Source: Lactiplantibacillus plajomi (GTDB lineage: Bacteria; Bacillota; Bacilli; Lactobacillales; Lactobacillaceae). Taken from it: a DNA stretch of 64,000 nt. The stretch covers positions 1-64,000 of the forward strand of contig NZ_BJDZ01000006.1 of the NCBI RefSeq assembly GCF_005405405.1, read 5' to 3'. Positions within the stretch are counted from its first letter, which is position 1. Each line of letters opens with the position of its first letter. Positions 1 through 64,000 of the stretch are shown piece by piece. The translations under genes and the position numbers were made by a program. A model generated the notes under the pieces. That model was not told the DNA's origin, did no database searches, and saw nothing but the letters and a program-made list of their open reading frames with translations.

Positions 1-441
1 TTATATTTAATGAGTTATGACAACCTAGAAAAGGCTAAACCACAATGGTTTAGCCATCTTAAAGACCGTTTGACTCAAGAACAGCTCGTGCATGAAGGCC
101 TGGATTTAAATCAGCAATTTACTCAAACCTACCTTATCGCTCATGACTTAGTCAAAGCCTTTCAAAGCCGCGACTATTCGGCCTTTATCACGATTCTTGG
201 CAAGGTAGAAAACGTTAGTCCACAGCTCATGACCACCATCAAAACCTTTATTCATAACAAACAATTAATAGCAAACATGGCTAGTGGGAACCTGTCAAAT
301 GGCCCCATTGAAGGGGTTAATCGAAAAATCAAACAAATTAAACGAACTGCATATGGTTATCGAAACTGGCAAAACTTTATCTATCGCATTCAAGTCTCAT
401 TTAAAATCAAAATTACAAAAAAGAACCCAATTCGTAAATGA
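1..441 (+). mobile_element. ISL3-family transposase, C-terminal part (5' end outside window)
   Basis: The reading frame is open from base 1, so the gene starts upstream of the window and the ATG at 10 is probably internal. The visible 146 codons end in a basic segment with NGPIEGVNRKIKQIKRTAYG near residues 97-116, followed by YRNWQNFIYRI, which is the typical DDE-transposase tail of the ISL3 family (catalytic Glu in GPIEG). It would catalyse cut-and-paste movement of the element. Codon use is more AT-rich than the neighbouring chromosomal genes, as expected for a mobile element. Only the family assignment, not the exact IS name, is supported. Confidence 0.85.
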
Positions 442-459
442 ATTGGATTCTCAAATTAG

Positions 460-490
460 TCCTCATCAACACCGGTTGACAAAGAGCCTA
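460..490. repeat. Right terminal inverted repeat of the ISL3-type element
   Basis: Read on the minus strand the end begins GGCTCTTTGTCAACCGGTG, the usual form of an ISL3-family terminus, and lies 20-50 bases after the transposase stop as expected. The matching left end and the target duplication are outside the window, so the boundary at 490 is inferred from family resemblance. Confidence 0.6.
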
Positions 491-510
491 AATACGAAGG
501 TCAAAAGGAG

Positions 511-649
511 TAGGTCAACATACGACGGGGAATCGTATGTTGAAACCCGGTGGGCGTTTATTCATATAAGCGGGGGGACGTTCACATGCCACCCACCGGG
601 CTGTTAAAGCGCTTGGGCTTTAACGGATTTCATTACTTTGGAGGAGTAA
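511..649 (+). ncRNA. Highly structured leader of unknown class (three consecutive hairpins)
   Basis: Three perfect hairpins follow one another: an 11-bp stem 515-525/533-543 with loop CGGGGAA, a 9-bp stem 546-554/592-600 enclosing a long internal region, and an 8-bp stem 603-610/617-624. A strong ribosome site (TTTGGAGGAG at 637-646) and an ATG at 650 follow. The arrangement suggests a cis-acting RNA controlling the short frame downstream. The GGAGUAG just upstream (507-513) recalls the yybP-ykoY manganese motif but the rest of that consensus is not visible. Class unknown. Confidence 0.45.
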
Positions 650-700
650 ATGAAAAGAATGTTAATTATTATAGTAGCAATCTTGGAGGGGGATCCTTAA
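650..700 (+). pseudogene. Very short frame behind a strong ribosome site, probably a decayed small membrane peptide
   Basis: ATG at 650 with AGGAG five bases upstream opens a 16-codon frame (MKRMLIIIVAILEGDP). Shifting frame once after codon 12 would continue GSLIAMSTY and stop at 720, giving a hydrophobic peptide of about 22 residues, so a one-base indel is possible. Nothing identifies a function. It may be the remnant of whatever the structured leader once controlled. Confidence 0.25.
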
Positions 701-912
701 TTGCTATGAGTACATATTAGCAACGAAATGTGAAGAAAGTGTGGCGAGGGTTTTTCAAAATTAAGAATTATTCATTAAGTGATTTATAAAAGAATGTCGA
801 CGGACTAATGATTAAAAATAAATTAGAATCATAATTAGGGTTTTGAGCAGTGGTGGCAATTTTTAAGATGACGAGTATCATAAATAGTGAGAACGGATAC
901 ATTATTAAATTA
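701..912. other. AT-rich non-coding stretch before pepD
   Basis: No gene is supported here. The only regulatory candidate is a weak promoter with TTGAGC at 842-847 and CATAAA-like sequence near 875-885, which would place transcription shortly before the pepD ATG at 913. The composition is clearly more AT-rich than the surrounding genes. Confidence 0.4.
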
Positions 913-2340
913 ATGGGAGTGTTGAATAGGTACGAACAAGCTTGTACGAGCGTTTTAGTTGGTAAAAAAGCCACGGTTGACGGTTCTACGATCATTGCCC
1001 GCAATGACGATACCTTTATGCCGATTACCCCACAAAAGTTCATTGTTCACCCTGCAGTCCACGGGCGCAATGAGACGTTGACTTCGGGTAAGAATGGGTT
1101 TAGCGCCCCGTTGCCGGCTGACGGTTACCGCTATCAGGCGGTTCCGAACATTGAAGTTGCGGAAAAGGGCGTTTTTGAAGAAAACGGCTTTAACGAAAAA
1201 AACGTTGGCGTTTCTTCCACTGAGAGTGTTTATGGGAATGAACATACATTAACGTTCGACCCGTTTGTTAAGAATGGGTTGGCGGAAGACTCGTTACCAA
1301 CGATGCTGACACCATTTATCAACTCAGCCCGTGAAGGGGTTCAGTATTTGGGCAAATTGATTGCCAAGTACGGTTCACCAGAAGGTAACGGTGTCTTGTT
1401 CAATGATAAGAACGACGTGTGGTACATGGAAATCGTAACGGGCCATCACTGGGTTGCCCAACGGATTCCGGACGATGCTTACGCGGTGGTTGCCAACCAA
1501 GTTGCCATTCAATGGGTCGACTTTGACGATCCCGATAACTTTATGTGGTCGGACGGCATTCAAGAATTTGTTGAAAGTCACCACTTAAACCCGGACAAGA
1601 CCGGTTTTAATTTCCGGCACATCTTCGGGACCGATAACGAAAAGGATCGCCACTATAATACCCCCCGGGTTTGGTACGGCCAACGCTACTTTAACCCAGA
1701 AATTGAACAGGACCCACAATCCAGCGACTTACCATTTATTTGCCACGCGGCGAAGAAGATTTCGGTCGCTGACGTGGAATTTGTACTGGGTTCGCACTAT
1801 AACGAAACCGAATACGATCCGTTTACCAATTCACCGGAAGCCAAGAAGTTCCGGCCAATTTCGATGAACCGGACCCAAAATTCACACGTGATGCAAGTTC
1901 GTAACGACGTGCCCGAAGAACAAAGCGCGATTATGTGGATGACCTTTGGGACACCGGCGTTTGCACCGTTCCTACCATTCCACGCGAACGTGAGTGAAAC
2001 TGACCCAAGCTTTGCCAATACGCCACTGAAGTATGACATCAAGAGTGCTTACTGGTTATACCGGACGGTGTCAATGATGACTGAAACCCATTACGCCGAC
2101 TTCGTTCAAGATAACGTGGATTACTTAAAGGAATGCCGGATTGAATTAGCACAATTTGTTGCCGAAACGGATCAAAAAGCGGCCAAACTTTCTGGCGAAG
2201 CCTTAACTAAGTTCTTAACGGAACGGGATAAGCAAATGGTTGCGAATATGCGTGACAAAGCTCAGGCCTACTTAGGCGAACTGGTAACGAAGGGCTTAAC
2301 GCTTTCGAAATTAACTTATAACGTGGACATTAACCTTTAA
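913..2340 (+). CDS. pepD: C69-family dipeptidase (PepD type)
   Basis: Ntn-hydrolase of peptidase family C69 that cleaves a broad range of dipeptides in the cytoplasm. After a short propeptide the sequence reads ACTSVLVGKKATVDGSTIIARNDD; Cys11 would become the N-terminal nucleophile by self-processing. Length of 475 residues is normal for PepD. The frame is open further upstream to 850, but family alignment and the position of the likely promoter favour ATG 913; no strong ribosome site is visible there, so the start is uncertain. It stands alone, downstream of an insertion sequence and a decayed region. Confidence 0.9.
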   Translation: MGVLNRYEQACTSVLVGKKATVDGSTIIARNDDTFMPITPQKFIVHPAVHGRNETLTSGKNGFSAPLPADGYRYQAVPNIEVAEKGVFEENGFNEKNVGVSSTESVYGNEHTLTFDPFVKNGLAEDSLPTMLTPFINSAREGVQYLGKLIAKYGSPEGNGVLFNDKNDVWYMEIVTGHHWVAQRIPDDAYAVVANQVAIQWVDFDDPDNFMWSDGIQEFVESHHLNPDKTGFNFRHIFGTDNEKDRHYNTPRVWYGQRYFNPEIEQDPQSSDLPFICHAAKKISVADVEFVLGSHYNETEYDPFTNSPEAKKFRPISMNRTQNSHVMQVRNDVPEEQSAIMWMTFGTPAFAPFLPFHANVSETDPSFANTPLKYDIKSAYWLYRTVSMMTETHYADFVQDNVDYLKECRIELAQFVAETDQKAAKLSGEALTKFLTERDKQMVANMRDKAQAYLGELVTKGLTLSKLTYNVDINL

Positions 2341-2370
2341 TTAACGACTTTGTACGAAAACGGGTATAAT
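2341..2370 (+). promoter_or_regulatory. Promoter for the 82-residue gene
   Basis: TTAACG at 2341-2346 and a consensus TATAAT at 2365-2370 are separated by 18 bases. AAGGAG at 2385-2390 and the ATG at 2401 follow directly. Confidence 0.7.
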
Positions 2371-2400
2371 TAAGGTACCAATTCTAAGGAGTTGATCAAC

Positions 2401-2649
2401 ATGGATGAAAATGTTCTTTTTAATCCAGGCGATGCCATCTCAGAATCCCACGACTATAACGAAGCGTTGCGGAGTGCGGATATTTACAATGCTAAGCACG
2501 GTCGTAAACGCGGGTTACTGATTGCCCGCCCGCTAGAACAAGACGACGGTTACTCGGTGTTTTACGCGGATGATTTAATTGCTGCGGATGGTCCGAAACC
2601 CAATACCCGTAAATATCACGTTGAAAAACGGCTACCTAGTGAGGACTAG
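2401..2649 (+). CDS. Conserved small hypothetical protein (82 aa)
   Basis: I do not recognise the family. The product is a small, soluble, charged protein without membrane segment or signal peptide (contains NAKHGRKRGLLIARPLEQDD). A good promoter with perfect -10, a well-spaced AAGGAG and a downstream terminator make it a convincing separately expressed gene. A TTG nine bases upstream is in frame but overlaps the ribosome site, so ATG 2401 is preferred. Confidence 0.75.
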   Translation: MDENVLFNPGDAISESHDYNEALRSADIYNAKHGRKRGLLIARPLEQDDGYSVFYADDLIAADGPKPNTRKYHVEKRLPSED

Positions 2650-2666
2650 CGGCTAATTTAAAGTGT

Positions 2667-2703
2667 GCCACCCGGACGGTGATCCCGTACGGGTGGCTTT
2701 TTT
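2667..2703 (+). terminator. Rho-independent terminator
   Basis: Stem GCCACCCG/CGGGTGGC (2667-2674/2690-2697) followed by a T-run. Confidence 0.85.
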
Positions 2704-2710
2704 GCATAAT

Positions 2711-2753
2711 AGTAACCCATAGTATTGTAATTGGGTTACTGTTACTTTATACT
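2711..2753 (+). promoter_or_regulatory. bioY-birA promoter with BirA-type operator
   Basis: An inverted repeat AGTAACCCA (2711-2719), 12-base spacer, TGGGTTACT (2732-2740) has the long-spaced dyad form of Firmicute BirA operators. The promoter TTGTAA (2725-2730), 17 bases, TATACT (2748-2753) is embedded so that the -35 box lies between the half-sites. Bound BirA would therefore block RNA polymerase. The BirA encoded two genes downstream has the needed N-terminal helix-turn-helix. Confidence 0.75.
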
Positions 2754-2782
2754 TAATTCAATTATTAAAGGGGGCGCTTCAC

Positions 2783-3346
2783 ATGACGGCACCAAATATG
2801 AGTAAACACTTAACACAAACTGCAATGGTCACGGCCTTAATTATTGTTTTAGGCTTTTTTCCCGGGATTCCGGTTGGTATTATTCCGGTTCCAATCATTA
2901 TTCAGAATATGGGCATCTTTTTAGCGGCAGAACTGCTCGGACGTAAGTACGGGACGGTCGCAGTCGGCCTCTTTTTGGCGCTCGCCGCCTTGGGGGTACC
3001 GGTATTAGCTGGCGGACGTGGCGGTCTGGCAACCTTCGTCGGGCCGACCGGGGGTTACCTGGTTGGGTACTTATTGGCACCAGTTGTGATTGGCACCCTA
3101 TTAAATGCGACCCACGCCCGTTCAAGTGCGAATTGGTGGCGGGAATGGTTGATCGTGACCATCGGCGGGATTGCCTTTATCGATACGGTTGGGGCGGTTT
3201 GGCTCGCACTTCAATCGAACTTAGCGTTGCCAGCGGCGCTGTTGTCCAACTTAGCGTTTATTCCGGGTGACGTTCTTAAAGCGAGCCTTGCGGTGGTGAT
3301 TGCACGGCGCGTCCGGGCAATTATTGACTTTGGTGTTCCGGTTTAG
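2783..3346 (+). CDS. bioY: Biotin transporter BioY (ECF S-component)
   Basis: Integral membrane substrate-binding subunit of an energy-coupling-factor transporter that captures biotin; it normally works with the shared EcfA/A'/T module, which is not in this window. Hydrophobic segments run through most of its 187 residues, and the family hallmark GGRGGLATFVGPTGGY is at residues 77-92. GGGGGC-type ribosome site lies before ATG 2783. It forms an operon with birA, 11 bases downstream, behind a putative biotin-responsive operator. Confidence 0.95.
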   Translation: MTAPNMSKHLTQTAMVTALIIVLGFFPGIPVGIIPVPIIIQNMGIFLAAELLGRKYGTVAVGLFLALAALGVPVLAGGRGGLATFVGPTGGYLVGYLLAPVVIGTLLNATHARSSANWWREWLIVTIGGIAFIDTVGAVWLALQSNLALPAALLSNLAFIPGDVLKASLAVVIARRVRAIIDFGVPV

Positions 3347-3357
3347 GGGGTAATGGT

Positions 3358-4332
3358 TTGAATTCAACACAAGCACAATTACTAACGGCTTTTTTAGCGG
3401 ATGAACGGGCGTGGCATTCTGGTGATCAGTTAGCTGGTCAGATCGGGGTTAGTCGCGAAAGTGTCTGGAAAGCAATTAACGGCTTGCGCAAGCGCGGGTA
3501 TCAAATCGAGAGTCGTAAAAACCGCGGTTACCGGTATCAGGGGAGTACGGCCCTAGATGAACTAGCGATTCGGCTAATGGCTGGCTCCCGATTTTCCGGA
3601 CCGATTACCGTTGAGCAAACGGTGGCGTCGACCCAGGAGTTGGCGAAACGGGCGGTCAGCCAAACGAATCCACCACAGCTGGCAGCCTTTTTTGCTGATG
3701 AGCAAACGGCCGGTTACGGTCGGCTGGGCCGGTCATTCTATTCACCAGCCCAAACCGGGCTCTATTTTAGTTTGATTTTGCCGAACCCGACTAACGACCT
3801 AACGAAGGTCGGGTTACTGACGACCAGCGTGGCGGTTAGCGTGTTACGGGTGCTCCAGGCGACCTTTCCGGCGCAGCCGTTTGGACTAAAGTGGGTCAAC
3901 GACCTGTATCTCAATCAGCGTAAGGTTGGTGGTATTATTACCGAGGCCAGCTTAGAATTGGAATCAACGTCGGCGGCCGCCTTCATTGTGGGGATTGGCT
4001 TGAACCTGACGACGGCCGATTTTCCGGCACCGTTAAGCTCACTAGCGGGCGGAATCGCCCCCGGCACAACGGTTGACCGTAACCGCTTGGCCGCCACCCT
4101 AATTGCCGCCATTAGTCAGGATTACCAAGCTTATCCTACGACGGCCTGGTTGCCGTTCTACCGGACTCATTCGTTGATTTTGGGGAAACCGGTGACGGTG
4201 CGGGTTGCTGGTCAGAACATCAGTGGTTGTGCGGAGACCATCGACGAAAACGGCGCCCTAGTGGTGGCGTTACCGTCGGGCGAACGCCGGCACCTGATGA
4301 GCGGTGAAGTAACCCGGGTCGTGATGGACTAA
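3358..4332 (+). CDS. birA: Bifunctional biotin-[acetyl-CoA carboxylase] ligase and biotin operon repressor
   Basis: Attaches biotin to carrier lysines through biotinyl-AMP and represses bio genes when no acceptor is available. The N-terminal winged helix-turn-helix is at residues 1-60 (GVSRESVWKAINGLRKRGY); the catalytic domain has the biotinoyl-AMP loop GYGRLGR (119-125), KWVNDLY (178-184) and KVGGIITE (189-196), and a C-terminal SH3-like domain. The start is TTG 3358, preceded by AGGGGG. The window also encodes a true acceptor (OadD) and a lookalike lacking the acceptor lysine (15810-16343). Confidence 0.95.
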   Translation: MNSTQAQLLTAFLADERAWHSGDQLAGQIGVSRESVWKAINGLRKRGYQIESRKNRGYRYQGSTALDELAIRLMAGSRFSGPITVEQTVASTQELAKRAVSQTNPPQLAAFFADEQTAGYGRLGRSFYSPAQTGLYFSLILPNPTNDLTKVGLLTTSVAVSVLRVLQATFPAQPFGLKWVNDLYLNQRKVGGIITEASLELESTSAAAFIVGIGLNLTTADFPAPLSSLAGGIAPGTTVDRNRLAATLIAAISQDYQAYPTTAWLPFYRTHSLILGKPVTVRVAGQNISGCAETIDENGALVVALPSGERRHLMSGEVTRVVMD

Positions 4333-4386
4333 ATATCAAATACGGCAGTTACTCCCGGTTGAGGAATAACTGCCGTATTTGATATT
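4332..4386. terminator. Bidirectional terminator between birA and the convergent gene
   Basis: A perfect 20-bp stem (4332-4351/4367-4386) with a 15-base loop. It separates convergent genes and can serve both strands. Confidence 0.8.
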
Positions 4387-4418
4387 AAGGCCCGCAAAGC
4401 GGTTCCTTGTTGATTATA

Positions 4419-5585
4419 TTAGAGATTACCAGTGCTTTTTAACCGTTTTTCCAATAAATAAGCGTCCATGTATCCGAACGATAATTCGACGACTTGGTCT
4501 AAGTCGATCAAAGTACCGACGTGGTTGACTTGGTTGGTGTCATCGATACTGTAAAAAATGAAGTGGCCGTTATTGATCGTGCCCGGGTAACCGGTCATGT
4601 CCGGCAACACCGGATTACTAGACGTTAGGTGGACCAAGTTACTGAAGGCGGCTGCTTGGCGCAGGATACTCTCAAATAAGTTGGTCGTTGGGTCGAATAA
4701 CCGCTCGTCGTTGAGCACGGGTTGTACGTTCAATTCGTATTGCCGGTTTAACTCAATGAAGGCGCGCATCGTTTGCAGGTAATCGGATTGGACCGTGATC
4801 GATTCAATTAATGATTGCCGGCAAAGCGTGTAGCCACCGAACTGGCCGGTCATATCAATTAGGTTTAGTAAAACGCTGTCGCGGTTAAGCGCGTTGACGA
4901 AACCAACGAAGAACATGTCGCTGCCATCTGCGGACCGGATCGCAATTAATTCGTGTTCGTCCTGGGCGCGCTTAAGGGTGGCTTGGGTTGCAAGTTTCCC
5001 CGTGACCTTGACCGGCGCTTCGTGATGGTAGTCCGTTCGTACAAAGGCGCTTTCGAGTAGTAATTCGTTACCCTGAAATTCGATGATTTCAACGGTTTTT
5101 AAATCTAACGTCTGCTTGCCGTGGTGGCGGTAATTGAACTTGTCGAAAGTGGTAAAACTGAATTCGTGGGCGGTCAGGTCACTGACCTGACCCTCGATAT
5201 ACTTATCATTATTTGCTAGTACTAGTAAAATGACTTGCTGGCTTGTGGCGGCCTTGGCCATAATTTGTGGTAAGGCGTTGCGGTGGTCATCGAGGTGCAG
5301 CGCTTCTTGCGGTACCGCACTTAACTGCTCGGCGGTAGCGTTGTCGACCCGAAAAGCCATGTTGTCCAGGTCTTCGCTCATCATTTCAACGTCGTCAATG
5401 GCGGCGTAGCGCATAAAGACGGCACCATCTTGAATGCCGGCGTCGTCGTAAGTGTCCATGACTACGCCGTCCGGTGCCAGACTGTCGATAAACCCCGTGT
5501 AGACCACTTCGCTATTGGCCTGATAGACGTTAATCAGGTTAGCCTGTTTCGCTGCCAATTGTAGGTCTTCCATAATCGTACTCAT
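4419..5585 (-). CDS. Hypothetical protein with four degenerate beta-barrel-like repeats (388 aa)
   Basis: No family is recognised. Four segments of about 45 residues recur roughly 95 residues apart, each starting with a charged strand plus G-F-[IV]-[DN]-x-L and ending in an I-x-x-[IV]-[EV] strand: near residues 28-62 (VYTGFIDSL), 125-163 (KYIEGQVSDL), 215-252 (FFVGFVNAL) and 340-375 (GHFIFYSIDD). This suggests tandem Sm/SH3-like barrels acting as a scaffold or ligand sensor; that is inference. No signal peptide or membrane segment. ATG 5585 is favoured over GTG 5591 because GGGGG then lies at proper distance. Confidence 0.75.
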   Translation of the reverse strand: MSTIMEDLQLAAKQANLINVYQANSEVVYTGFIDSLAPDGVVMDTYDDAGIQDGAVFMRYAAIDDVEMMSEDLDNMAFRVDNATAEQLSAVPQEALHLDDHRNALPQIMAKAATSQQVILLVLANNDKYIEGQVSDLTAHEFSFTTFDKFNYRHHGKQTLDLKTVEIIEFQGNELLLESAFVRTDYHHEAPVKVTGKLATQATLKRAQDEHELIAIRSADGSDMFFVGFVNALNRDSVLLNLIDMTGQFGGYTLCRQSLIESITVQSDYLQTMRAFIELNRQYELNVQPVLNDERLFDPTTNLFESILRQAAAFSNLVHLTSSNPVLPDMTGYPGTINNGHFIFYSIDDTNQVNHVGTLIDLDQVVELSFGYMDAYLLEKRLKSTGNL

Positions 5586-5683
5586 CGTCACTGACCCCCT
5601 TAGTTGTTATTGGTTCATGATAGCACTTTTTAACGGGTCGTCGGTAATTAAAGTCACGTTTGGAAACTGAGCGTTTACCGCGA

Positions 5684-5720
5684 CAAAAAAATGAAGGCGT
5701 GACCAAAGTCACCCCTTCAT
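5684..5720 (-). terminator. Terminator downstream of the small membrane protein gene
   Basis: Stem 5691-5703/5708-5720 followed on the minus strand by seven T. Confidence 0.8.
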
Positions 5721-5789
5721 TTCCGTCTCGGTACGATAATTGTTAAAATTTGCGCCAGCTATCAGCCGGATTTTGGCTCCCGTTCAGAG

Positions 5790-6056
5790 TCATCCTCGTA
5801 AATAGCCATAGCTGCCAAGAATCATTAAGACGTAGCCGACCGCGATGACCAGTGACAATAACATGCCACTACCTTGCTTGATCCCGCGGGACTGACAAAA
5901 TTTTAAGCAGCCGCTCAGTAAAATCATTAGCGTCACGCCAACGATGACGACACTCAGCAGGCGGCCCCATTTACCTAACAGGGCGCTACCGATGCCGATG
6001 AGTGTCAAAATAATAACGGCTAGCCAACGTTGACGTCTAGTAAGCTGTCGTTGCAT
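5790..6056 (-). CDS. Small membrane protein (88 aa), function unknown
   Basis: Three or four hydrophobic stretches (WLAVIILTLIGIGSALL, LLSVVIVGVTLMILLSG, MLLSLVIAVGYVLMILG) with basic residues in the N-terminus predict a small integral membrane protein. I do not recognise the family. The internal ATG 6056 is preferred as start because GGTGGG lies eight bases ahead of it; an upstream ATG at 6071 lies on top of that site. It has its own terminator. Confidence 0.7.
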   Translation of the reverse strand: MQRQLTRRQRWLAVIILTLIGIGSALLGKWGRLLSVVIVGVTLMILLSGCLKFCQSRGIKQGSGMLLSLVIAVGYVLMILGSYGYLRG

Positions 6057-6176
6057 GTTTAATCCCACCATCTAATCATTAATATGCTAAACGTTTCGTC
6101 TAAGTAAAATTTTAGCATTGATAGCGGGGCTTTACTAGCGGCAGACGAGAAATTCCATTAAATTTTAAACGAATTT

Positions 6177-7133
6177 TTACGCTTGCTGGCGCTTGAGTTG
6201 AGCAGTCGGTAAGACGTCGTCGAACGCGTGGAACTTTTCGATGATCGTGTTGGCGGAATTTTGGAACTTCGCGTCTTCCGCTGCGGTTAGCTCAAGGGTC
6301 GTGACGGTTTCAACACCGTCTTTGCCAATAATGGCCGGCTGACCCACGTAGGTGCCGAAGCGTTCGCTATAGGCGGATACCGGGCAAGCTAAGCGGGCGT
6401 TGGCAAGCACCGCTTCACTAAGTTTAACAGCACAGGTCGCAATTGCAAAGCTGGTGTAGCCCTTGCCGGAATGGACGGCCCAGCCACCGTGCCGAGCTTC
6501 GGCTTCCAACGCGTCTAGGTCGAGGTGGTGCGACGCAACTAACTTTGTAATCGGAATACCGTTGACTTGAACGGTCGACCAGGCGCTGAATTGTGATTCA
6601 CCGTGTTCACCATAGACGTAACCACTAATGTTTTTAGGATCACAGTCGAAGACGTCGGCGACGACCTTTTGCATCCGCGCCGTGTCAAGAAACGTTCCGG
6701 TACCGAAAACTTGTTGTTTGGATAAACCGGTCGCTTGTTGGAAATAATATGTAATGGCGTCACAGGGATTCATCGTATCGATGACGACCCCGTTGAAGCG
6801 GGTCGCCTTCACCTTTGGCGCAATGTCCTGCACGATTTGTTTCGTGTATTCAAATTCTGCCCAGCGGTTACCAGACGCGTGGTCGAGGGCGTGGATGTTA
6901 CCACTGGTGACGAAGAGGATGTCGGTATCGTCCAGTTCATTGTAATCGTTAATTTTAATAATCGTTCGGCTATCGAGCCGTGCTTGGGCGTCCTGCAAAT
7001 CTAATTGTTCGGCGCGTGCTTTGCCGACATTCGTATCGATTAAGATTAACTCGTCAGCAATTCCTTTACAGACCAAAGTGTAGGCAATTGTGGCACCCAC
7101 GTGACCAACCCCAATAATGGCATATTTACGCAT
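6177..7133 (-). CDS. L-2-hydroxyacid (L-2-hydroxyisocaproate / L-lactate) dehydrogenase
   Basis: NAD-dependent reduction of 2-oxoacids. Rossmann motif GVGHVG is at residues 8-13, Asp33 after LILI fits NAD, NP at 122-123, LDTARM at 149-154, and catalytic His177 in GEHGES. The substrate loop (residues 77-95, SGNIHALDHASGNRWAEF) lacks the ARQKPGETR form of true lactate dehydrogenases and resembles lactobacillar L-HicDH, so branched-chain 2-oxoacids are likely substrates. ATG 7133 is chosen over an upstream ATG because GGAGG sits eight bases before it. Monocistronic. Confidence 0.85.
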   Translation of the reverse strand: MRKYAIIGVGHVGATIAYTLVCKGIADELILIDTNVGKARAEQLDLQDAQARLDSRTIIKINDYNELDDTDILFVTSGNIHALDHASGNRWAEFEYTKQIVQDIAPKVKATRFNGVVIDTMNPCDAITYYFQQATGLSKQQVFGTGTFLDTARMQKVVADVFDCDPKNISGYVYGEHGESQFSAWSTVQVNGIPITKLVASHHLDLDALEAEARHGGWAVHSGKGYTSFAIATCAVKLSEAVLANARLACPVSAYSERFGTYVGQPAIIGKDGVETVTTLELTAAEDAKFQNSANTIIEKFHAFDDVLPTAQLKRQQA

Positions 7134-7497
7134 AAACAAAACCTCCATTTAATTATTAAGATTCAAACTAATGTTCTAACTAAAACTTAATTTTATGCAA
7201 CTCAGTTTACAGCGTGGGACTAGTAGCGTCAATCAAGCTTGGCGGGAAATTTTAGAGATTTTCATTATCTTAAGCTGGTTTTCATGGTTGAGCGGCGTGA
7301 CGGCACTGCCGATTAAGATAATTAATTTTTGAGCGCTTGTTAGCAATTCTCACATGGATTGTGGAAATTCAGTGAATTAACGTTAACTGGTCTAAATTGT
7401 CGGCTTAGACTGTAAAAAAATCGCCTAAATCGACGGCGTTTCCGCAGAATGATGTTATACTTCCTGACATCACGTATACCAAGATTGGGGTGGCAGT
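7134..7497. other. Divergent intergenic region between the dehydrogenase and amtB
   Basis: No gene is visible. Facing amtB there is a TATACT at 7456-7461 but no convincing -35 box, so the amtB promoter may need an activator. An AT-rich stretch at 7140-7200 probably carries the leftward promoter. No palindrome comparable to other operators of this window was found. Confidence 0.4.
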
Positions 7498-8814
7498 ATG
7501 AACGCTGCAAATTCAACGTTTTTAGTTTTGTCGAGTATTCTGGTGCTATTTATGACGCCGGGGTTGGCTTTCTTCTATGGGGGACTGGTTTCCAAACGGA
7601 ATGTTGTGAACACGCTTCTCTCCGTCTTTATGATTTGCGGGTTGGCAATCATTCTATGGTTGCTTTTTGGTTACTCACTTTCATTTTCCGGGGACGTCGG
7701 TGGTTTTGTTGGGAACTTGAAAGCACTTTGGTTGCACGGAATTGACTTAACCGCGCTAACCGCAACGAAAATTCCGAACGGGCTGTATTTGATTTTCCAA
7801 ATGATGTTTGCCATCATTACGCCGGCGCTGTTCGTTGGCGCGGTGGTCGGCCGGATTCGCTTCAAGTTTTTACTGACGTTTATCATCTGTTGGTCATTGC
7901 TGATTTATTACCCAATGGTTCACATGGTTTGGGCCGGCGGGCTGTTAGCTAAGCTCGGCGTGATCGACTTCGCCGGCGGGACGGTCGTTCACATTAACGC
8001 CGGGATTACCGCGTTAGTCCTCTCGATTTTTCTGGGCCCGCGGCGTAATTATGGTAAGCAGCCACAGGAACATTACAACGTGTCCTGGGTCTTACTAGGA
8101 ACGACGATTTTGTGGATCGGCTGGTACGGCTTTAACGCCGGTTCGGCACTCGCGATGGACCACGTGGCGGTACAGGCCTTTTTGACGACCACGGTGGCGA
8201 CCGCGACGTCCATGATGACTTGGATGGTCGTCGATATGCTGACGAAGGGTAAACCAACGTTGGTTGGCGTTTGTACCGGGACGCTTTGCGGCTTGGTCGG
8301 AATAACGCCGGCCTGTGGGTACGTAACGGTATCCGGCGCGTTTTGGATCGGTCTATTGGCGACCTTGACGAGCTATGCGTTCATTACGTTACTCAAGCCG
8401 CGCTTAGGAATCGACGACGCGCTGGACGCGTTCGGCTGTCACGGCGTTTCTGGAATCGTTGGTAGCATTTTGACCGGGGTGTTCGCCACGAAGACGATCA
8501 ACCCGTCGATTGCCTTGAATGGGCTATTTTACGGCGGTGGCTTTAAATTAGTCGGGTTACAATTACTGGCAACGGTCTTCACAATTATTTTCACCACGGT
8601 CATGTGCGCGCTGATCATTGTTGTCTTACGCCGGGTCGTTAAGATGCGGGTTGACAAGGACGAAGAGGCACTGGGGCTTGACCAGGGTGAACACGGTGAG
8701 GTTGCGGATTACACCATTCCAATGAGTAAGGAATTGAATGCTATTCAACAACATAGCGATGAATTTCGCGGACAGTTATCACAACTGATGCGTCACCGGG
8801 AACGCTTCCGGTGA
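7498..8814 (+). CDS. amtB: Ammonium transporter (Amt/MEP/Rh family)
   Basis: Channel-like membrane protein importing ammonium/ammonia, functional as a trimer. About eleven membrane segments are visible; the two pore histidines are His165 (GGTVVHINAG) and His315 (DAFGCHGVSG), both conserved. A hydrophilic C-terminal tail of about 60 residues follows. GGGGTGGC precedes ATG 7498. No glnK gene for the usual PII partner is adjacent; the next gene is convergent, so it is monocistronic. Confidence 0.93.
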   Translation: MNAANSTFLVLSSILVLFMTPGLAFFYGGLVSKRNVVNTLLSVFMICGLAIILWLLFGYSLSFSGDVGGFVGNLKALWLHGIDLTALTATKIPNGLYLIFQMMFAIITPALFVGAVVGRIRFKFLLTFIICWSLLIYYPMVHMVWAGGLLAKLGVIDFAGGTVVHINAGITALVLSIFLGPRRNYGKQPQEHYNVSWVLLGTTILWIGWYGFNAGSALAMDHVAVQAFLTTTVATATSMMTWMVVDMLTKGKPTLVGVCTGTLCGLVGITPACGYVTVSGAFWIGLLATLTSYAFITLLKPRLGIDDALDAFGCHGVSGIVGSILTGVFATKTINPSIALNGLFYGGGFKLVGLQLLATVFTIIFTTVMCALIIVVLRRVVKMRVDKDEEALGLDQGEHGEVADYTIPMSKELNAIQQHSDEFRGQLSQLMRHRERFR

Positions 8815-8836
8815 CCACACATAGCAGTTAATAAAG

Positions 8837-8870
8837 CGACCGGTTGGCGGGATCCCGTCAGCCGGTCGTT
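8837..8870. terminator. Bidirectional terminator between amtB and rpiA
   Basis: Stem beginning CGACCGG at 8837 and ending CCGGTCG at 8868, with wobble pairs in the middle, between convergent genes. Confidence 0.7.
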
Positions 8871-8875
8871 TGCGT

Positions 8876-9544
8876 CTAAAATAAGGTGGTCACTTTGCCG
8901 GTCTCCTCATCGCCAAGCAACGCGTTGGTCACTAATTGGTCGAAGTAGGACGTTTCGACCACCCCGGCAAGGGTGGCCAGTTCCTGGTTGAGGGCGCCTA
9001 AGTGGGCGTAACTAGCGAAGTGACAGTCGATTAGGAGGTTACCGCGGTCACTGAGAGTAAAGCCGTCGCGGTTGGTAGCGGTCCGTAACGTGGCTTGCCC
9101 GCCAAGGTCGCTGATGGCGCGCATCGTCAGGGCGAGGGCTGCCGGCAAGACTTCTAGGACTAGCGGGGTCGCCGTATCAAATTCGTCAACTAAACGTTGT
9201 TTCGGTGCCAGCAGCCAGTATTCGTCGGCGAGACTGGCAATGATCTTTTCGTCAGTATGAATGCCACCACCACTTTTTAGCGCGTTACCGTGGTGGTCGA
9301 GTTGGTCACAGCCGTCAAAGGCCAGGTCGACACGATCGCAATACTGCGGGCTGACGACGGTATAACCGAGGACGGTCGCTAATTGGCGGGTCGTTGGCGA
9401 TGGTGTAACGACGGTGATGTCGTTAACTAAGTTGGCGGCTTGACGGACGAGTTCACCAACGGTGGTTCCGCCGCCAAAGCCAACCACCATGCCGGGCTTG
9501 ATCAATGGTAGGGCCTGAGTCACGATTGCTTGTTTAAGGGTCAT
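8876..9544 (-). CDS. rpiA: Ribose-5-phosphate isomerase A (divergent)
   Basis: Interconverts ribose-5-phosphate and ribulose-5-phosphate in the pentose phosphate pathway. With ATG 9544 the protein has 222 residues; phosphate loop GGGTTVG, catalytic region DGCDQLD (both Asp of the DGAD motif kept) and KSGGGIHTDEK (Lys and Glu kept) are present. The usual DGADE is altered to DGCDQ, marking a divergent copy. The frame is open to 9607, but that part overlaps the likely -10 box. An AGGAG site (minus strand, around 9578-9582) sits 33 bases ahead of ATG 9544, next to a possible short leader frame. Confidence 0.85.
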   Translation of the reverse strand: MTLKQAIVTQALPLIKPGMVVGFGGGTTVGELVRQAANLVNDITVVTPSPTTRQLATVLGYTVVSPQYCDRVDLAFDGCDQLDHHGNALKSGGGIHTDEKIIASLADEYWLLAPKQRLVDEFDTATPLVLEVLPAALALTMRAISDLGGQATLRTATNRDGFTLSDRGNLLIDCHFASYAHLGALNQELATLAGVVETSYFDQLVTNALLGDEETGKVTTLF

Positions 9545-9604
9545 GTTGAGTTGTGGTGCGGTGAAAACTGCACCTACTCCTTTCTGCACTGGATTTAGTC
9601 CCAT

Positions 9605-9638
9605 CATACCACGTCCGGAAAACGTATTTAACTAACTT
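9605..9638 (-). promoter_or_regulatory. Probable rpiA promoter
   Basis: On the minus strand TTAAAT, 17 bases, TATGAT (the -10 box around 9609-9614). This places the transcript start inside the apparent upstream extension of the rpiA frame and argues for the shorter protein. Confidence 0.5.
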
Positions 9639-9763
9639 GTGGAACGTAAAGTGAGGGCCTGACTATCGGAAAACGCGACATTCAAACCGGCAGCGGTGAC
9701 GGCGACCCGTTAAAATGGGGGTATTGATGGCAACCTTCGTTGTAACGGAAGAAGGTTACGGCA

Positions 9764-10327
9764 ATGAGTAGAGAGAGAATTAAGAGATTGGGTTTGTCAT
9801 TTTTAGCAGTACTGATCGGGTTAGGGTTAACACCGATGCTAAATGCGAATGCAACGACGACACCGATTACACGGAGTCGCTGGCCAAAACCGCGGGTCAC
9901 CTACGTTATTAAGGGGTCTCGTTATTATCAGAACGTTTACAAGGCCGCCATTAAGTCTTGGAATGCGAAGAGTCGGTTTAAATTTGTTGCGGGGACAAAG
10001 GCCCACCACCAAGTGACGTTGTCAACGAGCACGGGGACGCGGGGTGCCTATTACCATTTATCGGGAATCACGTACATGACGGGTTACCCGAATGGGTACT
10101 ACACCAAAGCACGGGTCCTACTGTTGACGCGCAACTTATCCAGGTACCACTACTCTTACTCCAACCGGATCCACGTGGCTGAGCACGAACTGGGTCACGT
10201 GATTGGATTGAAGCATAGTAAGGCCAAGAACAGCGTCATGAATAAAGATGACCGTTATTACGGTATCAGTAAGGCGGACGTTGCTGCGGTTAAGTTACGC
10301 TATCAATTGCCAGTTGGCGAACTTTAA
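9764..10327 (+). CDS. Secreted matrixin-like zinc metalloprotease (M10/M57 type)
   Basis: The zinc motif HELGHVIGLKH at residues 141-151 is the full HExxHxxGxxH of metzincins, and SVMN at 157-160 fits the Met-turn. A signal peptide (basic start, hydrophobic residues 9-24, ANA cleavage site near 28-30) predicts export. The mature part is only about 155 residues, close to a bare catalytic domain, without propeptide cysteine switch. GAAGG precedes ATG 9764. Similar small proteins occur in lactobacilli but I cannot name a substrate. Confidence 0.85.
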   Translation: MSRERIKRLGLSFLAVLIGLGLTPMLNANATTTPITRSRWPKPRVTYVIKGSRYYQNVYKAAIKSWNAKSRFKFVAGTKAHHQVTLSTSTGTRGAYYHLSGITYMTGYPNGYYTKARVLLLTRNLSRYHYSYSNRIHVAEHELGHVIGLKHSKAKNSVMNKDDRYYGISKADVAAVKLRYQLPVGEL

Positions 10328-10398
10328 AAGTTTGTTAGTTGCAACGTGGGGGTTGCCATTAAATAAGCCCGCGCTAAGTTCAGCTTGGCTGGGTTAGG

Positions 10399-10428
10399 GC
10401 CGTGACGGAAATCGTTACGGCTTTATTT
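10399..10428 (+). terminator. Terminator after the metalloprotease gene
   Basis: Stem GCCGTGACG/CGTTACGGC (10399-10407/10413-10421) then TTTATTT. Confidence 0.75.
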
Positions 10429-10469
10429 GACTGGATTAACTTGTTAACAATTTTATTGACCAAGAGAGA

Positions 10470-10498
10470 TTGACATTGAATTAAAGTAATTCTAAACT
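10470..10498 (+). promoter_or_regulatory. Promoter of the multicopper oxidase gene
   Basis: Consensus TTGACA at 10470-10475 and TAAACT at 10493-10498, spacing 17. Confidence 0.8.
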
Positions 10499-10555
10499 GA
10501 AATTAGCGTATAAAAGCGCTAACACGTCCGCGTGTTGTATTTACGGTTTAGAATT
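10488..10555. repeat. Nested inverted repeats upstream of the multicopper oxidase
   Basis: An outer perfect 10-bp arm pair (10488-10497 AATTCTAAAC, 10546-10555 GTTTAGAATT) continues inward with AAAT/ATTT (10500-10503/10539-10542) and encloses two 6-bp hairpins: TTAGCG/CGCTAA (10503-10508/10517-10522) and AACACG/CGTGTT with a TCCG loop (10521-10526/10531-10536). The left outer arm overlaps the -10 box, so the outer dyad acts at most at DNA level while the inner hairpins would be in the mRNA leader. Confidence 0.7.
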
Positions 10556-10571
10556 TTAAGGGGATGTCTGA

Positions 10572-12077
10572 ATGACAAAGAAAGTCTATACTGATTATTT
10601 TTTTGATGAACCTGCTTACAATACTCACGACGGGGGTTACATCCCGCTAGTTACACCAAAGACGGATCCGCAACCATTAGCGGTTCCACCACTGTTGAAG
10701 CCAGATAAGCAAACGGCTACGGATGATTACTATACCGTGACCGCCCAAGCAAGTGAAACCCAGTTCTTACCGGGCAAGAAGACCAAAACTTGGGGCTATA
10801 ACGCCGGTTTCTTAGGTCAAACGCTCGTTTTTCGCAACGGCAAAAAGACCCACATTGATTTGAAGAACGACTTACCCGAACTGACGACCTTCCACTGGCA
10901 TGGTTTGGACGTTCCGGGTCCGATTACGGATGGTGGTTGCCACGCACCAGTTTATCCTGGTGAAACCAACCACATTGACTTTAAAGTCATGCAGCCAGCC
11001 GCAACGACTTGGTTACACGCGCACCCGTGCCCATCAACGGCGACCCAAGTTTGGAAGGGCTTAGCCGCACTGGTCATTATTAAAGACGACGTCGAAGACC
11101 AATTACCGTTACCACGTAATTACGGGGTCGACGATATTCCGTTGGTTTTGCAAGACCGTGAATTCCACGAAGATAACCAGTTCGACTACAAGGCTGACTA
11201 TGATCCGGACGGAGTTCAGGGGCATACGGCACTGATCAACGGGACGGTCAACCCGTACTTTGATGTCACGACCCAACGCGTGCGTTTCCGGATCTTGAAC
11301 GGGTCCAACCGGCGTGAATGGCGCTTACACTTCAACGACGATTTGGCCTTTGCCCAAGTTGGTTCCGATGGCGGTATCTTACCAGAACCCGTCTACATGA
11401 CCAAGGTCATGCTGACCTGTGCGGAACGCGATGAAATCGTGGTTGACTTTGGTCAGTACCATGCCGGCGACGAAGTGACGTTAATGACGGACGATACGCC
11501 ATTAGTGACGTTCCGTATCAAGGACTACGCACCGGATAATACCCAGTTACCAGACCACTTGGTTGATATTAAGGACGAGGCACCGACCCCTGGCTTACCC
11601 GTTCGGAAGATCACCATGGACGGGATGGACGAAGAAGTTGCGATGAACGGTAAGAAGTTCGATATGCAACGAATCGACGCCCGGCAAAAAGTTGGCGACG
11701 TTGCTATCTGGGAAATCCGCAATACGAACAGTACTAAGAACGGGATGGTTCACCCGTTCCACGTTCACGGGACGCAATTCCAAGTACTGGCCCGCAATGA
11801 CGGTCCGGTTTACCCGAACGAACACGGATTAAAGGATACCGTTGGCGTTAACCCGGGTGAAACTGTCCGCATTAAGGTGAAGTTCGACTTGACCGGGGTC
11901 TACATGTACCATTGTCACATCATCGAACACGAAGATGGCGGCATGATGGCGCAAATCGAATCTTATGATCCGGACCACCCACAAACTTACCATTTGATGG
12001 ATATGGACACCTTGCGTAACGCTTTCGCTAAGGAAAAGGGCGTTAAGCCGGAAGACGTATGGATGCCCGGTTGCTAA
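10572..12077 (+). CDS. Multicopper oxidase (laccase / SufI-CotA type), cytoplasmic
   Basis: Three-cupredoxin copper oxidase that couples one-electron oxidation of phenols, amines or metals to reduction of O2. All four copper motifs are present: HWHG (108-111), HAH (149-151), HPFHVHG (394-400) and YHCHIIEHEDGGMM (446-459) including the type 1 copper Cys448. No signal peptide is present; the protein starts MTKKVYTDYFF. Lactobacillar homologues act on biogenic amines and phenolics. AAGGGG precedes ATG 10572. Monocistronic with its own promoter and terminator. Confidence 0.93.
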   Translation: MTKKVYTDYFFDEPAYNTHDGGYIPLVTPKTDPQPLAVPPLLKPDKQTATDDYYTVTAQASETQFLPGKKTKTWGYNAGFLGQTLVFRNGKKTHIDLKNDLPELTTFHWHGLDVPGPITDGGCHAPVYPGETNHIDFKVMQPAATTWLHAHPCPSTATQVWKGLAALVIIKDDVEDQLPLPRNYGVDDIPLVLQDREFHEDNQFDYKADYDPDGVQGHTALINGTVNPYFDVTTQRVRFRILNGSNRREWRLHFNDDLAFAQVGSDGGILPEPVYMTKVMLTCAERDEIVVDFGQYHAGDEVTLMTDDTPLVTFRIKDYAPDNTQLPDHLVDIKDEAPTPGLPVRKITMDGMDEEVAMNGKKFDMQRIDARQKVGDVAIWEIRNTNSTKNGMVHPFHVHGTQFQVLARNDGPVYPNEHGLKDTVGVNPGETVRIKVKFDLTGVYMYHCHIIEHEDGGMMAQIESYDPDHPQTYHLMDMDTLRNAFAKEKGVKPEDVWMPGC

Positions 12078-12158
12078 TCAAAGGGTGCGATTAGTTAGGT
12101 TAATGACCGATTAACGGTATACTTAAACTAGCTAATTGGTAAAATTAATTTTAAATTT

Positions 12159-12194
12159 AATGACCGGTTGGCACTTGCTGACCGGTCATTTTTG
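12159..12194 (+). terminator. Terminator after the multicopper oxidase
   Basis: Stem AATGACCGGT/ACCGGTCATT (12159-12168/12181-12190) followed by T-run. Confidence 0.85.
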
Positions 12195-12208
12195 ATGGGG
12201 GAATAAAA

Positions 12209-12577
12209 ATGCAACTTATCGCAACGATTATGGTGGTCTTAGTCGCCATAGAGCACCTCTTGATTACGTGGTTAGAAATGTTTAACGCCGACAGTGACCT
12301 CGCAGCCAAGTCCTTTAACATGCCGCGTGAAGCCTTGAAGGACCCGGTCGTGCAAACGTTATTTAAAAATCAGGGGCTGTATAACGGCTTTTTAGCCGTG
12401 GGCCTACTTTACAGCCTGTTCGTAATGCCCGCAGTCGCCTGGGTCGGGGCGACGTTGTTCTTCCTTGCCTGCATCCTAGTTGCCGCCGTCTATGGTAGTG
12501 TCACGGCGAGCCGTTCGATTATTGTTGTGCAGGGCTTACCGGCGTTGATTGCCTTTATTTTGGTTTACTTAGTGTAG
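12209..12577 (+). CDS. DUF1304 membrane protein
   Basis: Four hydrophobic segments in 122 residues and the family signatures EHLLITWLEMF near residue 15 and NQGLYNGFLA near 56 identify DUF1304, a small membrane family of unknown role common in lactic acid bacteria. GGGGGA precedes ATG 12209. It follows the multicopper oxidase terminator and ends in a 23-bp perfect hairpin shared with a convergent small gene, so it is expressed on its own. Confidence 0.85.
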   Translation: MQLIATIMVVLVAIEHLLITWLEMFNADSDLAAKSFNMPREALKDPVVQTLFKNQGLYNGFLAVGLLYSLFVMPAVAWVGATLFFLACILVAAVYGSVTASRSIIVVQGLPALIAFILVYLV

Positions 12578-12627
12578 TAATAGTCAGGGCCCGCGAAATC
12601 GATTGATTTCGCGGGCCCTGACTATTA
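12578..12627. terminator. Bidirectional terminator, 23-bp perfect stem
   Basis: Arms 12578-12600 and 12605-12627 are exact complements around a four-base loop. It lies between DUF1304 and a convergent 41-codon gene. Confidence 0.85.
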
Positions 12628-12639
12628 CATAAGGCATCG

Positions 12640-12765
12640 TTAGCCGAAAAATGTGTCAAATAAGATTTCAAAGCAGATAAATAAAAAGATGCCTAAAAAG
12701 AAGAGTCCAATTGCGCAACCGATGAGTATCAAGATTCCCTTGACTAGGTCCGTGAAGCCTTCCAC
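12640..12765 (-). CDS. Single-span small membrane protein (41 aa)
   Basis: GTG start at 12765 with GGGGGG eight bases upstream, 41 codons, TAA at 12642-12640. After a short polar N-terminus (VEGFTDLVKG) residues 11-35 are continuously hydrophobic (ILILIGCAIGLFFLGIFLFI), predicting one membrane span. The strong ribosome site and the shared terminator support a real gene, too small for routine gene calling. Function unknown. Confidence 0.6.
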   Translation of the reverse strand: MEGFTDLVKGILILIGCAIGLFFLGIFLFICFEILFDTFFG

Positions 12766-12870
12766 TAGATGATCCCCCCGCCTTAAGTGTTATTTTTATA
12801 ACAAAAATAATTATATGCTTAATAATAGCGATGTGAAAGGTGAAAATGGCCTCAATTAAACGGGACAAGC

Positions 12871-12901
12871 TAAAATGCGACCCGAATCGTTCGGGTCGCA
12901 T
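12871..12901 (-). terminator. Terminator downstream of the PEBP-family gene
   Basis: Perfect 12-bp stem 12875-12886/12890-12901, TCG loop, followed by TTTTAG on the minus strand. Confidence 0.8.
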
Positions 12902-12927
12902 GGTTGATAAGTATTATTAGGGTCGTA

Positions 12928-13437
12928 TTAGACCCGGCCGATGACCGCGGTCTTCGCCGTTGCGAGCACGTGGCCGGCAATGGCGTCGTGAAAGTCGTTT
13001 AGCCAGTAGCCGGATTCCAATGGTAACTCTGTGTCGAGTGCAAAGAGCTTGAATGAATAGCGGTGATCCTTGTCGGGCGGGTACGGCCCCACGTAATGCT
13101 GGGTGACTTTTGGGTCGGTTTCACCAACGTAAGCGCCGGCCGTTGAATTGTTACCCTGAATCATCGGAATGGCGCCGGTCTGGCTGGCGTTTTCCGGAAT
13201 GACGGTGGTGTTGGCCGGAATGTTAGCGGCCGTCCAGTGAATCCAAGTAAAGCCCCCGACCGGAATCGCGTCGTGGTCGACGAAGGTGAACGCTAACGAG
13301 TGGGTCCCCGCCGGCACGTCACTGATGTTAATGGGGAACGAAATAATCGGGTGGCCCAGATAAGTTTGAGCCGGCGCCGCCTGTTTTGAGTACAAGTCGG
13401 CCAGTGCGCCGTCGATAGTCGGAATCGAAACTTGCAT
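12928..13437 (-). CDS. YbhB/YbcL family protein (bacterial PEBP/Raf-kinase-inhibitor-like)
   Basis: A 169-residue cytoplasmic protein of the phosphatidylethanolamine-binding fold: FTFVDHDAIPVGGFTWIHWTAANIP near residues 50-74, NNSTAGAYVGETDP near 95-108 and HYVGPYPPDKDHRYSFKLFAL near 113-133 are the anion-pocket motifs of the family. Its cellular role in bacteria is unsettled. GGAGGG precedes ATG 13437. It lies 30 bases downstream of the DUF2075 gene, so the two may share a transcript. Confidence 0.88.
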   Translation of the reverse strand: MQVSIPTIDGALADLYSKQAAPAQTYLGHPIISFPINISDVPAGTHSLAFTFVDHDAIPVGGFTWIHWTAANIPANTTVIPENASQTGAIPMIQGNNSTAGAYVGETDPKVTQHYVGPYPPDKDHRYSFKLFALDTELPLESGYWLNDFHDAIAGHVLATAKTAVIGRV

Positions 13438-13467
13438 TGGAAATCCCTCCTTAGATAATTACCTTCA

Positions 13468-14658
13468 TTATAACGCTAATAAGCGCCGGCGTAGTGCTGG
13501 GTCAACCGCGTAAAGGTATAGACCGTAGCGGCCCCGCTTCATTAAAACGTTGACGGAATTCAAGATGATTTGTTGTTTGAGTGGGGTTAAATTCCCAAGG
13601 TCGGTGCGTTGTTTGAAAGCTTCCTGATCTTCATAGGCCGCCGGGTTAGCAACGACGCGGTCGTGTACCGGGTCGTAACCGATGGATGGACCTAAGATCA
13701 CCCCGGCGTAGTTGAGGTCGAAACCCTGAATCGTGTAAATTGAGCCAACTTCGTTGAGGGTCTCCGGCCGCAGCGCCCACGGGTCGGCGGTCAGGTTGAC
13801 TTTATCCCACGGCAGTTTTAAGCTGCCGGCGGTCACGTACCAGGTGCCGTGATTAACGACGTACGGAAAGTCGGCGGTTGCCACCATCCGTGCCAGCCCG
13901 CCCCGTTGGTCACGTTGACGGATACGGTCGTACAACGGTTGGCCGTCCGCAAAGATTTGTAAGTCGAATTGCGGGTCGTGCGGTAACGGCCGGAGGTGTC
14001 CACGGGTAAAAGCGTTGATCCAATCAACAACGCTTTGATTACCGCTGACCCGAAACTGTTCGTCGAGGTTGAAACTGGCGTGCGGGTAACGGTTCAAAAA
14101 CGGGGTCAGGCCGTCGCTAGCCCAGTAGCTTTTTAATTTTAAGACTTGGCGCGGGTCGAACACCAAGACGACCACCCGACTATGATCAATGATGGCTTGT
14201 AACTGGTTCTGGCCGGTAAAGCGATTATAGCGGTCGGGTTGTGTGAGCAATAGGTGGGCCTCGTCGATGAAGACGACGTCGGCGCGTTGCTGGGTTTTCG
14301 CCAAGCGGTTGATCAACGGGGTTGGCTTCTGAAAGTCCTTTTTTCGAAGAACCGGGTCGGCGCCGGCCAACTGTTTATAAATCTTGAGCATTTCGTTATG
14401 GTTCACGACGAGGTAGTTTTGTTGGGTACCCCGGGCCGAGTGCTGGCGATTTTCCGCCTGTAAGCGGTGAAAGGCGGCTTCCAATACCGCACTCTTGCCG
14501 CTACCGGCATCACCGTGGATGACGAATAATCCGGTCTGCGGCTGGTCAATCTGATTGTCGATGAAGTTAAAGAGCTGTTTTTCCAAACGTTGTTGCGCGG
14601 GGGAAAGGGCGTCCTTTTCCCCGAGTCTAAAGGTTGCGTGATCAATTGTGGGTTGCAT
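13468..14658 (-). CDS. DUF2075 P-loop ATPase (helicase-like)
   Basis: Walker A GDAGSGKS at residues 49-56 and Walker B VVFIDEAH at 128-135 identify a superfamily-1-like P-loop protein; the C-terminal part (SIYTIQGFDLNYAGVILGP near 305-323 and NVLMKRGRYGLYLY near 372-385) is the DUF2075 signature that mimics helicase motifs V/VI. Many relatives carry an N-terminal GIY-YIG nuclease; this 396-residue copy does not. Function is unproven; DNA repair or a defence-related role are both possible. GGAGG precedes ATG 14658. Confidence 0.85.
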   Translation of the reverse strand: MQPTIDHATFRLGEKDALSPAQQRLEKQLFNFIDNQIDQPQTGLFVIHGDAGSGKSAVLEAAFHRLQAENRQHSARGTQQNYLVVNHNEMLKIYKQLAGADPVLRKKDFQKPTPLINRLAKTQQRADVVFIDEAHLLLTQPDRYNRFTGQNQLQAIIDHSRVVVLVFDPRQVLKLKSYWASDGLTPFLNRYPHASFNLDEQFRVSGNQSVVDWINAFTRGHLRPLPHDPQFDLQIFADGQPLYDRIRQRDQRGGLARMVATADFPYVVNHGTWYVTAGSLKLPWDKVNLTADPWALRPETLNEVGSIYTIQGFDLNYAGVILGPSIGYDPVHDRVVANPAAYEDQEAFKQRTDLGNLTPLKQQIILNSVNVLMKRGRYGLYLYAVDPALRRRLLAL

Positions 14659-14764
14659 CTAAATCCCTCCGAGCGTCATTATAACGAAAGTTCCCCGTAA
14701 TTGAAATGAGAATGGTTACAGTTGGTGGTAAAATAAGGGTACTTGAATGGTGGGAGGTCTTAGA

Positions 14765-15229
14765 ATGAAACTTGATTTTTCGGTCGCGGTGCACAGTCTG
14801 CTTTATTTAGACGCCCATCGACCTAATAAGGTGGCCAGTCGTGAGTTGGCGCAGTCGTTACACCTGAACCCGGTCATGATTCGCAATATTTTATCGGTCT
14901 TACATAAGCAGGGTTACTTGATCGGGACGGTCGGTAAAAACGGGGGTTATCAATTGGAAAAACTGCTGGGAGATATTAACCTGGGCGACCTGTACGATTT
15001 AACGATTCCACCGTCGCTAAGTTACGCACGGTTCATCACCGGGCCGTCGAAAAATGACGAACAGGTGAATAAGTCGGCAATCGCCGCTAACATCAGTGAA
15101 ACGTTAACCGACCTCTTCACGGTTGCGGACCGCCAGTACCGAGCTTATTACCACCGCTACACAATGGCGGACTTGAAGGAGGACTTGCACCATCACGGCA
15201 CGTTTTTAGCGAAAGAGGCCGGTTTATAA
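14765..15229 (+). CDS. Rrf2-family transcriptional regulator without Fe-S cysteines
   Basis: The winged helix domain (VAVHSLLYLDAHRPNKVASRELAQ, then NPVMIRNILSVLHKQGYL and GKNGGYQL) is that of Rrf2 proteins. The cysteines that hold an Fe-S cluster in IscR/NsrR are absent; the protein has no Cys at all, so it probably senses something else. ATG 14765 follows GGGAGG and is preferred to an in-frame ATG at 14747. Divergent from the DUF2075 gene, a candidate target. Confidence 0.85.
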   Translation: MKLDFSVAVHSLLYLDAHRPNKVASRELAQSLHLNPVMIRNILSVLHKQGYLIGTVGKNGGYQLEKLLGDINLGDLYDLTIPPSLSYARFITGPSKNDEQVNKSAIAANISETLTDLFTVADRQYRAYYHRYTMADLKEDLHHHGTFLAKEAGL

Positions 15230-15385
15230 TCTTAATAAAAACACCGGACTTATTTGGAAAGTAAGTCACCAACGATTAATAACCTTAATTTAAAACGGGT
15301 TGTGCGATTTGCATTGTCAAGTGACGGCATCGATGCTATCTTGAGACCATGGTTGAAGTTGATAGTAGTGAAAGGGGCCGGGGCC

Positions 15386-15706
15386 ATGCAACCACGATTA
15401 GTATGTGTTCACGAAGAAGGACGTTACCGCGAATTATCCGATCAACGGTACTGGGTCGAGTCTGCCGATTTTTGGGGCGTTGATGGGCGCGGCGATACCG
15501 TTAACGAAGCCATTGGTAATTTTTTGACCAACCTCGTTCAGTATTGCCACGATTATTATCAACGGGACCTGTGGCAGCTAGATAACCGGTTACTGCAGTT
15601 GGACCACGTCGACGCGGTCCTGGCTTATGCCAAGGCAGGTAAGTCACCGGCACCGTTATTTTTGTTCAAGGTGTTACCGGCCAACGGGGCCTTGGCGTCG
15701 GCTTAG
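15386..15706 (+). CDS. HicB-like small protein (106 aa), function unknown
   Basis: The frame is open from 15254 but AAGGGG just ahead of ATG 15386 sets the start. The segment WVESADFWGVDGRGDTVNEAIGN (residues 22-44) resembles the partial RNase-H-like fold of HicB antitoxins (target strand, G-D-T-xx-EA helix), but there is no HicA toxin next to it and no DNA-binding domain. It may be a stand-alone member of that fold. This is a weak similarity judged by eye. Confidence 0.6.
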   Translation: MQPRLVCVHEEGRYRELSDQRYWVESADFWGVDGRGDTVNEAIGNFLTNLVQYCHDYYQRDLWQLDNRLLQLDHVDAVLAYAKAGKSPAPLFLFKVLPANGALASA

Positions 15707-15809
15707 GGTAAAATTAAACGGATTCTTAAACAAGCATTCATACTTCCACCATAATCCCGCGGTAAACTATGCGTTATAATCGATGCGTAAATTATTGGAG
15801 GGTCGACTG

Positions 15810-16343
15810 ATGGAATTAGAAAAAATATACCAGTTAATGGATAAGTTTGAACAGGGTCAGCTAACGAGTTTTAGTTATCACGACCAGGAATTTGAAATTA
15901 AGATGACTAAGAATGCTGACGGTCAGGTGGAAACTACGCCGGCGACACCGAAAGCACAGCCACAACCACGGCCGTTACCGGCCGAACCAGCACCGAGTGA
16001 AGCGCCGGTTACACCGACACCGGTCAGTGCCAGTGCGCCGAGTCAACCGGCAGCTCCGGCACCGAAACCAGCCGTAACGGTTGATCCAAAGCAGTGCGTC
16101 ACGGCCCCGGTCGTAGGGATTTATTACCAGGCCCATTCTTCCGAGGAAGCGCCGTACGTTCAAGTTGGCGACCACGTTAGCGTCGGTCAGCAGGTTGGCT
16201 TGATTCAAGCCATGCAAATGATGCGACCGGTCGTGGCTAAGCAGGCTGGCCAGGTTAAGGCCCTGTTAGTGCATAACGGCGAAGAAGTCAACTTTGGGCA
16301 ACCATTGATTCAATTAATTCCGGATACGCCGGATGACATTTAA
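15810..16343 (+). CDS. AccB-like biotin carrier homologue lacking the biotin-acceptor lysine
   Basis: The architecture is that of acetyl-CoA carboxylase BCCP: N-terminal MELEKIYQLMDKFEQ and FEIKMTK, a Pro/Ala-rich linker (residues 41-90) and a C-terminal biotinyl domain (95-177). The acceptor motif, normally AMKM, reads AMQMM at 134-138: codon 136 is CAA (16215-16217), so Gln replaces the lysine and the protein cannot be biotinylated there. It is a lone gene, not in an acc operon. ATG 15810 has GGAGGG seven bases ahead. It may be a regulatory or structural paralogue, or a BirA decoy. Confidence 0.85.
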   Translation: MELEKIYQLMDKFEQGQLTSFSYHDQEFEIKMTKNADGQVETTPATPKAQPQPRPLPAEPAPSEAPVTPTPVSASAPSQPAAPAPKPAVTVDPKQCVTAPVVGIYYQAHSSEEAPYVQVGDHVSVGQQVGLIQAMQMMRPVVAKQAGQVKALLVHNGEEVNFGQPLIQLIPDTPDDI

Positions 16344-16362
16344 TTTTTGTGATAATTAAAAA

Positions 16363-16408
16363 CCACTGACTTTGCGACAATTTTGTCCGCAGAGTCAGTG
16401 GCTTTTTT
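16363..16408. terminator. Bidirectional terminator
   Basis: CCACTGAC (16363-16370) pairs with GTCAGTGG (16394-16401), with further pairing inside and CTTTTTT after. Between convergent genes. Confidence 0.8.
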
Positions 16409-16410
16409 AG

Positions 16411-17322
16411 TTAGCCGATTGCAGCGACCGTTTCCAGGAACCATTGGTTGAAGGCCGGTGCGTCGATGTCGACGCAGACCGTCGCGTTGGTTTGACCATC
16501 GTGGTAGGCGCCACGGATGTCGCCGACGGTCTCACCGTTAGCCGGGCCGTCGGTTTGAACGTCGATCCACATTTTTTCGGTGGTAAACGCTTCGGGGTGT
16601 AGTAAGTAGTAGAGCGTATTTACATCGTGCATTGGAATGCCGCCCTGATTGCCATCGTGGTAGTGGCCGAATAATGCCGAGAGCATTTCGCCAGCCCGGC
16701 CCACCGTTGGTAACTTCGCCATGGTAGCCGGTGTGAGCAGGGCCTTCATGGTCACGTCCAGGCCAACCATCGTAATGGGAACACCGGACTGATACATGAT
16801 GGCCGCGGCGTGCGGGTCGGTGAAGACGTTGAATTCCGCGGCACTCGTCATGTTACCCTTACCGAGGGTCCCGCCCATGGCGATAATTTCTTTGATGTGC
16901 GGTAGCACTTCGGGATACGTCTTAAAGAGCAACGCAACGTTCGTGTAAGCCCCAGTTGGGACCAGCGTGATTGGTTCGTCGGCTGCTAGAATATGGTTGC
17001 GTAACGCTTCGACGGCCGTTTGCGGAAGCGGGTCGGCTAAGTCGCTCGGAAAGTCGTAGCCCGGCATACCCGAAACACCGTGAACCCGAACGGCGTCTTC
17101 AAACGGTTTGATCAGCGGTTGTGGTGCACCGGCCGCCACTGGGACGGTGCTATTGAAAAAGCGGGTCAGTTTTAAGGCGTTGAGCGTCGTTTTATCGACG
17201 GTCACGTTACCCGCAACGGTAGTGAGCAGTTGTAAGTCCAGGTCGGGATGGTTCAGCGCAATGGTGATGGCCGCAGCGTCGTCGATTCCCGGGTCGGTAT
17301 CCATAATTATCTTGGTTGACAT
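16411..17322 (-). CDS. Inosine/uridine-preferring nucleoside hydrolase
   Basis: Hydrolyses the N-glycosidic bond of ribonucleosides for base salvage. The calcium-binding motif DTDPGIDDAAAI is at residues 8-19, and VPTGAYTNVA and MGGTLGKGNMTSAAEFNVFTDP carry further active-site residues; the catalytic DVNTLYYLLHPE is near 240. 303 residues is normal. ATG 17322 with GGAGGG ahead is preferred over ATG 17337. Monocistronic, divergent from the SDR gene. Confidence 0.92.
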   Translation of the reverse strand: MSTKIIMDTDPGIDDAAAITIALNHPDLDLQLLTTVAGNVTVDKTTLNALKLTRFFNSTVPVAAGAPQPLIKPFEDAVRVHGVSGMPGYDFPSDLADPLPQTAVEALRNHILAADEPITLVPTGAYTNVALLFKTYPEVLPHIKEIIAMGGTLGKGNMTSAAEFNVFTDPHAAAIMYQSGVPITMVGLDVTMKALLTPATMAKLPTVGRAGEMLSALFGHYHDGNQGGIPMHDVNTLYYLLHPEAFTTEKMWIDVQTDGPANGETVGDIRGAYHDGQTNATVCVDIDAPAFNQWFLETVAAIG

Positions 17323-17455
17323 GGTGATTCCCTCCAATTAATGGCAGTTTTAAGTTACCTTTATTTTAGCATACCTGCCCTTATGAATTCGATTGCATTT
17401 CCGCCATGATTGACGTAGCATGGCATTAAATAAAGAAACGATGGAGGAAACAATT

Positions 17456-18367
17456 ATGAATCAACCACGGGTGATTTTAGTGACCGGTGCGTCGTCCGGA
17501 ATCGGTAAGGCCACGGCTTTAAAGTTACAGGCACAGGGTAACGTCGTGTACGGTGCGGCGCGGCGGGTCGACAAGATGACGGACCTAGCTGCCGCCGGAG
17601 TGCACGTCTTGAAGTTGGACGTGACCGACGAAGCAACCATTGAAGCCGCCGTTAAGACCATTCAGGTTGAACAGGGGCGCCTGGACGTGTTGATCAATAA
17701 TGCCGGTTACGGCTCATACGGTGCGGTCGAAGACGTCCCGCTGGCTGAAGGCGAGTACCAGTTCAAAGTCAACGTGTTTGGTGTCATGCGCTTGACCCAG
17801 CTAGTCTTGCCGATGATGCGCAAGCAACACCGCGGCCGCATCATCAACACTTCGTCAATTGGCGGTAAAATTTATCAGCCGTTAAGTGCTTGGTACATGG
17901 GCACTAAGCACGCCATTGAAGGCATGAGCGATTCGTTACGGATGGAAGTAGCGCCGTTCGGGATTGACGTGATCCTGGTGGAACCCGCTGGTATCAAGAC
18001 CGAGTGGGCCGGCATCGCCGAGCAAAAACTGCTGGACGTTTCCGGTGATACGGCTTACCGGCAGCAGGCGGTCAAGGTCGGGGCGATGTTATCCCTGTTT
18101 GATCAGTTTGCGTCGAATCCGGGCGTGATTGCCAAGCTAATGGCGCGCGCGGTTAACGACGTTAAACCTAAGCCCCGCTACCACGCCGGGGCCGCAGCCG
18201 GGCTATCGCTGACGGCCAGAAAGTGGTTGAGTGACCGCCAGTTCGATTACGCCATGAATAAGGCGATTAACGGTTCCGCTAAACTTGCGCGGGTCATCGG
18301 TCGACCGGATCGGCGCGTCGGTAGTCGCCATTACCAACGCGGGGCGAAGAAACCAGTTAAGGATTAA
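17456..18367 (+). CDS. Short-chain dehydrogenase/reductase
   Basis: Classical SDR: cofactor loop TGASSGIG at residues 10-17, NNAG at 81-84, catalytic Ser (INTSS, 130-134), Tyr147 and Lys151 (WYMGTK). At 303 residues it has a C-terminal extension with basic residues typical of the subgroup annotated simply as oxidoreductase. Arg37/38 after the second strand suggests NADPH. Start ATG 17456 follows GGAGG; an earlier in-frame ATG at 17420 lies before that site. Substrate unknown. Confidence 0.9.
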   Translation: MNQPRVILVTGASSGIGKATALKLQAQGNVVYGAARRVDKMTDLAAAGVHVLKLDVTDEATIEAAVKTIQVEQGRLDVLINNAGYGSYGAVEDVPLAEGEYQFKVNVFGVMRLTQLVLPMMRKQHRGRIINTSSIGGKIYQPLSAWYMGTKHAIEGMSDSLRMEVAPFGIDVILVEPAGIKTEWAGIAEQKLLDVSGDTAYRQQAVKVGAMLSLFDQFASNPGVIAKLMARAVNDVKPKPRYHAGAAAGLSLTARKWLSDRQFDYAMNKAINGSAKLARVIGRPDRRVGSRHYQRGAKKPVKD

Positions 18368-18385
18368 GTTAACGAATTTAAAGTA

Positions 18386-18425
18386 AAGGTCTGGGTGTCA
18401 GCGACGTTGCTGACGCCCAGACCTT
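18386..18425. terminator. Bidirectional terminator between the SDR gene and oppF
   Basis: 17-bp stem starting AAGGTCTGGG at 18386 and ending CCCAGACCTT at 18425 with one wobble pair, between convergent genes. Confidence 0.75.
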
Positions 18426-18431
18426 ATTTAG

Positions 18432-19301
18432 TTATGACGCGGTTAAAACGAAGTGGGCCGGTTCGCGTTCGATCAGTCGGCCGGTTGCTTCCTGCTGGTG
18501 ATAATACTGAATCTGCTTTTGGTGTTCGAAGTGCGGGTCGGCGTGCGGGACCGCTGAAAGTAACGCTTGGGTGTAAGGGTGGAGCGGGTGCTGGTAAACT
18601 AGGTCGGTCGGGCCGGACTCCATGACGCGCCCCTGATACATCACGATGACCTGGTCGCTAATGTGGCGAACCATCGATAAGTCGTGGGCAATAAATAAGT
18701 AGGTTAACTGCTGACGCTGCTGAATGTCGTGCAGTAAATTAACGATTTGGGCCTGAATCGAAACGTCCAGCGCGGAAATTGGCTCGTCTAAGACTAGAAA
18801 CTGTGGCTGGACGGCGAGGGCGCGAGCAATCCCGATGCGTTGACGCTGGCCGCCGGAGAATTCGTGAGGAAAACGATTGAGACTTGTCGCCGGCAACCCG
18901 ACTTCTTCCAGTAGTGCTTCAACGCGGGCTTGGCGCTGTTGGCCGGTCGCAATGTGGAAATTTTCCAGCCCCTCACTAATAATGGCACCGACTTTTTGGC
19001 GCGGGTTGAGCGCGGCGAAGGGGTCTTGAAATACCATTTGGACCTTGGAACGAAAGTCGCGGACCTGTGCGCGGCTAAAGCTAGTAATGTCGGTACCGTT
19101 ATAGCGGACGGTGCCGGCCGTAATTGGGCCGATGTTGGCAATTGCCCGACCGGTGGTAGTTTTGCCACTACCGGACTCACCGACGACCCCAACGGTTTGC
19201 CCCTTAGGGATGTTGAAGCTGACGTGGTCGACGGCGTGAATGGTCTGGTGGTCTTTACGGAACGTCACGCTTAAATCTTGAATTTCGAATAGGTTAGCCA
19301 T
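18432..19301 (-). CDS. oppF: Oligopeptide ABC transporter ATP-binding protein OppF
   Basis: Second ATPase of the peptide importer. Walker A GESGSGKTT near residue 40, signature HEFSGGQRQRIGIARAL and Walker B LVLDEPISALD are intact, with the OppF-type C-terminal tail. ATG 19301 is used: GGGAGG lies nine bases ahead and the start overlaps the oppD stop by eight bases (19294-19301), implying translational coupling. The frame extends further upstream but without ribosome site. Confidence 0.92.
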   Translation of the reverse strand: MANLFEIQDLSVTFRKDHQTIHAVDHVSFNIPKGQTVGVVGESGSGKTTTGRAIANIGPITAGTVRYNGTDITSFSRAQVRDFRSKVQMVFQDPFAALNPRQKVGAIISEGLENFHIATGQQRQARVEALLEEVGLPATSLNRFPHEFSGGQRQRIGIARALAVQPQFLVLDEPISALDVSIQAQIVNLLHDIQQRQQLTYLFIAHDLSMVRHISDQVIVMYQGRVMESGPTDLVYQHPLHPYTQALLSAVPHADPHFEHQKQIQYYHQQEATGRLIEREPAHFVLTAS

Positions 19302-20346
19302 GCGTCGGCACCTCCCGCTGATCTTGTTGGTAAATCGCCCAGCGTTCCCGGATGCTTGCCGGTGGTTCGTAGGCCGGCGCCTGCGGGTCAAGCAGCCAGG
19401 AACGGACGAAGTGGGTCGTGCTGACCTGCGTCAGTGGCGGCTCTTCTTGAAAATCAATCGCTAAGGCGTACGGGTTACGTGGTGCGAAGGCGTCGCCCAC
19501 CAATTCCTCATGGGGGTCGGGCGGGTTGCCGGGTAGCGTGAACAGCGTTTCCCGTTGACTGTCCGGGTCTGGGACCGAATCGAGTAAGCCCCAAGTATAG
19601 GGGTGCTGCGGGTTGTAGAAGATTTCTTCGGCCGTCCCGACTTCCACGATTTGACCGGCGTACATGATGGCGACCCGGTCGGCGATGTTGGCAACGACCC
19701 CCAAGTCGTGGGTAATAAAAATGATTGATAAGTCGCGTTGCTGCTTTTGGGCCTTGATCAGGGCAATGATTTTGGCTTGCAAGGTAACGTCCAGCGCGGT
19801 GGTGGGTTCGTCGGCAATTAGCACTTGTGGGTGGGCAATCAACGCTATCGCAATCATGACCCGTTGACGTTGTCCACCCGAAAGTTCGTGCGGATACTTG
19901 CGGGCAATTAATTGCGGGTCGGGGAGCCCGACCGCTTCGATTTCAGCGTGGACGGCCTGCTTGAGCGCCGTACCACGGACGTGGGCGTGAAAACGGAGCG
20001 CTTCACCGATTTGCTTGCCGATGCGCATCGTCGGGTTGAGCGCGCTCAGGGGATCTTGGAAAATCAGTGAAATTTTGGAGCCGCGAATTTGATTGATGTC
20101 GCGCTGACTCAGTCCTAATAAGTCTTGACCGTTGAATTGTAGTTTATCCGCCGACACCTGGGCGTCTTTTGGCAGAATGTTCAGTAGGGCGTGGGTCGTG
20201 ACCGATTTGCCGGAACCGGACTCACCGACCAGTGCGAGCGTTTCGCCCTGATTTAGGGTTAGATCGACCCCGCGAACGGCGTGTACCGGACCGCCGTCAT
20301 CCGGAAAGGTGACTTGTAAGTTCTTAATTTCAATAATAGTCGTCAT
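19294..20346 (-). CDS. oppD: Oligopeptide ABC transporter ATP-binding protein OppD
   Basis: First ATPase of the importer: Walker A GESGSGKSVT near residue 40, signature ELSGGQRQRVMIAIAL, Walker B VLIADEPTTALD and the Opp/Dpp C-terminal extension (PYTWGLLDSVPDPD onwards) are present. At 350 residues it has the normal length. ATG 20346 lies six bases after GGAGGG. Together with OppF it powers the OppB/OppC channel. Confidence 0.93.
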   Translation of the reverse strand: MTTIIEIKNLQVTFPDDGGPVHAVRGVDLTLNQGETLALVGESGSGKSVTTHALLNILPKDAQVSADKLQFNGQDLLGLSQRDINQIRGSKISLIFQDPLSALNPTMRIGKQIGEALRFHAHVRGTALKQAVHAEIEAVGLPDPQLIARKYPHELSGGQRQRVMIAIALIAHPQVLIADEPTTALDVTLQAKIIALIKAQKQQRDLSIIFITHDLGVVANIADRVAIMYAGQIVEVGTAEEIFYNPQHPYTWGLLDSVPDPDSQRETLFTLPGNPPDPHEELVGDAFAPRNPYALAIDFQEEPPLTQVSTTHFVRSWLLDPQAPAYEPPASIRERWAIYQQDQREVPTHG

Positions 20347-20357
20347 GGTTACCCTCC

Positions 20358-20624
20358 TTACAAGAACCATGCGTCAACAATGGTTCCGATTACCAGGCTG
20401 AGACTTAAACTGATGCTTAAGCCCCGCAGCGATACGGCGGCCGCCTTGACCGGGTACATCAGGCGCCAAGCTAAGAGGGCGCAACTAATGCCCGCGGTAC
20501 CCCAACTCAGAAGGTGGGTAACCCGTGGCAATGCCACCATTACGATGACGAGGGTTAAACCACCGATCAAGCTGACGAGCAGGCGACGGGGGCTACTTTT
20601 TAAACTTTGGATCAAGGGCGTCAC
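20358..20624 (-). CDS. Small membrane protein inserted between oppC and oppD (88 aa)
   Basis: GTG 20624 has AGGAG nine bases ahead, within the end of oppC; the gene overlaps oppC by 32 bases and stops 11 bases before oppD. The product has hydrophobic segments LVSLIGGLTLVIVMVALP, LLSWGTAGISCALLAW and LSISLSLSLVIGTIVDAW, a three-span membrane protein of no recognised family. Its place inside the operon suggests an accessory role in peptide uptake. Confidence 0.7.
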   Translation of the reverse strand: MTPLIQSLKSSPRRLLVSLIGGLTLVIVMVALPRVTHLLSWGTAGISCALLAWRLMYPVKAAAVSLRGLSISLSLSLVIGTIVDAWFL

Positions 20625-21528
20625 GTAAACCATCTCCTAAAATGTTGAAGGCTAAAACGATAATGGTCAGGACAATTACCGGAATGTAAAGCTGTGAGGG
20701 GTGCTGTAACATCTGGTCCTGACCGGCTTGGATCAGAATGCCGAGGCTGGTATTCGGGGCTTGAATCCCGAGTCCCAGAAAGCTGAGGCTGGCTTCGGCA
20801 AAAATGTTGGCCGGAATACTTTGACCAATGTCAAGAATTAGAATACTCATGATGTTGGGCACGAAGTGTTTGAGCATGATTTTCCATAACGGGGTGTTTA
20901 GCATGATGGCCGCCGTCACGTAGTCACTTTTCCGGAGTTGTAAGACCAGCCCGCGCGCTTGCCGCGCGGTTCCCGACCAGCTGGTGATTGTCAGGGCGAA
21001 CAGCATCGTGTTGATGCCGTTACCGAGGACCGTCATGATGATCATCGTCACGAGCAGGCTGGGAAGTGAATTAAAAATCTCAATGACCCGCATCAGTAAA
21101 CTATCCAGCCACCCGCCAAAGAAGGCCATTACCATCCCGTAGACGGTCCCAAAAACGATGGCGAGCGTGGTGGCAACCAGGGCGACGGCTAGCGAGACCC
21201 GGATGCCCAAGCAGGTACGGGTGAATAAGTCCCGGCCCAGCCGGTCAGTCCCGAACCAGTGCTCAGCACTCGGTGCCAGGTTTTGCAAGTTAACGTGCAG
21301 TTGGTTGGGGTCGGCGGCGCTAAGTAGTGGGCCTAAGAGAGCAATGAAAACGAGGGTGACTAGGACGACCGCGCAAGCAAGGGCGAGGCGGTCGCGGAGA
21401 AATTTACGACCACTGGCGCGCCAGTAACCGATACTGCGGGTGGTCGTTCCCGGAATCACCGAAAGTTCCGGTTGGATGGTTATCGAGCGGTGATTCACAA
21501 AACTGAATGGTTTAGTTTTAATATCCAT
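20593..21528 (-). CDS. oppC: Oligopeptide ABC transporter permease OppC
   Basis: Inner-membrane permease with the long N-terminal region, LLGPLL first span, periplasmic-side segment containing HWFGTDRLGRDLFTR (OppC/DppC hallmark) and the EAA-type coupling motif around EASLSFLGLGIQAP. Ends in DGLRDALDPKFKK as typical. ATG 21528 with AGGAG nine bases ahead; TTG 21531 is an alternative. Forms the channel with OppB. Confidence 0.93.
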   Translation of the reverse strand: MDIKTKPFSFVNHRSITIQPELSVIPGTTTRSIGYWRASGRKFLRDRLALACAVVLVTLVFIALLGPLLSAADPNQLHVNLQNLAPSAEHWFGTDRLGRDLFTRTCLGIRVSLAVALVATTLAIVFGTVYGMVMAFFGGWLDSLLMRVIEIFNSLPSLLVTMIIMTVLGNGINTMLFALTITSWSGTARQARGLVLQLRKSDYVTAAIMLNTPLWKIMLKHFVPNIMSILILDIGQSIPANIFAEASLSFLGLGIQAPNTSLGILIQAGQDQMLQHPSQLYIPVIVLTIIVLAFNILGDGLRDALDPKFKK

Positions 21529-21540
21529 CAACGGCAGCTC

Positions 21541-22491
21541 CTAACTTTGATAAAGTTTAATGCGCGGATCGACCGCCATGTAAAGCAGGTCGGTGATAAA
21601 GAGCGTCACAATGTACAGGGCGGCTAACAAGACCGTTTCGCCCATAATGATTGGAACGTCGCGGTTGGTTAGCGCTTGGACGAAGTATTGACCGACGCCA
21701 GGAATGACAAAAATGCTTTCGACGAATACCGATCCGGTAATACTGAACGCCACCGTCACTGGTAGCGACGTGATGATCGGAATGGCCGCGTTACGGATGA
21801 CGTGTTCGCTGACGACCCGCCAACCGGGCAAACCCTTAGTTCGGGCGGTTAAAACGTAGTCGCTGCTTAAAACGTCGAGCATTGAATTTTTAAGTAGGCG
21901 TGCGTAACTGGCGATGTAGCCGAGGCCGCCCGCCAAGGTGGGCAGGATGGTATACGCCCAGCCGCCGAACCATAAATCACTTCCCTCGGGCCAGCCGATG
22001 ATTGGGAAGAGCCCTAGTTTGCCACCAAAGTAGCTTTGTAGCAGTAGACCTAAAATCAGGCTGGGAACCGACATCAATAGCAGTGAGACCACCGTTACGC
22101 CGCGGTCGACCCAGCGGTTTTTATAAACTGCCGCCAACACGCCGAGTAGCAGTCCCAGCGGTACGCCGAATAAGATTTGTTGGAGACCGAGGCGTGCCGA
22201 TGGTGGTAACTTTTCTTCAATCACGGTTTTCATCGTCATGCCCGGGTCGGCAATCGACGTGCCAAAATCCCCGTGTAACATGTTGGTCATGGTGATGCCG
22301 TAGCGCTTGAGGACCGGCTGATCCAGCCCGGTATTTTGATAAACCTGTTTCCGGGTTGCGGCGGGGAGCTTATCCGTCTGGGCGGAAAGGGCGTCCCCCG
22401 GTACGGCGGCTAACAGGAAAAACGTGGCGCTGGCAATCAGAAAAAGGCTAATTAATAAGGCGATTAGGCGCCTCAGAATCACTTTTAGCAT
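21541..22491 (-). CDS. oppB: Oligopeptide ABC transporter permease OppB
   Basis: Permease with six spans; FGVPLGLLLGVLAAVYKNRWVDR and EHVIRNAAIPIITSL plus ESIFVIPGVGQYFVQAL form the cytoplasmic coupling and pore motifs of OppB/DppB. Ends DLLYMAVDPRIKL as is normal. ATG 22491 is favoured with AAAGG nine bases ahead; an in-frame GTG at 22497 is possible. It follows oppA after 20 bases. Confidence 0.93.
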   Translation of the reverse strand: MLKVILRRLIALLISLFLIASATFFLLAAVPGDALSAQTDKLPAATRKQVYQNTGLDQPVLKRYGITMTNMLHGDFGTSIADPGMTMKTVIEEKLPPSARLGLQQILFGVPLGLLLGVLAAVYKNRWVDRGVTVVSLLLMSVPSLILGLLLQSYFGGKLGLFPIIGWPEGSDLWFGGWAYTILPTLAGGLGYIASYARLLKNSMLDVLSSDYVLTARTKGLPGWRVVSEHVIRNAAIPIITSLPVTVAFSITGSVFVESIFVIPGVGQYFVQALTNRDVPIIMGETVLLAALYIVTLFITDLLYMAVDPRIKLYQS

Positions 22492-22511
22492 GCGCACTCA
22501 CCTTTCTTTGC

Positions 22512-24182
22512 TTAATCCTTAGACGCGTAAACGTAGTCGTAGTTTGGCCCAAAAACCGGTGTCTGGAAGTTCTTTAGCTGCTTGTTGGTAAAAATCTGGG
22601 TCTTTTCGCCGGTGACCGGTGCGACCCCGTAATCTTCAGTCAACAGCCGTTGCTCTAGTTGCCGGTAAATCTTTAACCGTTGCTTCGTGTTCGAAACGGT
22701 GGCTAACGACGCGTAAAGTTTGTCGTAATCCGGGCTGTCGTAACCGCCAAAGAATTTCTGGAAGCCGCCGGTCGATACCCAGAGATTTAGGAAGGTCGAC
22801 GGGTCGTCGTAGTCGCCGGTCCAGCCGTTCGACAATAGGTCGTACTGATTATCGTTACGGTCGGCGATAAAGGAGGCGTCATCGGGGGCGGTTTTGACCT
22901 TGAGCTTAATCCCTAATTTGGATTCAAATTGTTGTTTTAAGAAGGTACCGGTATCATCGTTAGAAGACGACAGGTAGGTTAAGGTGACCTTGCTTAGATT
23001 GGTGTCGCGTCCGAGCTGCTTCAACCCGGTTTGGAACAGTTGTTGCAGTTTGGCATTAGTATTGAACTTCTTGAGCGCCGGCGTGAGGAGGTTACCCGCG
23101 TAGTCGTGATAGTTAGTGGTATTCACGTCGATGCTGTCGGGTACGAAGCTGTAAACGGCCTCGCCTTGTCCGCCGTTAATTGCCTTGTTGTACGCGGACC
23201 GGTTAATGGCTAGGGACAGTGCTTGACGAATCTTAGCGTTCTTTAATAGTTTGGAAGTGCCGCCGGTGTGTTGGTTGAAGACGACAAAACTGGTACTGCC
23301 GCCCGCCTGCGTCCGCTTCGTGATTTTTTTGTTGGCGGTCAACTTGTTGAAGTCGGCGGCGTTGGCACCGGAAGTCAATACGGCGTCTAGCTGTCCGGAT
23401 TGGAGTAACGACGTGATGGTCGCGTCCTTTTCGGTGGTCGTCACGTTGACCGTTTTGAAGTTAACTTTCTTAGCGTTCCAGAATTTCGGGTTCTTAGTCA
23501 ACACGATTTTGCCGTTGGTTTTCCACGATTTCATGGTGTAGGCACCGTTGTAAACTTGATCCTTCCAGTCGGTCTTCCACTTCTTGGTGCCGACCTTATT
23601 AATTTTGTCGAGGCGTACCGGGTAAAAGACGACCGACGCGAGTTTTTTCAGGAAGTAGGGCGTCTTGTTGGTTAGCGTTAATTGTAAAGTGTGCTTGTCG
23701 AGCGCCTTAGCACCGACCGCATCGGCCGATCCCTTTTTGGTGTTGTAGGCTTCGGCACCCTTAATGTCGTAGGCCATGGACGCATAGGCGAAGGCGTTTT
23801 TCGGGTTCAATTCGCGAAGAATCGAATCGACGAATTGTTGGGCGGTCACGTCTTTACCATCGGACCACTTGCTGTTACGTAACTTAAACGTATAAACTTT
23901 GCCATCGTCCGACACTTTATACGACTTGGCTTGAGCCAGCTTTAAGTCGTCATGGCCGTTTTTGGACGTGACCCGAAACAACCCTTCCTGAGTGGCGTTT
24001 AAAATATTGAATTCATTAGCGTTGCGGACGTCGTTGACGTCGACGGTCGTCGGGTCGCTGACTTGGACTAAATTTAAGGTTTGGTTGGCCGTTGCCGAGG
24101 CTTTTTTACCCCCACACCCCGCCAAGAGTGTCGTCAGTGCTAAGGCAGTCAGCCCCGTGGTTACTAGTAAGTGCTTTTTCAT
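22512..24182 (-). CDS. oppA: Oligopeptide-binding lipoprotein OppA
   Basis: Extracellular peptide receptor (SBP family 5). A lipoprotein signal peptide with lipobox LLAGC puts the lipidated Cys at residue 23; the mature protein of about 530 residues shows family segments KSYKVSDDGKVYTFKLRNSKWSDGKDVTAQQFV and GWTGDYDDPSTFLN. GGAGGG precedes ATG 24182. It is the first gene of the opp operon and is directly preceded by a T-box leader. Confidence 0.93.
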   Translation of the reverse strand: MKKHLLVTTGLTALALTTLLAGCGGKKASATANQTLNLVQVSDPTTVDVNDVRNANEFNILNATQEGLFRVTSKNGHDDLKLAQAKSYKVSDDGKVYTFKLRNSKWSDGKDVTAQQFVDSILRELNPKNAFAYASMAYDIKGAEAYNTKKGSADAVGAKALDKHTLQLTLTNKTPYFLKKLASVVFYPVRLDKINKVGTKKWKTDWKDQVYNGAYTMKSWKTNGKIVLTKNPKFWNAKKVNFKTVNVTTTEKDATITSLLQSGQLDAVLTSGANAADFNKLTANKKITKRTQAGGSTSFVVFNQHTGGTSKLLKNAKIRQALSLAINRSAYNKAINGGQGEAVYSFVPDSIDVNTTNYHDYAGNLLTPALKKFNTNAKLQQLFQTGLKQLGRDTNLSKVTLTYLSSSNDDTGTFLKQQFESKLGIKLKVKTAPDDASFIADRNDNQYDLLSNGWTGDYDDPSTFLNLWVSTGGFQKFFGGYDSPDYDKLYASLATVSNTKQRLKIYRQLEQRLLTEDYGVAPVTGEKTQIFTNKQLKNFQTPVFGPNYDYVYASKD

Positions 24183-24224
24183 CTACAATCCCTCCAAAGT
24201 AAGGCCTTAATTTTTAAAACAACC

Positions 24225-24510
24225 AAAAAATCCCCGGAATCTACATTTGCAGATTCCGGGGACGACAGAGCCGCGTTACCACCACGAATTCCGCCCAACA
24301 TTACTGTTAAGCGCTTAAGGGTACGTCAATCTTGTGATTAAGATACCCGCACGCGATACCGGGCGCACCCGTGATGAGCTTACCAAATTGGCTCGCTGAT
24401 CAGCAGCTCCAAGACCATTTTCGGCGTTGACTCGTCATCGGCTTTCACCAGACCCGACTCGCTAGGGACCGTCGCACGCTTACTTATCTTTTCTCAGCTG
24501 TCCTAATGCC
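24225..24510 (-). promoter_or_regulatory. T-box riboswitch of the opp operon, apparent Met specifier
   Basis: On the minus strand Stem I contains GGUGAAAGCC (distal bulge and T-loop element) and CCGAAAAUGG, where GAA-A-AUG puts AUG at 24418-24416 as specifier. The conserved T-box GUGGUGGUAACGCGG lies at 24285-24271, followed by a terminator stem 24231-24242/24250-24262 and T6. Two other T-boxes in the window read GAA-U-UGG (trpS) and GAA-A-GUA (brnQ) at the same place, which calibrates the assignment. Uncharged tRNA-Met would stabilise the antiterminator and raise opp expression. Confidence 0.9.
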
Positions 24511-24514
24511 AATC

Positions 24515-24543
24515 ATTATAGTTAGCACTAAATTAAATGTCAA
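24515..24543 (-). promoter_or_regulatory. opp operon promoter
   Basis: Minus strand: perfect TTGACA (24543-24538), 17 bases, perfect TATAAT (24520-24515), just ahead of the T-box. Confidence 0.9.
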
Positions 24544-24593
24544 TGAGTTTATGATGAAATTTTACAAATTTTTTGAAGTACCTTACCTTGAGT

Positions 24594-24622
24594 TTGACAG
24601 GACCCGTGAAAATGATTATGCT
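24594..24622 (+). promoter_or_regulatory. Promoter of the Opu/EgtU-type transporter operon
   Basis: TTGACA at 24594-24599, 17 bases, TATGCT at 24617-24622. Confidence 0.8.
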
Positions 24623-24626
24623 AATA

Positions 24627-24649
24627 GTTGTAACTAATTAAGTTACAAC
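24627..24649. promoter_or_regulatory. Perfect inverted repeat at the transcription start, probable operator
   Basis: GTTGTAACT (24627-24635), AATTA, AGTTACAAC (24641-24649): 9-bp arms immediately after the -10 box. A repressor bound here would block transcription of the transporter operon. No regulator gene is adjacent. Confidence 0.7.
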
Positions 24650-24731
24650 ATAATCTAGGACCATGCGGATTGCTAGAAATATTTACAAGCTATGCTACGA
24701 TAGAAAAAATGAGTCGGAAATGGAGAAAACT

Positions 24732-26258
24732 ATGCAAACCTTAGTACAGACGTTTATGGAACGCCGCGGCGACCTGTTAACGGCGCTGTGGCAGCACCTG
24801 GGGATTTCAATGGCATCGTTAGTCATTGCAATGATGCTGGCGATTCCCCTCGCCATTTGGGCCGCGCGGCGACCAAAGTGGGCGGAAGGACTACTCCAAT
24901 TAACCAGTGTGTTGCAGACGATTCCGTCACTGGCCTTACTGGGACTGTTGATTCCACTGGTCGGTATCGGGACGGTACCGGCCGTAATTGCGCTGGTGAT
25001 TTACGCGTTGCTACCAATTTTCCAAAATACTTACTTAGGAATTTCAGAAATCGACGCTTCGATCGAAGAAGCCGCCGACGCCTTCGGAATGTCGCGGATG
25101 CGCAAGCTTTTTAAAGTCGAATTACCGATTGCGATGCCTCAAATCATTTCGGGAATCCGAACGGCGCTCGTCTTGATTATCGGGACGGCAACGCTGGCGG
25201 CGCTGATTGGTGCCGGTGGGCTGGGGACCTTCATTATGTTAGGGATTGACCGGAATAACACCCCGCTATTGCTGATCGGTGCAATTTCATCGGCGCTACT
25301 GGCAATCTTACTGAGTGCGCTGGTCCGGTGGTTTCAAACGGCTAAGCCGAAGCGGGCACTGACGGTCTTTGGGGTGATCCTTGTCCTGCTGGCAGGTGGC
25401 GGCGCTTACAGTGCCTACGCCAACCGGGTTGAAACGGTGACGATTGCGGGCAAGTTAGGGTCGGAACCGGAAATTTTGATCAATATGTATAAGGATCTGA
25501 TTGAAGCGAACGATAGTCACGTCAAGGTCACCTTGAAACCCAACTTCGGCAAGACCACCTTCCTGTTTAGTGCGCTACAACACGACCAAATCGACATTTA
25601 CCCCGAATTTACCGGCTCAGTCTTGGAAACGCTGGTGAAGGGCACTAACCCAAAGGGCATGACCGCCAAACAAACGTACGCGTTAGCGAAACAGCGGTTG
25701 GCCAAGCAGGAACAAATGACGTTGCTGAAGCCGATGAAGTATAACAACACCTACGCGTTAGCGGTCACGAAGCAATTTAAGCAGCAACACCACTTGAAAA
25801 CAATTGGTGACCTGACCCGCATTGAAGGCGTCCTTAAACCGGGGATGACGCTGGAATTCATTGATCGTAATGACGGGATGAAGGGCCTGAAAAAGGCGTA
25901 CCATTTGAATACGACCGCCAAATCGATGGAACCGGCTTTACGGTACCAGGCGATTAACGACGGCCGGGTCAACCTGGTCGACGCCTACTCGACTGACAGC
26001 GAGTTGCGGCAGTACAACTTGGCATTACTAACGGATAACCAGCACTTTTTCCCGACTTATCAGGGTGCACCACTGATGAAGGCCGATTTTGCTAAGCGCC
26101 ATCCCCAAATCGTGCGGGCCTTGAATCGGCTAGCGGGGCAGATTTCCGAAACTGATATGCAGGAAATGAACTACGACGTTAACGTGAAGAAGCAGTCGGC
26201 CGCCACGGTCGCGCACCGCTACTTAGTACAACACGGTTTGTTAAAGGGGGCCAAGTAA
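24732..26258 (+). CDS. OpuB/OpuC/EgtU-type ABC transporter: fused permease and substrate-binding protein
   Basis: Residues 1-215 form a permease domain (six spans, coupling loop EEAADAFGMSRMRKLFKVELPIAMPQ) and residues about 230-508 an OpuAC/OpuCC-type binding domain (AGKLGSEPEILINMYKDLIE, DIYPEFTGSVLE, NLVDAYSTDS). This fusion imports quaternary amines such as glycine betaine, carnitine or choline, or in the EgtU branch ergothioneine. Substrate cannot be told by eye. ATG 24732 is set by GGAG; the frame is open to 24663. The ATPase gene follows with stop and start adjacent. Confidence 0.9.
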   Translation: MQTLVQTFMERRGDLLTALWQHLGISMASLVIAMMLAIPLAIWAARRPKWAEGLLQLTSVLQTIPSLALLGLLIPLVGIGTVPAVIALVIYALLPIFQNTYLGISEIDASIEEAADAFGMSRMRKLFKVELPIAMPQIISGIRTALVLIIGTATLAALIGAGGLGTFIMLGIDRNNTPLLLIGAISSALLAILLSALVRWFQTAKPKRALTVFGVILVLLAGGGAYSAYANRVETVTIAGKLGSEPEILINMYKDLIEANDSHVKVTLKPNFGKTTFLFSALQHDQIDIYPEFTGSVLETLVKGTNPKGMTAKQTYALAKQRLAKQEQMTLLKPMKYNNTYALAVTKQFKQQHHLKTIGDLTRIEGVLKPGMTLEFIDRNDGMKGLKKAYHLNTTAKSMEPALRYQAINDGRVNLVDAYSTDSELRQYNLALLTDNQHFFPTYQGAPLMKADFAKRHPQIVRALNRLAGQISETDMQEMNYDVNVKKQSAATVAHRYLVQHGLLKGAK

Positions 26259-27227
26259 ATGACGAGTGCAATTGAATTTCGACACGTTCAAAAAGATTTT
26301 AACGGTCAAACGGTCATTCCCGATTTTAATCTAACGGTTGCGCAGGGTGAGCTCTTTGTGTTGGTCGGGACGTCTGGTTCTGGGAAAACGACCTCGCTAA
26401 AAATGATCAACCGGCTAGAAGCACCGACCAAGGGGCAAATTTTGGTGAACGGTACCGACGCCGCCAGCGTGCCGGTACGCGATTTACGTTGGCAAATGGG
26501 CTACGTACTCCAACAAATTGCGTTGTTTCCAACCATGACGGTCGCGCAAAACATCGCGGTGATTCCCGAGATGAAGGGTACTCCCCGCAAAACTATCAAC
26601 CAAACCGTTGACGATTTACTGACGGAAGTGGGGCTCGACCCCACCGTTTATCGCAACCGGTTGTCCCACGAATTGTCGGGTGGGGAGCAACAACGCATCG
26701 GGATCTTACGGGCGATTGCGGCCAAACCGGAAACGGTTTTGATGGACGAACCGTTTAGCGCCCTCGACCCGCTGTCACGACAACAGTTACAAGATTTAGT
26801 CTTAAAGTTACACGCTCGCTACCATAATACGATCGTTTTCGTGACCCACGACATGAACGAGGCCCTCAAACTAGGTGACCGAATCGGCATCATGCGTCAC
26901 GGCCAACTGATTCAAGTCGATACGCCGACGGAACTAGCCCAGCACCCGAAAAATGACTTTGTTCGCGACTTTTTTGGGGCTAGTCGGGCGAAGAACGTGT
27001 ACGACGTTTACGTTGGTCGGGTCGGACTGGTACAGGGCTACCTGGCGAGTGCGCCGAACGTCGCTGCGGGTAAAATTGCAACTTTAGACAGGCAGGCAAC
27101 GTTGCGCACCGCCTTTCAGGCACTGAGTGATCATGACTACTTGGCAGTTACGGAAGAGGGACAACTGCAAGGGTACCTCGACCGCCAGACGGTTCTGGCG
27201 TATCTTGGCGCGCACGAGGAACTGTGA
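26259..27227 (+). CDS. Quaternary amine / ergothioneine-type ABC transporter ATP-binding protein
   Basis: ATPase partner of the preceding fused permease. Walker A GTSGSGKT is at residues 37-44, LSGGEQQRIGILRAI is the signature and VLMDEPFSALDP Walker B. The C-terminal part (about 245-322) contains one CBS-like repeat (TLRTAFQALSDHDYLAVTEEGQLQGYLDR) as in OpuCA. ATG 26259 follows the previous stop directly with AAAGGGGG ahead, so the two are co-translated. Confidence 0.92.
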   Translation: MTSAIEFRHVQKDFNGQTVIPDFNLTVAQGELFVLVGTSGSGKTTSLKMINRLEAPTKGQILVNGTDAASVPVRDLRWQMGYVLQQIALFPTMTVAQNIAVIPEMKGTPRKTINQTVDDLLTEVGLDPTVYRNRLSHELSGGEQQRIGILRAIAAKPETVLMDEPFSALDPLSRQQLQDLVLKLHARYHNTIVFVTHDMNEALKLGDRIGIMRHGQLIQVDTPTELAQHPKNDFVRDFFGASRAKNVYDVYVGRVGLVQGYLASAPNVAAGKIATLDRQATLRTAFQALSDHDYLAVTEEGQLQGYLDRQTVLAYLGAHEEL

Positions 27228-27307
27228 CGCTAAATTCATGAGCGTAAATTTTGGCATTTTAAAGTCGAATTCGATAGTTTTAATGCGAAAGAAAGGGTGA
27301 ATCAAGT

Positions 27308-28642
27308 ATGACAACAAGTTATGACGTGGCGGTAATCGGTGGCGGTCCCGCTGGTACGGCGATGGCCGGTGCTTTAAAGGCTCAGGGTAAACAAGTTGTG
27401 ATTATTGAAAGCGATTTGTGGGGCGGCACCTGTCCCAACCGCGGTTGTGATCCGAAGAAGATTTTACTGAGTGCCGTTGAGGCTAAGGATGCCGCGACCA
27501 CCTTGCACGCTAAGGGGCTGACCGGTGGCCCCCAAGTTGACTGGCCGGCGTTGATGGCCCATAAGCGCGGCTATACGGATGGGATTAGTGACGGTACGTT
27601 GAACAGTCTGACGCAACGGGGGATTGCGACCCGGCACGGCGAAGCGTACTTTCAAGGTGATGGCCAGCTGACGGTCGACGGGACGGTCATCCAGGCCCGC
27701 GACGTGGTGATTGCGACCGGCCAACGCCCGGTGATTTTACCAATTAAGGGTCACGAATACTTCAAAACCAGTACCGACTTTTTAGACTTGGACGTCATGC
27801 CAAAACGGGTCACCTTTGTCGGTGGCGGCTACGTCGGCTTTGAGTTGGCAACCATCGCCAACGCGGCCGGTGCCGACGTCCACCTGATTCACCATAATGA
27901 CCGCCCGTTAAAGGAATTTGATCCGCAACTAGTTCGTGACCTAATGGCCGAATTAACCACGGCCGGTGTCACGATTGACTTAAACGAAGATATTCAGGCC
28001 ATCGAGAAGAAGGCGGACGGCTTACACTTAAAGGCTGCCGACGGTTTTGAACGGGTCAGCGACCTGGTGATTTGTTCGGCGGGCCGCCAACCTAACGCCG
28101 ACCATCTCGGGTTAGAAAACGTTGGCGTCAAGTTTGACCGGCACGGTATTGCGGTTAACGACCATTTACAAACGGCCAACGAGCATATTTATGCCATCGG
28201 TGACGTTAGCGCAACGCCGGTCCCGAAGTTGACGCCGCTAGCGGGGTACGAAGCCCGTTACTTAGCTGGTCAATTGGATCGGCCGGGGGCACCGATTACC
28301 TATCCGGCGGTACCGACTCAGGTGTACGCCGCACCTAAATTGGCCCAAGTGGGGATGAGTGCGGCCACCGCCGCAGCTGACAGTGACCGTTACCAAGTTA
28401 ACGATCTCGATATGACCAAGTGGTTCTCCTACTACCGTTTCGGTGCTAACGTAGCCCGCGCGAAGGTGATCGTTGACCAAACGACCGGGACCGTGGTCGG
28501 CGCGACCGTGTTAAGTACGATTGCCGATGAAATGATCAACTATTTAACGTTGTTGATCGACCAGCAGGTTACTTTGAATAAGCTACAACGCACGATTTTA
28601 GCTTACCCGACGCCGGCCAGTGATTTACAATATTTGTATTAG
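27308..28642 (+). CDS. Class I pyridine nucleotide-disulfide oxidoreductase (glutathione-reductase-like)
   Basis: FAD motif GGGPAGTAMAG at residues 11-21, redox disulfide GGTCPNRGC (Cys42/Cys47), NAD(P) motif FVGGGYVGFELA near 173-184, and ATG...GD FAD motif YAIGDVSATP. The usual C-terminal catalytic HPTxxE reads YPTPASD, so the active-site His is Tyr and the Glu is missing; substrate may not be glutathione disulfide. It follows the Opu/EgtU-type operon by 80 bases and has AAAGGGTG ahead of ATG 27308; a link to low-molecular-weight thiols is inference. Confidence 0.88.
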   Translation: MTTSYDVAVIGGGPAGTAMAGALKAQGKQVVIIESDLWGGTCPNRGCDPKKILLSAVEAKDAATTLHAKGLTGGPQVDWPALMAHKRGYTDGISDGTLNSLTQRGIATRHGEAYFQGDGQLTVDGTVIQARDVVIATGQRPVILPIKGHEYFKTSTDFLDLDVMPKRVTFVGGGYVGFELATIANAAGADVHLIHHNDRPLKEFDPQLVRDLMAELTTAGVTIDLNEDIQAIEKKADGLHLKAADGFERVSDLVICSAGRQPNADHLGLENVGVKFDRHGIAVNDHLQTANEHIYAIGDVSATPVPKLTPLAGYEARYLAGQLDRPGAPITYPAVPTQVYAAPKLAQVGMSAATAAADSDRYQVNDLDMTKWFSYYRFGANVARAKVIVDQTTGTVVGATVLSTIADEMINYLTLLIDQQVTLNKLQRTILAYPTPASDLQYLY

Positions 28643-28648
28643 AAAATG

Positions 28649-28690
28649 AACGCGCGCCAAAAGTCGGCTGAGTTTTGGCGCACGTTTTAA
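28649..28690. repeat. Short copy of an intergenic repeat family, also a hairpin
   Basis: Stem GCGCCAAAA/TTTTGGCGC (28654-28662/28673-28681), extended by AACG/CGTT, followed by TTTT. The parts GCCAAAAGTCGGCTG and TTTTGGCGCACGTTT also occur in the longer element at 31632-31752, as if the centre had been deleted. It may terminate transcription of the flavoprotein gene. Confidence 0.6.
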
Positions 28691-28848
28691 CGATTATTCA
28701 AGCGTGAATAGTGGCAACTTTCTGCCTTGCCGGTTGGTCTCAATGCGGCTGGAGCGTGGTGGATACGATTTTAAGCCAAGCACCCCAGGGTAGCTTTCAC
28801 CATGGCTAAAAGCCATTTGACCGTCCTATTCATGTAGACCATCACGAC

Positions 28849-28880
28849 GACCTTATCCTGTTTGGGATGGGGTCTTTTTA
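28849..28880 (+). terminator. Rightward terminator before the LysR gene
   Basis: GACCTTATCC (28849-28858) pairs with GGATGGGGTC (28865-28874), followed by TTTTTAA. Confidence 0.65.
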
Positions 28881-29750
28881 ATTTGGCCAGTGCTCCCTAA
28901 GCATCGTAATCAGCGGCTGTAAGGTCGTTCGCTGACTAGTCAGGTAGTTTACGTAAATCGGCATGTGGGCGCTGGTATCACTGATTGGGATCGCGACCCG
29001 GTCGTCATCGGCTAATTGGGCGGCGTTGTCTGGCCGCAACGGGGATAAGTTGGTGCTAAAGAACGGAAAGGCTGAATAGGCGGTAATTTCTTGAAAGGCG
29101 GATTGTTGCTGTTGATAGAGAAACTTGGCGTCGGGAATCGCTTGTTGACTGATTTGTTTCCAACTACCAATGTCATCGAGGACGATGAAACTCAATCCGT
29201 GAAGTTCATCAAAGGTAATACTCGTCTGATTCGCCTGGTACATAAATTTTTGCAAGTGCACGATCAGGTTCTCGGTGCCTAAAAATTGGGAACTGACCGT
29301 GCTAGTTAGAAGTTCCTGATTGGAGAAGACGAGTGACGCCCGGTAGCTTTCGAGGTGTTGAATAATCGCGTTGTTGCTAATTAATGACCGGTCAATTTGC
29401 AGTGGCTGTGATAATTGCGGTTTTAGGCGATCGACTAAAAGCAATGGCCCTGGTAAGGTCGTTTCGATTTGAAGGCGCGTTTGCCGGCGGTCGAAATTTT
29501 GAACTTGCGCAACGAAGGTTTGTTGTTGAGCCAGCAATTTTTCTGCCTGCTGCGCGGCTAAGCGACCAGTTGCCGTTAACGTGATCCGGTTGGGTTGGCG
29601 CTCAAATAAGCGCACGTTGAGGTCGGCTTCTAATTTTTGCATCCCGCGGGTGACGGTTGGTTGGGTCACGTTTAGTTCAGCGGCCGTTTTTGCCAGCGTC
29701 CCGGTTTTTGCAAAGGTAACCAGTTCAGTCAGTAGGTAATTATCAAGCAT
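28878..29750 (-). CDS. LysR-family transcriptional regulator
   Basis: Residues 1-60 form the LysR winged helix (FAKTGTLAKTAAELNVTQPTVTRGMQKLEADLNVRLFER); residues 90-290 the periplasmic-binding-like effector domain. GGAGG precedes ATG 29750. It is divergent from two aldo/keto reductase genes with a 121-base shared region carrying a perfect dyad, the standard LysR layout, so those genes are probable targets and autoregulation is likely. Effector unknown. Confidence 0.92.
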   Translation of the reverse strand: MLDNYLLTELVTFAKTGTLAKTAAELNVTQPTVTRGMQKLEADLNVRLFERQPNRITLTATGRLAAQQAEKLLAQQQTFVAQVQNFDRRQTRLQIETTLPGPLLLVDRLKPQLSQPLQIDRSLISNNAIIQHLESYRASLVFSNQELLTSTVSSQFLGTENLIVHLQKFMYQANQTSITFDELHGLSFIVLDDIGSWKQISQQAIPDAKFLYQQQQSAFQEITAYSAFPFFSTNLSPLRPDNAAQLADDDRVAIPISDTSAHMPIYVNYLTSQRTTLQPLITMLREHWPN

Positions 29751-29767
29751 TGCGGTGCCTCCAGTCG

Positions 29768-29790
29768 TAGTATACGTTACTTGTATACTA
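29768..29790. promoter_or_regulatory. Dyad operator between lysR and the aldo/keto reductases
   Basis: TAGTATAC (29768-29775), seven bases, GTATACTA (29783-29790): a perfect dyad in the LysR-type T-N-A spacing, 18 bases from the LysR start codon. Confidence 0.7.
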
Positions 29791-29871
29791 GTATTGATAA
29801 GTGGTAATTTTCAAGTATTCGGTTCCGCGGTAAGCTAGTCATCGAAAACAATCAGGAAGGGTGTTGCAACG

Positions 29872-30738
29872 ATGACAGTACCAATTGTGAAATTGAATAA
29901 CGGGGTGACGATGCCCCAGCTCGGGTTCGGCGTTTTTCAAGTGACCGACCTGGATCAGTGTGAAGCGGCCGTCAGTGCGGCCATTCAAGCCGGTTACCGG
30001 CTGATCGACACCGCCACGGCTTACCAAAACGAAACGGCGGTCGGCGCGGCGATTCAAAAAAGTGGGGTGGCCCGTGAAGACCTGTTTGTGACCTCGAAAT
30101 TGTGGGTATCAGAATTCACTTACGAGCGGGCACGGCAAGGCATTGACGCGTCGCTATCCCGGTTGGGGTTGGACTACCTGGACCTCTACTTATTACACCA
30201 ACCATACGGCGACGTGATGGGAGCTTGGCAAGCCATGGAAGAAGCTTACCAAGCTGGTAAAATTCGGGCAATCGGCGTTTCTAATTTTTATGCCGACCAA
30301 CTTAAAAATCTGGAATTAACGATGAAGGTTCAACCGGCCGTTAACCAGATTGAAGTCAATCCGTGGTACCAACAACCCGACGAAGTGCGCTTTAATCAGC
30401 GTGAAGGGGTCCGAGTTGAAGCCTGGGCGCCGTTTGCGGAGGGTAAGCACGCTTTATTCAGCAATCCAACGCTGCAAAAAATTGCGGCCAGCCACGGTAA
30501 AACGACTGGTCAAGTGATTTTACGCTGGTTACTTCAACGGGGCATCACGGTGATTCCGAAGACCGTTCACGCTAACCGGATGGCCGAAAACATTGCCGTT
30601 TTTGATTTTGAGTTGACTGATACGGAAATGGCGACGATTGCTAACTTAGACCGGCAGGAGAGTCAATTTTTTGATCACCGCGACCCAGTCACGATTGAAC
30701 AAATTTTTGGTTCCAGTTTGCAACAATTACACGAATAG
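29872..30738 (+). CDS. Aldo/keto reductase (first of tandem pair)
   Basis: NADPH-dependent carbonyl reductase of the AKR superfamily: GYRLIDTATAYQNE (catalytic Asp and Tyr), SKLW with the catalytic Lys, LHQPYGD with the active-site His, and the cofactor segment IPKTVHANRMAEN near residue 225. 288 residues. GGAAGGG precedes ATG 29872. It and the next gene are tandem paralogues of equal length, 12 bases apart, presumably under the divergent LysR. Confidence 0.93.
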   Translation: MTVPIVKLNNGVTMPQLGFGVFQVTDLDQCEAAVSAAIQAGYRLIDTATAYQNETAVGAAIQKSGVAREDLFVTSKLWVSEFTYERARQGIDASLSRLGLDYLDLYLLHQPYGDVMGAWQAMEEAYQAGKIRAIGVSNFYADQLKNLELTMKVQPAVNQIEVNPWYQQPDEVRFNQREGVRVEAWAPFAEGKHALFSNPTLQKIAASHGKTTGQVILRWLLQRGITVIPKTVHANRMAENIAVFDFELTDTEMATIANLDRQESQFFDHRDPVTIEQIFGSSLQQLHE

Positions 30739-30750
30739 GAGTGGTTTTAA

Positions 30751-31617
30751 ATGGCAACAGATCCAACGATTAAATTAAATGATGGCAATGAAATTCCCGC
30801 AATCGGTTTTGGGACTTTCCAAATTCCGGACGACGGGTCCACTTATCAAGCCGTAACTGACGCGCTGGCGGCGGGCTACCGCCACATTGACACCGCGGTC
30901 GCTTACTTTAATGAAGATGAAGTTGGCCGCGCGGTTCGCGATAGCGGTATTCCCCGCGATCAAATTTGGGTAACCAGTAAGTTATGGTTACAAGATTTCG
31001 GTTACGAAGCCGCCACTAAGGCGATTGACCGCTCACTTGAAAAGTCCGGCTTAGACTACCTCGACCTCTATTTGATTCACCAACCATACGGTGACGTCCC
31101 CGGTGCTTGGCGGGCAATGGAAGCCGCAAAAAAGGCCGGTAAGCTGAAGTCGATTGGCGTATCCAACATGACGCCGAAAATTTGGCAACGGTTCGTGCCG
31201 CAATTTGCAACGCTGCCGGCTGTTAACCAGGTCGAATTCAACCCGTATTTCCAGCAGCGGCCGTTACGTCAGTTACTGTCAGCAAATGACGTTAAGTTGG
31301 AAGCCTGGGCACCGTTAGGCCAGGGTAACCAAGCGTTATTCAACGAACCGGTGATTCAGCAATTGGCGACGAAGTACCATAAGGATGCCGGCCAGATTAT
31401 CTTACGCTTTGAGCATCAGGAAGGCATCATCGTCTTCCCTAAGTCGGTCCATGAAGCCCGGATTAAGAGTAACCGTGAGATCTTTGACTTTGCTTTGAGC
31501 GATAGCGAGATGACTCAATTGCGTCAGTTGGATACCGGTAAGGGTCAGCACGATCCCGACGCGGCCGGGGTTAAGGAAATGTTACTGTCCGCTTTTGACG
31601 TGTACGCGGATGATTAA
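30751..31617 (+). CDS. Aldo/keto reductase (second of tandem pair)
   Basis: Same AKR motifs as the preceding gene: GYRHIDTAVAYFNE, SKLW, IHQPYGD and FPKSVHEARIKSN. The two share segments such as LDYLDLYL.HQPYGDV and probably arose by duplication, but differ enough (for example residues 155-165 and the C-terminus) that the duplication is old. AGGAG precedes ATG 30751. Substrates unknown. Confidence 0.93.
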   Translation: MATDPTIKLNDGNEIPAIGFGTFQIPDDGSTYQAVTDALAAGYRHIDTAVAYFNEDEVGRAVRDSGIPRDQIWVTSKLWLQDFGYEAATKAIDRSLEKSGLDYLDLYLIHQPYGDVPGAWRAMEAAKKAGKLKSIGVSNMTPKIWQRFVPQFATLPAVNQVEFNPYFQQRPLRQLLSANDVKLEAWAPLGQGNQALFNEPVIQQLATKYHKDAGQIILRFEHQEGIIVFPKSVHEARIKSNREIFDFALSDSEMTQLRQLDTGKGQHDPDAAGVKEMLLSAFDVYADD

Positions 31618-31631
31618 ATGAGCATAAATTA

Positions 31632-31752
31632 AAACAGAGTGTGACAAAAGTCGGTTAGCTGGTGAGCATAACGGCGTAAGGCGAATAATCCCGGGCTTGG
31701 ATTGTTGGACTTACGGGGTTAAGCGGAGCCAGCTGACTTTTGGCGCACGTTT
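31632..31752. repeat. Intergenic palindromic repeat element (MITE/REP-like), about 120 bp
   Basis: Imperfect terminal inverted repeats: left AAACAGAGTGTGACAAAAGT onwards (31632-31662), right CCAGCTGACTTTTGGCGCAC (31729 onwards to 31752). The centre contains a secondary palindrome around CCCGGGC at 31690-31696. Parts recur at 28649-28690. No coding capacity. It sits just after the second aldo/keto reductase stop. Confidence 0.6.
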
Positions 31753-31774
31753 CGACTATCAATATTCGGAGAAA

Positions 31775-31813
31775 CACAAGCGGCTGTGACTAATGTTACA
31801 GCCGCTGGTTTTG
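31775..31813. terminator. Bidirectional terminator
   Basis: AGCGGCTGT (31779-31787) and ACAGCCGCT (31798-31806) form the stem between convergent genes. Confidence 0.7.
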
Positions 31814-31815
31814 TG

Positions 31816-32958
31816 TTAGTACCGTTTCGCCAGCCAGAGCGTGCCGCCGGTTAAAACGGCTAAACTAAGGCCAATCCAGAAGAAAACGTTGGTCGTGAGC
31901 GTACCGCCACCCAAGCGCCCCACCTGGTTCCAAAGTAGTGGGGCCACGAAGGCGCTTAGGATAGTTGCTATCGTTAGCGCGCTGCTTAAAGTATTGATTT
32001 GGGTCGGGGCCAAGTTGGCGTTGCTGGTAAATACCAAGTACGGGCCGGTGTAAGAGTAAATCCAGTTGAAGCCGATGGCCGCGATTATGGCAATCGGGGC
32101 GCTGTGAGTGAGCCATAGCACCCAAACGGCGCCGGCCGCGCCGGCATACCCCAGGGTCAGGGTGAGCCGTTGGCAGTAACGGTGAACGGGACCAAAACTG
32201 AGACCGGCGAGAAAACCGCCCACGTTCATGGCGGCTAGGGTGAAGGCCAAAGTTTGGGCGCTCCCGAGTTGCCGTTCCGCAAAGTAACTGGGTAATTTTA
32301 ATTGAACTCCCCAAATCAAGCAGTAGGTGATGAACGTCAGGCCGACTAAGGCCTATTGCCGCCGGGGGAGCCGGGCAGCCGGGAGTTGCGGTCCGTCAGG
32401 TAGCCGGGGCTCCGGAACGTAGCGGGCAACTAAGCCGGCGACACCGGCTAACGTGAGGTAAAGCCAAAAAACGGGTTGCCAACCCAAGTTGACCAGCATG
32501 CCGGCTAAACCCAATAAAACGGCATTTCCAAGGGCGGTTAGCCCGGTTTGAAACCCTAATAGTCGGGCCCGCTTCTCGCCGGTGAAACTGTGACTGATCA
32601 GACTGATAGCGTGCGGGGCGAACAGGCCGATGCCAAGTCCGAGGACGAAGCGGCTTAGCATGACGGCGGTAAAATTGGTCGTTAGCGCGGGTAACCAGCC
32701 GCTGAAGGCGCTGAGTAGCAGGCCACTGATGACGACGCGGCGAAGCCCCCAACGGCGAACCACGCGTGGGTTGAGGACTAGGGTGATTAGCGCACTCAGA
32801 TTAGCAATGGTTACCAGCCATTCGATCACGGTCGTTGGCACTTGCGGGTATGCCCGTCGCAGTTGTGGAATAATTCCGGTAATCGCCGTTGATGCGTTGC
32901 TAACGGTCGAAAGACTCAGAATGCTGATCGTCATGGCAGTGGAACTTGCTTTAGTCAT
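31816..32958 (-). pseudogene. MFS transporter interrupted by an in-frame amber codon
   Basis: Major facilitator of the CynX/NimT-like type. The first 201 codons (from ATG 32958) give six spans, including RWGLRRVVISG and LGLGIGLFAPHAISLISHSF; codon 202 is TAG (32355-32353). The same frame then continues ALVGLTFITYCLIWGVQLKLPSYF and five further spans to 31816. Nothing is missing around the stop, so one substitution (for example CAG to TAG) accounts for it. The start overlaps the HAD gene stop by eight bases, so both were one operon. Could be readthrough or sequencing error. Confidence 0.85.
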
Positions 32959-33742
32959 TGAGCATCGCCGCCATTGCGGTCAACACGCCCTGTTGTTGGT
33001 TACTCGTGGTGATCTGATCCGCAACTGCGCGCACGGCCGGCGTGGCGTTTGCCATGGCGATGCCCTGACCGACTTCGCGTAACATTTCAAGGTCGTTACC
33101 GCCGTCACCGAAGGCGGCCATTTCGGTGAGGTCGATTCCTAATTGCTGGCCGAGCGCTTTGAGACCGGCCGCTTTATTCATGCCGGGTTGGATGATGTCA
33201 ATGTCGCCGTGGCCACTGCTAGTCGGTTCGCCTAACCCGGTTAAGGCGGTGCGTAAGCTGTTGACGATGGCGGTTGTTTTGGCTGGTGGGCAACTGATTG
33301 AAAATTTAAGGATGGCGTCATCTACGGTGGCAAAGTCGGGGACCAGTGTGAGTTGGTGGTAGTAGTGGCGCATCGTGGCAACGTGCTCGGCCGGCATACT
33401 GGTTAGTGCGTAGGCGCCTTTCACGCCACAAACAATCAGTTGTAGGTCGGCGATGGCACGCAACTGCTGTAAAATGGCGTGCACGCTCGCCGGAGTGAAC
33501 GTTTGCTGGACGTAGACCTGGTTGGCGTCGCGGCAATAGGCGCCGTTTTCGGCTAGGTAAAGCATGTCAGGGTAGTCTTTGAAGAAGGATTTTAATTGGG
33601 CGTACTGGTTCCCACTAGCGATAACGAAGCGGATGCCGCGCAGCTGTAACTGTTGGTATAGCAGCGCAAATTGGGCTTCGTTATAGGTCATATCGTCTTT
33701 GAGAAAGGTACCGTCCATGTCGGTGGCAATGAGTTTTAGCAT
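32951..33742 (-). CDS. Cof-type HAD-IIB phosphatase
   Basis: Haloacid dehalogenase-like hydrolase: motif I DMDGTFL (residues 8-14, nucleophile Asp8), motif II SGN, motif III Lys in NKAAGLKAL and motif IV GDGGNDLEML near 213-222. Such proteins dephosphorylate sugar phosphates or flavin precursors in the cytoplasm. 263 residues. It precedes and overlaps the broken MFS gene, suggesting a former transport/dephosphorylation unit. Confidence 0.92.
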   Translation of the reverse strand: MLKLIATDMDGTFLKDDMTYNEAQFALLYQQLQLRGIRFVIASGNQYAQLKSFFKDYPDMLYLAENGAYCRDANQVYVQQTFTPASVHAILQQLRAIADLQLIVCGVKGAYALTSMPAEHVATMRHYYHQLTLVPDFATVDDAILKFSISCPPAKTTAIVNSLRTALTGLGEPTSSGHGDIDIIQPGMNKAAGLKALGQQLGIDLTEMAAFGDGGNDLEMLREVGQGIAMANATPAVRAVADQITTSNQQQGVLTAMAAMLND

Positions 33743-33812
33743 AAAAAAACGCTCCCTTGGTTGAATTAGTGGTCGTAGTTTAGCACGGCCGCGGACAACT
33801 TAGGGGACATTT

Positions 33813-34675
33813 TTAGAAGCAGCGGGTGTCAATTTCGTGGCGGGCGGCTTGCCGGTAGTCACTCGGCGTAACGCCCTTCCAGGCTTTAAAGTTCCGGTTC
33901 AGCGTTTTAGCATTGCCAAATCCGTACTGGATCGCAATGTAGGTGACTTTCAAGTCGGTTTCTAGAAGTAGTTGGCGGGCGTTCATTAGGCGAACCAGTC
34001 GCAAGTAGCGGTTGACCGATAACTGAACGGTTTGGTTAAATTGTTGATTCAACGTCGTTAGCGACACGTGGAACTGGCGGGCGAGGGTCGTGCCACTGAT
34101 TGGGTTCGCGTAGTGCTGGTCAATTGCCCGCATGACGCTGTCGACAAGGGACAGGTTGGGGTTGACTGCACTTGGTGCCAGCGGGTGATTAAAGCTGGTT
34201 CCAAGCGTTACGAGTAGGTCGTAAAAATGGCTGAGAACTTTGGTCGTTGTAACTCACCAGCGGGCTGGTGGACGAGTGTCCGGATGGCGAGTAGGTGGTC
34301 GCGAACCGTGGCGTAAGCGCCGGCTTGGGTGGCCTGTGCGTCCTGGCCAAGCGTCAACTGCCAATATTGACTGCTGGGGACCCGGTCACGTAAAAAGTGG
34401 TCGTCGATAATCAGACCGAATTCTTGCCAGTCAGCGCCTTGACGTCCACTGGCACTGTGGACCCTGCGTCGGTTGACCGTCCATAAGTCGCCGGGATGAT
34501 AAATCGTAGTTGTGCCGTTAACAACGAAAGTTAGTGTTTCACCACGGACGAGGTAGTTCAGCTCAATCCCTTGGTGCCAGTGTGGCGCGACGTTAATTGG
34601 GGTTTCGGGATCGTGTTCGTAAAATTTAAATGGCAGCCGGGCAAGCGGCTGAACCGTTTCGTGTAAAATTTTCAT
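33813..34675 (-). pseudogene. AraC-family regulator with a one-base frameshift
   Basis: From ATG 34675 the frame encodes a cupin sensor domain (PHWHQGIELNYLVRGE, HPGDLWTVNRRRVHSASG) and then runs into a stop at 34208 after FSAIFTTYS. One extra base in the A5/T5 run at 34223-34227 restores FSAIFYDLLVTLGTSFNHPL and reads through to the complete AraC DNA-binding domain (TLARQFHVSLTTLNQQF ... IAIQYGFGNAKTLNRNFKAWKGVTPSDYR) ending at 33813. So the gene is whole apart from a single deletion in a homopolymer. A sequencing error or phase-variable state is possible. Confidence 0.88.
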
Positions 34676-34821
34676 TAGGGTGCCTCGGTTTGTCTAAAGT
34701 CGGACCGCTAGTTTGCAAAAAGAAACCGTATTCATGGCGGTAACATGGTATATTAGTCTTAATCCCAATAGCGGTGCTAGGGTTAATTGTAACCGCATTC
34801 GCATACGAAAGGAACGTTTTT

Positions 34822-35637
34822 ATGACCATCCAACTGATTGCAATTGACATTGATGATACGCTGCTAAGTTCGCGGGGGCACTTGTTAGCTAGTACGATTA
34901 CGGCCGTGCAACGGGCCGTGGCTCGCGGGGTGAAAGTGGTCCTCTGCACCGGACGCCCACTAGCCGGCGTCCAGCCGTTTTTAACGCAACTCGGAATCAC
35001 CGGTGACGACCAGTACGTGATCACCTATAACGGCGCCGTGACTGAAAGCGTGGCTGGCCGGGTCGTTGCCAAGCACTTAATCGATAACGCCGATTACCGG
35101 AAGTTAACGGCGTTCGGGCAAGCCCGGCACGTCCCGTTTCACGTCCTGGATGAACACAGTACCGTCTACACGGCCGACCGCGACGTTAACTGGGTGACGG
35201 TGATCCAAGCGTGGGAAAACAAGGCTGGCGTATTGGTCCGGCAGCCAGACGAGCTTCCCACTGATTTTCAAATTGCTAAGGGCGCCTTTGTCGGCGATGC
35301 GCCGCAGTTGGACGCGGTCGAAACTCAAGTTAAACAAGCGTTTAGTGACGACTTATACGTGGTACGGGCCGATGCCAACTTCCTAGAATGCATGCCCGCT
35401 GGTGTGAATAAGGGGCAGGCACTTAAAGACTTAGCCACGATCTTAGACTTGGCACCGGCAGCCGTGATGGCAATCGGTGACGGGCAAAACGACCTGCCGA
35501 TGTTTGCCTTTGCAGAAACGGCGGTGGCGATGGGCAACGCGGTTCCCGCCGCCAAAGCCGCTGCTACGGCCGTAACGACTAGTCAGGATGAGGGCGGGGT
35601 CGCCGCGGCGATTGAAAAGTTTGTGTTAGCTAACTAG
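34822..35637 (+). CDS. Cof-type HAD-IIB phosphatase (second copy)
   Basis: HAD hydrolase with motif I DIDDTLLSS (nucleophile Asp8), CTGRP motif II near 44-48, NKGQALKDLA with the catalytic Lys near 195, and GDGQNDLPMF motif IV. 271 residues from ATG 34822, with AAAGGA ahead; the frame is open from 34774 but without ribosome site. Divergent from the broken AraC gene. Substrate probably a sugar phosphate. Confidence 0.92.
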   Translation: MTIQLIAIDIDDTLLSSRGHLLASTITAVQRAVARGVKVVLCTGRPLAGVQPFLTQLGITGDDQYVITYNGAVTESVAGRVVAKHLIDNADYRKLTAFGQARHVPFHVLDEHSTVYTADRDVNWVTVIQAWENKAGVLVRQPDELPTDFQIAKGAFVGDAPQLDAVETQVKQAFSDDLYVVRADANFLECMPAGVNKGQALKDLATILDLAPAAVMAIGDGQNDLPMFAFAETAVAMGNAVPAAKAAATAVTTSQDEGGVAAAIEKFVLAN

Positions 35638-35655
35638 CTTAATTTAGAAACCCGC

Positions 35656-35682
35656 TTGACAGTTCTGTAAAATGAGTATAAG
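35656..35682 (+). promoter_or_regulatory. brnQ promoter
   Basis: TTGACA at 35656-35661 and TATAAG at 35677-35682, with a short 15-base spacer, ahead of the T-box. Confidence 0.55.
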
Positions 35683-35689
35683 ATTGCAA

Positions 35690-35980
35690 GCATTAAAAAT
35701 AAATGAGATTAATTGTGAAGAGCAGGGGAGTAACGTGATGCCGTGCTTAAGAAAGCCACTGGGGGTTGTGAAGTGGTGCCGAAGTCAACGTGAAAGTAGC
35801 CTGTGAACTGTTAGTGCGACGAGTGCTAACTGGTGGTCCCCATTACCGGACGACCGTATCGCTACCAGTTTGGTGGCCGTACGCGATGAGGTGCTTAGGG
35901 TAACTTAAGCACGAAGATAAGGTGGTACCGCGCGCAAGCGTCCTTACTAGCTCCCTGGGAGCAGTAGGGACGCTTTTTTT
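35690..35980 (+). promoter_or_regulatory. T-box riboswitch of brnQ, apparent Val specifier
   Basis: The conserved AAGGTGGTACCGCG is at 35919-35932, followed by a terminator with stem 35937-35948/35963-35974 and a T-run. In Stem I the sequence GUGAAAGUAG gives GAA-A-GUA with GUA (Val) at 35796-35798 in the specifier position deduced from the trpS leader of this window. Uncharged tRNA-Val would allow transcription into brnQ. The specifier is assigned by pattern, not by folding. Confidence 0.9.
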
Positions 35981-36096
35981 AGTCTCAGAAAGGGTGTTCG
36001 CCATGCAAGTGCAATTTTCAAATTTTGGGGGCCTAGCCCGAGTGTGCTGAGTTGTTAATTTTAGTCACTTGACGTTAAGCAACGGAGGGATATTCC

Positions 36097-37467
36097 ATGC
36101 AAACACAACGATTGTCAATTAAGCATTACATTATTATCGGTTCCATGTTATTCGGTATGTTCTTTGGGGCCGGCAACTTGATTTTTCCAATCCACTTAGG
36201 ACAGTTAGCCGGCGCACACTGGTTAACTGCGGGGGGCGGCTTTTTGCTGACTGGGACCCTGTTGCCGCTACTGGGAATCATTGCGATTAGCGTGACGCAC
36301 AGTAGCGGGATTTACGACCTTGCCCGGCCGATTGGACAGCGGTACGCGACCGGTTTTATGATTTTGACCTGCGCGACGTTGGGGCCGTTGTTCGCAACAC
36401 CGCGGACCGCGACGACGCCGTTTCAAATCGGCATTGCCAGTCACGTTAGCGCGGGGCAGGCACCACTGTTCTTATTAATTTATTCGCTGATTTTCTTTAG
36501 CGTGACGTACTGGGCCGCCCGCAAACCGACCGGAATCGTGGATACGATTGGCAAACTACTCAACCCGTTATTCTTGATTTTACTCGCCTTAATCTTTGGT
36601 CTCGCCTTTACCCATCCACTGGGTACCGCGGCCACTGCGAACCCGACGGTGGCTTACCAGCAGGACGCCTTTTTAAACGGCTTTTTACAAGGTTACAACA
36701 CCATGGACGCCCTAGCAGCGCTACTGTTCGGCATTGCCGTGGTTACGGCGATTCGCGGCATGGGTCAACGACAACCGGCGGCAATTGCCAAGACGGCTGC
36801 CAAGTCCAGCTTACTAAGCATCAGTTTGGAAGCGTTGATCTACCTTGGCCTGATTTGGATCGGGGCGACCTCGTTATCCCAATTTAAACTATCTGCGGAT
36901 GGTGGCATTGCCTTTTCCCAAATCGCCAACGCGTTCATGGGCGTACCGGGTGAAATTATTTTGGCCATCATGGCGACGTTGACCTGTTTAACGACCGCGG
37001 TCGGCTTAGCGACGTCGTTTTCCGAAGCGCTGCACGCTAAGTTTCCAACGGTCAGTTACCGGACGTGGAACCGGTTATCCTGCGGGGCGTCCTTTCTAAT
37101 TGCGAATATCGGCCTGGATCAGATCATTGCCTGGTCGACACCGATGCTGATGTTCTTATACCCGTTAGCGATTACCCTCATTATTTTGGCAATCGGTTCG
37201 CCGCTCTTTCATAATGACCCGATCGTTTACCGGTGGACGACCGCGTTGACGCTGATTCCGGCGGTCTTAGATGCGCTGCGGTCCGCACCGGCCGTCATTG
37301 CGAATACGGACTGGGTTCAACGGTTGTTAGCCCTGGATGATACTTATTTGCCGTTCGCAAAGCTTGGCTTGGACTGGGCGGTACCGGCACTGGTTGGCCT
37401 ACTAATTGGCTTAAGTTGGCACCTGGTACGAGCATTCATGGGTGCCCGGACGTATAACGTCAATTAA
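36097..37467 (+). CDS. brnQ: Branched-chain amino acid:cation symporter BrnQ
   Basis: Twelve-span LIVCS-family carrier importing Leu, Ile and Val with Na+ or H+. The start FGMFFGAGNLIFPIHLGQLAG and LATPRTATTPFQIG are family hallmarks. 456 residues. GGAGGG precedes ATG 36097. Controlled by the T-box directly upstream, consistent with a branched-chain amino acid specifier. Monocistronic. Confidence 0.94.
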   Translation: MQTQRLSIKHYIIIGSMLFGMFFGAGNLIFPIHLGQLAGAHWLTAGGGFLLTGTLLPLLGIIAISVTHSSGIYDLARPIGQRYATGFMILTCATLGPLFATPRTATTPFQIGIASHVSAGQAPLFLLIYSLIFFSVTYWAARKPTGIVDTIGKLLNPLFLILLALIFGLAFTHPLGTAATANPTVAYQQDAFLNGFLQGYNTMDALAALLFGIAVVTAIRGMGQRQPAAIAKTAAKSSLLSISLEALIYLGLIWIGATSLSQFKLSADGGIAFSQIANAFMGVPGEIILAIMATLTCLTTAVGLATSFSEALHAKFPTVSYRTWNRLSCGASFLIANIGLDQIIAWSTPMLMFLYPLAITLIILAIGSPLFHNDPIVYRWTTALTLIPAVLDALRSAPAVIANTDWVQRLLALDDTYLPFAKLGLDWAVPALVGLLIGLSWHLVRAFMGARTYNVN

Positions 37468-37538
37468 CAAGCGGGGTGTTATGATAGAAGGTGAGGTTAA
37501 AGACCTGGCTTGAATATTAACGGATGGATGGTGACTTG

Positions 37539-38735
37539 ATGAGTTTCTTGGGAACACTTTGTTTATTGATCTTTGCAACGACCTTAGCCGGCCACTTCGC
37601 GCACCGTGCGGGGATTCCGGCGGTTATCGGCGAAATTTTGGTGGGGGTGGTGCTCGGCCCGGCGATTTTGAACTGGGTCCACTTAAGCACGCTGGTTCAG
37701 ACGTTTTCGGACATTGGGGTGGTCGTCCTGATGTTCATCGGTGGTCTGGAAAGCAACTTGGCGCTGCTACGAAAATACTTACGCCCGGCCGTAGTCGTCG
37801 CAATCATTGGCGTTTTGTTCCCAGTCATCGTCATGGGAGTGACCAGCCGCCTGTTTCACTTTAGTTGGTTCGAGTCGCTCTTTATCGGGGTCATTTTTTC
37901 CGCTACTTCGGTCTCAATTTCAGTGGAAGTGTTGAAGGAATTTAAGGCGTTAGATACTAAAGAAGGCGCCACGATTCTTGGAGCCGCGGTGGCCGACGAC
38001 ATCATCGGGGTGATCTTACTGAGTGTGATGATTTCGATGATGGGCGACCAGGGTGGCACCCAGCAAACGAACTTGGCCATCGTGCTATTGGAACAAGTGG
38101 CGTTCTTTGCCGGCGTGTTCGTGGTGATCAAGTGGGTCGCCCCGTACCTGATGCGTTTGAGTGACCACTTGCTAATGGCGGCCGGACCAACCGTTGTGGC
38201 GATTACGATTTGCTTAGCGATGGCGTGGTTGGCAGACTTAGTCGGTTTAAGCGGTGCAATCGGGGCGTTCTTTGCGGGCGTCGCGATTGCTCAGACCGAC
38301 TATCAACACGTGGTCGACGTGTCGGTTGAACCGGTCGGCTACACGATGTTCATTCCGCTGTTCTTCGTCAGCGTTGGCTTGAACATGACCTTCGCCGGCT
38401 TTTGGCAATCGTTGCCGTTTATCGTGGTGATGACGCTCCTCGGGGTGGCCACCAAACTATTTGGTTGCGGCTTGGGAGCCAAGTTGAACGGCTTTAGTGG
38501 GCACAGCAATTACTTAGTTGGAGCCGGGATGATTTCTCGCGGCGAAATGGCGTTGATTACGGCTCAAATCGGTTTTTCCGCGCACTTATTGTCGGGGGCA
38601 CTTATTGTCGGGGGATTACTACTCGGATATCATTTTGGTCATCATTTTAGTTACGATGATCGCCCCGTTTGTTTTGAAGGACGCGATTCACCGCGCACCG
38701 GATACGCCCAAACCAGCCGAACAAAATTAACTTAA
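37539..38735 (+). CDS. Na+/H+ antiporter (NapA/KefB-type CPA2), C-terminus shifted by tandem duplication
   Basis: Monovalent cation:proton antiporter with about twelve spans; IGEILVGVVLGPAIL, FIGGLESNLALL, SATSVSISV and GAAVADDIIGVILLSVM (the Asp-Asp ion site) are visible. At 38582-38613 the 16-mer GCACTTATTGTCGGGG occurs twice in tandem; with one copy the frame would continue LLSGDYYSDIILVIILVTMIA and end PKPAEQN at 38730. The duplication replaces the last span with an unrelated tail ending at 38735, so function is doubtful. ATG 37539 is preferred over 37524. Confidence 0.85.
   Translation: MSFLGTLCLLIFATTLAGHFAHRAGIPAVIGEILVGVVLGPAILNWVHLSTLVQTFSDIGVVVLMFIGGLESNLALLRKYLRPAVVVAIIGVLFPVIVMGVTSRLFHFSWFESLFIGVIFSATSVSISVEVLKEFKALDTKEGATILGAAVADDIIGVILLSVMISMMGDQGGTQQTNLAIVLLEQVAFFAGVFVVIKWVAPYLMRLSDHLLMAAGPTVVAITICLAMAWLADLVGLSGAIGAFFAGVAIAQTDYQHVVDVSVEPVGYTMFIPLFFVSVGLNMTFAGFWQSLPFIVVMTLLGVATKLFGCGLGAKLNGFSGHSNYLVGAGMISRGEMALITAQIGFSAHLLSGALIVGGLLLGYHFGHHFSYDDRPVCFEGRDSPRTGYAQTSRTKLT
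38582..38613. repeat. 16-bp tandem duplication inside the antiporter gene
   Basis: GCACTTATTGTCGGGG at 38582-38597 is repeated exactly at 38598-38613. Removing one copy restores the family C-terminus. Confidence 0.95.
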
Positions 38736-38775
38736 ACATAGAACAATCTATTTTCTAACACATAGCGTAAATAAC

Positions 38776-38826
38776 AAAATAGCACTAGGCTTTCGATTTG
38801 GTCGAAAACCTAGTGCTATTTTTTTG
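38776..38826. terminator. Bidirectional terminator between the antiporter gene and helD
   Basis: AAATAGCACTAGG pairs with CCTAGTGCTATTT, flanked by A-run and T-run, between convergent genes. Confidence 0.85.
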
Positions 38827-41136
38827 TTAAACCCGGACCTGGTGTTCAATCATGAACAGTTGCGGGTCGAGGTGGGTAATTAGTGGGGAGATGTCGCCGA
38901 TACTGAGTAACGTCAAATGGTGCATCGCCCGTGAGGCAATCGTGTACAGGATGCCGACCGATTGCTGATCAGGGTAGTTGGTTGCCGAGACGTCGTAGGC
39001 AATCACGGCGTCAAATTCCAACCCCTTTGCTAGGTAAATCGGCATCACGATGACCCCTTCCGGCATAGTCCGGTCACTGTCGGCCATCAGAGTGGTGACG
39101 GTGTGGTGCTTTAGAAATTGGTAAACTTGCTTACTTTCCGCTAGGTCGCGGGTCAGCACGGCGACCGTGTGGGTGGTTGTAAGCTGCCGGTTTACTTCGG
39201 TCAGGAGACCGGCAAACGCGGCGTCGGTGCCGTAGCGGATCATCACCTTAGGGAGGTCGCCTTCACGGGTGAAGGCCTGAATTTGGTCACCGTCCGGTAG
39301 TAACGCCTTGGCAAAGTTGGTGATTTGCTTGGTCGAACGGTAACTCTTATTGAGGGTGATCAAGTTCGCCCGCCGCACGTCGAAGGCGTCACGTAAGCGT
39401 TCCAGTAATTGCTGTGGCCGTTCGATGTCCTTGAAGAGCGCCTGCTCACTATCCCCCAGTAGCGTGAACTTGGCTAACGGGAAAGCGTGCTTGATGTAAA
39501 GCAGCTGGGCCAGTGAATAGTCCTGCATTTCATCGACGAAGATGTACTGCATCCGCCGGTTCTGACCGCTCCCGGTTAAAATGTCGCGTAGCAACAAGAG
39601 CGGCGCACAGTCGACTAGGCCAATTTGGTGGTACTCGATGCCGTTACGGAACGCTTTGAGCCGTTCCTGCCACTGCTGTGCGGTGACGTCGGTAGGCCGC
39701 TCGACCTGGGTCAAAAAGTCGTTATATTGTTCGTAAGTGTCCAAAAAGTAGCCGTTGTAAATCGCGTCGTAAACTTGGCGGAGCCGCTTAGTCACAATTT
39801 GTTTACCAATATAAAAGACTTCGTCGTCTAACGACTGAAACGCGCCGCGGCGCTTGCTACCAAGGAGGTCGTGGTAAGCTTCGTCGGATAACTGGTCAAT
39901 GATCTCATTGACCCAGTCGGCCTGGGCTTCGTCGTCGATGCGGTGCTTTAACCGCTTGATCAGCGTGTTCTTGATGGCTAAGAAGCGGTCGGCCGGCTGC
40001 ATGGCCGCCGGTAGGCTCGCCGCAATCCGTTCGATGGCGGTCTTATGGAAAAAGATTTCACCGTTAAAGACGATGTTGGTGAAGCGGAGCTGATCGGCGG
40101 TCAACGTGTGACAGTACTGGTCAACTTGTTGCATAAAGGCGGCACTTTCTTGGAAATTACGGATGGCCGGCGTGAGCGCCGTTTGCTTGCGGTCGCTTTC
40201 GTAGCGTTCAAATAAGCTTTCAACCGTCAGCCCCTGGAAGCGGGCACTTAAAAATTCGGCCAGGGTGACCTGACGCATGTTGCGTTCGCCCAAGCTCGGG
40301 AGAACTTCCGAAATGTAATGGCTAAAGAGGCGGTTCGGTGAAAAGAGCACCATCTGATCGGCTTCAAGCGATGCCCGCGAATGGTATAGCAAGAAGGCGA
40401 TCCGTTGTAAGATGGCCGAGGTTTTACCGGAACCAGCGACCCCCTGAACGACCAACAAGTCGCTGTAAGTGTCACGGATGATGTCGTTTTGTTCCTTTTG
40501 AATCGTGGCCACAATGTTTTGCATGTAGGCGTCGTTTTGTTGGCCCAGGACCGATTGTAAGATTTCGTCGCCGACGGTTTCGTTGGTGTCGAAGACGTTT
40601 TTGATTTGACCCTGGTCAATCTGAAATTGGCGTTTCTTCATTAAATCGGTGGTTTGCTCGCCAGCCGGGGTCCGGTACTTGACCTGCCCGAGGGTGCCAT
40701 TATAGTAAACCGACGAAATCGGGGCCCGCCAATCGTAGACTAAGAAGTTTTGATCGGCATCAACGAATGAAGCGGTCCCAATGTAGAGCTTTTCGGGCGC
40801 GTCACTCGGCGAATCCTGAATATCGATGCGGCCAAAGTAGGGTGAGTTACTTAAATCCTTTAAGACGCCGACCTGGCGTTTTAAAATCGATTCGGATTCG
40901 ACCGCCCGTTCGACCATTTGTTTTTGTTGTTGAAGTTCGGCGTTGGTTTCGATCCGGTCGTCGACTTCGAACGTGTTGACGGAGTTATTATCACCATAGT
41001 TCTTCTGAATTACATCGGTTTCGTGGTGGGCCTTGGCGAGTAACTGGTCCGTTTGTTGTGCGCGGGCTTTAACTTGCGCAATGACCCGATCGACCCGGTG
41101 CTGTTCCTGTTGTTGTTCATCTGCTGATATTGCCAC
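38827..41136 (-). CDS. helD: RNA polymerase recycling motor HelD (SF1 helicase-like)
   Basis: HelD binds RNA polymerase and uses ATP to strip it from nucleic acid. The N-terminal coiled coil (residues 5-45, EQQQEQHRVDRVIAQVK) is the arm inserted in the secondary channel; a TASFVDADQNFLVYDWRAPISS segment follows near 121-143. Walker A GVAGSGKTS is at 232-240, DEMQDYS is the Walker B, and the C-terminus has the SF1 motif V/VI region with YLAKGLEFDAVIAYDVS. 769 residues fits Firmicute HelD. Monocistronic. Confidence 0.9.
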   Translation of the reverse strand: MAISADEQQQEQHRVDRVIAQVKARAQQTDQLLAKAHHETDVIQKNYGDNNSVNTFEVDDRIETNAELQQQKQMVERAVESESILKRQVGVLKDLSNSPYFGRIDIQDSPSDAPEKLYIGTASFVDADQNFLVYDWRAPISSVYYNGTLGQVKYRTPAGEQTTDLMKKRQFQIDQGQIKNVFDTNETVGDEILQSVLGQQNDAYMQNIVATIQKEQNDIIRDTYSDLLVVQGVAGSGKTSAILQRIAFLLYHSRASLEADQMVLFSPNRLFSHYISEVLPSLGERNMRQVTLAEFLSARFQGLTVESLFERYESDRKQTALTPAIRNFQESAAFMQQVDQYCHTLTADQLRFTNIVFNGEIFFHKTAIERIAASLPAAMQPADRFLAIKNTLIKRLKHRIDDEAQADWVNEIIDQLSDEAYHDLLGSKRRGAFQSLDDEVFYIGKQIVTKRLRQVYDAIYNGYFLDTYEQYNDFLTQVERPTDVTAQQWQERLKAFRNGIEYHQIGLVDCAPLLLLRDILTGSGQNRRMQYIFVDEMQDYSLAQLLYIKHAFPLAKFTLLGDSEQALFKDIERPQQLLERLRDAFDVRRANLITLNKSYRSTKQITNFAKALLPDGDQIQAFTREGDLPKVMIRYGTDAAFAGLLTEVNRQLTTTHTVAVLTRDLAESKQVYQFLKHHTVTTLMADSDRTMPEGVIVMPIYLAKGLEFDAVIAYDVSATNYPDQQSVGILYTIASRAMHHLTLLSIGDISPLITHLDPQLFMIEHQVRV

Positions 41137-41315
41137 TAAATAGGGCCTCCCGTCTGTTAAATCGGCTAAATTGCTTGAATAATTCTAGGCGGATTTAGGG
41201 GCGCTGTCAATGAAAGTGCCTAGCGTGACCTGCGAAATATTCGGGAGTTAGACTTGCAAGCCATCCTAAAATATTCTAATATGATTTTAATAATTCTAAT
41301 TAATGGGGTGGGATT

Positions 41316-42092
41316 TTGCGAGTCGCCTTAGCACAATTAAATATTCATTTTGGTGATCCGGACGCGAACTTTGCGCAGGTTGAGACCGCGGTTCAAAAAG
41401 CGGCGGAAGAAACCGTCGACGTGGTGGTGTTACCCGAAATGTGGAATACCGGCTACGCCTTGAAACGCTTAAACGTCTTGGCGGACGATAACGGTGAGCG
41501 GACGCTTAAGCTGCTGGGACGGTTGGCCCGCCAGTTCAAGGTCAACATCGTGGGTGGGTCGGTCGCGGTGGCGCGTGACGGGCACTATTATAATGAAATG
41601 TTGGTTGTGAACCGCCAGGGCCAGTTGCTGAGCCGTTACGATAAGGTCCACCGCTTCGGCTTAATGGCCGAGGACCGCTACATTACCGCAGGGCAGACGG
41701 AAAATCTATTTCCAATCGACGACGTACCGGCAATGGGCGTCATCTGCTACGACATTCGCTTCCCGGAATGGTTACGTAAGCAGGCGGCGCAGGGGCCGCG
41801 GGTGATTTTCGTGAGTGCCGAATGGCCAACCGTCCGCCTGCCGCAGTGGCGCCTATTGTTACAGGCCCGCGCCATTGAGAACCAGGCGTTCGTGGTGGCC
41901 GTTAACCGGGTCGGTAGTGACCCCGACAACGACTTTGGCGGTCAGTCACTCGTCATCGACCCGTTGGGGAAAATCGTGGCGATTGCCGGGGCCCATGCTC
42001 AGCTCATTACGGCGACGCTCGACCTTGAGCAAGTCACCGCGGTGCGCGGCCAAATCCCGGTCTTTGATGACCGGCGTCCCGAACTTTATTAA
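41316..42092 (+). CDS. Carbon-nitrogen hydrolase (omega-amidase / MtnU-like)
   Basis: Nitrilase superfamily enzyme with complete Glu-Lys-Cys triad: Glu41 (LPEMWNTGY), Lys110 (RYDKVHRF) and Cys144 (VICYDIRFPEW). The closest type is the YafV/MtnU/Nit2 omega-amidase that deamidates 2-oxoglutaramate or the 2-oxo-acid amides left by glutamine transaminases. That fits the aminotransferase gene 25 bases downstream. Start is TTG 41316 with GGGGTGGG ahead. Confidence 0.88.
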   Translation: MRVALAQLNIHFGDPDANFAQVETAVQKAAEETVDVVVLPEMWNTGYALKRLNVLADDNGERTLKLLGRLARQFKVNIVGGSVAVARDGHYYNEMLVVNRQGQLLSRYDKVHRFGLMAEDRYITAGQTENLFPIDDVPAMGVICYDIRFPEWLRKQAAQGPRVIFVSAEWPTVRLPQWRLLLQARAIENQAFVVAVNRVGSDPDNDFGGQSLVIDPLGKIVAIAGAHAQLITATLDLEQVTAVRGQIPVFDDRRPELY

Positions 42093-42117
42093 ATTGATAA
42101 GAGAAAGTGGTGCCTTC

Positions 42118-43287
42118 ATGCGTTTTTCAGAATCAGAAATTTTACAACATTTACCGAAACAGTTTTTTGCCAGCCTAGTGCAACGGGTCAACGCGAAAGT
42201 TGCTAGCGGTGCCGACGTGATCAACCTCGGTCAGGGAAACCCCGACCAGCCAACGCCGCCGTTCATCGTCGAAGCCCTCTCAACGGCGGCCCAGGACCCG
42301 GCAACCCATAAATACGCCCAGTTCCGCGGCCAACCGGACTTTAAGCAGGCCTGCGCCGACTTTTACGAACGCGAGTACGGGGTCAAGCTTGACCCTGAAA
42401 CCGAAGTGGCTGTGCTGGGGGGCACGAAAATCGGCTTAGTCGAGTTACCCTACGCGTTAATGAACCCCGGTGAAACGATTTTAATGCCCGACCCGGGTTA
42501 CCCGGATTACTTTTCGGGGGTGGCACTGGCCCAAGTTAAGCTGGCAACCTACCCGCTGCTGGAAGAAAATAACTTCCTATTAGACTTCGACCGCTTAGAT
42601 CCACAAGTCGCCGACGCGGCTAAGCTGCTCTACATGAACTACCCGAACAACCCGACTGGAGCGGTTGCGACGCCGGAATTTTACCGCCAAACGGTGGCGT
42701 ATGCGCAACGCCACCAGATTGGCATCGTTAGTGACTTTGCCTACGGTGCGATTGGCTACGACGGCAAGCGTCCGATCAGTTTCTTACAAACACCGGGGGC
42801 TAAGGACGTGGGGATTGAAATGTATTCTTTCTCCAAGACTTATAACATGGCCGGTTGGCGGTTAGGCTTTGCGGTTGGTAATCCCGATATGATCGAAGCC
42901 ATTAATTTAATTCAGGACCACTTATTTGTGAGCGTCTTCCCGGCAATTCAACGGGCGGGGATGGCGGCCCTTAATAGTGACCAACGGGCGGCTCAGGCAA
43001 TCAGCGACCGCTACGAGTCGCGGCGCAACGCGTTGCTCGCGGCCGCGGCCAAGATCAACTGGCCGGCTTACAAACCGGGTGGTGCCTTCTATACGTTAAT
43101 GAAGGTGCCGGCGGGCTATACCAGCGAGCAATTTGCCGACCTGTTACTGGATAAAGCCAGCGTAGCGGTGGCGCCGTGCAACGGCTTTGGCCCCCACGGT
43201 GAGGGCTACGTCCGGATCGGCCTGCTAGTTTCGGAAGAACGGTTAACCGAAGCGGTGGAACGGGTCGGTCAATTAAAGCTTTTCTAA
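42118..43287 (+). CDS. PLP-dependent class I/II aminotransferase (MtnE/PatA type)
   Basis: Fold-type I aminotransferase: NLGQGNPDQPTP near residue 36, YPNNPTG at 175-181, SDFAYG and the PLP lysine Lys240 in SFSKTYNMAGWR. 389 residues from ATG 42118; the frame extends upstream through the neighbouring gene but only this ATG fits the family start (MRFSESEILQHLPKQFF). Paired with an omega-amidase, it probably uses glutamine or another amino donor to transaminate a 2-oxoacid such as the methionine oxoacid; that role is inference. Confidence 0.9.
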   Translation: MRFSESEILQHLPKQFFASLVQRVNAKVASGADVINLGQGNPDQPTPPFIVEALSTAAQDPATHKYAQFRGQPDFKQACADFYEREYGVKLDPETEVAVLGGTKIGLVELPYALMNPGETILMPDPGYPDYFSGVALAQVKLATYPLLEENNFLLDFDRLDPQVADAAKLLYMNYPNNPTGAVATPEFYRQTVAYAQRHQIGIVSDFAYGAIGYDGKRPISFLQTPGAKDVGIEMYSFSKTYNMAGWRLGFAVGNPDMIEAINLIQDHLFVSVFPAIQRAGMAALNSDQRAAQAISDRYESRRNALLAAAAKINWPAYKPGGAFYTLMKVPAGYTSEQFADLLLDKASVAVAPCNGFGPHGEGYVRIGLLVSEERLTEAVERVGQLKLF

Positions 43288-43290
43288 CCT

Positions 43291-43319
43291 TTGACAGGCC
43301 GTACGATAACGCTTAAACT
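43291..43319 (+). promoter_or_regulatory. trpS promoter
   Basis: TTGACA at 43291-43296, 17 bases, TAAACT at 43314-43319. Confidence 0.8.
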
Positions 43320-43324
43320 AGAGC

Positions 43325-44607
<1,283 letters not shown>

Positions 44608-44631
44608 GCCGTAGTTTTCGGCATAATTGCC

Positions 44632-44680
44632 AAGAAATCCGGCAGGCACACAACTAGTGCGCCTGCCGGATTTCTTAGTC
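44632..44680 (+). terminator. Terminator after trpS
   Basis: 16-bp stem 44632-44647/44661-44676 starting AAGAAATCCGGCAGGC. Confidence 0.8.
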
Positions 44681-44760
44681 CCGCAAAGTCGAGACCTGCA
44701 TTCCCGCGGTATTCATGCTAAAATGAGAACCATTCAAAAATAGATAGGAAGTAACTGATC

Positions 44761-45759
44761 GTGACAGAAACCCCGTTTTGGACGCAGCTTGCCGATCAAG
44801 CCCGGCAAGCGCACCGTCCGATATTTACCATGGCACCGATGGAAGCCGTCAGTAACACCGTTTTTCGTCAGGTGATTACGCAGGCCGCAGCGCCGGATGC
44901 CTTTTTCAGTGAGTTCGTTTACGCTAAGGCGATTACGGACCCTAATACGAAGTTCCCGGTTCACGGCCGCCTGTACGTGGCACCGCAGGAACAACAGCGA
45001 CCGGTCGTCCAGCTTTGGGGTAACGAAGCGGCCGATTTTGCGGCGGCCACCGCCGTGTTGCGGGAGCGCGGCTTTCAAGCCGTTGATATCAACATGGGTT
45101 GCCCGGACGGGACCGTTATTAAAAACCACGGTGGTAGCGACCTGATTCGGAATCCCGAATGGGCGGCTAACGTCATCGCGGCGGCCAAGACGTCCGGCTT
45201 GGCAGTGAGTGCCAAGACCCGGCTGGGTTATAGTAAGCTAGCCGAATTTCGGACTTGGATTCCGACGCTACTCCGGCAAAATGTCGCCGTATTAACGGTC
45301 CACTTGCGGACGAAGCAGGAAATGAGCAAGGTGCCGGCCCACCTTGAAGTGATTGACGAGCTGATCAAGATGCGCGACGAAATTGCTCCGCAGACGTTGT
45401 TACAAATTAACGGTGACATTGCGGACTACCAAGCGGGGCTGGCATTAGCTAAGGCCCACCCCGGACTGGACGCGATTATGATCGGTCGCGGGGTGTTTGC
45501 TAACCCGTTCGCCTTCGAATCGCAGCCTCAACCGCACTCGCTACCGGAACTGTTACGGTTGTTGGCGATGCAACTAGACTTATTTGACGACTTTGCGACC
45601 CGTTACGACGTTCCCCGCTTCCCGTCGTTGAAGCGCTTCTTCAAGATTTACGCCCGTCCGGAACTCGGCGCGACCGCGTTACGTAACCGGATGATGGACG
45701 CCAAGTCAACCGCCGACGTGCGAAAATTATTAGCGCCCTACTTGGCCCCTACCAAGTAA
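44761..45759 (+). CDS. dus: tRNA-dihydrouridine synthase
   Basis: FMN enzyme reducing uridines in the tRNA D-loop. MAPMEAVSNTVFRQ at residues 24-37 holds the FMN and substrate site, and NMGCP at 111-115 provides the catalytic Cys114; the C-terminal helical domain follows. At 332 residues it is of DusB/C-like length. Start is GTG 44761 with AGGAAG ahead. Monocistronic between two terminators. Confidence 0.92.
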   Translation: MTETPFWTQLADQARQAHRPIFTMAPMEAVSNTVFRQVITQAAAPDAFFSEFVYAKAITDPNTKFPVHGRLYVAPQEQQRPVVQLWGNEAADFAAATAVLRERGFQAVDINMGCPDGTVIKNHGGSDLIRNPEWAANVIAAAKTSGLAVSAKTRLGYSKLAEFRTWIPTLLRQNVAVLTVHLRTKQEMSKVPAHLEVIDELIKMRDEIAPQTLLQINGDIADYQAGLALAKAHPGLDAIMIGRGVFANPFAFESQPQPHSLPELLRLLAMQLDLFDDFATRYDVPRFPSLKRFFKIYARPELGATALRNRMMDAKSTADVRKLLAPYLAPTK

Positions 45760-45769
45760 GGACCGGATG

Positions 45770-45806
45770 ACAACCAGTGGTCGGTGACTACTGGTTGTTT
45801 TTTTAC
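45770..45806 (+). terminator. Terminator after dus
   Basis: ACAACCAGT (45770-45778) pairs with ACTGGTTGT (45790-45798), then seven T. Confidence 0.85.
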
Positions 45807-45941
45807 AAGGGTGTGGCTAAATGATGGGGCGCGACTTTTGCCCCATTCTCAGCGTGACCGGCAAGTCCCAGTCAAACGCGAATTAATGGTAAACTGTAAC
45901 TAGTTAAAGCGTTAATTTATAGAAAAGTGAGCGTGGTGTGG

Positions 45942-46865
45942 ATGAAGAACTTAGCAATTGTCGATTTAGGGTCGAATTCAGCGCGGATGGCCGTTAGTCG
46001 CATCCACGAGAACGGGACCGCGTCGGAAATCAAACGGGTTAAGGAAGATACCCGGTTATCGCAAGGAATGGGTGCTCAGCACGTCCTGCAACCGGAAGCA
46101 ATTGAACGGACGATTCGGGCGTTACAAGGCTTTCGGTGCCTTTACTCGGCCATGCCGCATACCGCCGTTATTGGGATTACGACCGCGGCGGTCCGGATGG
46201 CCCAGAACCAGCGCGAGTTTTTAGACCGGGTTCGTCAATCGGTCGGGTTGGATTTACGGGTCTTATCCGGTGATGATGAGGCGTATTACGACTACCTTGG
46301 GGTGGTTAACTCGCTGGTGGTGAGTGACTGCCTGATTTTAGACACCGGTGGGGCCAGTTGCGAACTGATCCTGGTGAAGGATGGTCGTAAACAACAGTTG
46401 ATCAGCGTCCCGTTTGGCGCGGTGACGCTATCGGAACAGTTTGGCTTGGACGACGTTATTGCCGCTGACCAGTTGTTTCGGGCACAGATGTTTTTGCGTA
46501 ACCGGCTAGCCGATATTTGGTGGTTGAGTGAGGCGCGCCACTACCCGATCATTTTACTGGGCGGGGCTAACCGAACGTTGGCACGCATCAACCGGCGCCG
46601 GCAGCAAAAGTTAAAGGTGGAAGACATTCACGGCTACCGCTTAAAAACCGAGACCGTCTTTCACACGTTCATCGACTTACTGGCGCGCTCGAAAAAGGGC
46701 CGTCAAAGTATTTCCGGGATGGAGTACGACCGGGCCGACATCATCGTCGGTGGGATGTTACCCCTAGTGACCTTGTTACAGATGTTGGATAGTGACCGGG
46801 TCGTCTTTTCGGAAAGCGGTGTGCGTGAAGGCATTATCTCGGAATACTTGAATTCAGAAAACTGA
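45942..46865 (+). CDS. Ppx/GppA phosphatase family protein
   Basis: ASKHA-fold enzyme of the exopolyphosphatase / pppGpp phosphatase family: phosphate-1 loop IVDLGSNSARMAV (residues 5-17), LILDTGGASCELI near 135-147 and GGANRTLARI near 205. At 307 residues it is the short, single-domain form without HD domain. ATG 45942 is favoured over an in-frame start at 45927. First gene of a probable co-directional run through DUF72. Confidence 0.88.
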   Translation: MKNLAIVDLGSNSARMAVSRIHENGTASEIKRVKEDTRLSQGMGAQHVLQPEAIERTIRALQGFRCLYSAMPHTAVIGITTAAVRMAQNQREFLDRVRQSVGLDLRVLSGDDEAYYDYLGVVNSLVVSDCLILDTGGASCELILVKDGRKQQLISVPFGAVTLSEQFGLDDVIAADQLFRAQMFLRNRLADIWWLSEARHYPIILLGGANRTLARINRRRQQKLKVEDIHGYRLKTETVFHTFIDLLARSKKGRQSISGMEYDRADIIVGGMLPLVTLLQMLDSDRVVFSESGVREGIISEYLNSEN

Positions 46866-46887
46866 AGGTTGGGATTGGAAGGATATT

Positions 46888-48162
46888 ATGACAGCTGATT
46901 TTCGCCATTTTTATCAAAAGACTTGGGCCGAACGCACCGCCATCGTTGCGGAGCAGGCTCAGTTGACGCCGGCTGAACGGGCCCTTTTTAAGAAGTACTA
47001 CTTACCGGAACACCACCAGATTATTGAAAACTACTTAACGGATTACCCATTACCGATGGGGTTGGCCGTTAACTTCGTGGTCGACGGCCAGGCCAAGGTC
47101 GTGCCGATGGTGACCGAGGAGCCCTCGGTAATCGCGGCTGCTAGTAACGGTGCTAAGATCGTCAAACGCGCCGGCGGGTTTAAGACGACGCTGAACCAGC
47201 GTGAAATGATCGGGCAGATCGTCTTGGAACAACTAACCGCGCCGGCAGAAACGGCGGCCGTGATCGAAGCGCACCAGGCCGAGCTGTTGCGGGTAGCCGA
47301 TGCCGCCCACCCCAGTCTTAAAAAGCGGGGTGGCGGGGCCCGCCGGATTCGGACCCGCGTACTGGGGCAGGGCTACTTGTCGGTTGACCTGTTCGTTGAT
47401 GTTCAGGCGGCGATGGGCGCTAACATGTTGAATACGATGTTGGAGGCCGTCGCTAAGTCGATTGGGGTACTAACCAAAACCGATCCGCTGATGAGTATTT
47501 TATCGAACTTTGCGACGGCTAGTCTGGTCAAGGCCGAGTGCGCGATTCCGGTCGCGTTACTCCAGGCGGGCCGCTATTCGGGTAAATTGGTCGCGGCAAA
47601 AATCGCCGCGGCTAGTACCGTTGCCCAAATTGATCCGTACCGGGCGACGACCCATAATAAGGGCATCATGAACGGCATTGACGCCGTGGCGATTGCGACC
47701 GGTAACGATTGGCGGGCCTTAGAGAGCGGCGCGCACGCCTACGCGGCCAAGGACGGTCATTACCGCGGCATGAGTAGCTGGACCAGCGATGGTCAGACCT
47801 TGCGTGGGACGCTGTCAATCCCGTTACCGGTCGGCATCGTGGGTGGCTCCATCAAAATTAACGAATTAGCCCAGTTGAATCAGCGTCTACTGCAAGTGGA
47901 CCAGGCTGGTGACTTAGCTAGAATTATTGCCGCGGTCGGCCTCGCCCAAAACTTGGCGGCGCTGCGTGCGCTAGTTACGACCGGTATTCAGCAGGGCCAC
48001 ATGCACTTACAATTAAAATCATTAGCGTTAGCAGCGGGCGCCACTCCGGCGGAACTGCCAGCCGTGTTGCAGCAGCTTGAATTAGCACCGCAGCAAGACT
48101 TAGCGACCACCCAACGGCTGATCACCGCGCTGCGCCAAACAAAGGAAGAGACCAATGACTGA
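46888..48162 (+). CDS. mvaA: Hydroxymethylglutaryl-CoA reductase, class II
   Basis: Mevalonate pathway enzyme converting HMG-CoA to mevalonate for isoprenoid synthesis in Gram-positive cocci and lactobacilli. Catalytic residues expected for class II are visible: Glu in TEEPSVIAAAS (near residue 76), Lys in HNKGIMNGID, Asp in TGNDWRALES, and His in GHMHLQLKSLA. 424 residues. GGAAGG precedes ATG 46888. Its stop overlaps the following gene by eight bases. Confidence 0.95.
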   Translation: MTADFRHFYQKTWAERTAIVAEQAQLTPAERALFKKYYLPEHHQIIENYLTDYPLPMGLAVNFVVDGQAKVVPMVTEEPSVIAAASNGAKIVKRAGGFKTTLNQREMIGQIVLEQLTAPAETAAVIEAHQAELLRVADAAHPSLKKRGGGARRIRTRVLGQGYLSVDLFVDVQAAMGANMLNTMLEAVAKSIGVLTKTDPLMSILSNFATASLVKAECAIPVALLQAGRYSGKLVAAKIAAASTVAQIDPYRATTHNKGIMNGIDAVAIATGNDWRALESGAHAYAAKDGHYRGMSSWTSDGQTLRGTLSIPLPVGIVGGSIKINELAQLNQRLLQVDQAGDLARIIAAVGLAQNLAALRALVTTGIQQGHMHLQLKSLALAAGATPAELPAVLQQLELAPQQDLATTQRLITALRQTKEETND

Positions 48163-49114
48163 ACCACAATTAAACGCAACCGTAACCGATTTATTAGCGA
48201 CCGCCAACAGCCTGTTTCCAGGGAACATTACCGTGAAGTTTGGGACGGACAAGGCGGGGTACGTCCGCCACGACCAGGCCCAACAAGCGTTGCACGACGG
48301 TGATCTGACGGTGATGGTCAACGACGTTACGGCGCCTAACTACACGGCGTCCCACGAGTTACTCCACTTATTGTTGTTATTACAAGGTTTTCCGCAGATC
48401 ACCTTTAATTTAACCACCCGTGATCAACGGTTAGACGAACAGTTGATGGCAATCGCCACCGAACTGTACGACATGGTTAGCCACGTGCTAGTTGTGAAAA
48501 AGCAGCGGCAACACGACCTAATTGATGATAACATCGCCGAGTTATACGTTAAGGGGGTCGAGGCAACCATCGACCCCGAAGAAGCTGGTAAGGATGACGC
48601 CATGATGACGTTACGGTTACTGACCCTGACCGACCTCCTGGTTTTCTTTGACGGTCAGTTAACGCCACAGTTAACGGCGAAGTTAGCCGATAATTACCCG
48701 AAGGCCTTTCCAGCTGCCCAGGACTTGTTCGCGGTAATTTGTGAAAAGGCGGTCGATACGCCGTTCGCAATGCGTCGGGCCGTGGTGAAGTTGTTCAAAG
48801 CGTTCGATGAGCAAATGACCGCTTGGCACTTACCAATGTTACACGGCAGCGAATTTGTGACCGTGCAGAACGTCTTTAGTGAACGCCAACAGCGTTTAGA
48901 AGTGCGCCAACTGTTCGATATTTATCATTCGGACATGTTGGATAAGAAGAAACACACCCGCGCTTACATCGGCTTGAACAAGGGCGACCGTCAGAACGCC
49001 TTTGTCTTATCAGCACCGGCCCAGAAGCATAGCGACGCCTTTTTCAAGGAAACTTACGCTAAGACGGTTAAACAATTATTTGAAGAAATGAACTTACCAT
49101 ACACGTTACGTTAA
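48155..49114 (+). CDS. Uncharacterised HExxH protein (IpaB/EvcA-type annotation)
   Basis: A 319-residue soluble protein with TASHELLHLLLLLQG at residues 64-78, whose HELLH is a possible zinc-protease motif. A third ligand cannot be named; Glu and Asp residues follow in DQRLDEQLMAIATELYDMV. Lactobacillar homologues are usually called IpaB/EvcA family without evidence of function. The start ATG overlaps the mvaA stop by eight bases, so translation is coupled to mevalonate reductase, a link without obvious metabolic explanation. Confidence 0.7.
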   Translation: MTEPQLNATVTDLLATANSLFPGNITVKFGTDKAGYVRHDQAQQALHDGDLTVMVNDVTAPNYTASHELLHLLLLLQGFPQITFNLTTRDQRLDEQLMAIATELYDMVSHVLVVKKQRQHDLIDDNIAELYVKGVEATIDPEEAGKDDAMMTLRLLTLTDLLVFFDGQLTPQLTAKLADNYPKAFPAAQDLFAVICEKAVDTPFAMRRAVVKLFKAFDEQMTAWHLPMLHGSEFVTVQNVFSERQQRLEVRQLFDIYHSDMLDKKKHTRAYIGLNKGDRQNAFVLSAPAQKHSDAFFKETYAKTVKQLFEEMNLPYTLR

Positions 49115-49132
49115 GGTTAGGGGGCTTGGCAG

Positions 49133-49831
49133 ATGGTTGATGCACAAGAATTACTAAATCAGAGCCAACACATTGTTTTTATGACCGGTGCGGGGGTTTC
49201 GACCCCGTCCGGTATTCCGGATTACCGTTCCAAAAACGGCTTGTATACGCAGCACCATAACGCGGAATACTATTTAAGCCACGCTTTTTTGGCGGAACAT
49301 CCCCAAGATTTTTACCAGTATTTACAAGATAATTTATATTATCCGGACGCAAAACCCAACGTGATCCACGAGAAAATGGCGGCCCTTACTCAGCAGGGAC
49401 GTGCCAGCGTGATCACCCAAAATATTGACAATTTGTATAACGTTGCCGGCACCAAAAACTTGGTCGAATTTCACGGTAACCTGTATCACATCTATTGTAC
49501 GGCTTGCGGTCAGTCAGTACCGTGGGCGGATTATTTAAAATCACCGTACCACGCGACTGACCACGGTTACTTGCGACCCAACGTTGTCCTGTACGACGAA
49601 GGGATTGCTCAGGAAAGCATTCAACGGTCATTAGCGTTCTTACAGGCGGCCGACCTAGTTGTCATCTGTGGGACCTCGTTTCGGGTCTACCCGTTTGCCG
49701 GCTTGATCGACTACCGGAACCCGCAGGCGCGGGTGATGGCCATCAACGAGGAACCGCTCCAACTGCCGTTCGACTTCACGATGGTCCAACAAAACGCGGT
49801 TGAGTTCTTCGAAAACGTGACCTTATCATGA
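49133..49831 (+). CDS. Sir2-family NAD-dependent protein deacylase with unusual zinc site
   Basis: Sirtuin core: GAGVSTPSGIPDYRS at residues 19-33, TQNIDNLY near 98-105, catalytic His in EFHGN and GTSFRVYPFAGL. The first zinc pair is CTAC, but the second CxxC is replaced (HATDHGYLRP in place of CPKCGGLLRP), leaving His/Asp as possible ligands. 232 residues. GGGGG precedes ATG 49133. The gene overlaps the DUF72 gene by four bases (ATGA). Confidence 0.9.
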   Translation: MVDAQELLNQSQHIVFMTGAGVSTPSGIPDYRSKNGLYTQHHNAEYYLSHAFLAEHPQDFYQYLQDNLYYPDAKPNVIHEKMAALTQQGRASVITQNIDNLYNVAGTKNLVEFHGNLYHIYCTACGQSVPWADYLKSPYHATDHGYLRPNVVLYDEGIAQESIQRSLAFLQAADLVVICGTSFRVYPFAGLIDYRNPQARVMAINEEPLQLPFDFTMVQQNAVEFFENVTLS

Positions 49832-50670
49832 TTACGATCGGGTTAACAACGTGGAGTGAACACCCGAGCTTATTGGGCGGAACCGATAAGCTGACGCTGA
49901 CCGAGTATTCGGGGGTGTTGCCGGTCGTGGAAGTCGACACGCCGTTTTACGGCATCCCGCGGGTGACGACGGTTGCAAAGTGGCAGAAGGCCGTACCCGC
50001 TCGTTTTCAATTCATCTTAAAGGCCAATCAGGTGATGACCCTGCATAATACGCAGGACGAGGGGCTTTCAATGGACGCGCTGAAGACCGCCTACCGCGAG
50101 TACCGGGCAATGTTGAAACCGTTGATTCAACACCAGCAGTTAAAAGCGGTGCTGTTTCAGTTTCCACCGTTCTTTGAGCGGTCGAACCGCAATTTTCATT
50201 ATTTACAGCGAATGGTCGATTGGTTGCCGGGGGTCCCGATTGCCGTTGAGTTCCGGAATCAAAGCTGGTACCAGCCGGGCGTGAAGGACGCGGTGTTCGA
50301 CTTCTTGCGTGATTTGGGCGTTGCCCACGTGGTTGTGGATGAACCGCACGCGCTAAATGACGGCGTGACCTTCGAACCGGTCGTGACCAGCCCGAAACTC
50401 GCGTTGCTACGGCTACACGGTCGCAACCAGAAGGGCTGGTCGAATAAGGGACCGGACTGGCGCGGTCAGCGAACCCTCTACCGTTATAGCGACCAGGAAC
50501 TGAACGACTTTAAAACCGTGGTTGAGCAGTTGGCACCCCAGACCGAAGAAGTTTGTGTGATTTTTAATAATAACTCGGGCGGGGACGCCGCCGATAACGC
50601 GTTACAATTAAAAGCTTTGCTGGGAATTTCGTTCGGTGATTTAGGTCCGCAACAACTTGATTTATTTTAG
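49828..50670 (+). CDS. DUF72 family protein
   Basis: TIM-barrel-like family of unknown function: ITIGLTTWSEHPSLLG at the start, EVDTPFYGIP, FQFPPFF, AVEFRNQSWY and YVIFNNN-like end (EEVCVIFNNNSGGDAADNA) are its conserved segments. 280 residues. It starts in the sirtuin stop (ATGA), so the two are translationally coupled. Function unknown. Confidence 0.9.
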   Translation: MITIGLTTWSEHPSLLGGTDKLTLTEYSGVLPVVEVDTPFYGIPRVTTVAKWQKAVPARFQFILKANQVMTLHNTQDEGLSMDALKTAYREYRAMLKPLIQHQQLKAVLFQFPPFFERSNRNFHYLQRMVDWLPGVPIAVEFRNQSWYQPGVKDAVFDFLRDLGVAHVVVDEPHALNDGVTFEPVVTSPKLALLRLHGRNQKGWSNKGPDWRGQRTLYRYSDQELNDFKTVVEQLAPQTEEVCVIFNNNSGGDAADNALQLKALLGISFGDLGPQQLDLF

Positions 50671-50813
50671 GATTTCGATATAAAAAATATAATGTTTTTT
50701 ATGTGTGTTTTTTATATAAAAACAGGAAAAGAACAATCTTAAAACCCGAAAATTCGCCAAAATATGTTAATCTTGAACTGTGCACAGTCGCTTAAGCAGA
50801 GGGGGTTATTAAC

Positions 50814-51041
50814 ATGGCAAAGGACCATGATAATCATAATTTAAAGCTAGACCAACGTAAATTCGCTGACATGATTGTAAAATCGCACCAGGTCTCGGAT
50901 GACCTGGATCCCGAAGCAATTGTCAAACGTAAGTTGACACTGTACTTGACGGCTTATTATTTAGCAGAAAAGTTTAACAAGTTAGAAGACGCTCACTTTC
51001 AGGGCAAGATAACGGATGATCATTATCAGAAATTGCTCTAA
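50814..51041 (+). CDS. Small hypothetical protein (75 aa)
   Basis: Hydrophilic, mostly helical small protein (DQRKFADMIVKSHQVSDDLDPEAIVKRKLTLYLTAYYLAEKFN) without signal or membrane span. I do not recognise it. GAGGGGG lies before ATG 50814 and a terminator follows, supporting a real gene. It stands immediately before the citrate cluster but is separated from it by that terminator. Confidence 0.7.
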   Translation: MAKDHDNHNLKLDQRKFADMIVKSHQVSDDLDPEAIVKRKLTLYLTAYYLAEKFNKLEDAHFQGKITDDHYQKLL

Positions 51042-51095
51042 CAATTAAAGGATGATAAATTTGGTGATTGGTAAACCACCATATTATCAAACTTA

Positions 51096-51130
51096 AAAAG
51101 GATTCGGTCAGGGGACCGGATCCTTTTTTT
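51096..51130 (+). terminator. Terminator before the citrate cluster
   Basis: AAAGGATTCGGT pairs with ACCGGATCCTTT, then T-run. Confidence 0.8.
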
Positions 51131-51200
51131 GACGACTAATGTGTATAAATGAGCAATGAAAGCGGATATATAATTATTAAGTTTTAGATAATGGTTTGAT

Positions 51201-51222
51201 AAACAGTGTTATAACGCTGTTT
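51201..51222. promoter_or_regulatory. Palindromic operator candidate upstream of the citrate operon
   Basis: A 22-bp near-perfect palindrome, AAACAG-TGTTATAACG-CTGTTT, with only one mismatched pair. It lies 130 bases ahead of the citrate transporter gene, where an activator of the CitO/CitI type could bind. Confidence 0.6.
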
Positions 51223-51260
51223 AAGCAACGAACATCTCTTAAGTGTAATTGGTTGTAAAA

Positions 51261-51312
51261 GTGTTCTTTCTGTGTTCTTCTGCACAAAACGCCTAGAAAA
51301 AGCGGTTTCACC
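51261..51312 (+). promoter_or_regulatory. Citrate promoter region: direct repeat and possible cre site
   Basis: Adjacent 11-bp direct repeats GTGTTCTTTCT/GTGTTCTTCTG at 51261-51282 suggest a tandem regulator site. On the minus strand TGAAACCGCTTTTTCT (51310-51295) matches the CcpA cre consensus except for one position. A possible -10 is TATCAT at 51318-51323. Taken together this is the likely control region of the citrate operon, activated by citrate and repressed by sugars; the sites are inferred. Confidence 0.45.
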
Positions 51313-51351
51313 ACGTTATCATGGAATCATAAATTTAAAGGAGTTGAAACC

Positions 51352-52698
51352 ATGCTATTAACAATAATTGCCTACGCAATGATCATCGTCTTCATGTTTA
51401 TCATCATGAAGAAGATCATGTCACCGTTTACGGCCTTAGTACTCGTACCACTCGTATTCGGAATTATTGCGATGGTTGCGGGAGTTGCCAATAAAGGAAC
51501 CATTGGGGACTTTGTCTTAGAGGGTATTAAGACGACGGCCAACACCGGGATCATGTTATTATTTGCCATTCTTTATTTCTCCATTATGTTGGACGCCGGG
51601 TTATTTGACCCGATCACCAAGCGGATGATTTACTTCGCCAAGGGTGACCCAATGAAGGTGCTGATGGCAACCGCCGTCGTAGCCGCCGCCGTTTCTTTGA
51701 ACGGTGATGGGACCACGACCACCTTGATTTGTTGTTCAGCCTTCATTCCGATCTACAAGAAGTTGCACATGCGGATGATGGACTTAGGGGTTTTGGTTAT
51801 CTTACAAAACACGATCATGAATTTACTGCCATGGGGTGGTCCAACCGCCCGGGCAATGGCCGTGTTACACGTTGATGCCAGCATCTTAGCTTACGTTTTA
51901 CCAGGGATGATCTTAGCGTTACTCTACGTTATCTTCGTCGTTGCCCGGTCAATGGGTAAGCGTGAACGGAAACGCCTTGGGATTAAGAACTTAACCAAGG
52001 ATGAAATTGACGCCATGATCGAAGTGACCGACCCCGAAACCGCTGCAATGCGGCGGCCGAAGAACTTCGCGTTCAACGGGATCTTAACGATCATCTTAAT
52101 TGCATGGTTAGTTGCCGGCTCCTTCGTTAAAGCGTTGGAAATGCCACCATTGTTGCTTTTCTTAGTTGGTACTTGTATCGCGTTGATGGTCAACTACCCA
52201 AAGCTGAAGGACCAATCCAAACGAATTGGTGCTAACGGTGGGGACGCCGTGCAAGTTGTTATCTTAGTTTTCGCTGCCGGGGTCTTCATGGGACTCTTCC
52301 AAGGAACTGGGATGGCCACCGCACTGGCAAAGAGCTTTACTCAAATCATCCCACACCAATTAGCTGGTTTCTGGGGACTCGTGATTGCCGTGATTTCCGC
52401 ACCCGGGACGTTCTTCCTGTCAAACGACGGGTTCTACTTCGGGGTATTGCCAGTCTTGGCACAAGCGGGTCACGCATACGGCTTTACTAATATGGAAATG
52501 GCCTTAGCTTCCTTAATGGGTCAAGCGTTCCACTTGTTAAGTCCGTTAGTTGCCTTCATTTACCTGTTACTCCGTTTAACTGGTTTGGACATGGGTGCTT
52601 GGCAAAAGGAAACGGCTAAGTACGCGCTCGGGGTCTTCGCCATCTTCGTTGTGACGATTCTCTTGACCGGTCACATGCCGTTCTACATTCCACAATGA
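51352..52698 (+). CDS. citH: Citrate:cation symporter, CitMHS family
   Basis: Membrane carrier of the CitMHS family importing metal-citrate with protons; it feeds the citrate lyase encoded downstream. About twelve spans in 448 residues; NGDGTTTTLICCSAFIPIYKKLHM near residues 118-141 and NDGFYFGVLPVLAQAG near 360-375 are conserved family segments. AAAGGAG precedes ATG 51352. The same type is called CitH in enterococci and CitM in bacilli. First gene of the cluster. Confidence 0.93.
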   Translation: MLLTIIAYAMIIVFMFIIMKKIMSPFTALVLVPLVFGIIAMVAGVANKGTIGDFVLEGIKTTANTGIMLLFAILYFSIMLDAGLFDPITKRMIYFAKGDPMKVLMATAVVAAAVSLNGDGTTTTLICCSAFIPIYKKLHMRMMDLGVLVILQNTIMNLLPWGGPTARAMAVLHVDASILAYVLPGMILALLYVIFVVARSMGKRERKRLGIKNLTKDEIDAMIEVTDPETAAMRRPKNFAFNGILTIILIAWLVAGSFVKALEMPPLLLFLVGTCIALMVNYPKLKDQSKRIGANGGDAVQVVILVFAAGVFMGLFQGTGMATALAKSFTQIIPHQLAGFWGLVIAVISAPGTFFLSNDGFYFGVLPVLAQAGHAYGFTNMEMALASLMGQAFHLLSPLVAFIYLLLRLTGLDMGAWQKETAKYALGVFAIFVVTILLTGHMPFYIPQ

Positions 52699-52732
52699 GC
52701 CACGCATTAATTTGAAGAGGAAGTGAATACCC

Positions 52733-53074
52733 ATGGCTAGTTTTTGGCAACGGCTCTTTCACAAGTCGGCTGCGGCCGAGCCCGAAGTAGCGGCGCAACC
52801 CGCAACCACAGCGCAAACGGCGACGCCGGCGACCCCGCAGTGGGAAGACGTGCCGTTATACGTTGAAGTTGATCCGAAGCAAAACGTGGTGCCGGCGTTA
52901 ATTGCCGCTAGTGTTACCGCCACGCAAGCCACGGACAGCCAGTTAGTGTTAAAGCATCTGTACGTGCAAAATCCGGAAGCGCAGTTAGTTAGCGTGATTG
53001 CTAGCAGTTGTGCCACCACGGTCGGCGACGGAAAGTTCGTCGTTAAATCAATCAGAAAGCGAGTTGACCAGTAA
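52733..53074 (+). CDS. oadH: Oxaloacetate decarboxylase accessory subunit OadH-like
   Basis: Small protein (113 aa) with an Ala/Thr/Pro-rich stretch at 14-35 and a C-terminal domain (VVPALIAASVTATQ ... GDGKFVVKSIRKRVDQ) resembling the cytoplasmic tail of OadG/GcdD subunits. It lacks a membrane span. Position ahead of the biotin carrier and OadB matches oadH of the enterococcal oadHDB-citCDEFX-oadA operon. Exact role in the complex is unsettled; assignment rests on context. Confidence 0.7.
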   Translation: MASFWQRLFHKSAAAEPEVAAQPATTAQTATPATPQWEDVPLYVEVDPKQNVVPALIAASVTATQATDSQLVLKHLYVQNPEAQLVSVIASSCATTVGDGKFVVKSIRKRVDQ

Positions 53075-53076
53075 TA

Positions 53077-53469
53077 ATGTTACGGAAATTTAAAATTACC
53101 ATTGATGGTAAGGAATACCAAGTTGAAATGGAAGAAATCGGGGGAACCCCAGCGCCAGCCCCGGCACCAGCCGTAGCAGCAGCGCCAGCACCCGCTTCTG
53201 AAGCGCCGGCAGCCGCACCACAACCAGCTGCGGCCCCACAACCAACCGGGGACACGGCCAACGCAATGAGCGCCCCAATGCCTGGGACAATCATCAAGAT
53301 TTTGGTGGCACCTGGTGACCAAGTTAAGGAAAACCAACCATTGTTAGTGCTTGAAGCGATGAAGATGGAAAATGAAATCGTGGCTAACAAGGCCGGGACC
53401 GTTAAGGAATTATTCGTCAATAAAAATGACACCGTTAACGCGGGTGACGCGCTAATTACAATTAGCTGA
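53077..53469 (+). CDS. oadD: Biotin carrier subunit of oxaloacetate decarboxylase
   Basis: N-terminal FKITIDGKEYQVEMEEIG, an Ala/Pro linker (residues 24-62) and a biotinyl domain with intact acceptor motif EAMKMEN near residues 93-99. It carries CO2 from OadA, where oxaloacetate is decarboxylated, to membrane OadB. OadA in this cluster has no biotin domain, so this separate subunit is required. It starts two bases after oadH. The intact lysine contrasts with the AccB-like protein at 15810-16343. Confidence 0.92.
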   Translation: MLRKFKITIDGKEYQVEMEEIGGTPAPAPAPAVAAAPAPASEAPAAAPQPAAAPQPTGDTANAMSAPMPGTIIKILVAPGDQVKENQPLLVLEAMKMENEIVANKAGTVKELFVNKNDTVNAGDALITIS

Positions 53470-53482
53470 AAGGGGTAGCAAT

Positions 53483-54604
53483 GTGGAAACGCTGATTCAA
53501 GGAATTACATCGATTACCTTTGGCCAGATTGTCATGATGCTAATTGGCGGTATCTTGATTTATCTGGGGATTAAAAAGGAATACGAACCGACCCTGCTGA
53601 TTCCAATGGGGTTAGGCTCGATCCTCGTTAACTTCCCGCAAACCGGGGTCTTAACGCAAATGGTCGGCGGTACGAAGGCCGAAGGGGTTTTGGATATCTT
53701 ATTCAAAGCCGGGATCAACACGGAACTGTTCCCGCTCCTGATTTTTATCGGGATCGGGGCGATGATCGACTTCGGACCGTTGCTGCAGAACCCGTTCATG
53801 TTACTGTTCGGGGCGGCCGCTCAATTCGGGATCTTCTTCGTTATTATTGTTGCGGTACTCTTTGGCTTTGATATCAAGGAAGCCGCTTCAATCGGGATTA
53901 TCGGGGCGGCCGATGGTCCAACCGCCATCTTCGTTTCGAACCAGTTAGCGCAAAACTTACTGGGGCCGATCACCGTCGCGGCGTACTCCTACATGGCGCT
54001 GGTTCCAATTATTCAACCAGCTGCCATCAAGGCCGTCACGACCAAGAAGGAACGTCAAATTCGGATGACTTACAAAGCCGAAAGTGTTTCGAAGACGACC
54101 AAGATCTTGTTCCCAATTATTGTCACGATTTTAGCCGGGTTTATTGCCCCAATTTCGTTACCGTTGGTTGGGTTCCTGATGTTCGGGAACTTACTGCGTG
54201 AATGTGGAGTGCTGGACCGCTTATCGGCTACGGCGCAAAACGAATTAGTCAACATTGTCAGCATCCTGTTAGGGTTAACGATTTCCGTTAAGTTGCAAGC
54301 TGACCAATTCTTGAACCTCCAGACCTTGATGATCATCGCCTTTGGGTTAGTTGCCTTCGTGATGGACTCAATTGGTGGGGTGCTCTTCGCCAAGTTACTG
54401 AACTTATTCCGGAAAGAAAAGATCAACCCAATGATTGGGGCGGCTGGGATTTCAGCCTTCCCAATGTCTAGTCGGGTGATTCAAAAGATGGCATCGGATG
54501 AAGATCCTAAGAACTTCGTCTTAATGTACGCGGTTGGTGCCAACGTTTCTGGGCAAATCGGTTCGGTTATTGCCGGTGGCCTCTTGTTATCATTCTTCAT
54601 GTAG
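53483..54604 (+). CDS. oadB: Oxaloacetate decarboxylase beta subunit (Na+ pump)
   Basis: Membrane subunit that decarboxylates carboxybiotin and couples it to Na+ export. Conserved segments GIGAMIDFGPLL, IGIIGAADGPTAIFVSNQLA (the ion-binding Asp) and NPMIGAAGISAFPMSSRVIQK are present; 373 residues matches OadB/GcdB. GTG 53483 is the start with GGGGT ahead. The following 40-codon gene is probably part of the same complex. Confidence 0.94.
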   Translation: METLIQGITSITFGQIVMMLIGGILIYLGIKKEYEPTLLIPMGLGSILVNFPQTGVLTQMVGGTKAEGVLDILFKAGINTELFPLLIFIGIGAMIDFGPLLQNPFMLLFGAAAQFGIFFVIIVAVLFGFDIKEAASIGIIGAADGPTAIFVSNQLAQNLLGPITVAAYSYMALVPIIQPAAIKAVTTKKERQIRMTYKAESVSKTTKILFPIIVTILAGFIAPISLPLVGFLMFGNLLRECGVLDRLSATAQNELVNIVSILLGLTISVKLQADQFLNLQTLMIIAFGLVAFVMDSIGGVLFAKLLNLFRKEKINPMIGAAGISAFPMSSRVIQKMASDEDPKNFVLMYAVGANVSGQIGSVIAGGLLLSFFM

Positions 54605-54619
54605 AAGGGAGACAGACAC

Positions 54620-54742
54620 ATGCTGAACAATCTAGAAGTTGCGTTTGAATTGATGGGGTTTGGGATGGGCGGCGTCTTCCTGGTCCTCTTCATCATTTAC
54701 CTGGTAGCAAAGCTACTATTGAAGTTATTACCTGCAAAGTGA
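54620..54742 (+). CDS. OadG-related small membrane subunit (40 aa)
   Basis: ATG 54620 with GAAGGGAG ahead encodes 40 residues: short polar N-terminus, MGFGMGGVFLVLFIIYLVAK as one membrane span, then LLLKLLPAK. This matches the single N-terminal helix of OadG, which anchors OadA to OadB, reduced to the membrane part; the soluble tail seems to be supplied by OadH. The gene sits between oadB and citC and is easily missed because of its size. Confidence 0.8.
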   Translation: MLNNLEVAFELMGFGMGGVFLVLFIIYLVAKLLLKLLPAK

Positions 54743-54752
54743 GGCGGAGATA

Positions 54753-55751
54753 ATGGAAGTAACACGACTGTGGCTGGACATTAACGCTTCGGCAAAGAAG
54801 GCGTGGCAAGCGCTACTAACTCAGGCTGGCCTGGTTGCCGACGAACAGGTAGATTACACCGTTGGGATCTATGACCAGGGACAGTTGATTGCGACCGGCT
54901 CGACGTACCAAAACATTATTAAGCTGGTTGCCGTTGCGGATACCGCCAAGCATAACAATTTATTAGCTAAAATTACCGGTGCGCTGTTAGAACGCTTAAC
55001 GGCCGACCGTTTTGAACAAGCTTACGTTTACACCAAACCGTGCACCGCCACCTATTTCAAGGCGCTCGGGTTTAAAGCTATCGCTGAAACGACGCACATT
55101 TGCTTACTGGAACGGGGGTACCCGGACATTGAGACTTTCCAAGCAAAGCTTAAGCGGGCCAAGCGTCCCAGTCAGCAAGCCGGGGCCATCGTGATGAACG
55201 CCAACCCGTTCACCAACGGGCACCGTTACTTAGTACAGCAGGCGTTGCAAACTTGTGACGTGTTGTACGTGCTAGTCGTTTCCGAAGACCGCTCGTTATT
55301 CGATACGGCCGCGCGCTTGAAAATGGTGCAAGCCGGAGTGGCGGACCTTAAGAACGTGGTCGTTTTGACCACCGACCATTACCTGGTTTCCAACGCGACC
55401 TTCCCGTCCTACTTCCTGAAGGATCAGGCGGACTTGAAGGTGGCGGCGGAACAGGCCCAACTGGACGCGCAAGTCTTCTTGCAACGGGTCGCGCCGGTAT
55501 TGGACTTAAAACACCGCTTTGTCGGTTCGGAACCGAACTCGGCGGTCACGGCGGTTTATAACGACCAGATGGCCCAAGCGTTTGCCGGGCACTTACAGTT
55601 GACCGTCATTGATCGACTAACTGAAAATCAGCAGCCGGTCAGTGCCACTACGGTGCGTCAGGCGCTCAAACGGGACGATTGGGAAACCGTCCAACAATTA
55701 GTACCAACATCAACTTTTAAAAATTTAAGGAGTGTTAACCATGACAGTTAA
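54753..55751 (+). CDS. citC: [Citrate (pro-3S)-lyase] ligase
   Basis: Acetylates the prosthetic group thiol of citrate lyase acyl carrier protein to activate the enzyme. An N-terminal GNAT-like domain (residues 1-130) is followed by a nucleotidyltransferase domain with NANPFTNGHRYLVQQAL near 149-165 (the HxGH-type site) and ENQQPVSATTVRQAL near 296-310. 332 residues. GGCGGAG precedes ATG 54753. Its end overlaps citD by 11 bases. Confidence 0.93.
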   Translation: MEVTRLWLDINASAKKAWQALLTQAGLVADEQVDYTVGIYDQGQLIATGSTYQNIIKLVAVADTAKHNNLLAKITGALLERLTADRFEQAYVYTKPCTATYFKALGFKAIAETTHICLLERGYPDIETFQAKLKRAKRPSQQAGAIVMNANPFTNGHRYLVQQALQTCDVLYVLVVSEDRSLFDTAARLKMVQAGVADLKNVVVLTTDHYLVSNATFPSYFLKDQADLKVAAEQAQLDAQVFLQRVAPVLDLKHRFVGSEPNSAVTAVYNDQMAQAFAGHLQLTVIDRLTENQQPVSATTVRQALKRDDWETVQQLVPTSTFKNLRSVNHDS

Positions 55752-56046
55752 ACAAACGGCCACGGCTGGGACGACGGAATCAAGCGACATTATGATTACG
55801 TTGAAGCCTAACGACAGTGGGATTGAAGTTGAATTAGACAGTAACGTCAAAAAACAATTTGGCGACCACATCAACGCGTTGATCAAGGATATCTTGCAAA
55901 AGCTATCAATTGATAACGTTAAAGTTGAAGCCGTTGACAAGGGTGCGCTTGACTGCACGATCAAGGCCCGCACGATTGCGGCTGCTTACCGGCTTCGGGG
56001 CGAATCAGACTACGAATGGGAGGCCATCAACTCATGGAACGATTAA
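55741..56046 (+). CDS. citD: Citrate lyase gamma subunit (acyl carrier protein)
   Basis: 101-residue carrier of the phosphoribosyl-dephospho-CoA prosthetic group, attached to the Ser in AGTTESSDIMI near residue 15. AAGGAG sets the start at ATG 55741, inside the citC end. It presents the acyl group to CitE and CitF. Its last 13 bases overlap citE. Confidence 0.93.
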   Translation: MTVKQTATAGTTESSDIMITLKPNDSGIEVELDSNVKKQFGDHINALIKDILQKLSIDNVKVEAVDKGALDCTIKARTIAAAYRLRGESDYEWEAINSWND

Positions 56047-56912
56047 GAAGAACGATGATGTTTGTGCCGGGTGCTAACCCAGCAATGTTGCGGGATGCCG
56101 TTTTATACGGTGCCGACTCAATTATGTTTGACTTGGAAGATGCCGTTTCACTGAAGGAAAAGGACACGGCGCGGATCTTAGTTTACTCCGCACTGAAGAC
56201 CTTCGACTACTCTAGTGTTGAAACGGTGGTCCGGGTCAACGCGCTGAGCGCTGGCGGGAAGCAAGATATTGAAGCCATGGTACTCGGTGGCATCAACGTC
56301 GTTCGGTTACCAAAGACCGAAACCGCCCAAGACATTGTCGACGTCGATGAAGTCATTACCGCGGTTGAAAAGAAGTACGATATTCCGGTTGGGACGACCC
56401 ACATGATGGCCGCCATCGAATCCGCTGAAGGGGTGCTGAATGCCCGTGAAATTGCCAAGGCATCGTCACGGATGATCGGGATCGCCCTCGGGGCCGAAGA
56501 CTACGTCACGAGTCAAAAGACGAAGCGTTACCCGGACGGCGCCGAATTATCGTTCGCCCGTAACTACATCTTACATTCAGCCCGGGCAGCCGGGATTGCC
56601 GCCATTGATACGGTTTACTCCGACGTGGATAACGAAGAAGGCTTACGCCACGAAACTAACTTGATCAAGCAACTTGGTTTTGACGGTAAGTCGGTGATCA
56701 ACCCGCGTCAAATTCCAGTTATTAACGGCATCTACGCCCCATCAGTTGAAGAAGTGCAAAAGGCACAAGAAATGATGGCCGGAATTCGCGAAGCCGAAGC
56801 TAAGGGCTCCGGGGTTATCGCGGTCAACGGACAAATGGTTGACAAACCAATCGTAGAACGGGCACAACGGGTCTTAGCGTTGGCCAAAGCAACGAACATG
56901 GAGGTCGATTAG
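56034..56912 (+). CDS. citE: Citrate lyase beta subunit (citryl-ACP lyase)
   Basis: TIM-barrel enzyme cleaving citryl-ACP to acetyl-ACP and oxaloacetate. RTMMFVPGANPAML at the start, DLEDAV near residue 36 (Mg ligand), RVNAL and ALGAEDYV are family motifs. 292 residues from ATG 56034, which has GGGAGG ten bases ahead within citD. Confidence 0.95.
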   Translation: MERLRRTMMFVPGANPAMLRDAVLYGADSIMFDLEDAVSLKEKDTARILVYSALKTFDYSSVETVVRVNALSAGGKQDIEAMVLGGINVVRLPKTETAQDIVDVDEVITAVEKKYDIPVGTTHMMAAIESAEGVLNAREIAKASSRMIGIALGAEDYVTSQKTKRYPDGAELSFARNYILHSARAAGIAAIDTVYSDVDNEEGLRHETNLIKQLGFDGKSVINPRQIPVINGIYAPSVEEVQKAQEMMAGIREAEAKGSGVIAVNGQMVDKPIVERAQRVLALAKATNMEVD

Positions 56913-56914
56913 AA

Positions 56915-58447
56915 ATGAGTGTTAATCAAGTAAAACGGGAAATTCCTGATAAGTACGCAAAACAATACGGCGTTTACGCTGGTGAATTCACTAACGTTAA
57001 ACCTTACGAAGCTGTTAAACGGCCGATTAAACCAATTACGCCGCATGACAGTAAGATGGTTGACAGCATTCACGACGCCATTGTTAAGACCGGCTTAAAG
57101 GACGGCATGACGATTTCGTTCCACCACCACTTCCGTGAAGGGGACTACGTCATGAACATGGTTCTTGATGAAATCGCTAAGATGGGCATCAAGAACATTT
57201 CAATCGCACCTAGTTCAATTGCCAACGTGCACGCACCATTGATCGACCACATTAAAAACGGCGTTGTTACCAACATTACGTCCAGTGGGTTGCGAGACAA
57301 AGTCGGGGCGGCCATTTCCGAAGGGATTATGGACAACCCGGTTGTGATCCGCTCCCACGGTGGTCGGGCTCGTGCGATTGCCCGGGGTGACATCCACATT
57401 GACGTGGCCTTCATTGGTGCGCCAAGTTCGGACGAATACGGGAACATCAACGGGACTAAGGGGAACGCCACTTGTGGTTCTCTCGGTTACGCCATGATCG
57501 ACGCCAAGTACGCTGACCAAGTGGTTGCCGTAACCGATACGCTGGTCCCTTACCCGAACACGCCAATCAGTATTCCACAAACTGACGTGGACTACGTGGT
57601 TAAGGTTGATGCGATTGGTGATCCTAGTGGGATTGCCAAGGGTGCGACCCGCTTTACGAAGAACCCGAAGGAATTATTGATTGCCGAATACGCCGCTAAA
57701 GTGATTACGGAATCCAGCTACTTCAAGAACGGCTTCTCGTTCCAAACGGGTAGTGGTGGTGCGGCCTTAGCCGTTAGCCGGTTCTTACGTAAAGCGATGA
57801 TCGACGAAGACGTTAAGGCCAGCTTCGCTCTCGGTGGGATTACGAACGCGATGGTTGAATTACAAAAAGAAGGCTTAGTTGACAAGTTGATCGACGTGCA
57901 AGACTTCGACCACCCGTCCGCCGTTTCCATGGCTGAAAATCCGGACCATTACGAAATCGACGCTGAAAGTTACGCTTCGCCACTCAGCAAGGGCTCGTTC
58001 ATTAACCAATTAGACGTTGCCATCCTGTCTGCATTGGAAGTTGATACCAACTTCAACGTTAACGTTATTACCGGTTCCGACGGTGTCTTACGGGGTGCTT
58101 CCGGTGGTCACTCCGACACCAGTGCTGCCTGCAAGATGAGCATCGTGGTCGCACCGATTGTCCGTGGCCGCATCCCAACCATCGTGGATGACGTCCAAAC
58201 GGTCGTTACGCCTGGTGAAAGTGTCGACGTTGTCGTTACCGAACTCGGGGTTGCGATTAACCCGAACCGGCCAGACTTAATTGAAATGTTCAAGGACATG
58301 AAGGTCCCACAATTTACCATTGAAGAATTAAAAGAAAAGGCCTATGCCATCACCGGTACCCCCGCAAAGATTCATTACGGTGATAAAGTCGTTGCGTTGA
58401 TCGAATACCGGGATGGCTCCCTGATCGACGTTGTTAAGAATGTCTAG
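56915..58447 (+). CDS. citF: Citrate lyase alpha subunit (acetyl-ACP:citrate ACP-transferase)
   Basis: Exchanges acetate for citrate on the carrier protein. ISFHHHFREGDYVMNMV near residues 66-82, SSGLRDKVGAAISEG, GGRARAIARGDIHIDVAFIGAPSSDEYGN and GASGGHSDTSAACK near 391-404 are typical. 510 residues. ATG 56915 follows the citE stop by two bases. Confidence 0.95.
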   Translation: MSVNQVKREIPDKYAKQYGVYAGEFTNVKPYEAVKRPIKPITPHDSKMVDSIHDAIVKTGLKDGMTISFHHHFREGDYVMNMVLDEIAKMGIKNISIAPSSIANVHAPLIDHIKNGVVTNITSSGLRDKVGAAISEGIMDNPVVIRSHGGRARAIARGDIHIDVAFIGAPSSDEYGNINGTKGNATCGSLGYAMIDAKYADQVVAVTDTLVPYPNTPISIPQTDVDYVVKVDAIGDPSGIAKGATRFTKNPKELLIAEYAAKVITESSYFKNGFSFQTGSGGAALAVSRFLRKAMIDEDVKASFALGGITNAMVELQKEGLVDKLIDVQDFDHPSAVSMAENPDHYEIDAESYASPLSKGSFINQLDVAILSALEVDTNFNVNVITGSDGVLRGASGGHSDTSAACKMSIVVAPIVRGRIPTIVDDVQTVVTPGESVDVVVTELGVAINPNRPDLIEMFKDMKVPQFTIEELKEKAYAITGTPAKIHYGDKVVALIEYRDGSLIDVVKNV

Positions 58448-58988
58448 CCAATTTGAAAATTTAGATGGTCCCGAAATTGAGTTGATGGCGATGCTGCAGA
58501 CGCGGGATTGGCGCGCCAATCAGCAACGGACCATCCTGAGTGCGTATCCCAACGCCACTTTGATTTGGTCGTCAACTCGGATTCCTGGTCCAATTAAGAC
58601 CGGGACCCACTTGACGTTGAAGTATCAAGCGGTTGCCAACGGGATTATCAATCAGTACGATAGCGCAGTCCTCGCAGCGGCGAGCTTTCCACGTGATACC
58701 GGCTTTGAATTTTACGTCGTCGTTGACGCACCGGCTGAAACGGTTAAGCGCGACTTGGTGGCGTTCGAACAAAGTAGTAAGTTCGGCCCACTCTGTGATT
58801 TAGACGTGATGACCTGGGTCGATGATGACCTGCACCACGTCAGTCGTGAAGGACTCGGGTTACCACGGCGGAAGTGCATCGTCTGTGGTGGCGACGCGAA
58901 GGTCTGCAGTCGCTCGCGAGCGCATAGCTTAGAAGAAATGCAGCGCGTTGTGGACGAAATTATTGCTGAAGGGTGGCGGAAAGTATGA
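58440..58988 (+). CDS. citX: Holo-citrate lyase ACP synthase (apo-citrate lyase phosphoribosyl-dephospho-CoA transferase)
   Basis: Transfers the CitG-made triphosphoribosyl-dephospho-CoA onto CitD. The motif GPLCDLDVM near residue 121 corresponds to the G-x-L-x-D-[IL]-D-V signature, and LGLPRRKCIVCGGDAKVCSRSRAHS to the conserved C-terminal part. 182 residues from ATG 58440, overlapping citF by eight bases and oadA by four. Confidence 0.93.
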   Translation: MSSQFENLDGPEIELMAMLQTRDWRANQQRTILSAYPNATLIWSSTRIPGPIKTGTHLTLKYQAVANGIINQYDSAVLAAASFPRDTGFEFYVVVDAPAETVKRDLVAFEQSSKFGPLCDLDVMTWVDDDLHHVSREGLGLPRRKCIVCGGDAKVCSRSRAHSLEEMQRVVDEIIAEGWRKV

Positions 58989-60388
58989 GTAAGCAAAAAG
59001 TAGGCATTATGGAAACGGTCCTACGGGATGGTCAGCAAAGTTTGATCGCAACGCGGATGCCGATTAGTGATATGTTACCGATTTTAGATAAGATGGATCA
59101 TGCGGGGTACCACTCCATGGAAGTATGGGGCGGGGCAACCTTCGATTCATGCTTACGGTACTTGAACGAGGATCCGTGGGAACGGTTGAGAACCATCCGT
59201 AAACACGTTAAACACACGAAGTTACAAATGTTGCTCCGCGGTCAAAATATTTTAGGGTATAAGAACTACGCCGATGACGTGGTAGAAACCTTCGTTAAGA
59301 AGTCAATTGAAAACGGAATCGACATCATTCGGATGTTCGACGCGTTGAACGATACCCGAAATTTAGAGACCGCCTTGGCGGCAACTAAGAAGTACGGTGG
59401 TCACGCCCAAATGACCATTTCATACACGACTAGTGAGTTCCACACGATTCCTTACTACGTGAAGTTAGCTAAGGAAATGGAAACGATGGGGGCCGACTCA
59501 CTATGTATTAAGGATATGGCCGGGATTTTGACTCCCCAACGGGCCTTTGACCTGGTCAGCGAGCTTAAAGCTAGTTTGAGTATTCCGATTGAAGTCCACA
59601 CCCACGCCACGAGTGGGATCGCCGACATGACCTACATTAAGGCGGTCGAAGCCGGTGCCGACATTATTGACACGGCTAGCTCACCATTCGCTGGTGGGAC
59701 TAGTCAACCAGCTACTGAATCAATGCTGGTGGCGTTACGCGACTTAGGCTACGACGTGGACGTTGACGCAACTTTGGCGGCTGAAATCGCCGAATACTTC
59801 GCGCCAATTCGTGACCGCTTCCGTGAAGACGGCGGCTTGAATCCGAAAGTGATGGACGTTCAACCGAAGTCACTTCGGTACCAAGTGCCGGGCGGAATGT
59901 TATCCAACCTGCTAGCCCAATTAAAAGACGCGGGTCAGGAAGACTTATACGAACAAGTCTTGGACGAAGTGCCAAAGGTTCGGGCCGACCTCGGCTTCCC
60001 ACCACTTGTAACGCCGTTGTCACAAATGGTTGGGACCCAGGCGTTGATGAACGTGATGAGTGGTGAACGTTACAAGTTGATTCCTAACGAAATTAAGGAT
60101 TACGTTCGCGGCCTATACGGTCGACCACCGGTAGCCATCGCACCGGAAATGGTCAAGAAGATTATCGGCGACGAAAAGCCGATTACCAGTCGACCAGCCG
60201 ACTCGATCGCACCGCAGTTACCACAATTTGAAGCGGACATTAAGCAGTACGCGCACAGCATGGAAGACGTCTTGATTTACGGGTTGTTCCCGGATCAGGG
60301 ACTTGACTTCTTAGGCCGGCGTGAAGACCGTTTCTACGACGTTCCCGTTCAAAACATTGATTTAAGTTTTGCGGCGGATACCAAGTAA
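58985..60388 (+). CDS. oadA: Oxaloacetate decarboxylase alpha subunit (carboxyltransferase)
   Basis: Catalyses transfer of the carboxyl group from oxaloacetate to biotin. ETVLRDGQQSLIATRM near residues 10-25, IIRMFDALND near 120, IKDMAG (metal and catalytic Lys region) and HTHATSGIADM near 208 are carboxyltransferase motifs. At 467 residues it ends before the biotin domain found in fused OadA proteins, so the OadD protein supplies it. Starts inside the citX stop (ATGA). Confidence 0.95.
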   Translation: MSKQKVGIMETVLRDGQQSLIATRMPISDMLPILDKMDHAGYHSMEVWGGATFDSCLRYLNEDPWERLRTIRKHVKHTKLQMLLRGQNILGYKNYADDVVETFVKKSIENGIDIIRMFDALNDTRNLETALAATKKYGGHAQMTISYTTSEFHTIPYYVKLAKEMETMGADSLCIKDMAGILTPQRAFDLVSELKASLSIPIEVHTHATSGIADMTYIKAVEAGADIIDTASSPFAGGTSQPATESMLVALRDLGYDVDVDATLAAEIAEYFAPIRDRFREDGGLNPKVMDVQPKSLRYQVPGGMLSNLLAQLKDAGQEDLYEQVLDEVPKVRADLGFPPLVTPLSQMVGTQALMNVMSGERYKLIPNEIKDYVRGLYGRPPVAIAPEMVKKIIGDEKPITSRPADSIAPQLPQFEADIKQYAHSMEDVLIYGLFPDQGLDFLGRREDRFYDVPVQNIDLSFAADTK

Positions 60389-60410
60389 TTTAAGTTAATC
60401 ATAGTCAAGT

Positions 60411-60446
60411 AGCCGCGCGGAACCGTCGTTCCGGGCGGCTGCTTTG
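60411..60446 (+). terminator. Hairpin between oadA and the regulator gene
   Basis: 13-bp stem 60411-60423/60428-60440 (AGCCGCGCGGAAC/GTTCCGGGCGGCT), followed by GCTTTG only. The weak T-run suggests partial termination. Confidence 0.6.
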
Positions 60447-60481
60447 TGTCGAGTGATTGGGTCAAATTTTTTAACGGTTCT

Positions 60482-60506
60482 CAGTAATTTATCATTAAAA
60501 TTACTG
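60482..60506. promoter_or_regulatory. Perfect dyad upstream of the citrate regulator gene
   Basis: CAGTAATTT (60482-60490), seven bases, AAATTACTG (60498-60506). A TATAAT follows at 60526-60531, with TTACTG (60501-60506) as possible -35 box 19 bases away, so the right arm overlaps the promoter. A GntR-type autoregulatory site is the obvious reading. Confidence 0.65.
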
Positions 60507-60563
60507 GTACCGCATACATATTTGTTATAATAGGAGAAATAGGGAAAAACGGGAGTGAGAAGC

Positions 60564-61259
60564 ATGGATGGGATTGTCAAAGCAGTTGCGAATAATTTAG
60601 ATCTCAAACAGAATAAGCCGCTTAAAGAACTAGTGTTAGAGGCCTTTCGCAAGACCATCATCCTAGGCGAGATTCCCGCGGGGAGCCGGATTAACGAGAA
60701 GAAGTTTGCGGAAGAACTTAACGTTAGCCGGACACCAATTCGTTACGCGATTCAACGGTTAGCGGCGGAGAACTTAGTGGAGAGTATGCCGGGAGCTAGC
60801 ACCATCGTGAAGGGGATTACCATCAAGGACGCCTACGAGATTTACGACATTCGTAAGGAGTTGGATACCTTGGCAACGCGCAAGGCGATGGCGCGGATGA
60901 GCGAGGATGATTTTGAAACTTTAAAGAATTTACTGGAGCGGACCCAGGCCGAGTTGGGCCAGGTTCCCGATACGACGGTGGTCGAGTACTTTTCAGACTT
61001 TAACCAGTTCATCTATCAACACTGTGACATGCCGCACCTGGTCACGATTGTGTTCAAGTTACAAGCCTACTTGGTTTATTTCCGCGATATTGCGATTACG
61101 TCGCGGGAACGGCGGGCGTTAGCGCTGCAAGAACACTGGCGCATCTACCAGGCGATGGTCAATCACGATGAAGTGCAGATCAACCTTATTATTCGTGAAC
61201 ACCTCGGCCAATCACTGCAATTTATTATTAAAGAAATGAGGGCCCACGACCTTGACTAG
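60564..61259 (+). CDS. citO: GntR/FCD-family regulator of citrate metabolism (CitO type)
   Basis: Winged helix-turn-helix at residues 15-80 (LVLEAFRKTIILGEIPAGSRINEKKFAEELNVSRTPIRYAIQRL) and an all-helical FCD effector domain (about 90-225; DIRKELD, metal-site His in HCDMPH and EHWRIYQAM). Enterococcal CitO of this family binds citrate and activates the cit operons; position between oadA and citG supports the same role. ATG 60564 with GGGAGTGAG ahead. Overlaps citG by eight bases. Confidence 0.88.
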   Translation: MDGIVKAVANNLDLKQNKPLKELVLEAFRKTIILGEIPAGSRINEKKFAEELNVSRTPIRYAIQRLAAENLVESMPGASTIVKGITIKDAYEIYDIRKELDTLATRKAMARMSEDDFETLKNLLERTQAELGQVPDTTVVEYFSDFNQFIYQHCDMPHLVTIVFKLQAYLVYFRDIAITSRERRALALQEHWRIYQAMVNHDEVQINLIIREHLGQSLQFIIKEMRAHDLD

Positions 61260-62142
61260 TTTGACTACGATTGACATTGCCGGTTTAGCTCGGCAGTCGC
61301 TACTAACCGAAGTCGCGCTGGCACCGAAGCCGGGACTCGTCGACCCGTTTTCGAACGGTGCGCACGACGACATGGACTACCCGTTATTTTTAACCAGCGT
61401 GTCGGCGTTGACGCCGTACTTACACCAGTACGTTGCTCTTGGTCAACAAGCGACGGCCGTTAAGCCGTTATTTAAGGCCTTACGGCAAGTCGGTGCCGAG
61501 GGCGAACGGGCAATGATGCGGGCGACTGACCAGGTGAACACGCACAAGGGCGCCAACTTTTCTTACGCGGTGTTGTTGGGAGCACTCGGATGGTGCAGCC
61601 AGCGCCAATCGTTAGCGACCCTGCAACAAACTAACTTTGCGCCGGTCTTTGAGACCGTTCAGACCATGACCCGCGGCTTCGCCAGTCAGGATTTCGCAAA
61701 AATCAAGCAGAAGGTCCACTTATCCTACGGCGAACAACTCTACATGAAGTACGGGGTGTTAGGCGTTCGCGGTGAAGCCGAGGCTGGGTACCCGGCGTTA
61801 CGCCAGTTAGCGCTACCGTTTTTAGCGCGCCACCAGCAGTTGCCGGAAAGCGACCGTTACTTACGTTTAATGGTCTATTTAATCGCTAACTTAGAAGACG
61901 GCAACTTACTGCACCGCGGCGGTCGCGAAGGCCTCCTGCGGGTGCAACGGGTCGCCCAGGAGTTGCTAGAGCGGCAATTAGCCGACGGTGACCAGTTACG
62001 CGCGGCGTTGGTCCACTTTGACCACCAACTGATCGACTGGCACCTTAGTCCGGGCGGGACCGCCGACTTGCTCGCCCTCAGCGTCTTCTTTGACCACCTC
62101 CAGCAGTTAGATTTAAACTTGCTTAGAAAAGTTGCGTTCTAG
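61252..62142 (+). CDS. citG: Triphosphoribosyl-dephospho-CoA synthase
   Basis: Makes the precursor of the citrate lyase prosthetic group from ATP and dephospho-CoA. EVALAPKPGLVDPFSNGAHDDMD near residues 20-42, NTHKGANFSYAVLLGALG near 97-114, YGVLGVRGEAEAGYP and SPGGTADLLAL near 264-274 are family motifs. 296 residues. Start is TTG 61252, within the end of the regulator gene (TTGACTAG overlap), so it is translationally coupled to it. Confidence 0.93.
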   Translation: MTSLTTIDIAGLARQSLLTEVALAPKPGLVDPFSNGAHDDMDYPLFLTSVSALTPYLHQYVALGQQATAVKPLFKALRQVGAEGERAMMRATDQVNTHKGANFSYAVLLGALGWCSQRQSLATLQQTNFAPVFETVQTMTRGFASQDFAKIKQKVHLSYGEQLYMKYGVLGVRGEAEAGYPALRQLALPFLARHQQLPESDRYLRLMVYLIANLEDGNLLHRGGREGLLRVQRVAQELLERQLADGDQLRAALVHFDHQLIDWHLSPGGTADLLALSVFFDHLQQLDLNLLRKVAF

Positions 62143-62153
62143 GCAAGTTTTTT
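62115..62153 (+). terminator. Terminator of the citrate operon, overlapping the citG stop
   Basis: 14-bp stem 62115-62128/62137-62150 with one wobble pair, T6 tail. The citG stop TAG (62140-62142) lies in the right arm. Confidence 0.85.
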
Positions 62154-62204
62154 GCTCTCATCTGTTCCTAATCACCGGGGGAAGTATGATACAATGAAAA
62201 AGAG

Positions 62205-62230
62205 TTTATACACTGCACTTAGTGTGTAAA
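62205..62230 (+). promoter_or_regulatory. Hairpin in the metG leader
   Basis: TTTATACACT (62205-62214) and AGTGTGTAAA (62221-62230) are inverted with one mismatch. A possible -10 (TACAAT, 62190-62195) lies just upstream. No T-box core is visible between here and metG. Confidence 0.4.
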
Positions 62231-62305
62231 TATGACCATAGTAGCCGGATGTTACGGCGTCTGGAGTCAATATGGCATATCGATTGATTCGTGATTGAAC
62301 GATAA

Positions 62306-64000
<1,695 letters not shown>

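Follow-up and report, generated by a model that had tools for sequence, protein, structure and literature searches.

We found that bacteria of the genus Lactiplantibacillus keep a protein with the fold of a biotin carboxyl carrier protein (BCCP) that carries glutamine in place of the biotinylated lysine. That this conserved, non-biotinylatable BCCP-fold protein, here called pseudo-BCCP, is real is close to certain, and the genus probably maintains this carrier that cannot carry to regulate or assemble a carboxylase. Its gene lies in a 64,000-nucleotide stretch of Lactiplantibacillus plajomi DNA (the window, meaning the whole stretch analysed), where the relevant features are as follows.

14747–15229, forward strand: Rrf2-family regulator (PF02082), syntenic in 20 of 20 other genus genomes
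15386–15706, forward strand: upstream orphan of 106 aa, known only from the genus, with a weak PHD_like antitoxin match
15725–15748, forward strand: operator-like box CTTAA..AA...TTCAYA.TTCCA, genus-conserved in an alignment of 21 upstream regions
15775–15780, forward strand: TATAAT, probable -10 element of the pseudo-BCCP gene's own promoter, in 18 of 21 aligned upstream regions
15797–15802, forward strand: ribosome-binding site GGAGGG, 7 nt before ATG 15810
15810–16343, forward strand: pseudo-BCCP gene (177 aa), from ATG 15810 to a stop ending at 16343; N-domain, residues 1–34; Ala/Pro linker, 35–91; biotinyl-like domain, 92–177
16185–16238, forward strand: hairpin GQQVGLIQAMQMMRPVVA, residues 126–143, amino acids identical across 21 genomes
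16206–16208, forward strand: Gln133 codon, where Glu is expected three residues before the biotin lysine
16215–16217, forward strand: Gln136 codon CAA, the biotin-lysine position, at the beta-hairpin tip in the model
16290–16292, forward strand: Asn161 codon, replacing the Glu of the VE(F/Y) motif
16358–16406, unstranded: likely terminator, an inverted repeat accompanied by A and T runs, its 19-nt arms 89% complementary

The residues around Gln136 read LIQAMQMMRP, and the open reading frame and its codon bear out the preliminary description, which had reported Gln in place of the biotinylated lysine. The Pfam family Biotin_lipoyl matched the protein at 4e-15, and the BCCP family TIGR00531 matched residues 1–168 with 107.4 bits, its cut-off being 115.2. 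This cut-off was exceeded in five genomes of the genus, by the pseudo-BCCPs of G006, G007, G008 and G014 and by the fab-operon AccB of G020; the remaining true AccBs listed for the genus scored below it, like the window's pseudo-BCCP. An AF2 model from 52 aligned rows reached a pLDDT of 77 overall and about 95 in the C-domain (residues 101–170), the N-domain and linker being less certain (block means 41–75), and superseded an earlier model from 17 similar rows with a pLDDT of 53. In the 52-row model Gln136 lies between strands 128–134 and 137–142, and a Foldseek search placed E. coli BCCP at the top (1bdo, 1.0 A; 4hr7, 0.8 A) and Arabidopsis BCCP1 fourth. Together, the Pfam, TIGR00531 and structural matches agree with the earlier statement that fold and linker are kept. 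The N-domain, Ala/Pro linker, thumb and biotinyl fold are common to pseudo-BCCP and AccB/BCCP (TIGR00531; E. coli 1bdo and 4hr7), whereas pseudo-BCCP lacks the biotin lysine, has two conserved Glu replaced and has no accC, accD or accA alongside.

An orthologue was present in all 20 other Lactiplantibacillus genomes searched, always with AMQM, and none was found in 376 other Lactobacillaceae genomes searched. Across these 397 genomes, the 21 of the genus scored at least 295 bits; outside it only four reached E 1e-25, with 92–97 bits, and those four carry AMK. A scan of one genome per species (84,980 species) gave 15 loci, of which 13 were Lactiplantibacillus and the other two came from an uncultured Lactobacillus sp. 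and from a Cyclobacteriaceae carrier with AMKL; the scan used two peptide patterns, which more distant lysine-less carriers would escape. As far as searched, pseudo-BCCP appears restricted to Lactiplantibacillus. The Gln136 codon is CAA in 10 and CAG in 11 of the 21 genomes, the window's included, and since both Gln codons occur, it is the residue and not the base that is conserved. The orthologues thus share Gln in 21 of 21 genomes, as the preliminary description had proposed to check. Both of the doubts it raised are removed: a private mutation, with Lys kept in close relatives, by Gln in 20 of 20 other genus genomes, and a sequencing error at 16215 by Gln in all 21 through both CAA and CAG.

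The genome itself encodes normal carriers, namely a fab-operon AccB with EAMKL (L038) and AccB1 with ESMKL in a fabH1-accB1C1D1A1 set (L039). The second, normal accB that had been suggested for a search elsewhere in the genome is therefore there, and BioY (2783–3346) and BirA with an HTH domain (3358–4332) are also present. The genome further holds a decarboxylase-type carrier (53077–53469 of the window) and a 1148-aa frame that is a pyruvate carboxylase by size and domains; a pyruvate-carboxylase-sized frame with an AccC match was found in 21 of 21 genomes. AccC1 occurs throughout the genus (21 of 21) and is the only free-standing biotin carboxylase that all 21 genomes share at E 1e-60, with fab-operon AccC and FabF found in the same 10 of the 21. 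FabD matches of at least 193 bits occurred in the 10 FabF genomes, none of them over the family cut-off, and weaker FabD-like matches in five genomes, one of which (G001) is without the fab operon. FabF (E 1e-40) and fab-operon AccC were absent from G001, G002, G004, G006, G008, G009, G010, G011, G013, G016 and G017, which have kept FabH1 and AccB1C1D1A1.

The order FabH1-AccB1-AccC1-AccD1-AccA1 is that of our genome (L039) in the 20 other genus genomes as well. In family naming of this set FabH scored over its cut-off, and AccC, AccD and AccA were the best matches, below theirs; the reaction is likely, not certain, to be that of acetyl-CoA carboxylase. Because the AccC1 set is universal in the genus, FabH1-AccB1C1D1A1 would be the target if, in each species, the protein works on a multi-subunit carboxylase. 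The preliminary description had suggested that the protein might regulate fatty acid synthesis, but its role is not confined there, since 11 of the 21 genomes with pseudo-BCCP are without FabF and fab-operon AccC. Four other genera supplied 13 loci for comparison, chosen by score from 65 other genomes with a match; all 13 hold the FabH1-AccB1C1D1A1 module, and all come from genomes without a match to pseudo-BCCP. The module thus lives without pseudo-BCCP in other genera, so the carboxylase does not need it in general. A mannose-type PTS and a sigma-54-type regulator precede FabH1-AccB1C1D1A1 in our genome (L039:7373–19023), as do PTS genes in the 20 other genus genomes (L126–L145); four loci of another genus (L159–L162) show the PTS association as well.

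Around the pseudo-BCCP gene, no AccC, AccD, AccA or FabH gene was found at E 1e-5 in the flanks of 20 fetched loci (9.5–12.6 kb) with AccB/C/D/A, FabH and other fab proteins of our genome as queries; apart from pseudo-BCCP itself, only FabG-like dehydrogenases and one decarboxylase-type carrier (L044) matched. Upstream, a PEBP gene, a helicase (SLFN-g3) and the Rrf2 regulator are in synteny in 20 of 20 other genomes, and the 106-aa orphan adjoins the gene in 19 of 20; the downstream side is variable. G018 lacks the 106-aa neighbour and has kept pseudo-BCCP. The orphan, which has a conserved core WGVDG, occurred in 20 of 21 genus genomes and in none of 376 others at E 0.001; its match to Pfam PF12910 (E 0.0015) is below the cut-off.

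Acetyl-CoA carboxylase commits carbon to malonyl-CoA, and we know of proteins acting on it by carrier mimicry in plants only. These plant BADC proteins, 25–30% identical to BCCP, have no AMKL motif; they bind both BC and BCCP, and some groups view them as inhibitors, others as assembly 'glue' (PMC11926652). Like pseudo-BCCP, BADC1–3 of Arabidopsis are BCCP-like, have no biotinylation motif and are kept beside true BCCPs; they are non-catalytic subunits that bind BC and BCCP (PMC11926652), a role that pseudo-BCCP may share. Pseudo-BCCP differs from them in being bacterial and found in one genus, in having Gln for the lysine in an otherwise intact hairpin, and in a C-domain that groups with carriers of 5-oxoprolinase (pxp) operons. 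The preliminary description had foreseen a new role for the family, for which plant BADC already set a precedent (PMC11926652); new would be the bacterial case. Titles and abstract openings of the open-licence literature described no bacterial lysine-less BCCP or BADC-like protein, and the part of PMC11077971 that was covered contained no lysine-less carrier.

By this analogy, the reading we prefer, as a serious possibility that stops short of a probability, is a BADC-like action on the FabH1-linked carboxylase, as a brake or in a mixed form. Pseudo-BCCP would be a non-biotinylatable carrier mimic working like plant BADC, using its AccB-like N-domain and frozen hairpin to dock on the biotin carboxylase (or the carboxyltransferase) of AccB1C1D1A1. 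The carrier position would then be occupied without CO2 carriage, which would make the protein a brake, or a partly non-catalytic subunit, on malonyl-CoA formation. We incline towards a brake, since it is hard to see why the hairpin tip of a pure scaffold should be frozen. Against the brake model, none of the 20 other orthologues has an AccC, AccD or AccA gene in its flanks. Three further points weaken it: any core gene of the genus would likewise be present in 21 of 21 genomes; the C-domain groups best with pxp-type carriers, which work with another biotin carboxylase of their own; and the module of other genera lives without an orthologue (13 of 13 loci). If true, a bacterial mimic would provide a simple system, in a tractable food bacterium, for the inhibit-or-assemble question on which the BADC literature disagrees (PMC11926652).

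The thumb could point instead to a pure assembly subunit, whose N-domain and thumb would hold the carboxylase together without inhibition, as in the 'glue' view of BADC. Thumb columns 111–116 are a gap in genus AccB1 (11 of 11 aligned rows), the thumb of pseudo-BCCP is full-length with an invariant His109, and plant BADC perturb the BCCP thumb (PMC11926652). We nevertheless regard this alternative as unlikely: nine of the 13 AccB1 proteins from other genera are thumbless by eye, in genomes without a pseudo-BCCP match, and the frozen hairpin tip is left unexplained. The idea of thumbless AccB1 as an obligate partner is likewise weakened by the occurrence of the module without pseudo-BCCP in those genera.

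The descent of the protein bears on a different alternative. In a tree of C-domains, pseudo-BCCP and the carriers of pxpB-pxpC-accB-accC-pxpA operons fell on a 99/99 branch. This agrees with a full-length tree made before it (91/94) and, in part, with a previous C-domain tree, in which L120 fell outside; those trees included the decarboxylase-type carrier, a very long branch, which the later ones omit. Nine pseudo-BCCPs and seven AccB1 were taken into the trees. In tests on groups chosen after the trees were seen, a pseudo-BCCP sister to the genus fab-operon AccB was marginally rejected (p-AU 0.049), one sister to the fab AccBs L096, L068 and L070 gave 0.019, and neither sisterhood with AccB1 (0.17) nor the pxp carriers as a clade without pseudo-BCCP (0.34) was rejected. 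A p-AU of 0.0017 against a clade of pseudo-BCCP and fab AccB had L096 among the fab rows and is an over-rejection, since L096 groups elsewhere. A firm descent of the C-domain from pxp carriers was dropped on the values of 0.049 without L096 and 0.17 for AccB1 sisterhood; a pxp-type origin appears favoured, not proved. The N-domain scored best with the fab-operon AccBs L068, L070 and L096 and with L032, and these best fab AccBs, which belong to other Lactobacillaceae and G020, scored above the pxp carriers. For a possible mosaic of an AccB-like N-domain and a pxp-type C-domain the 36 N-domain residues offer little evidence. The earlier label of AccB paralogue holds for the N-domain, which resembles that of fab-operon AccB, and less well for the biotinyl-like domain, which groups with pxp carriers at 99/99, the alternatives standing at 0.049 for fab AccB and 0.17 for AccB1. 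The fab-operon AccB of G020 (L096) groups with other Lactobacillaceae and not with its genus-mates, which suggests operon replacement.

The pxp-operon carriers L192 and L193, with which the C-domain of pseudo-BCCP groups, are 48.6% and 51.4% identical to it over residues 96–169; they keep EAMK and sit in their operon, whereas pseudo-BCCP has Gln and no pxpABC linkage. L192 (L. plantarum pLPBLS41_3) and L193 (Limosilactobacillus fermentum) each come from a plasmid-borne 5-oxoprolinase operon that encodes its own biotin carrier as well as a biotin carboxylase, next to a metal transporter gene. Among the matches that led to these plasmids, the three highest lie in records of another genus. Within the genus, PxpA and PxpC were each found in one of 21 genomes, both in G019, where a pxp carrier with EAMK (L120) is also encoded. 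An oxoprolinase as partner of pseudo-BCCP was rejected, PxpA and PxpC being missing from 20 of 21 genus genomes. These findings, together with the 99/99 grouping, would suit a carrier that outlived the loss of its 5-oxoprolinase (PxpABC-AccBC) system and has since taken on an unrelated role, perhaps with the Rrf2 regulator (syntenic in 20 of 20) or the 106-aa orphan (adjacent in 19 of 20). The chance of this appears small, because sisterhood with AccB1 is not rejected and that with fab-operon AccB only marginally, the N-domain is closer in score to fab-type AccB than to pxp carriers, G018 keeps pseudo-BCCP without the 106-aa neighbour, and the gene, with its conserved upstream region and inverted repeat, seems to be transcribed as a separate unit.

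Besides the lysine, other residues were changed. The 52-row alignment comprised 17 pseudo-BCCPs, 11 AccB1, 23 other carriers and one decarboxylase-type carrier; it used 17 of the 21 pseudo-BCCPs, with L043, L055, L057 and L059 dropped as near-copies, and 11 of the 21 AccB1. All 17 pseudo-BCCPs had Gln133, Gln136, Arg139, Asn161, Cys96 and His109. The 35 other rows had Glu133 (35), Lys136 (35), Asn139 (31) and Glu161 (32), with Cys96 or His109 in none; Asn at 161 also occurs in the decarboxylase-type carrier. In E. coli BCCP the residues aligned with Gln133 and Asn161 are the glutamates of its EAMK and VEF motifs, which we take to be E119 and E147. Chapman-Smith and colleagues reportedly found E119 and E147 of E. 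coli BCCP to be needed for recognition by BirA.

These replacements bear on whether pseudo-BCCP might serve as a BirA decoy, whose unmodified binding to the ligase/repressor would tune bioY expression or biotinylation. With its HTH domain, BirA could act as a repressor that responds to carrier load, and the fold of pseudo-BCCP is that of a BirA substrate. However, three positions have changed together in 17 of 17 aligned pseudo-BCCPs (Glu133 to Gln, Lys136 to Gln, Glu161 to Asn), two of them matching the glutamates said to be needed in E. coli, which makes a decoy improbable. With all three replaced, the protein gives the impression of having escaped recognition by BirA, not of being adapted to it, and the competition for BirA raised in the preliminary description is doubtful, as two acidic positions of true carriers are lost besides the lysine. 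Returning to the BADC-like reading, a wider and still more tentative form of it is that pseudo-BCCP is an independent bacterial counterpart of BADC: a carrier domain, probably of a 5-oxoprolinase system, with an AccB-like N-domain and changes at the three positions presumed to be read by biotin ligase, may have become a genus-wide brake or assembly factor of the FabH1-linked carboxylase, even in species without a fab operon.

The selection counts, which take in all 21 genomes, showed strong purifying selection on pseudo-BCCP, with its peak at the hairpin that would hold biotin in a true carrier. In the 210 pairwise comparisons of the 21 genes, median pN was 0.089 and pS 0.741 for the biotinyl-like domain, against 0.000 and 0.583 for the hairpin (residues 126–143). 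For AccB1 of the same genomes the values were 0.179 and 0.724 in the domain and 0.077 and 0.885 in the hairpin, where 14 of 18 residues are invariant; the two hairpins are thus compared at unequal synonymous divergence (pS 0.583 vs 0.885). Of the two proteins, it is thus pseudo-BCCP, not the true carrier AccB1, that has the better conserved domain. The N-domain had a median dN/dS of 0.074, defined for 83 of 210 pairs, and such values are rough, synonymous counts being near saturation. A non-functional protein, whether a decaying duplicate, a private mutation or a sequencing error, can practically be dismissed, given open frames and Gln in 21 of 21 genomes and near-saturated synonymous sites with little amino-acid change.

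The gene has a name in L. plantarum. A table for this species places accB1 in fabH1-accB1C1D1A1, accB2 in the fab operon and accB3 outside both (PMC5698307). The L. plantarum genome G015 had exactly three AccB-like matches at E 1e-5, so that, with accB1 and accB2 placed, accB3 should by elimination be the pseudo-BCCP gene. The covered part of PMC5698307 lists accB3 as a biotin carboxyl carrier, the missing lysine unmentioned there, whereas pseudo-BCCP has Gln136. In L. plantarum WCFS1 with olive oil, accB3 was down together with accD1, accD2, fabD, fabZ and fabI (PMC5313477), and its down-regulation with accD1, accD2 and fabD counts for the BADC-like model. The covered part of PMC6459948 names accB2 only, and the numbering of 'accB_3' in PMC12549387, as far as that source was covered, is not attributable to the pseudo-BCCP gene. 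For annotators, this is a warning against modelling L. plantarum accB3 as a functional biotin carrier.

The start at ATG 15810 was supported over an in-frame ATG 27 nt upstream (15783), which is unlikely given GGAGGG 7 nt before ATG 15810 and TATAAT at 15775–15780. The latter differs in the upstream regions of L051, L052 and L055 and is without a good -35; a consensus scan picked TAAACA-17-CATAAT at 15727–15755 instead, and the probable promoter at 15775–15780 rests on conservation across the genus. In the box at 15725–15748, TTMA-like elements recur at a spacing of about 11 nt, which on visual inspection recalls a response-regulator site. In our genome, at up to three mismatches, it gave nine matches including itself, against 11 for a reversed control, with no second copy standing out and thus no sign of a regulon, and the neighbourhoods of four matches (L088, L089, L092 and L095) had nothing coherent. 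No Rfam match up to E 1 was found within 14000–17500. The inverted repeat at 16358–16406 is shared with a convergent gene at 16411–17337; the consensus scan gave no terminator there, its loop limit being 8 nt and the loop of the repeat 11 nt. The conserved upstream region and this repeat suggest that the pseudo-BCCP gene forms a transcription unit of its own.
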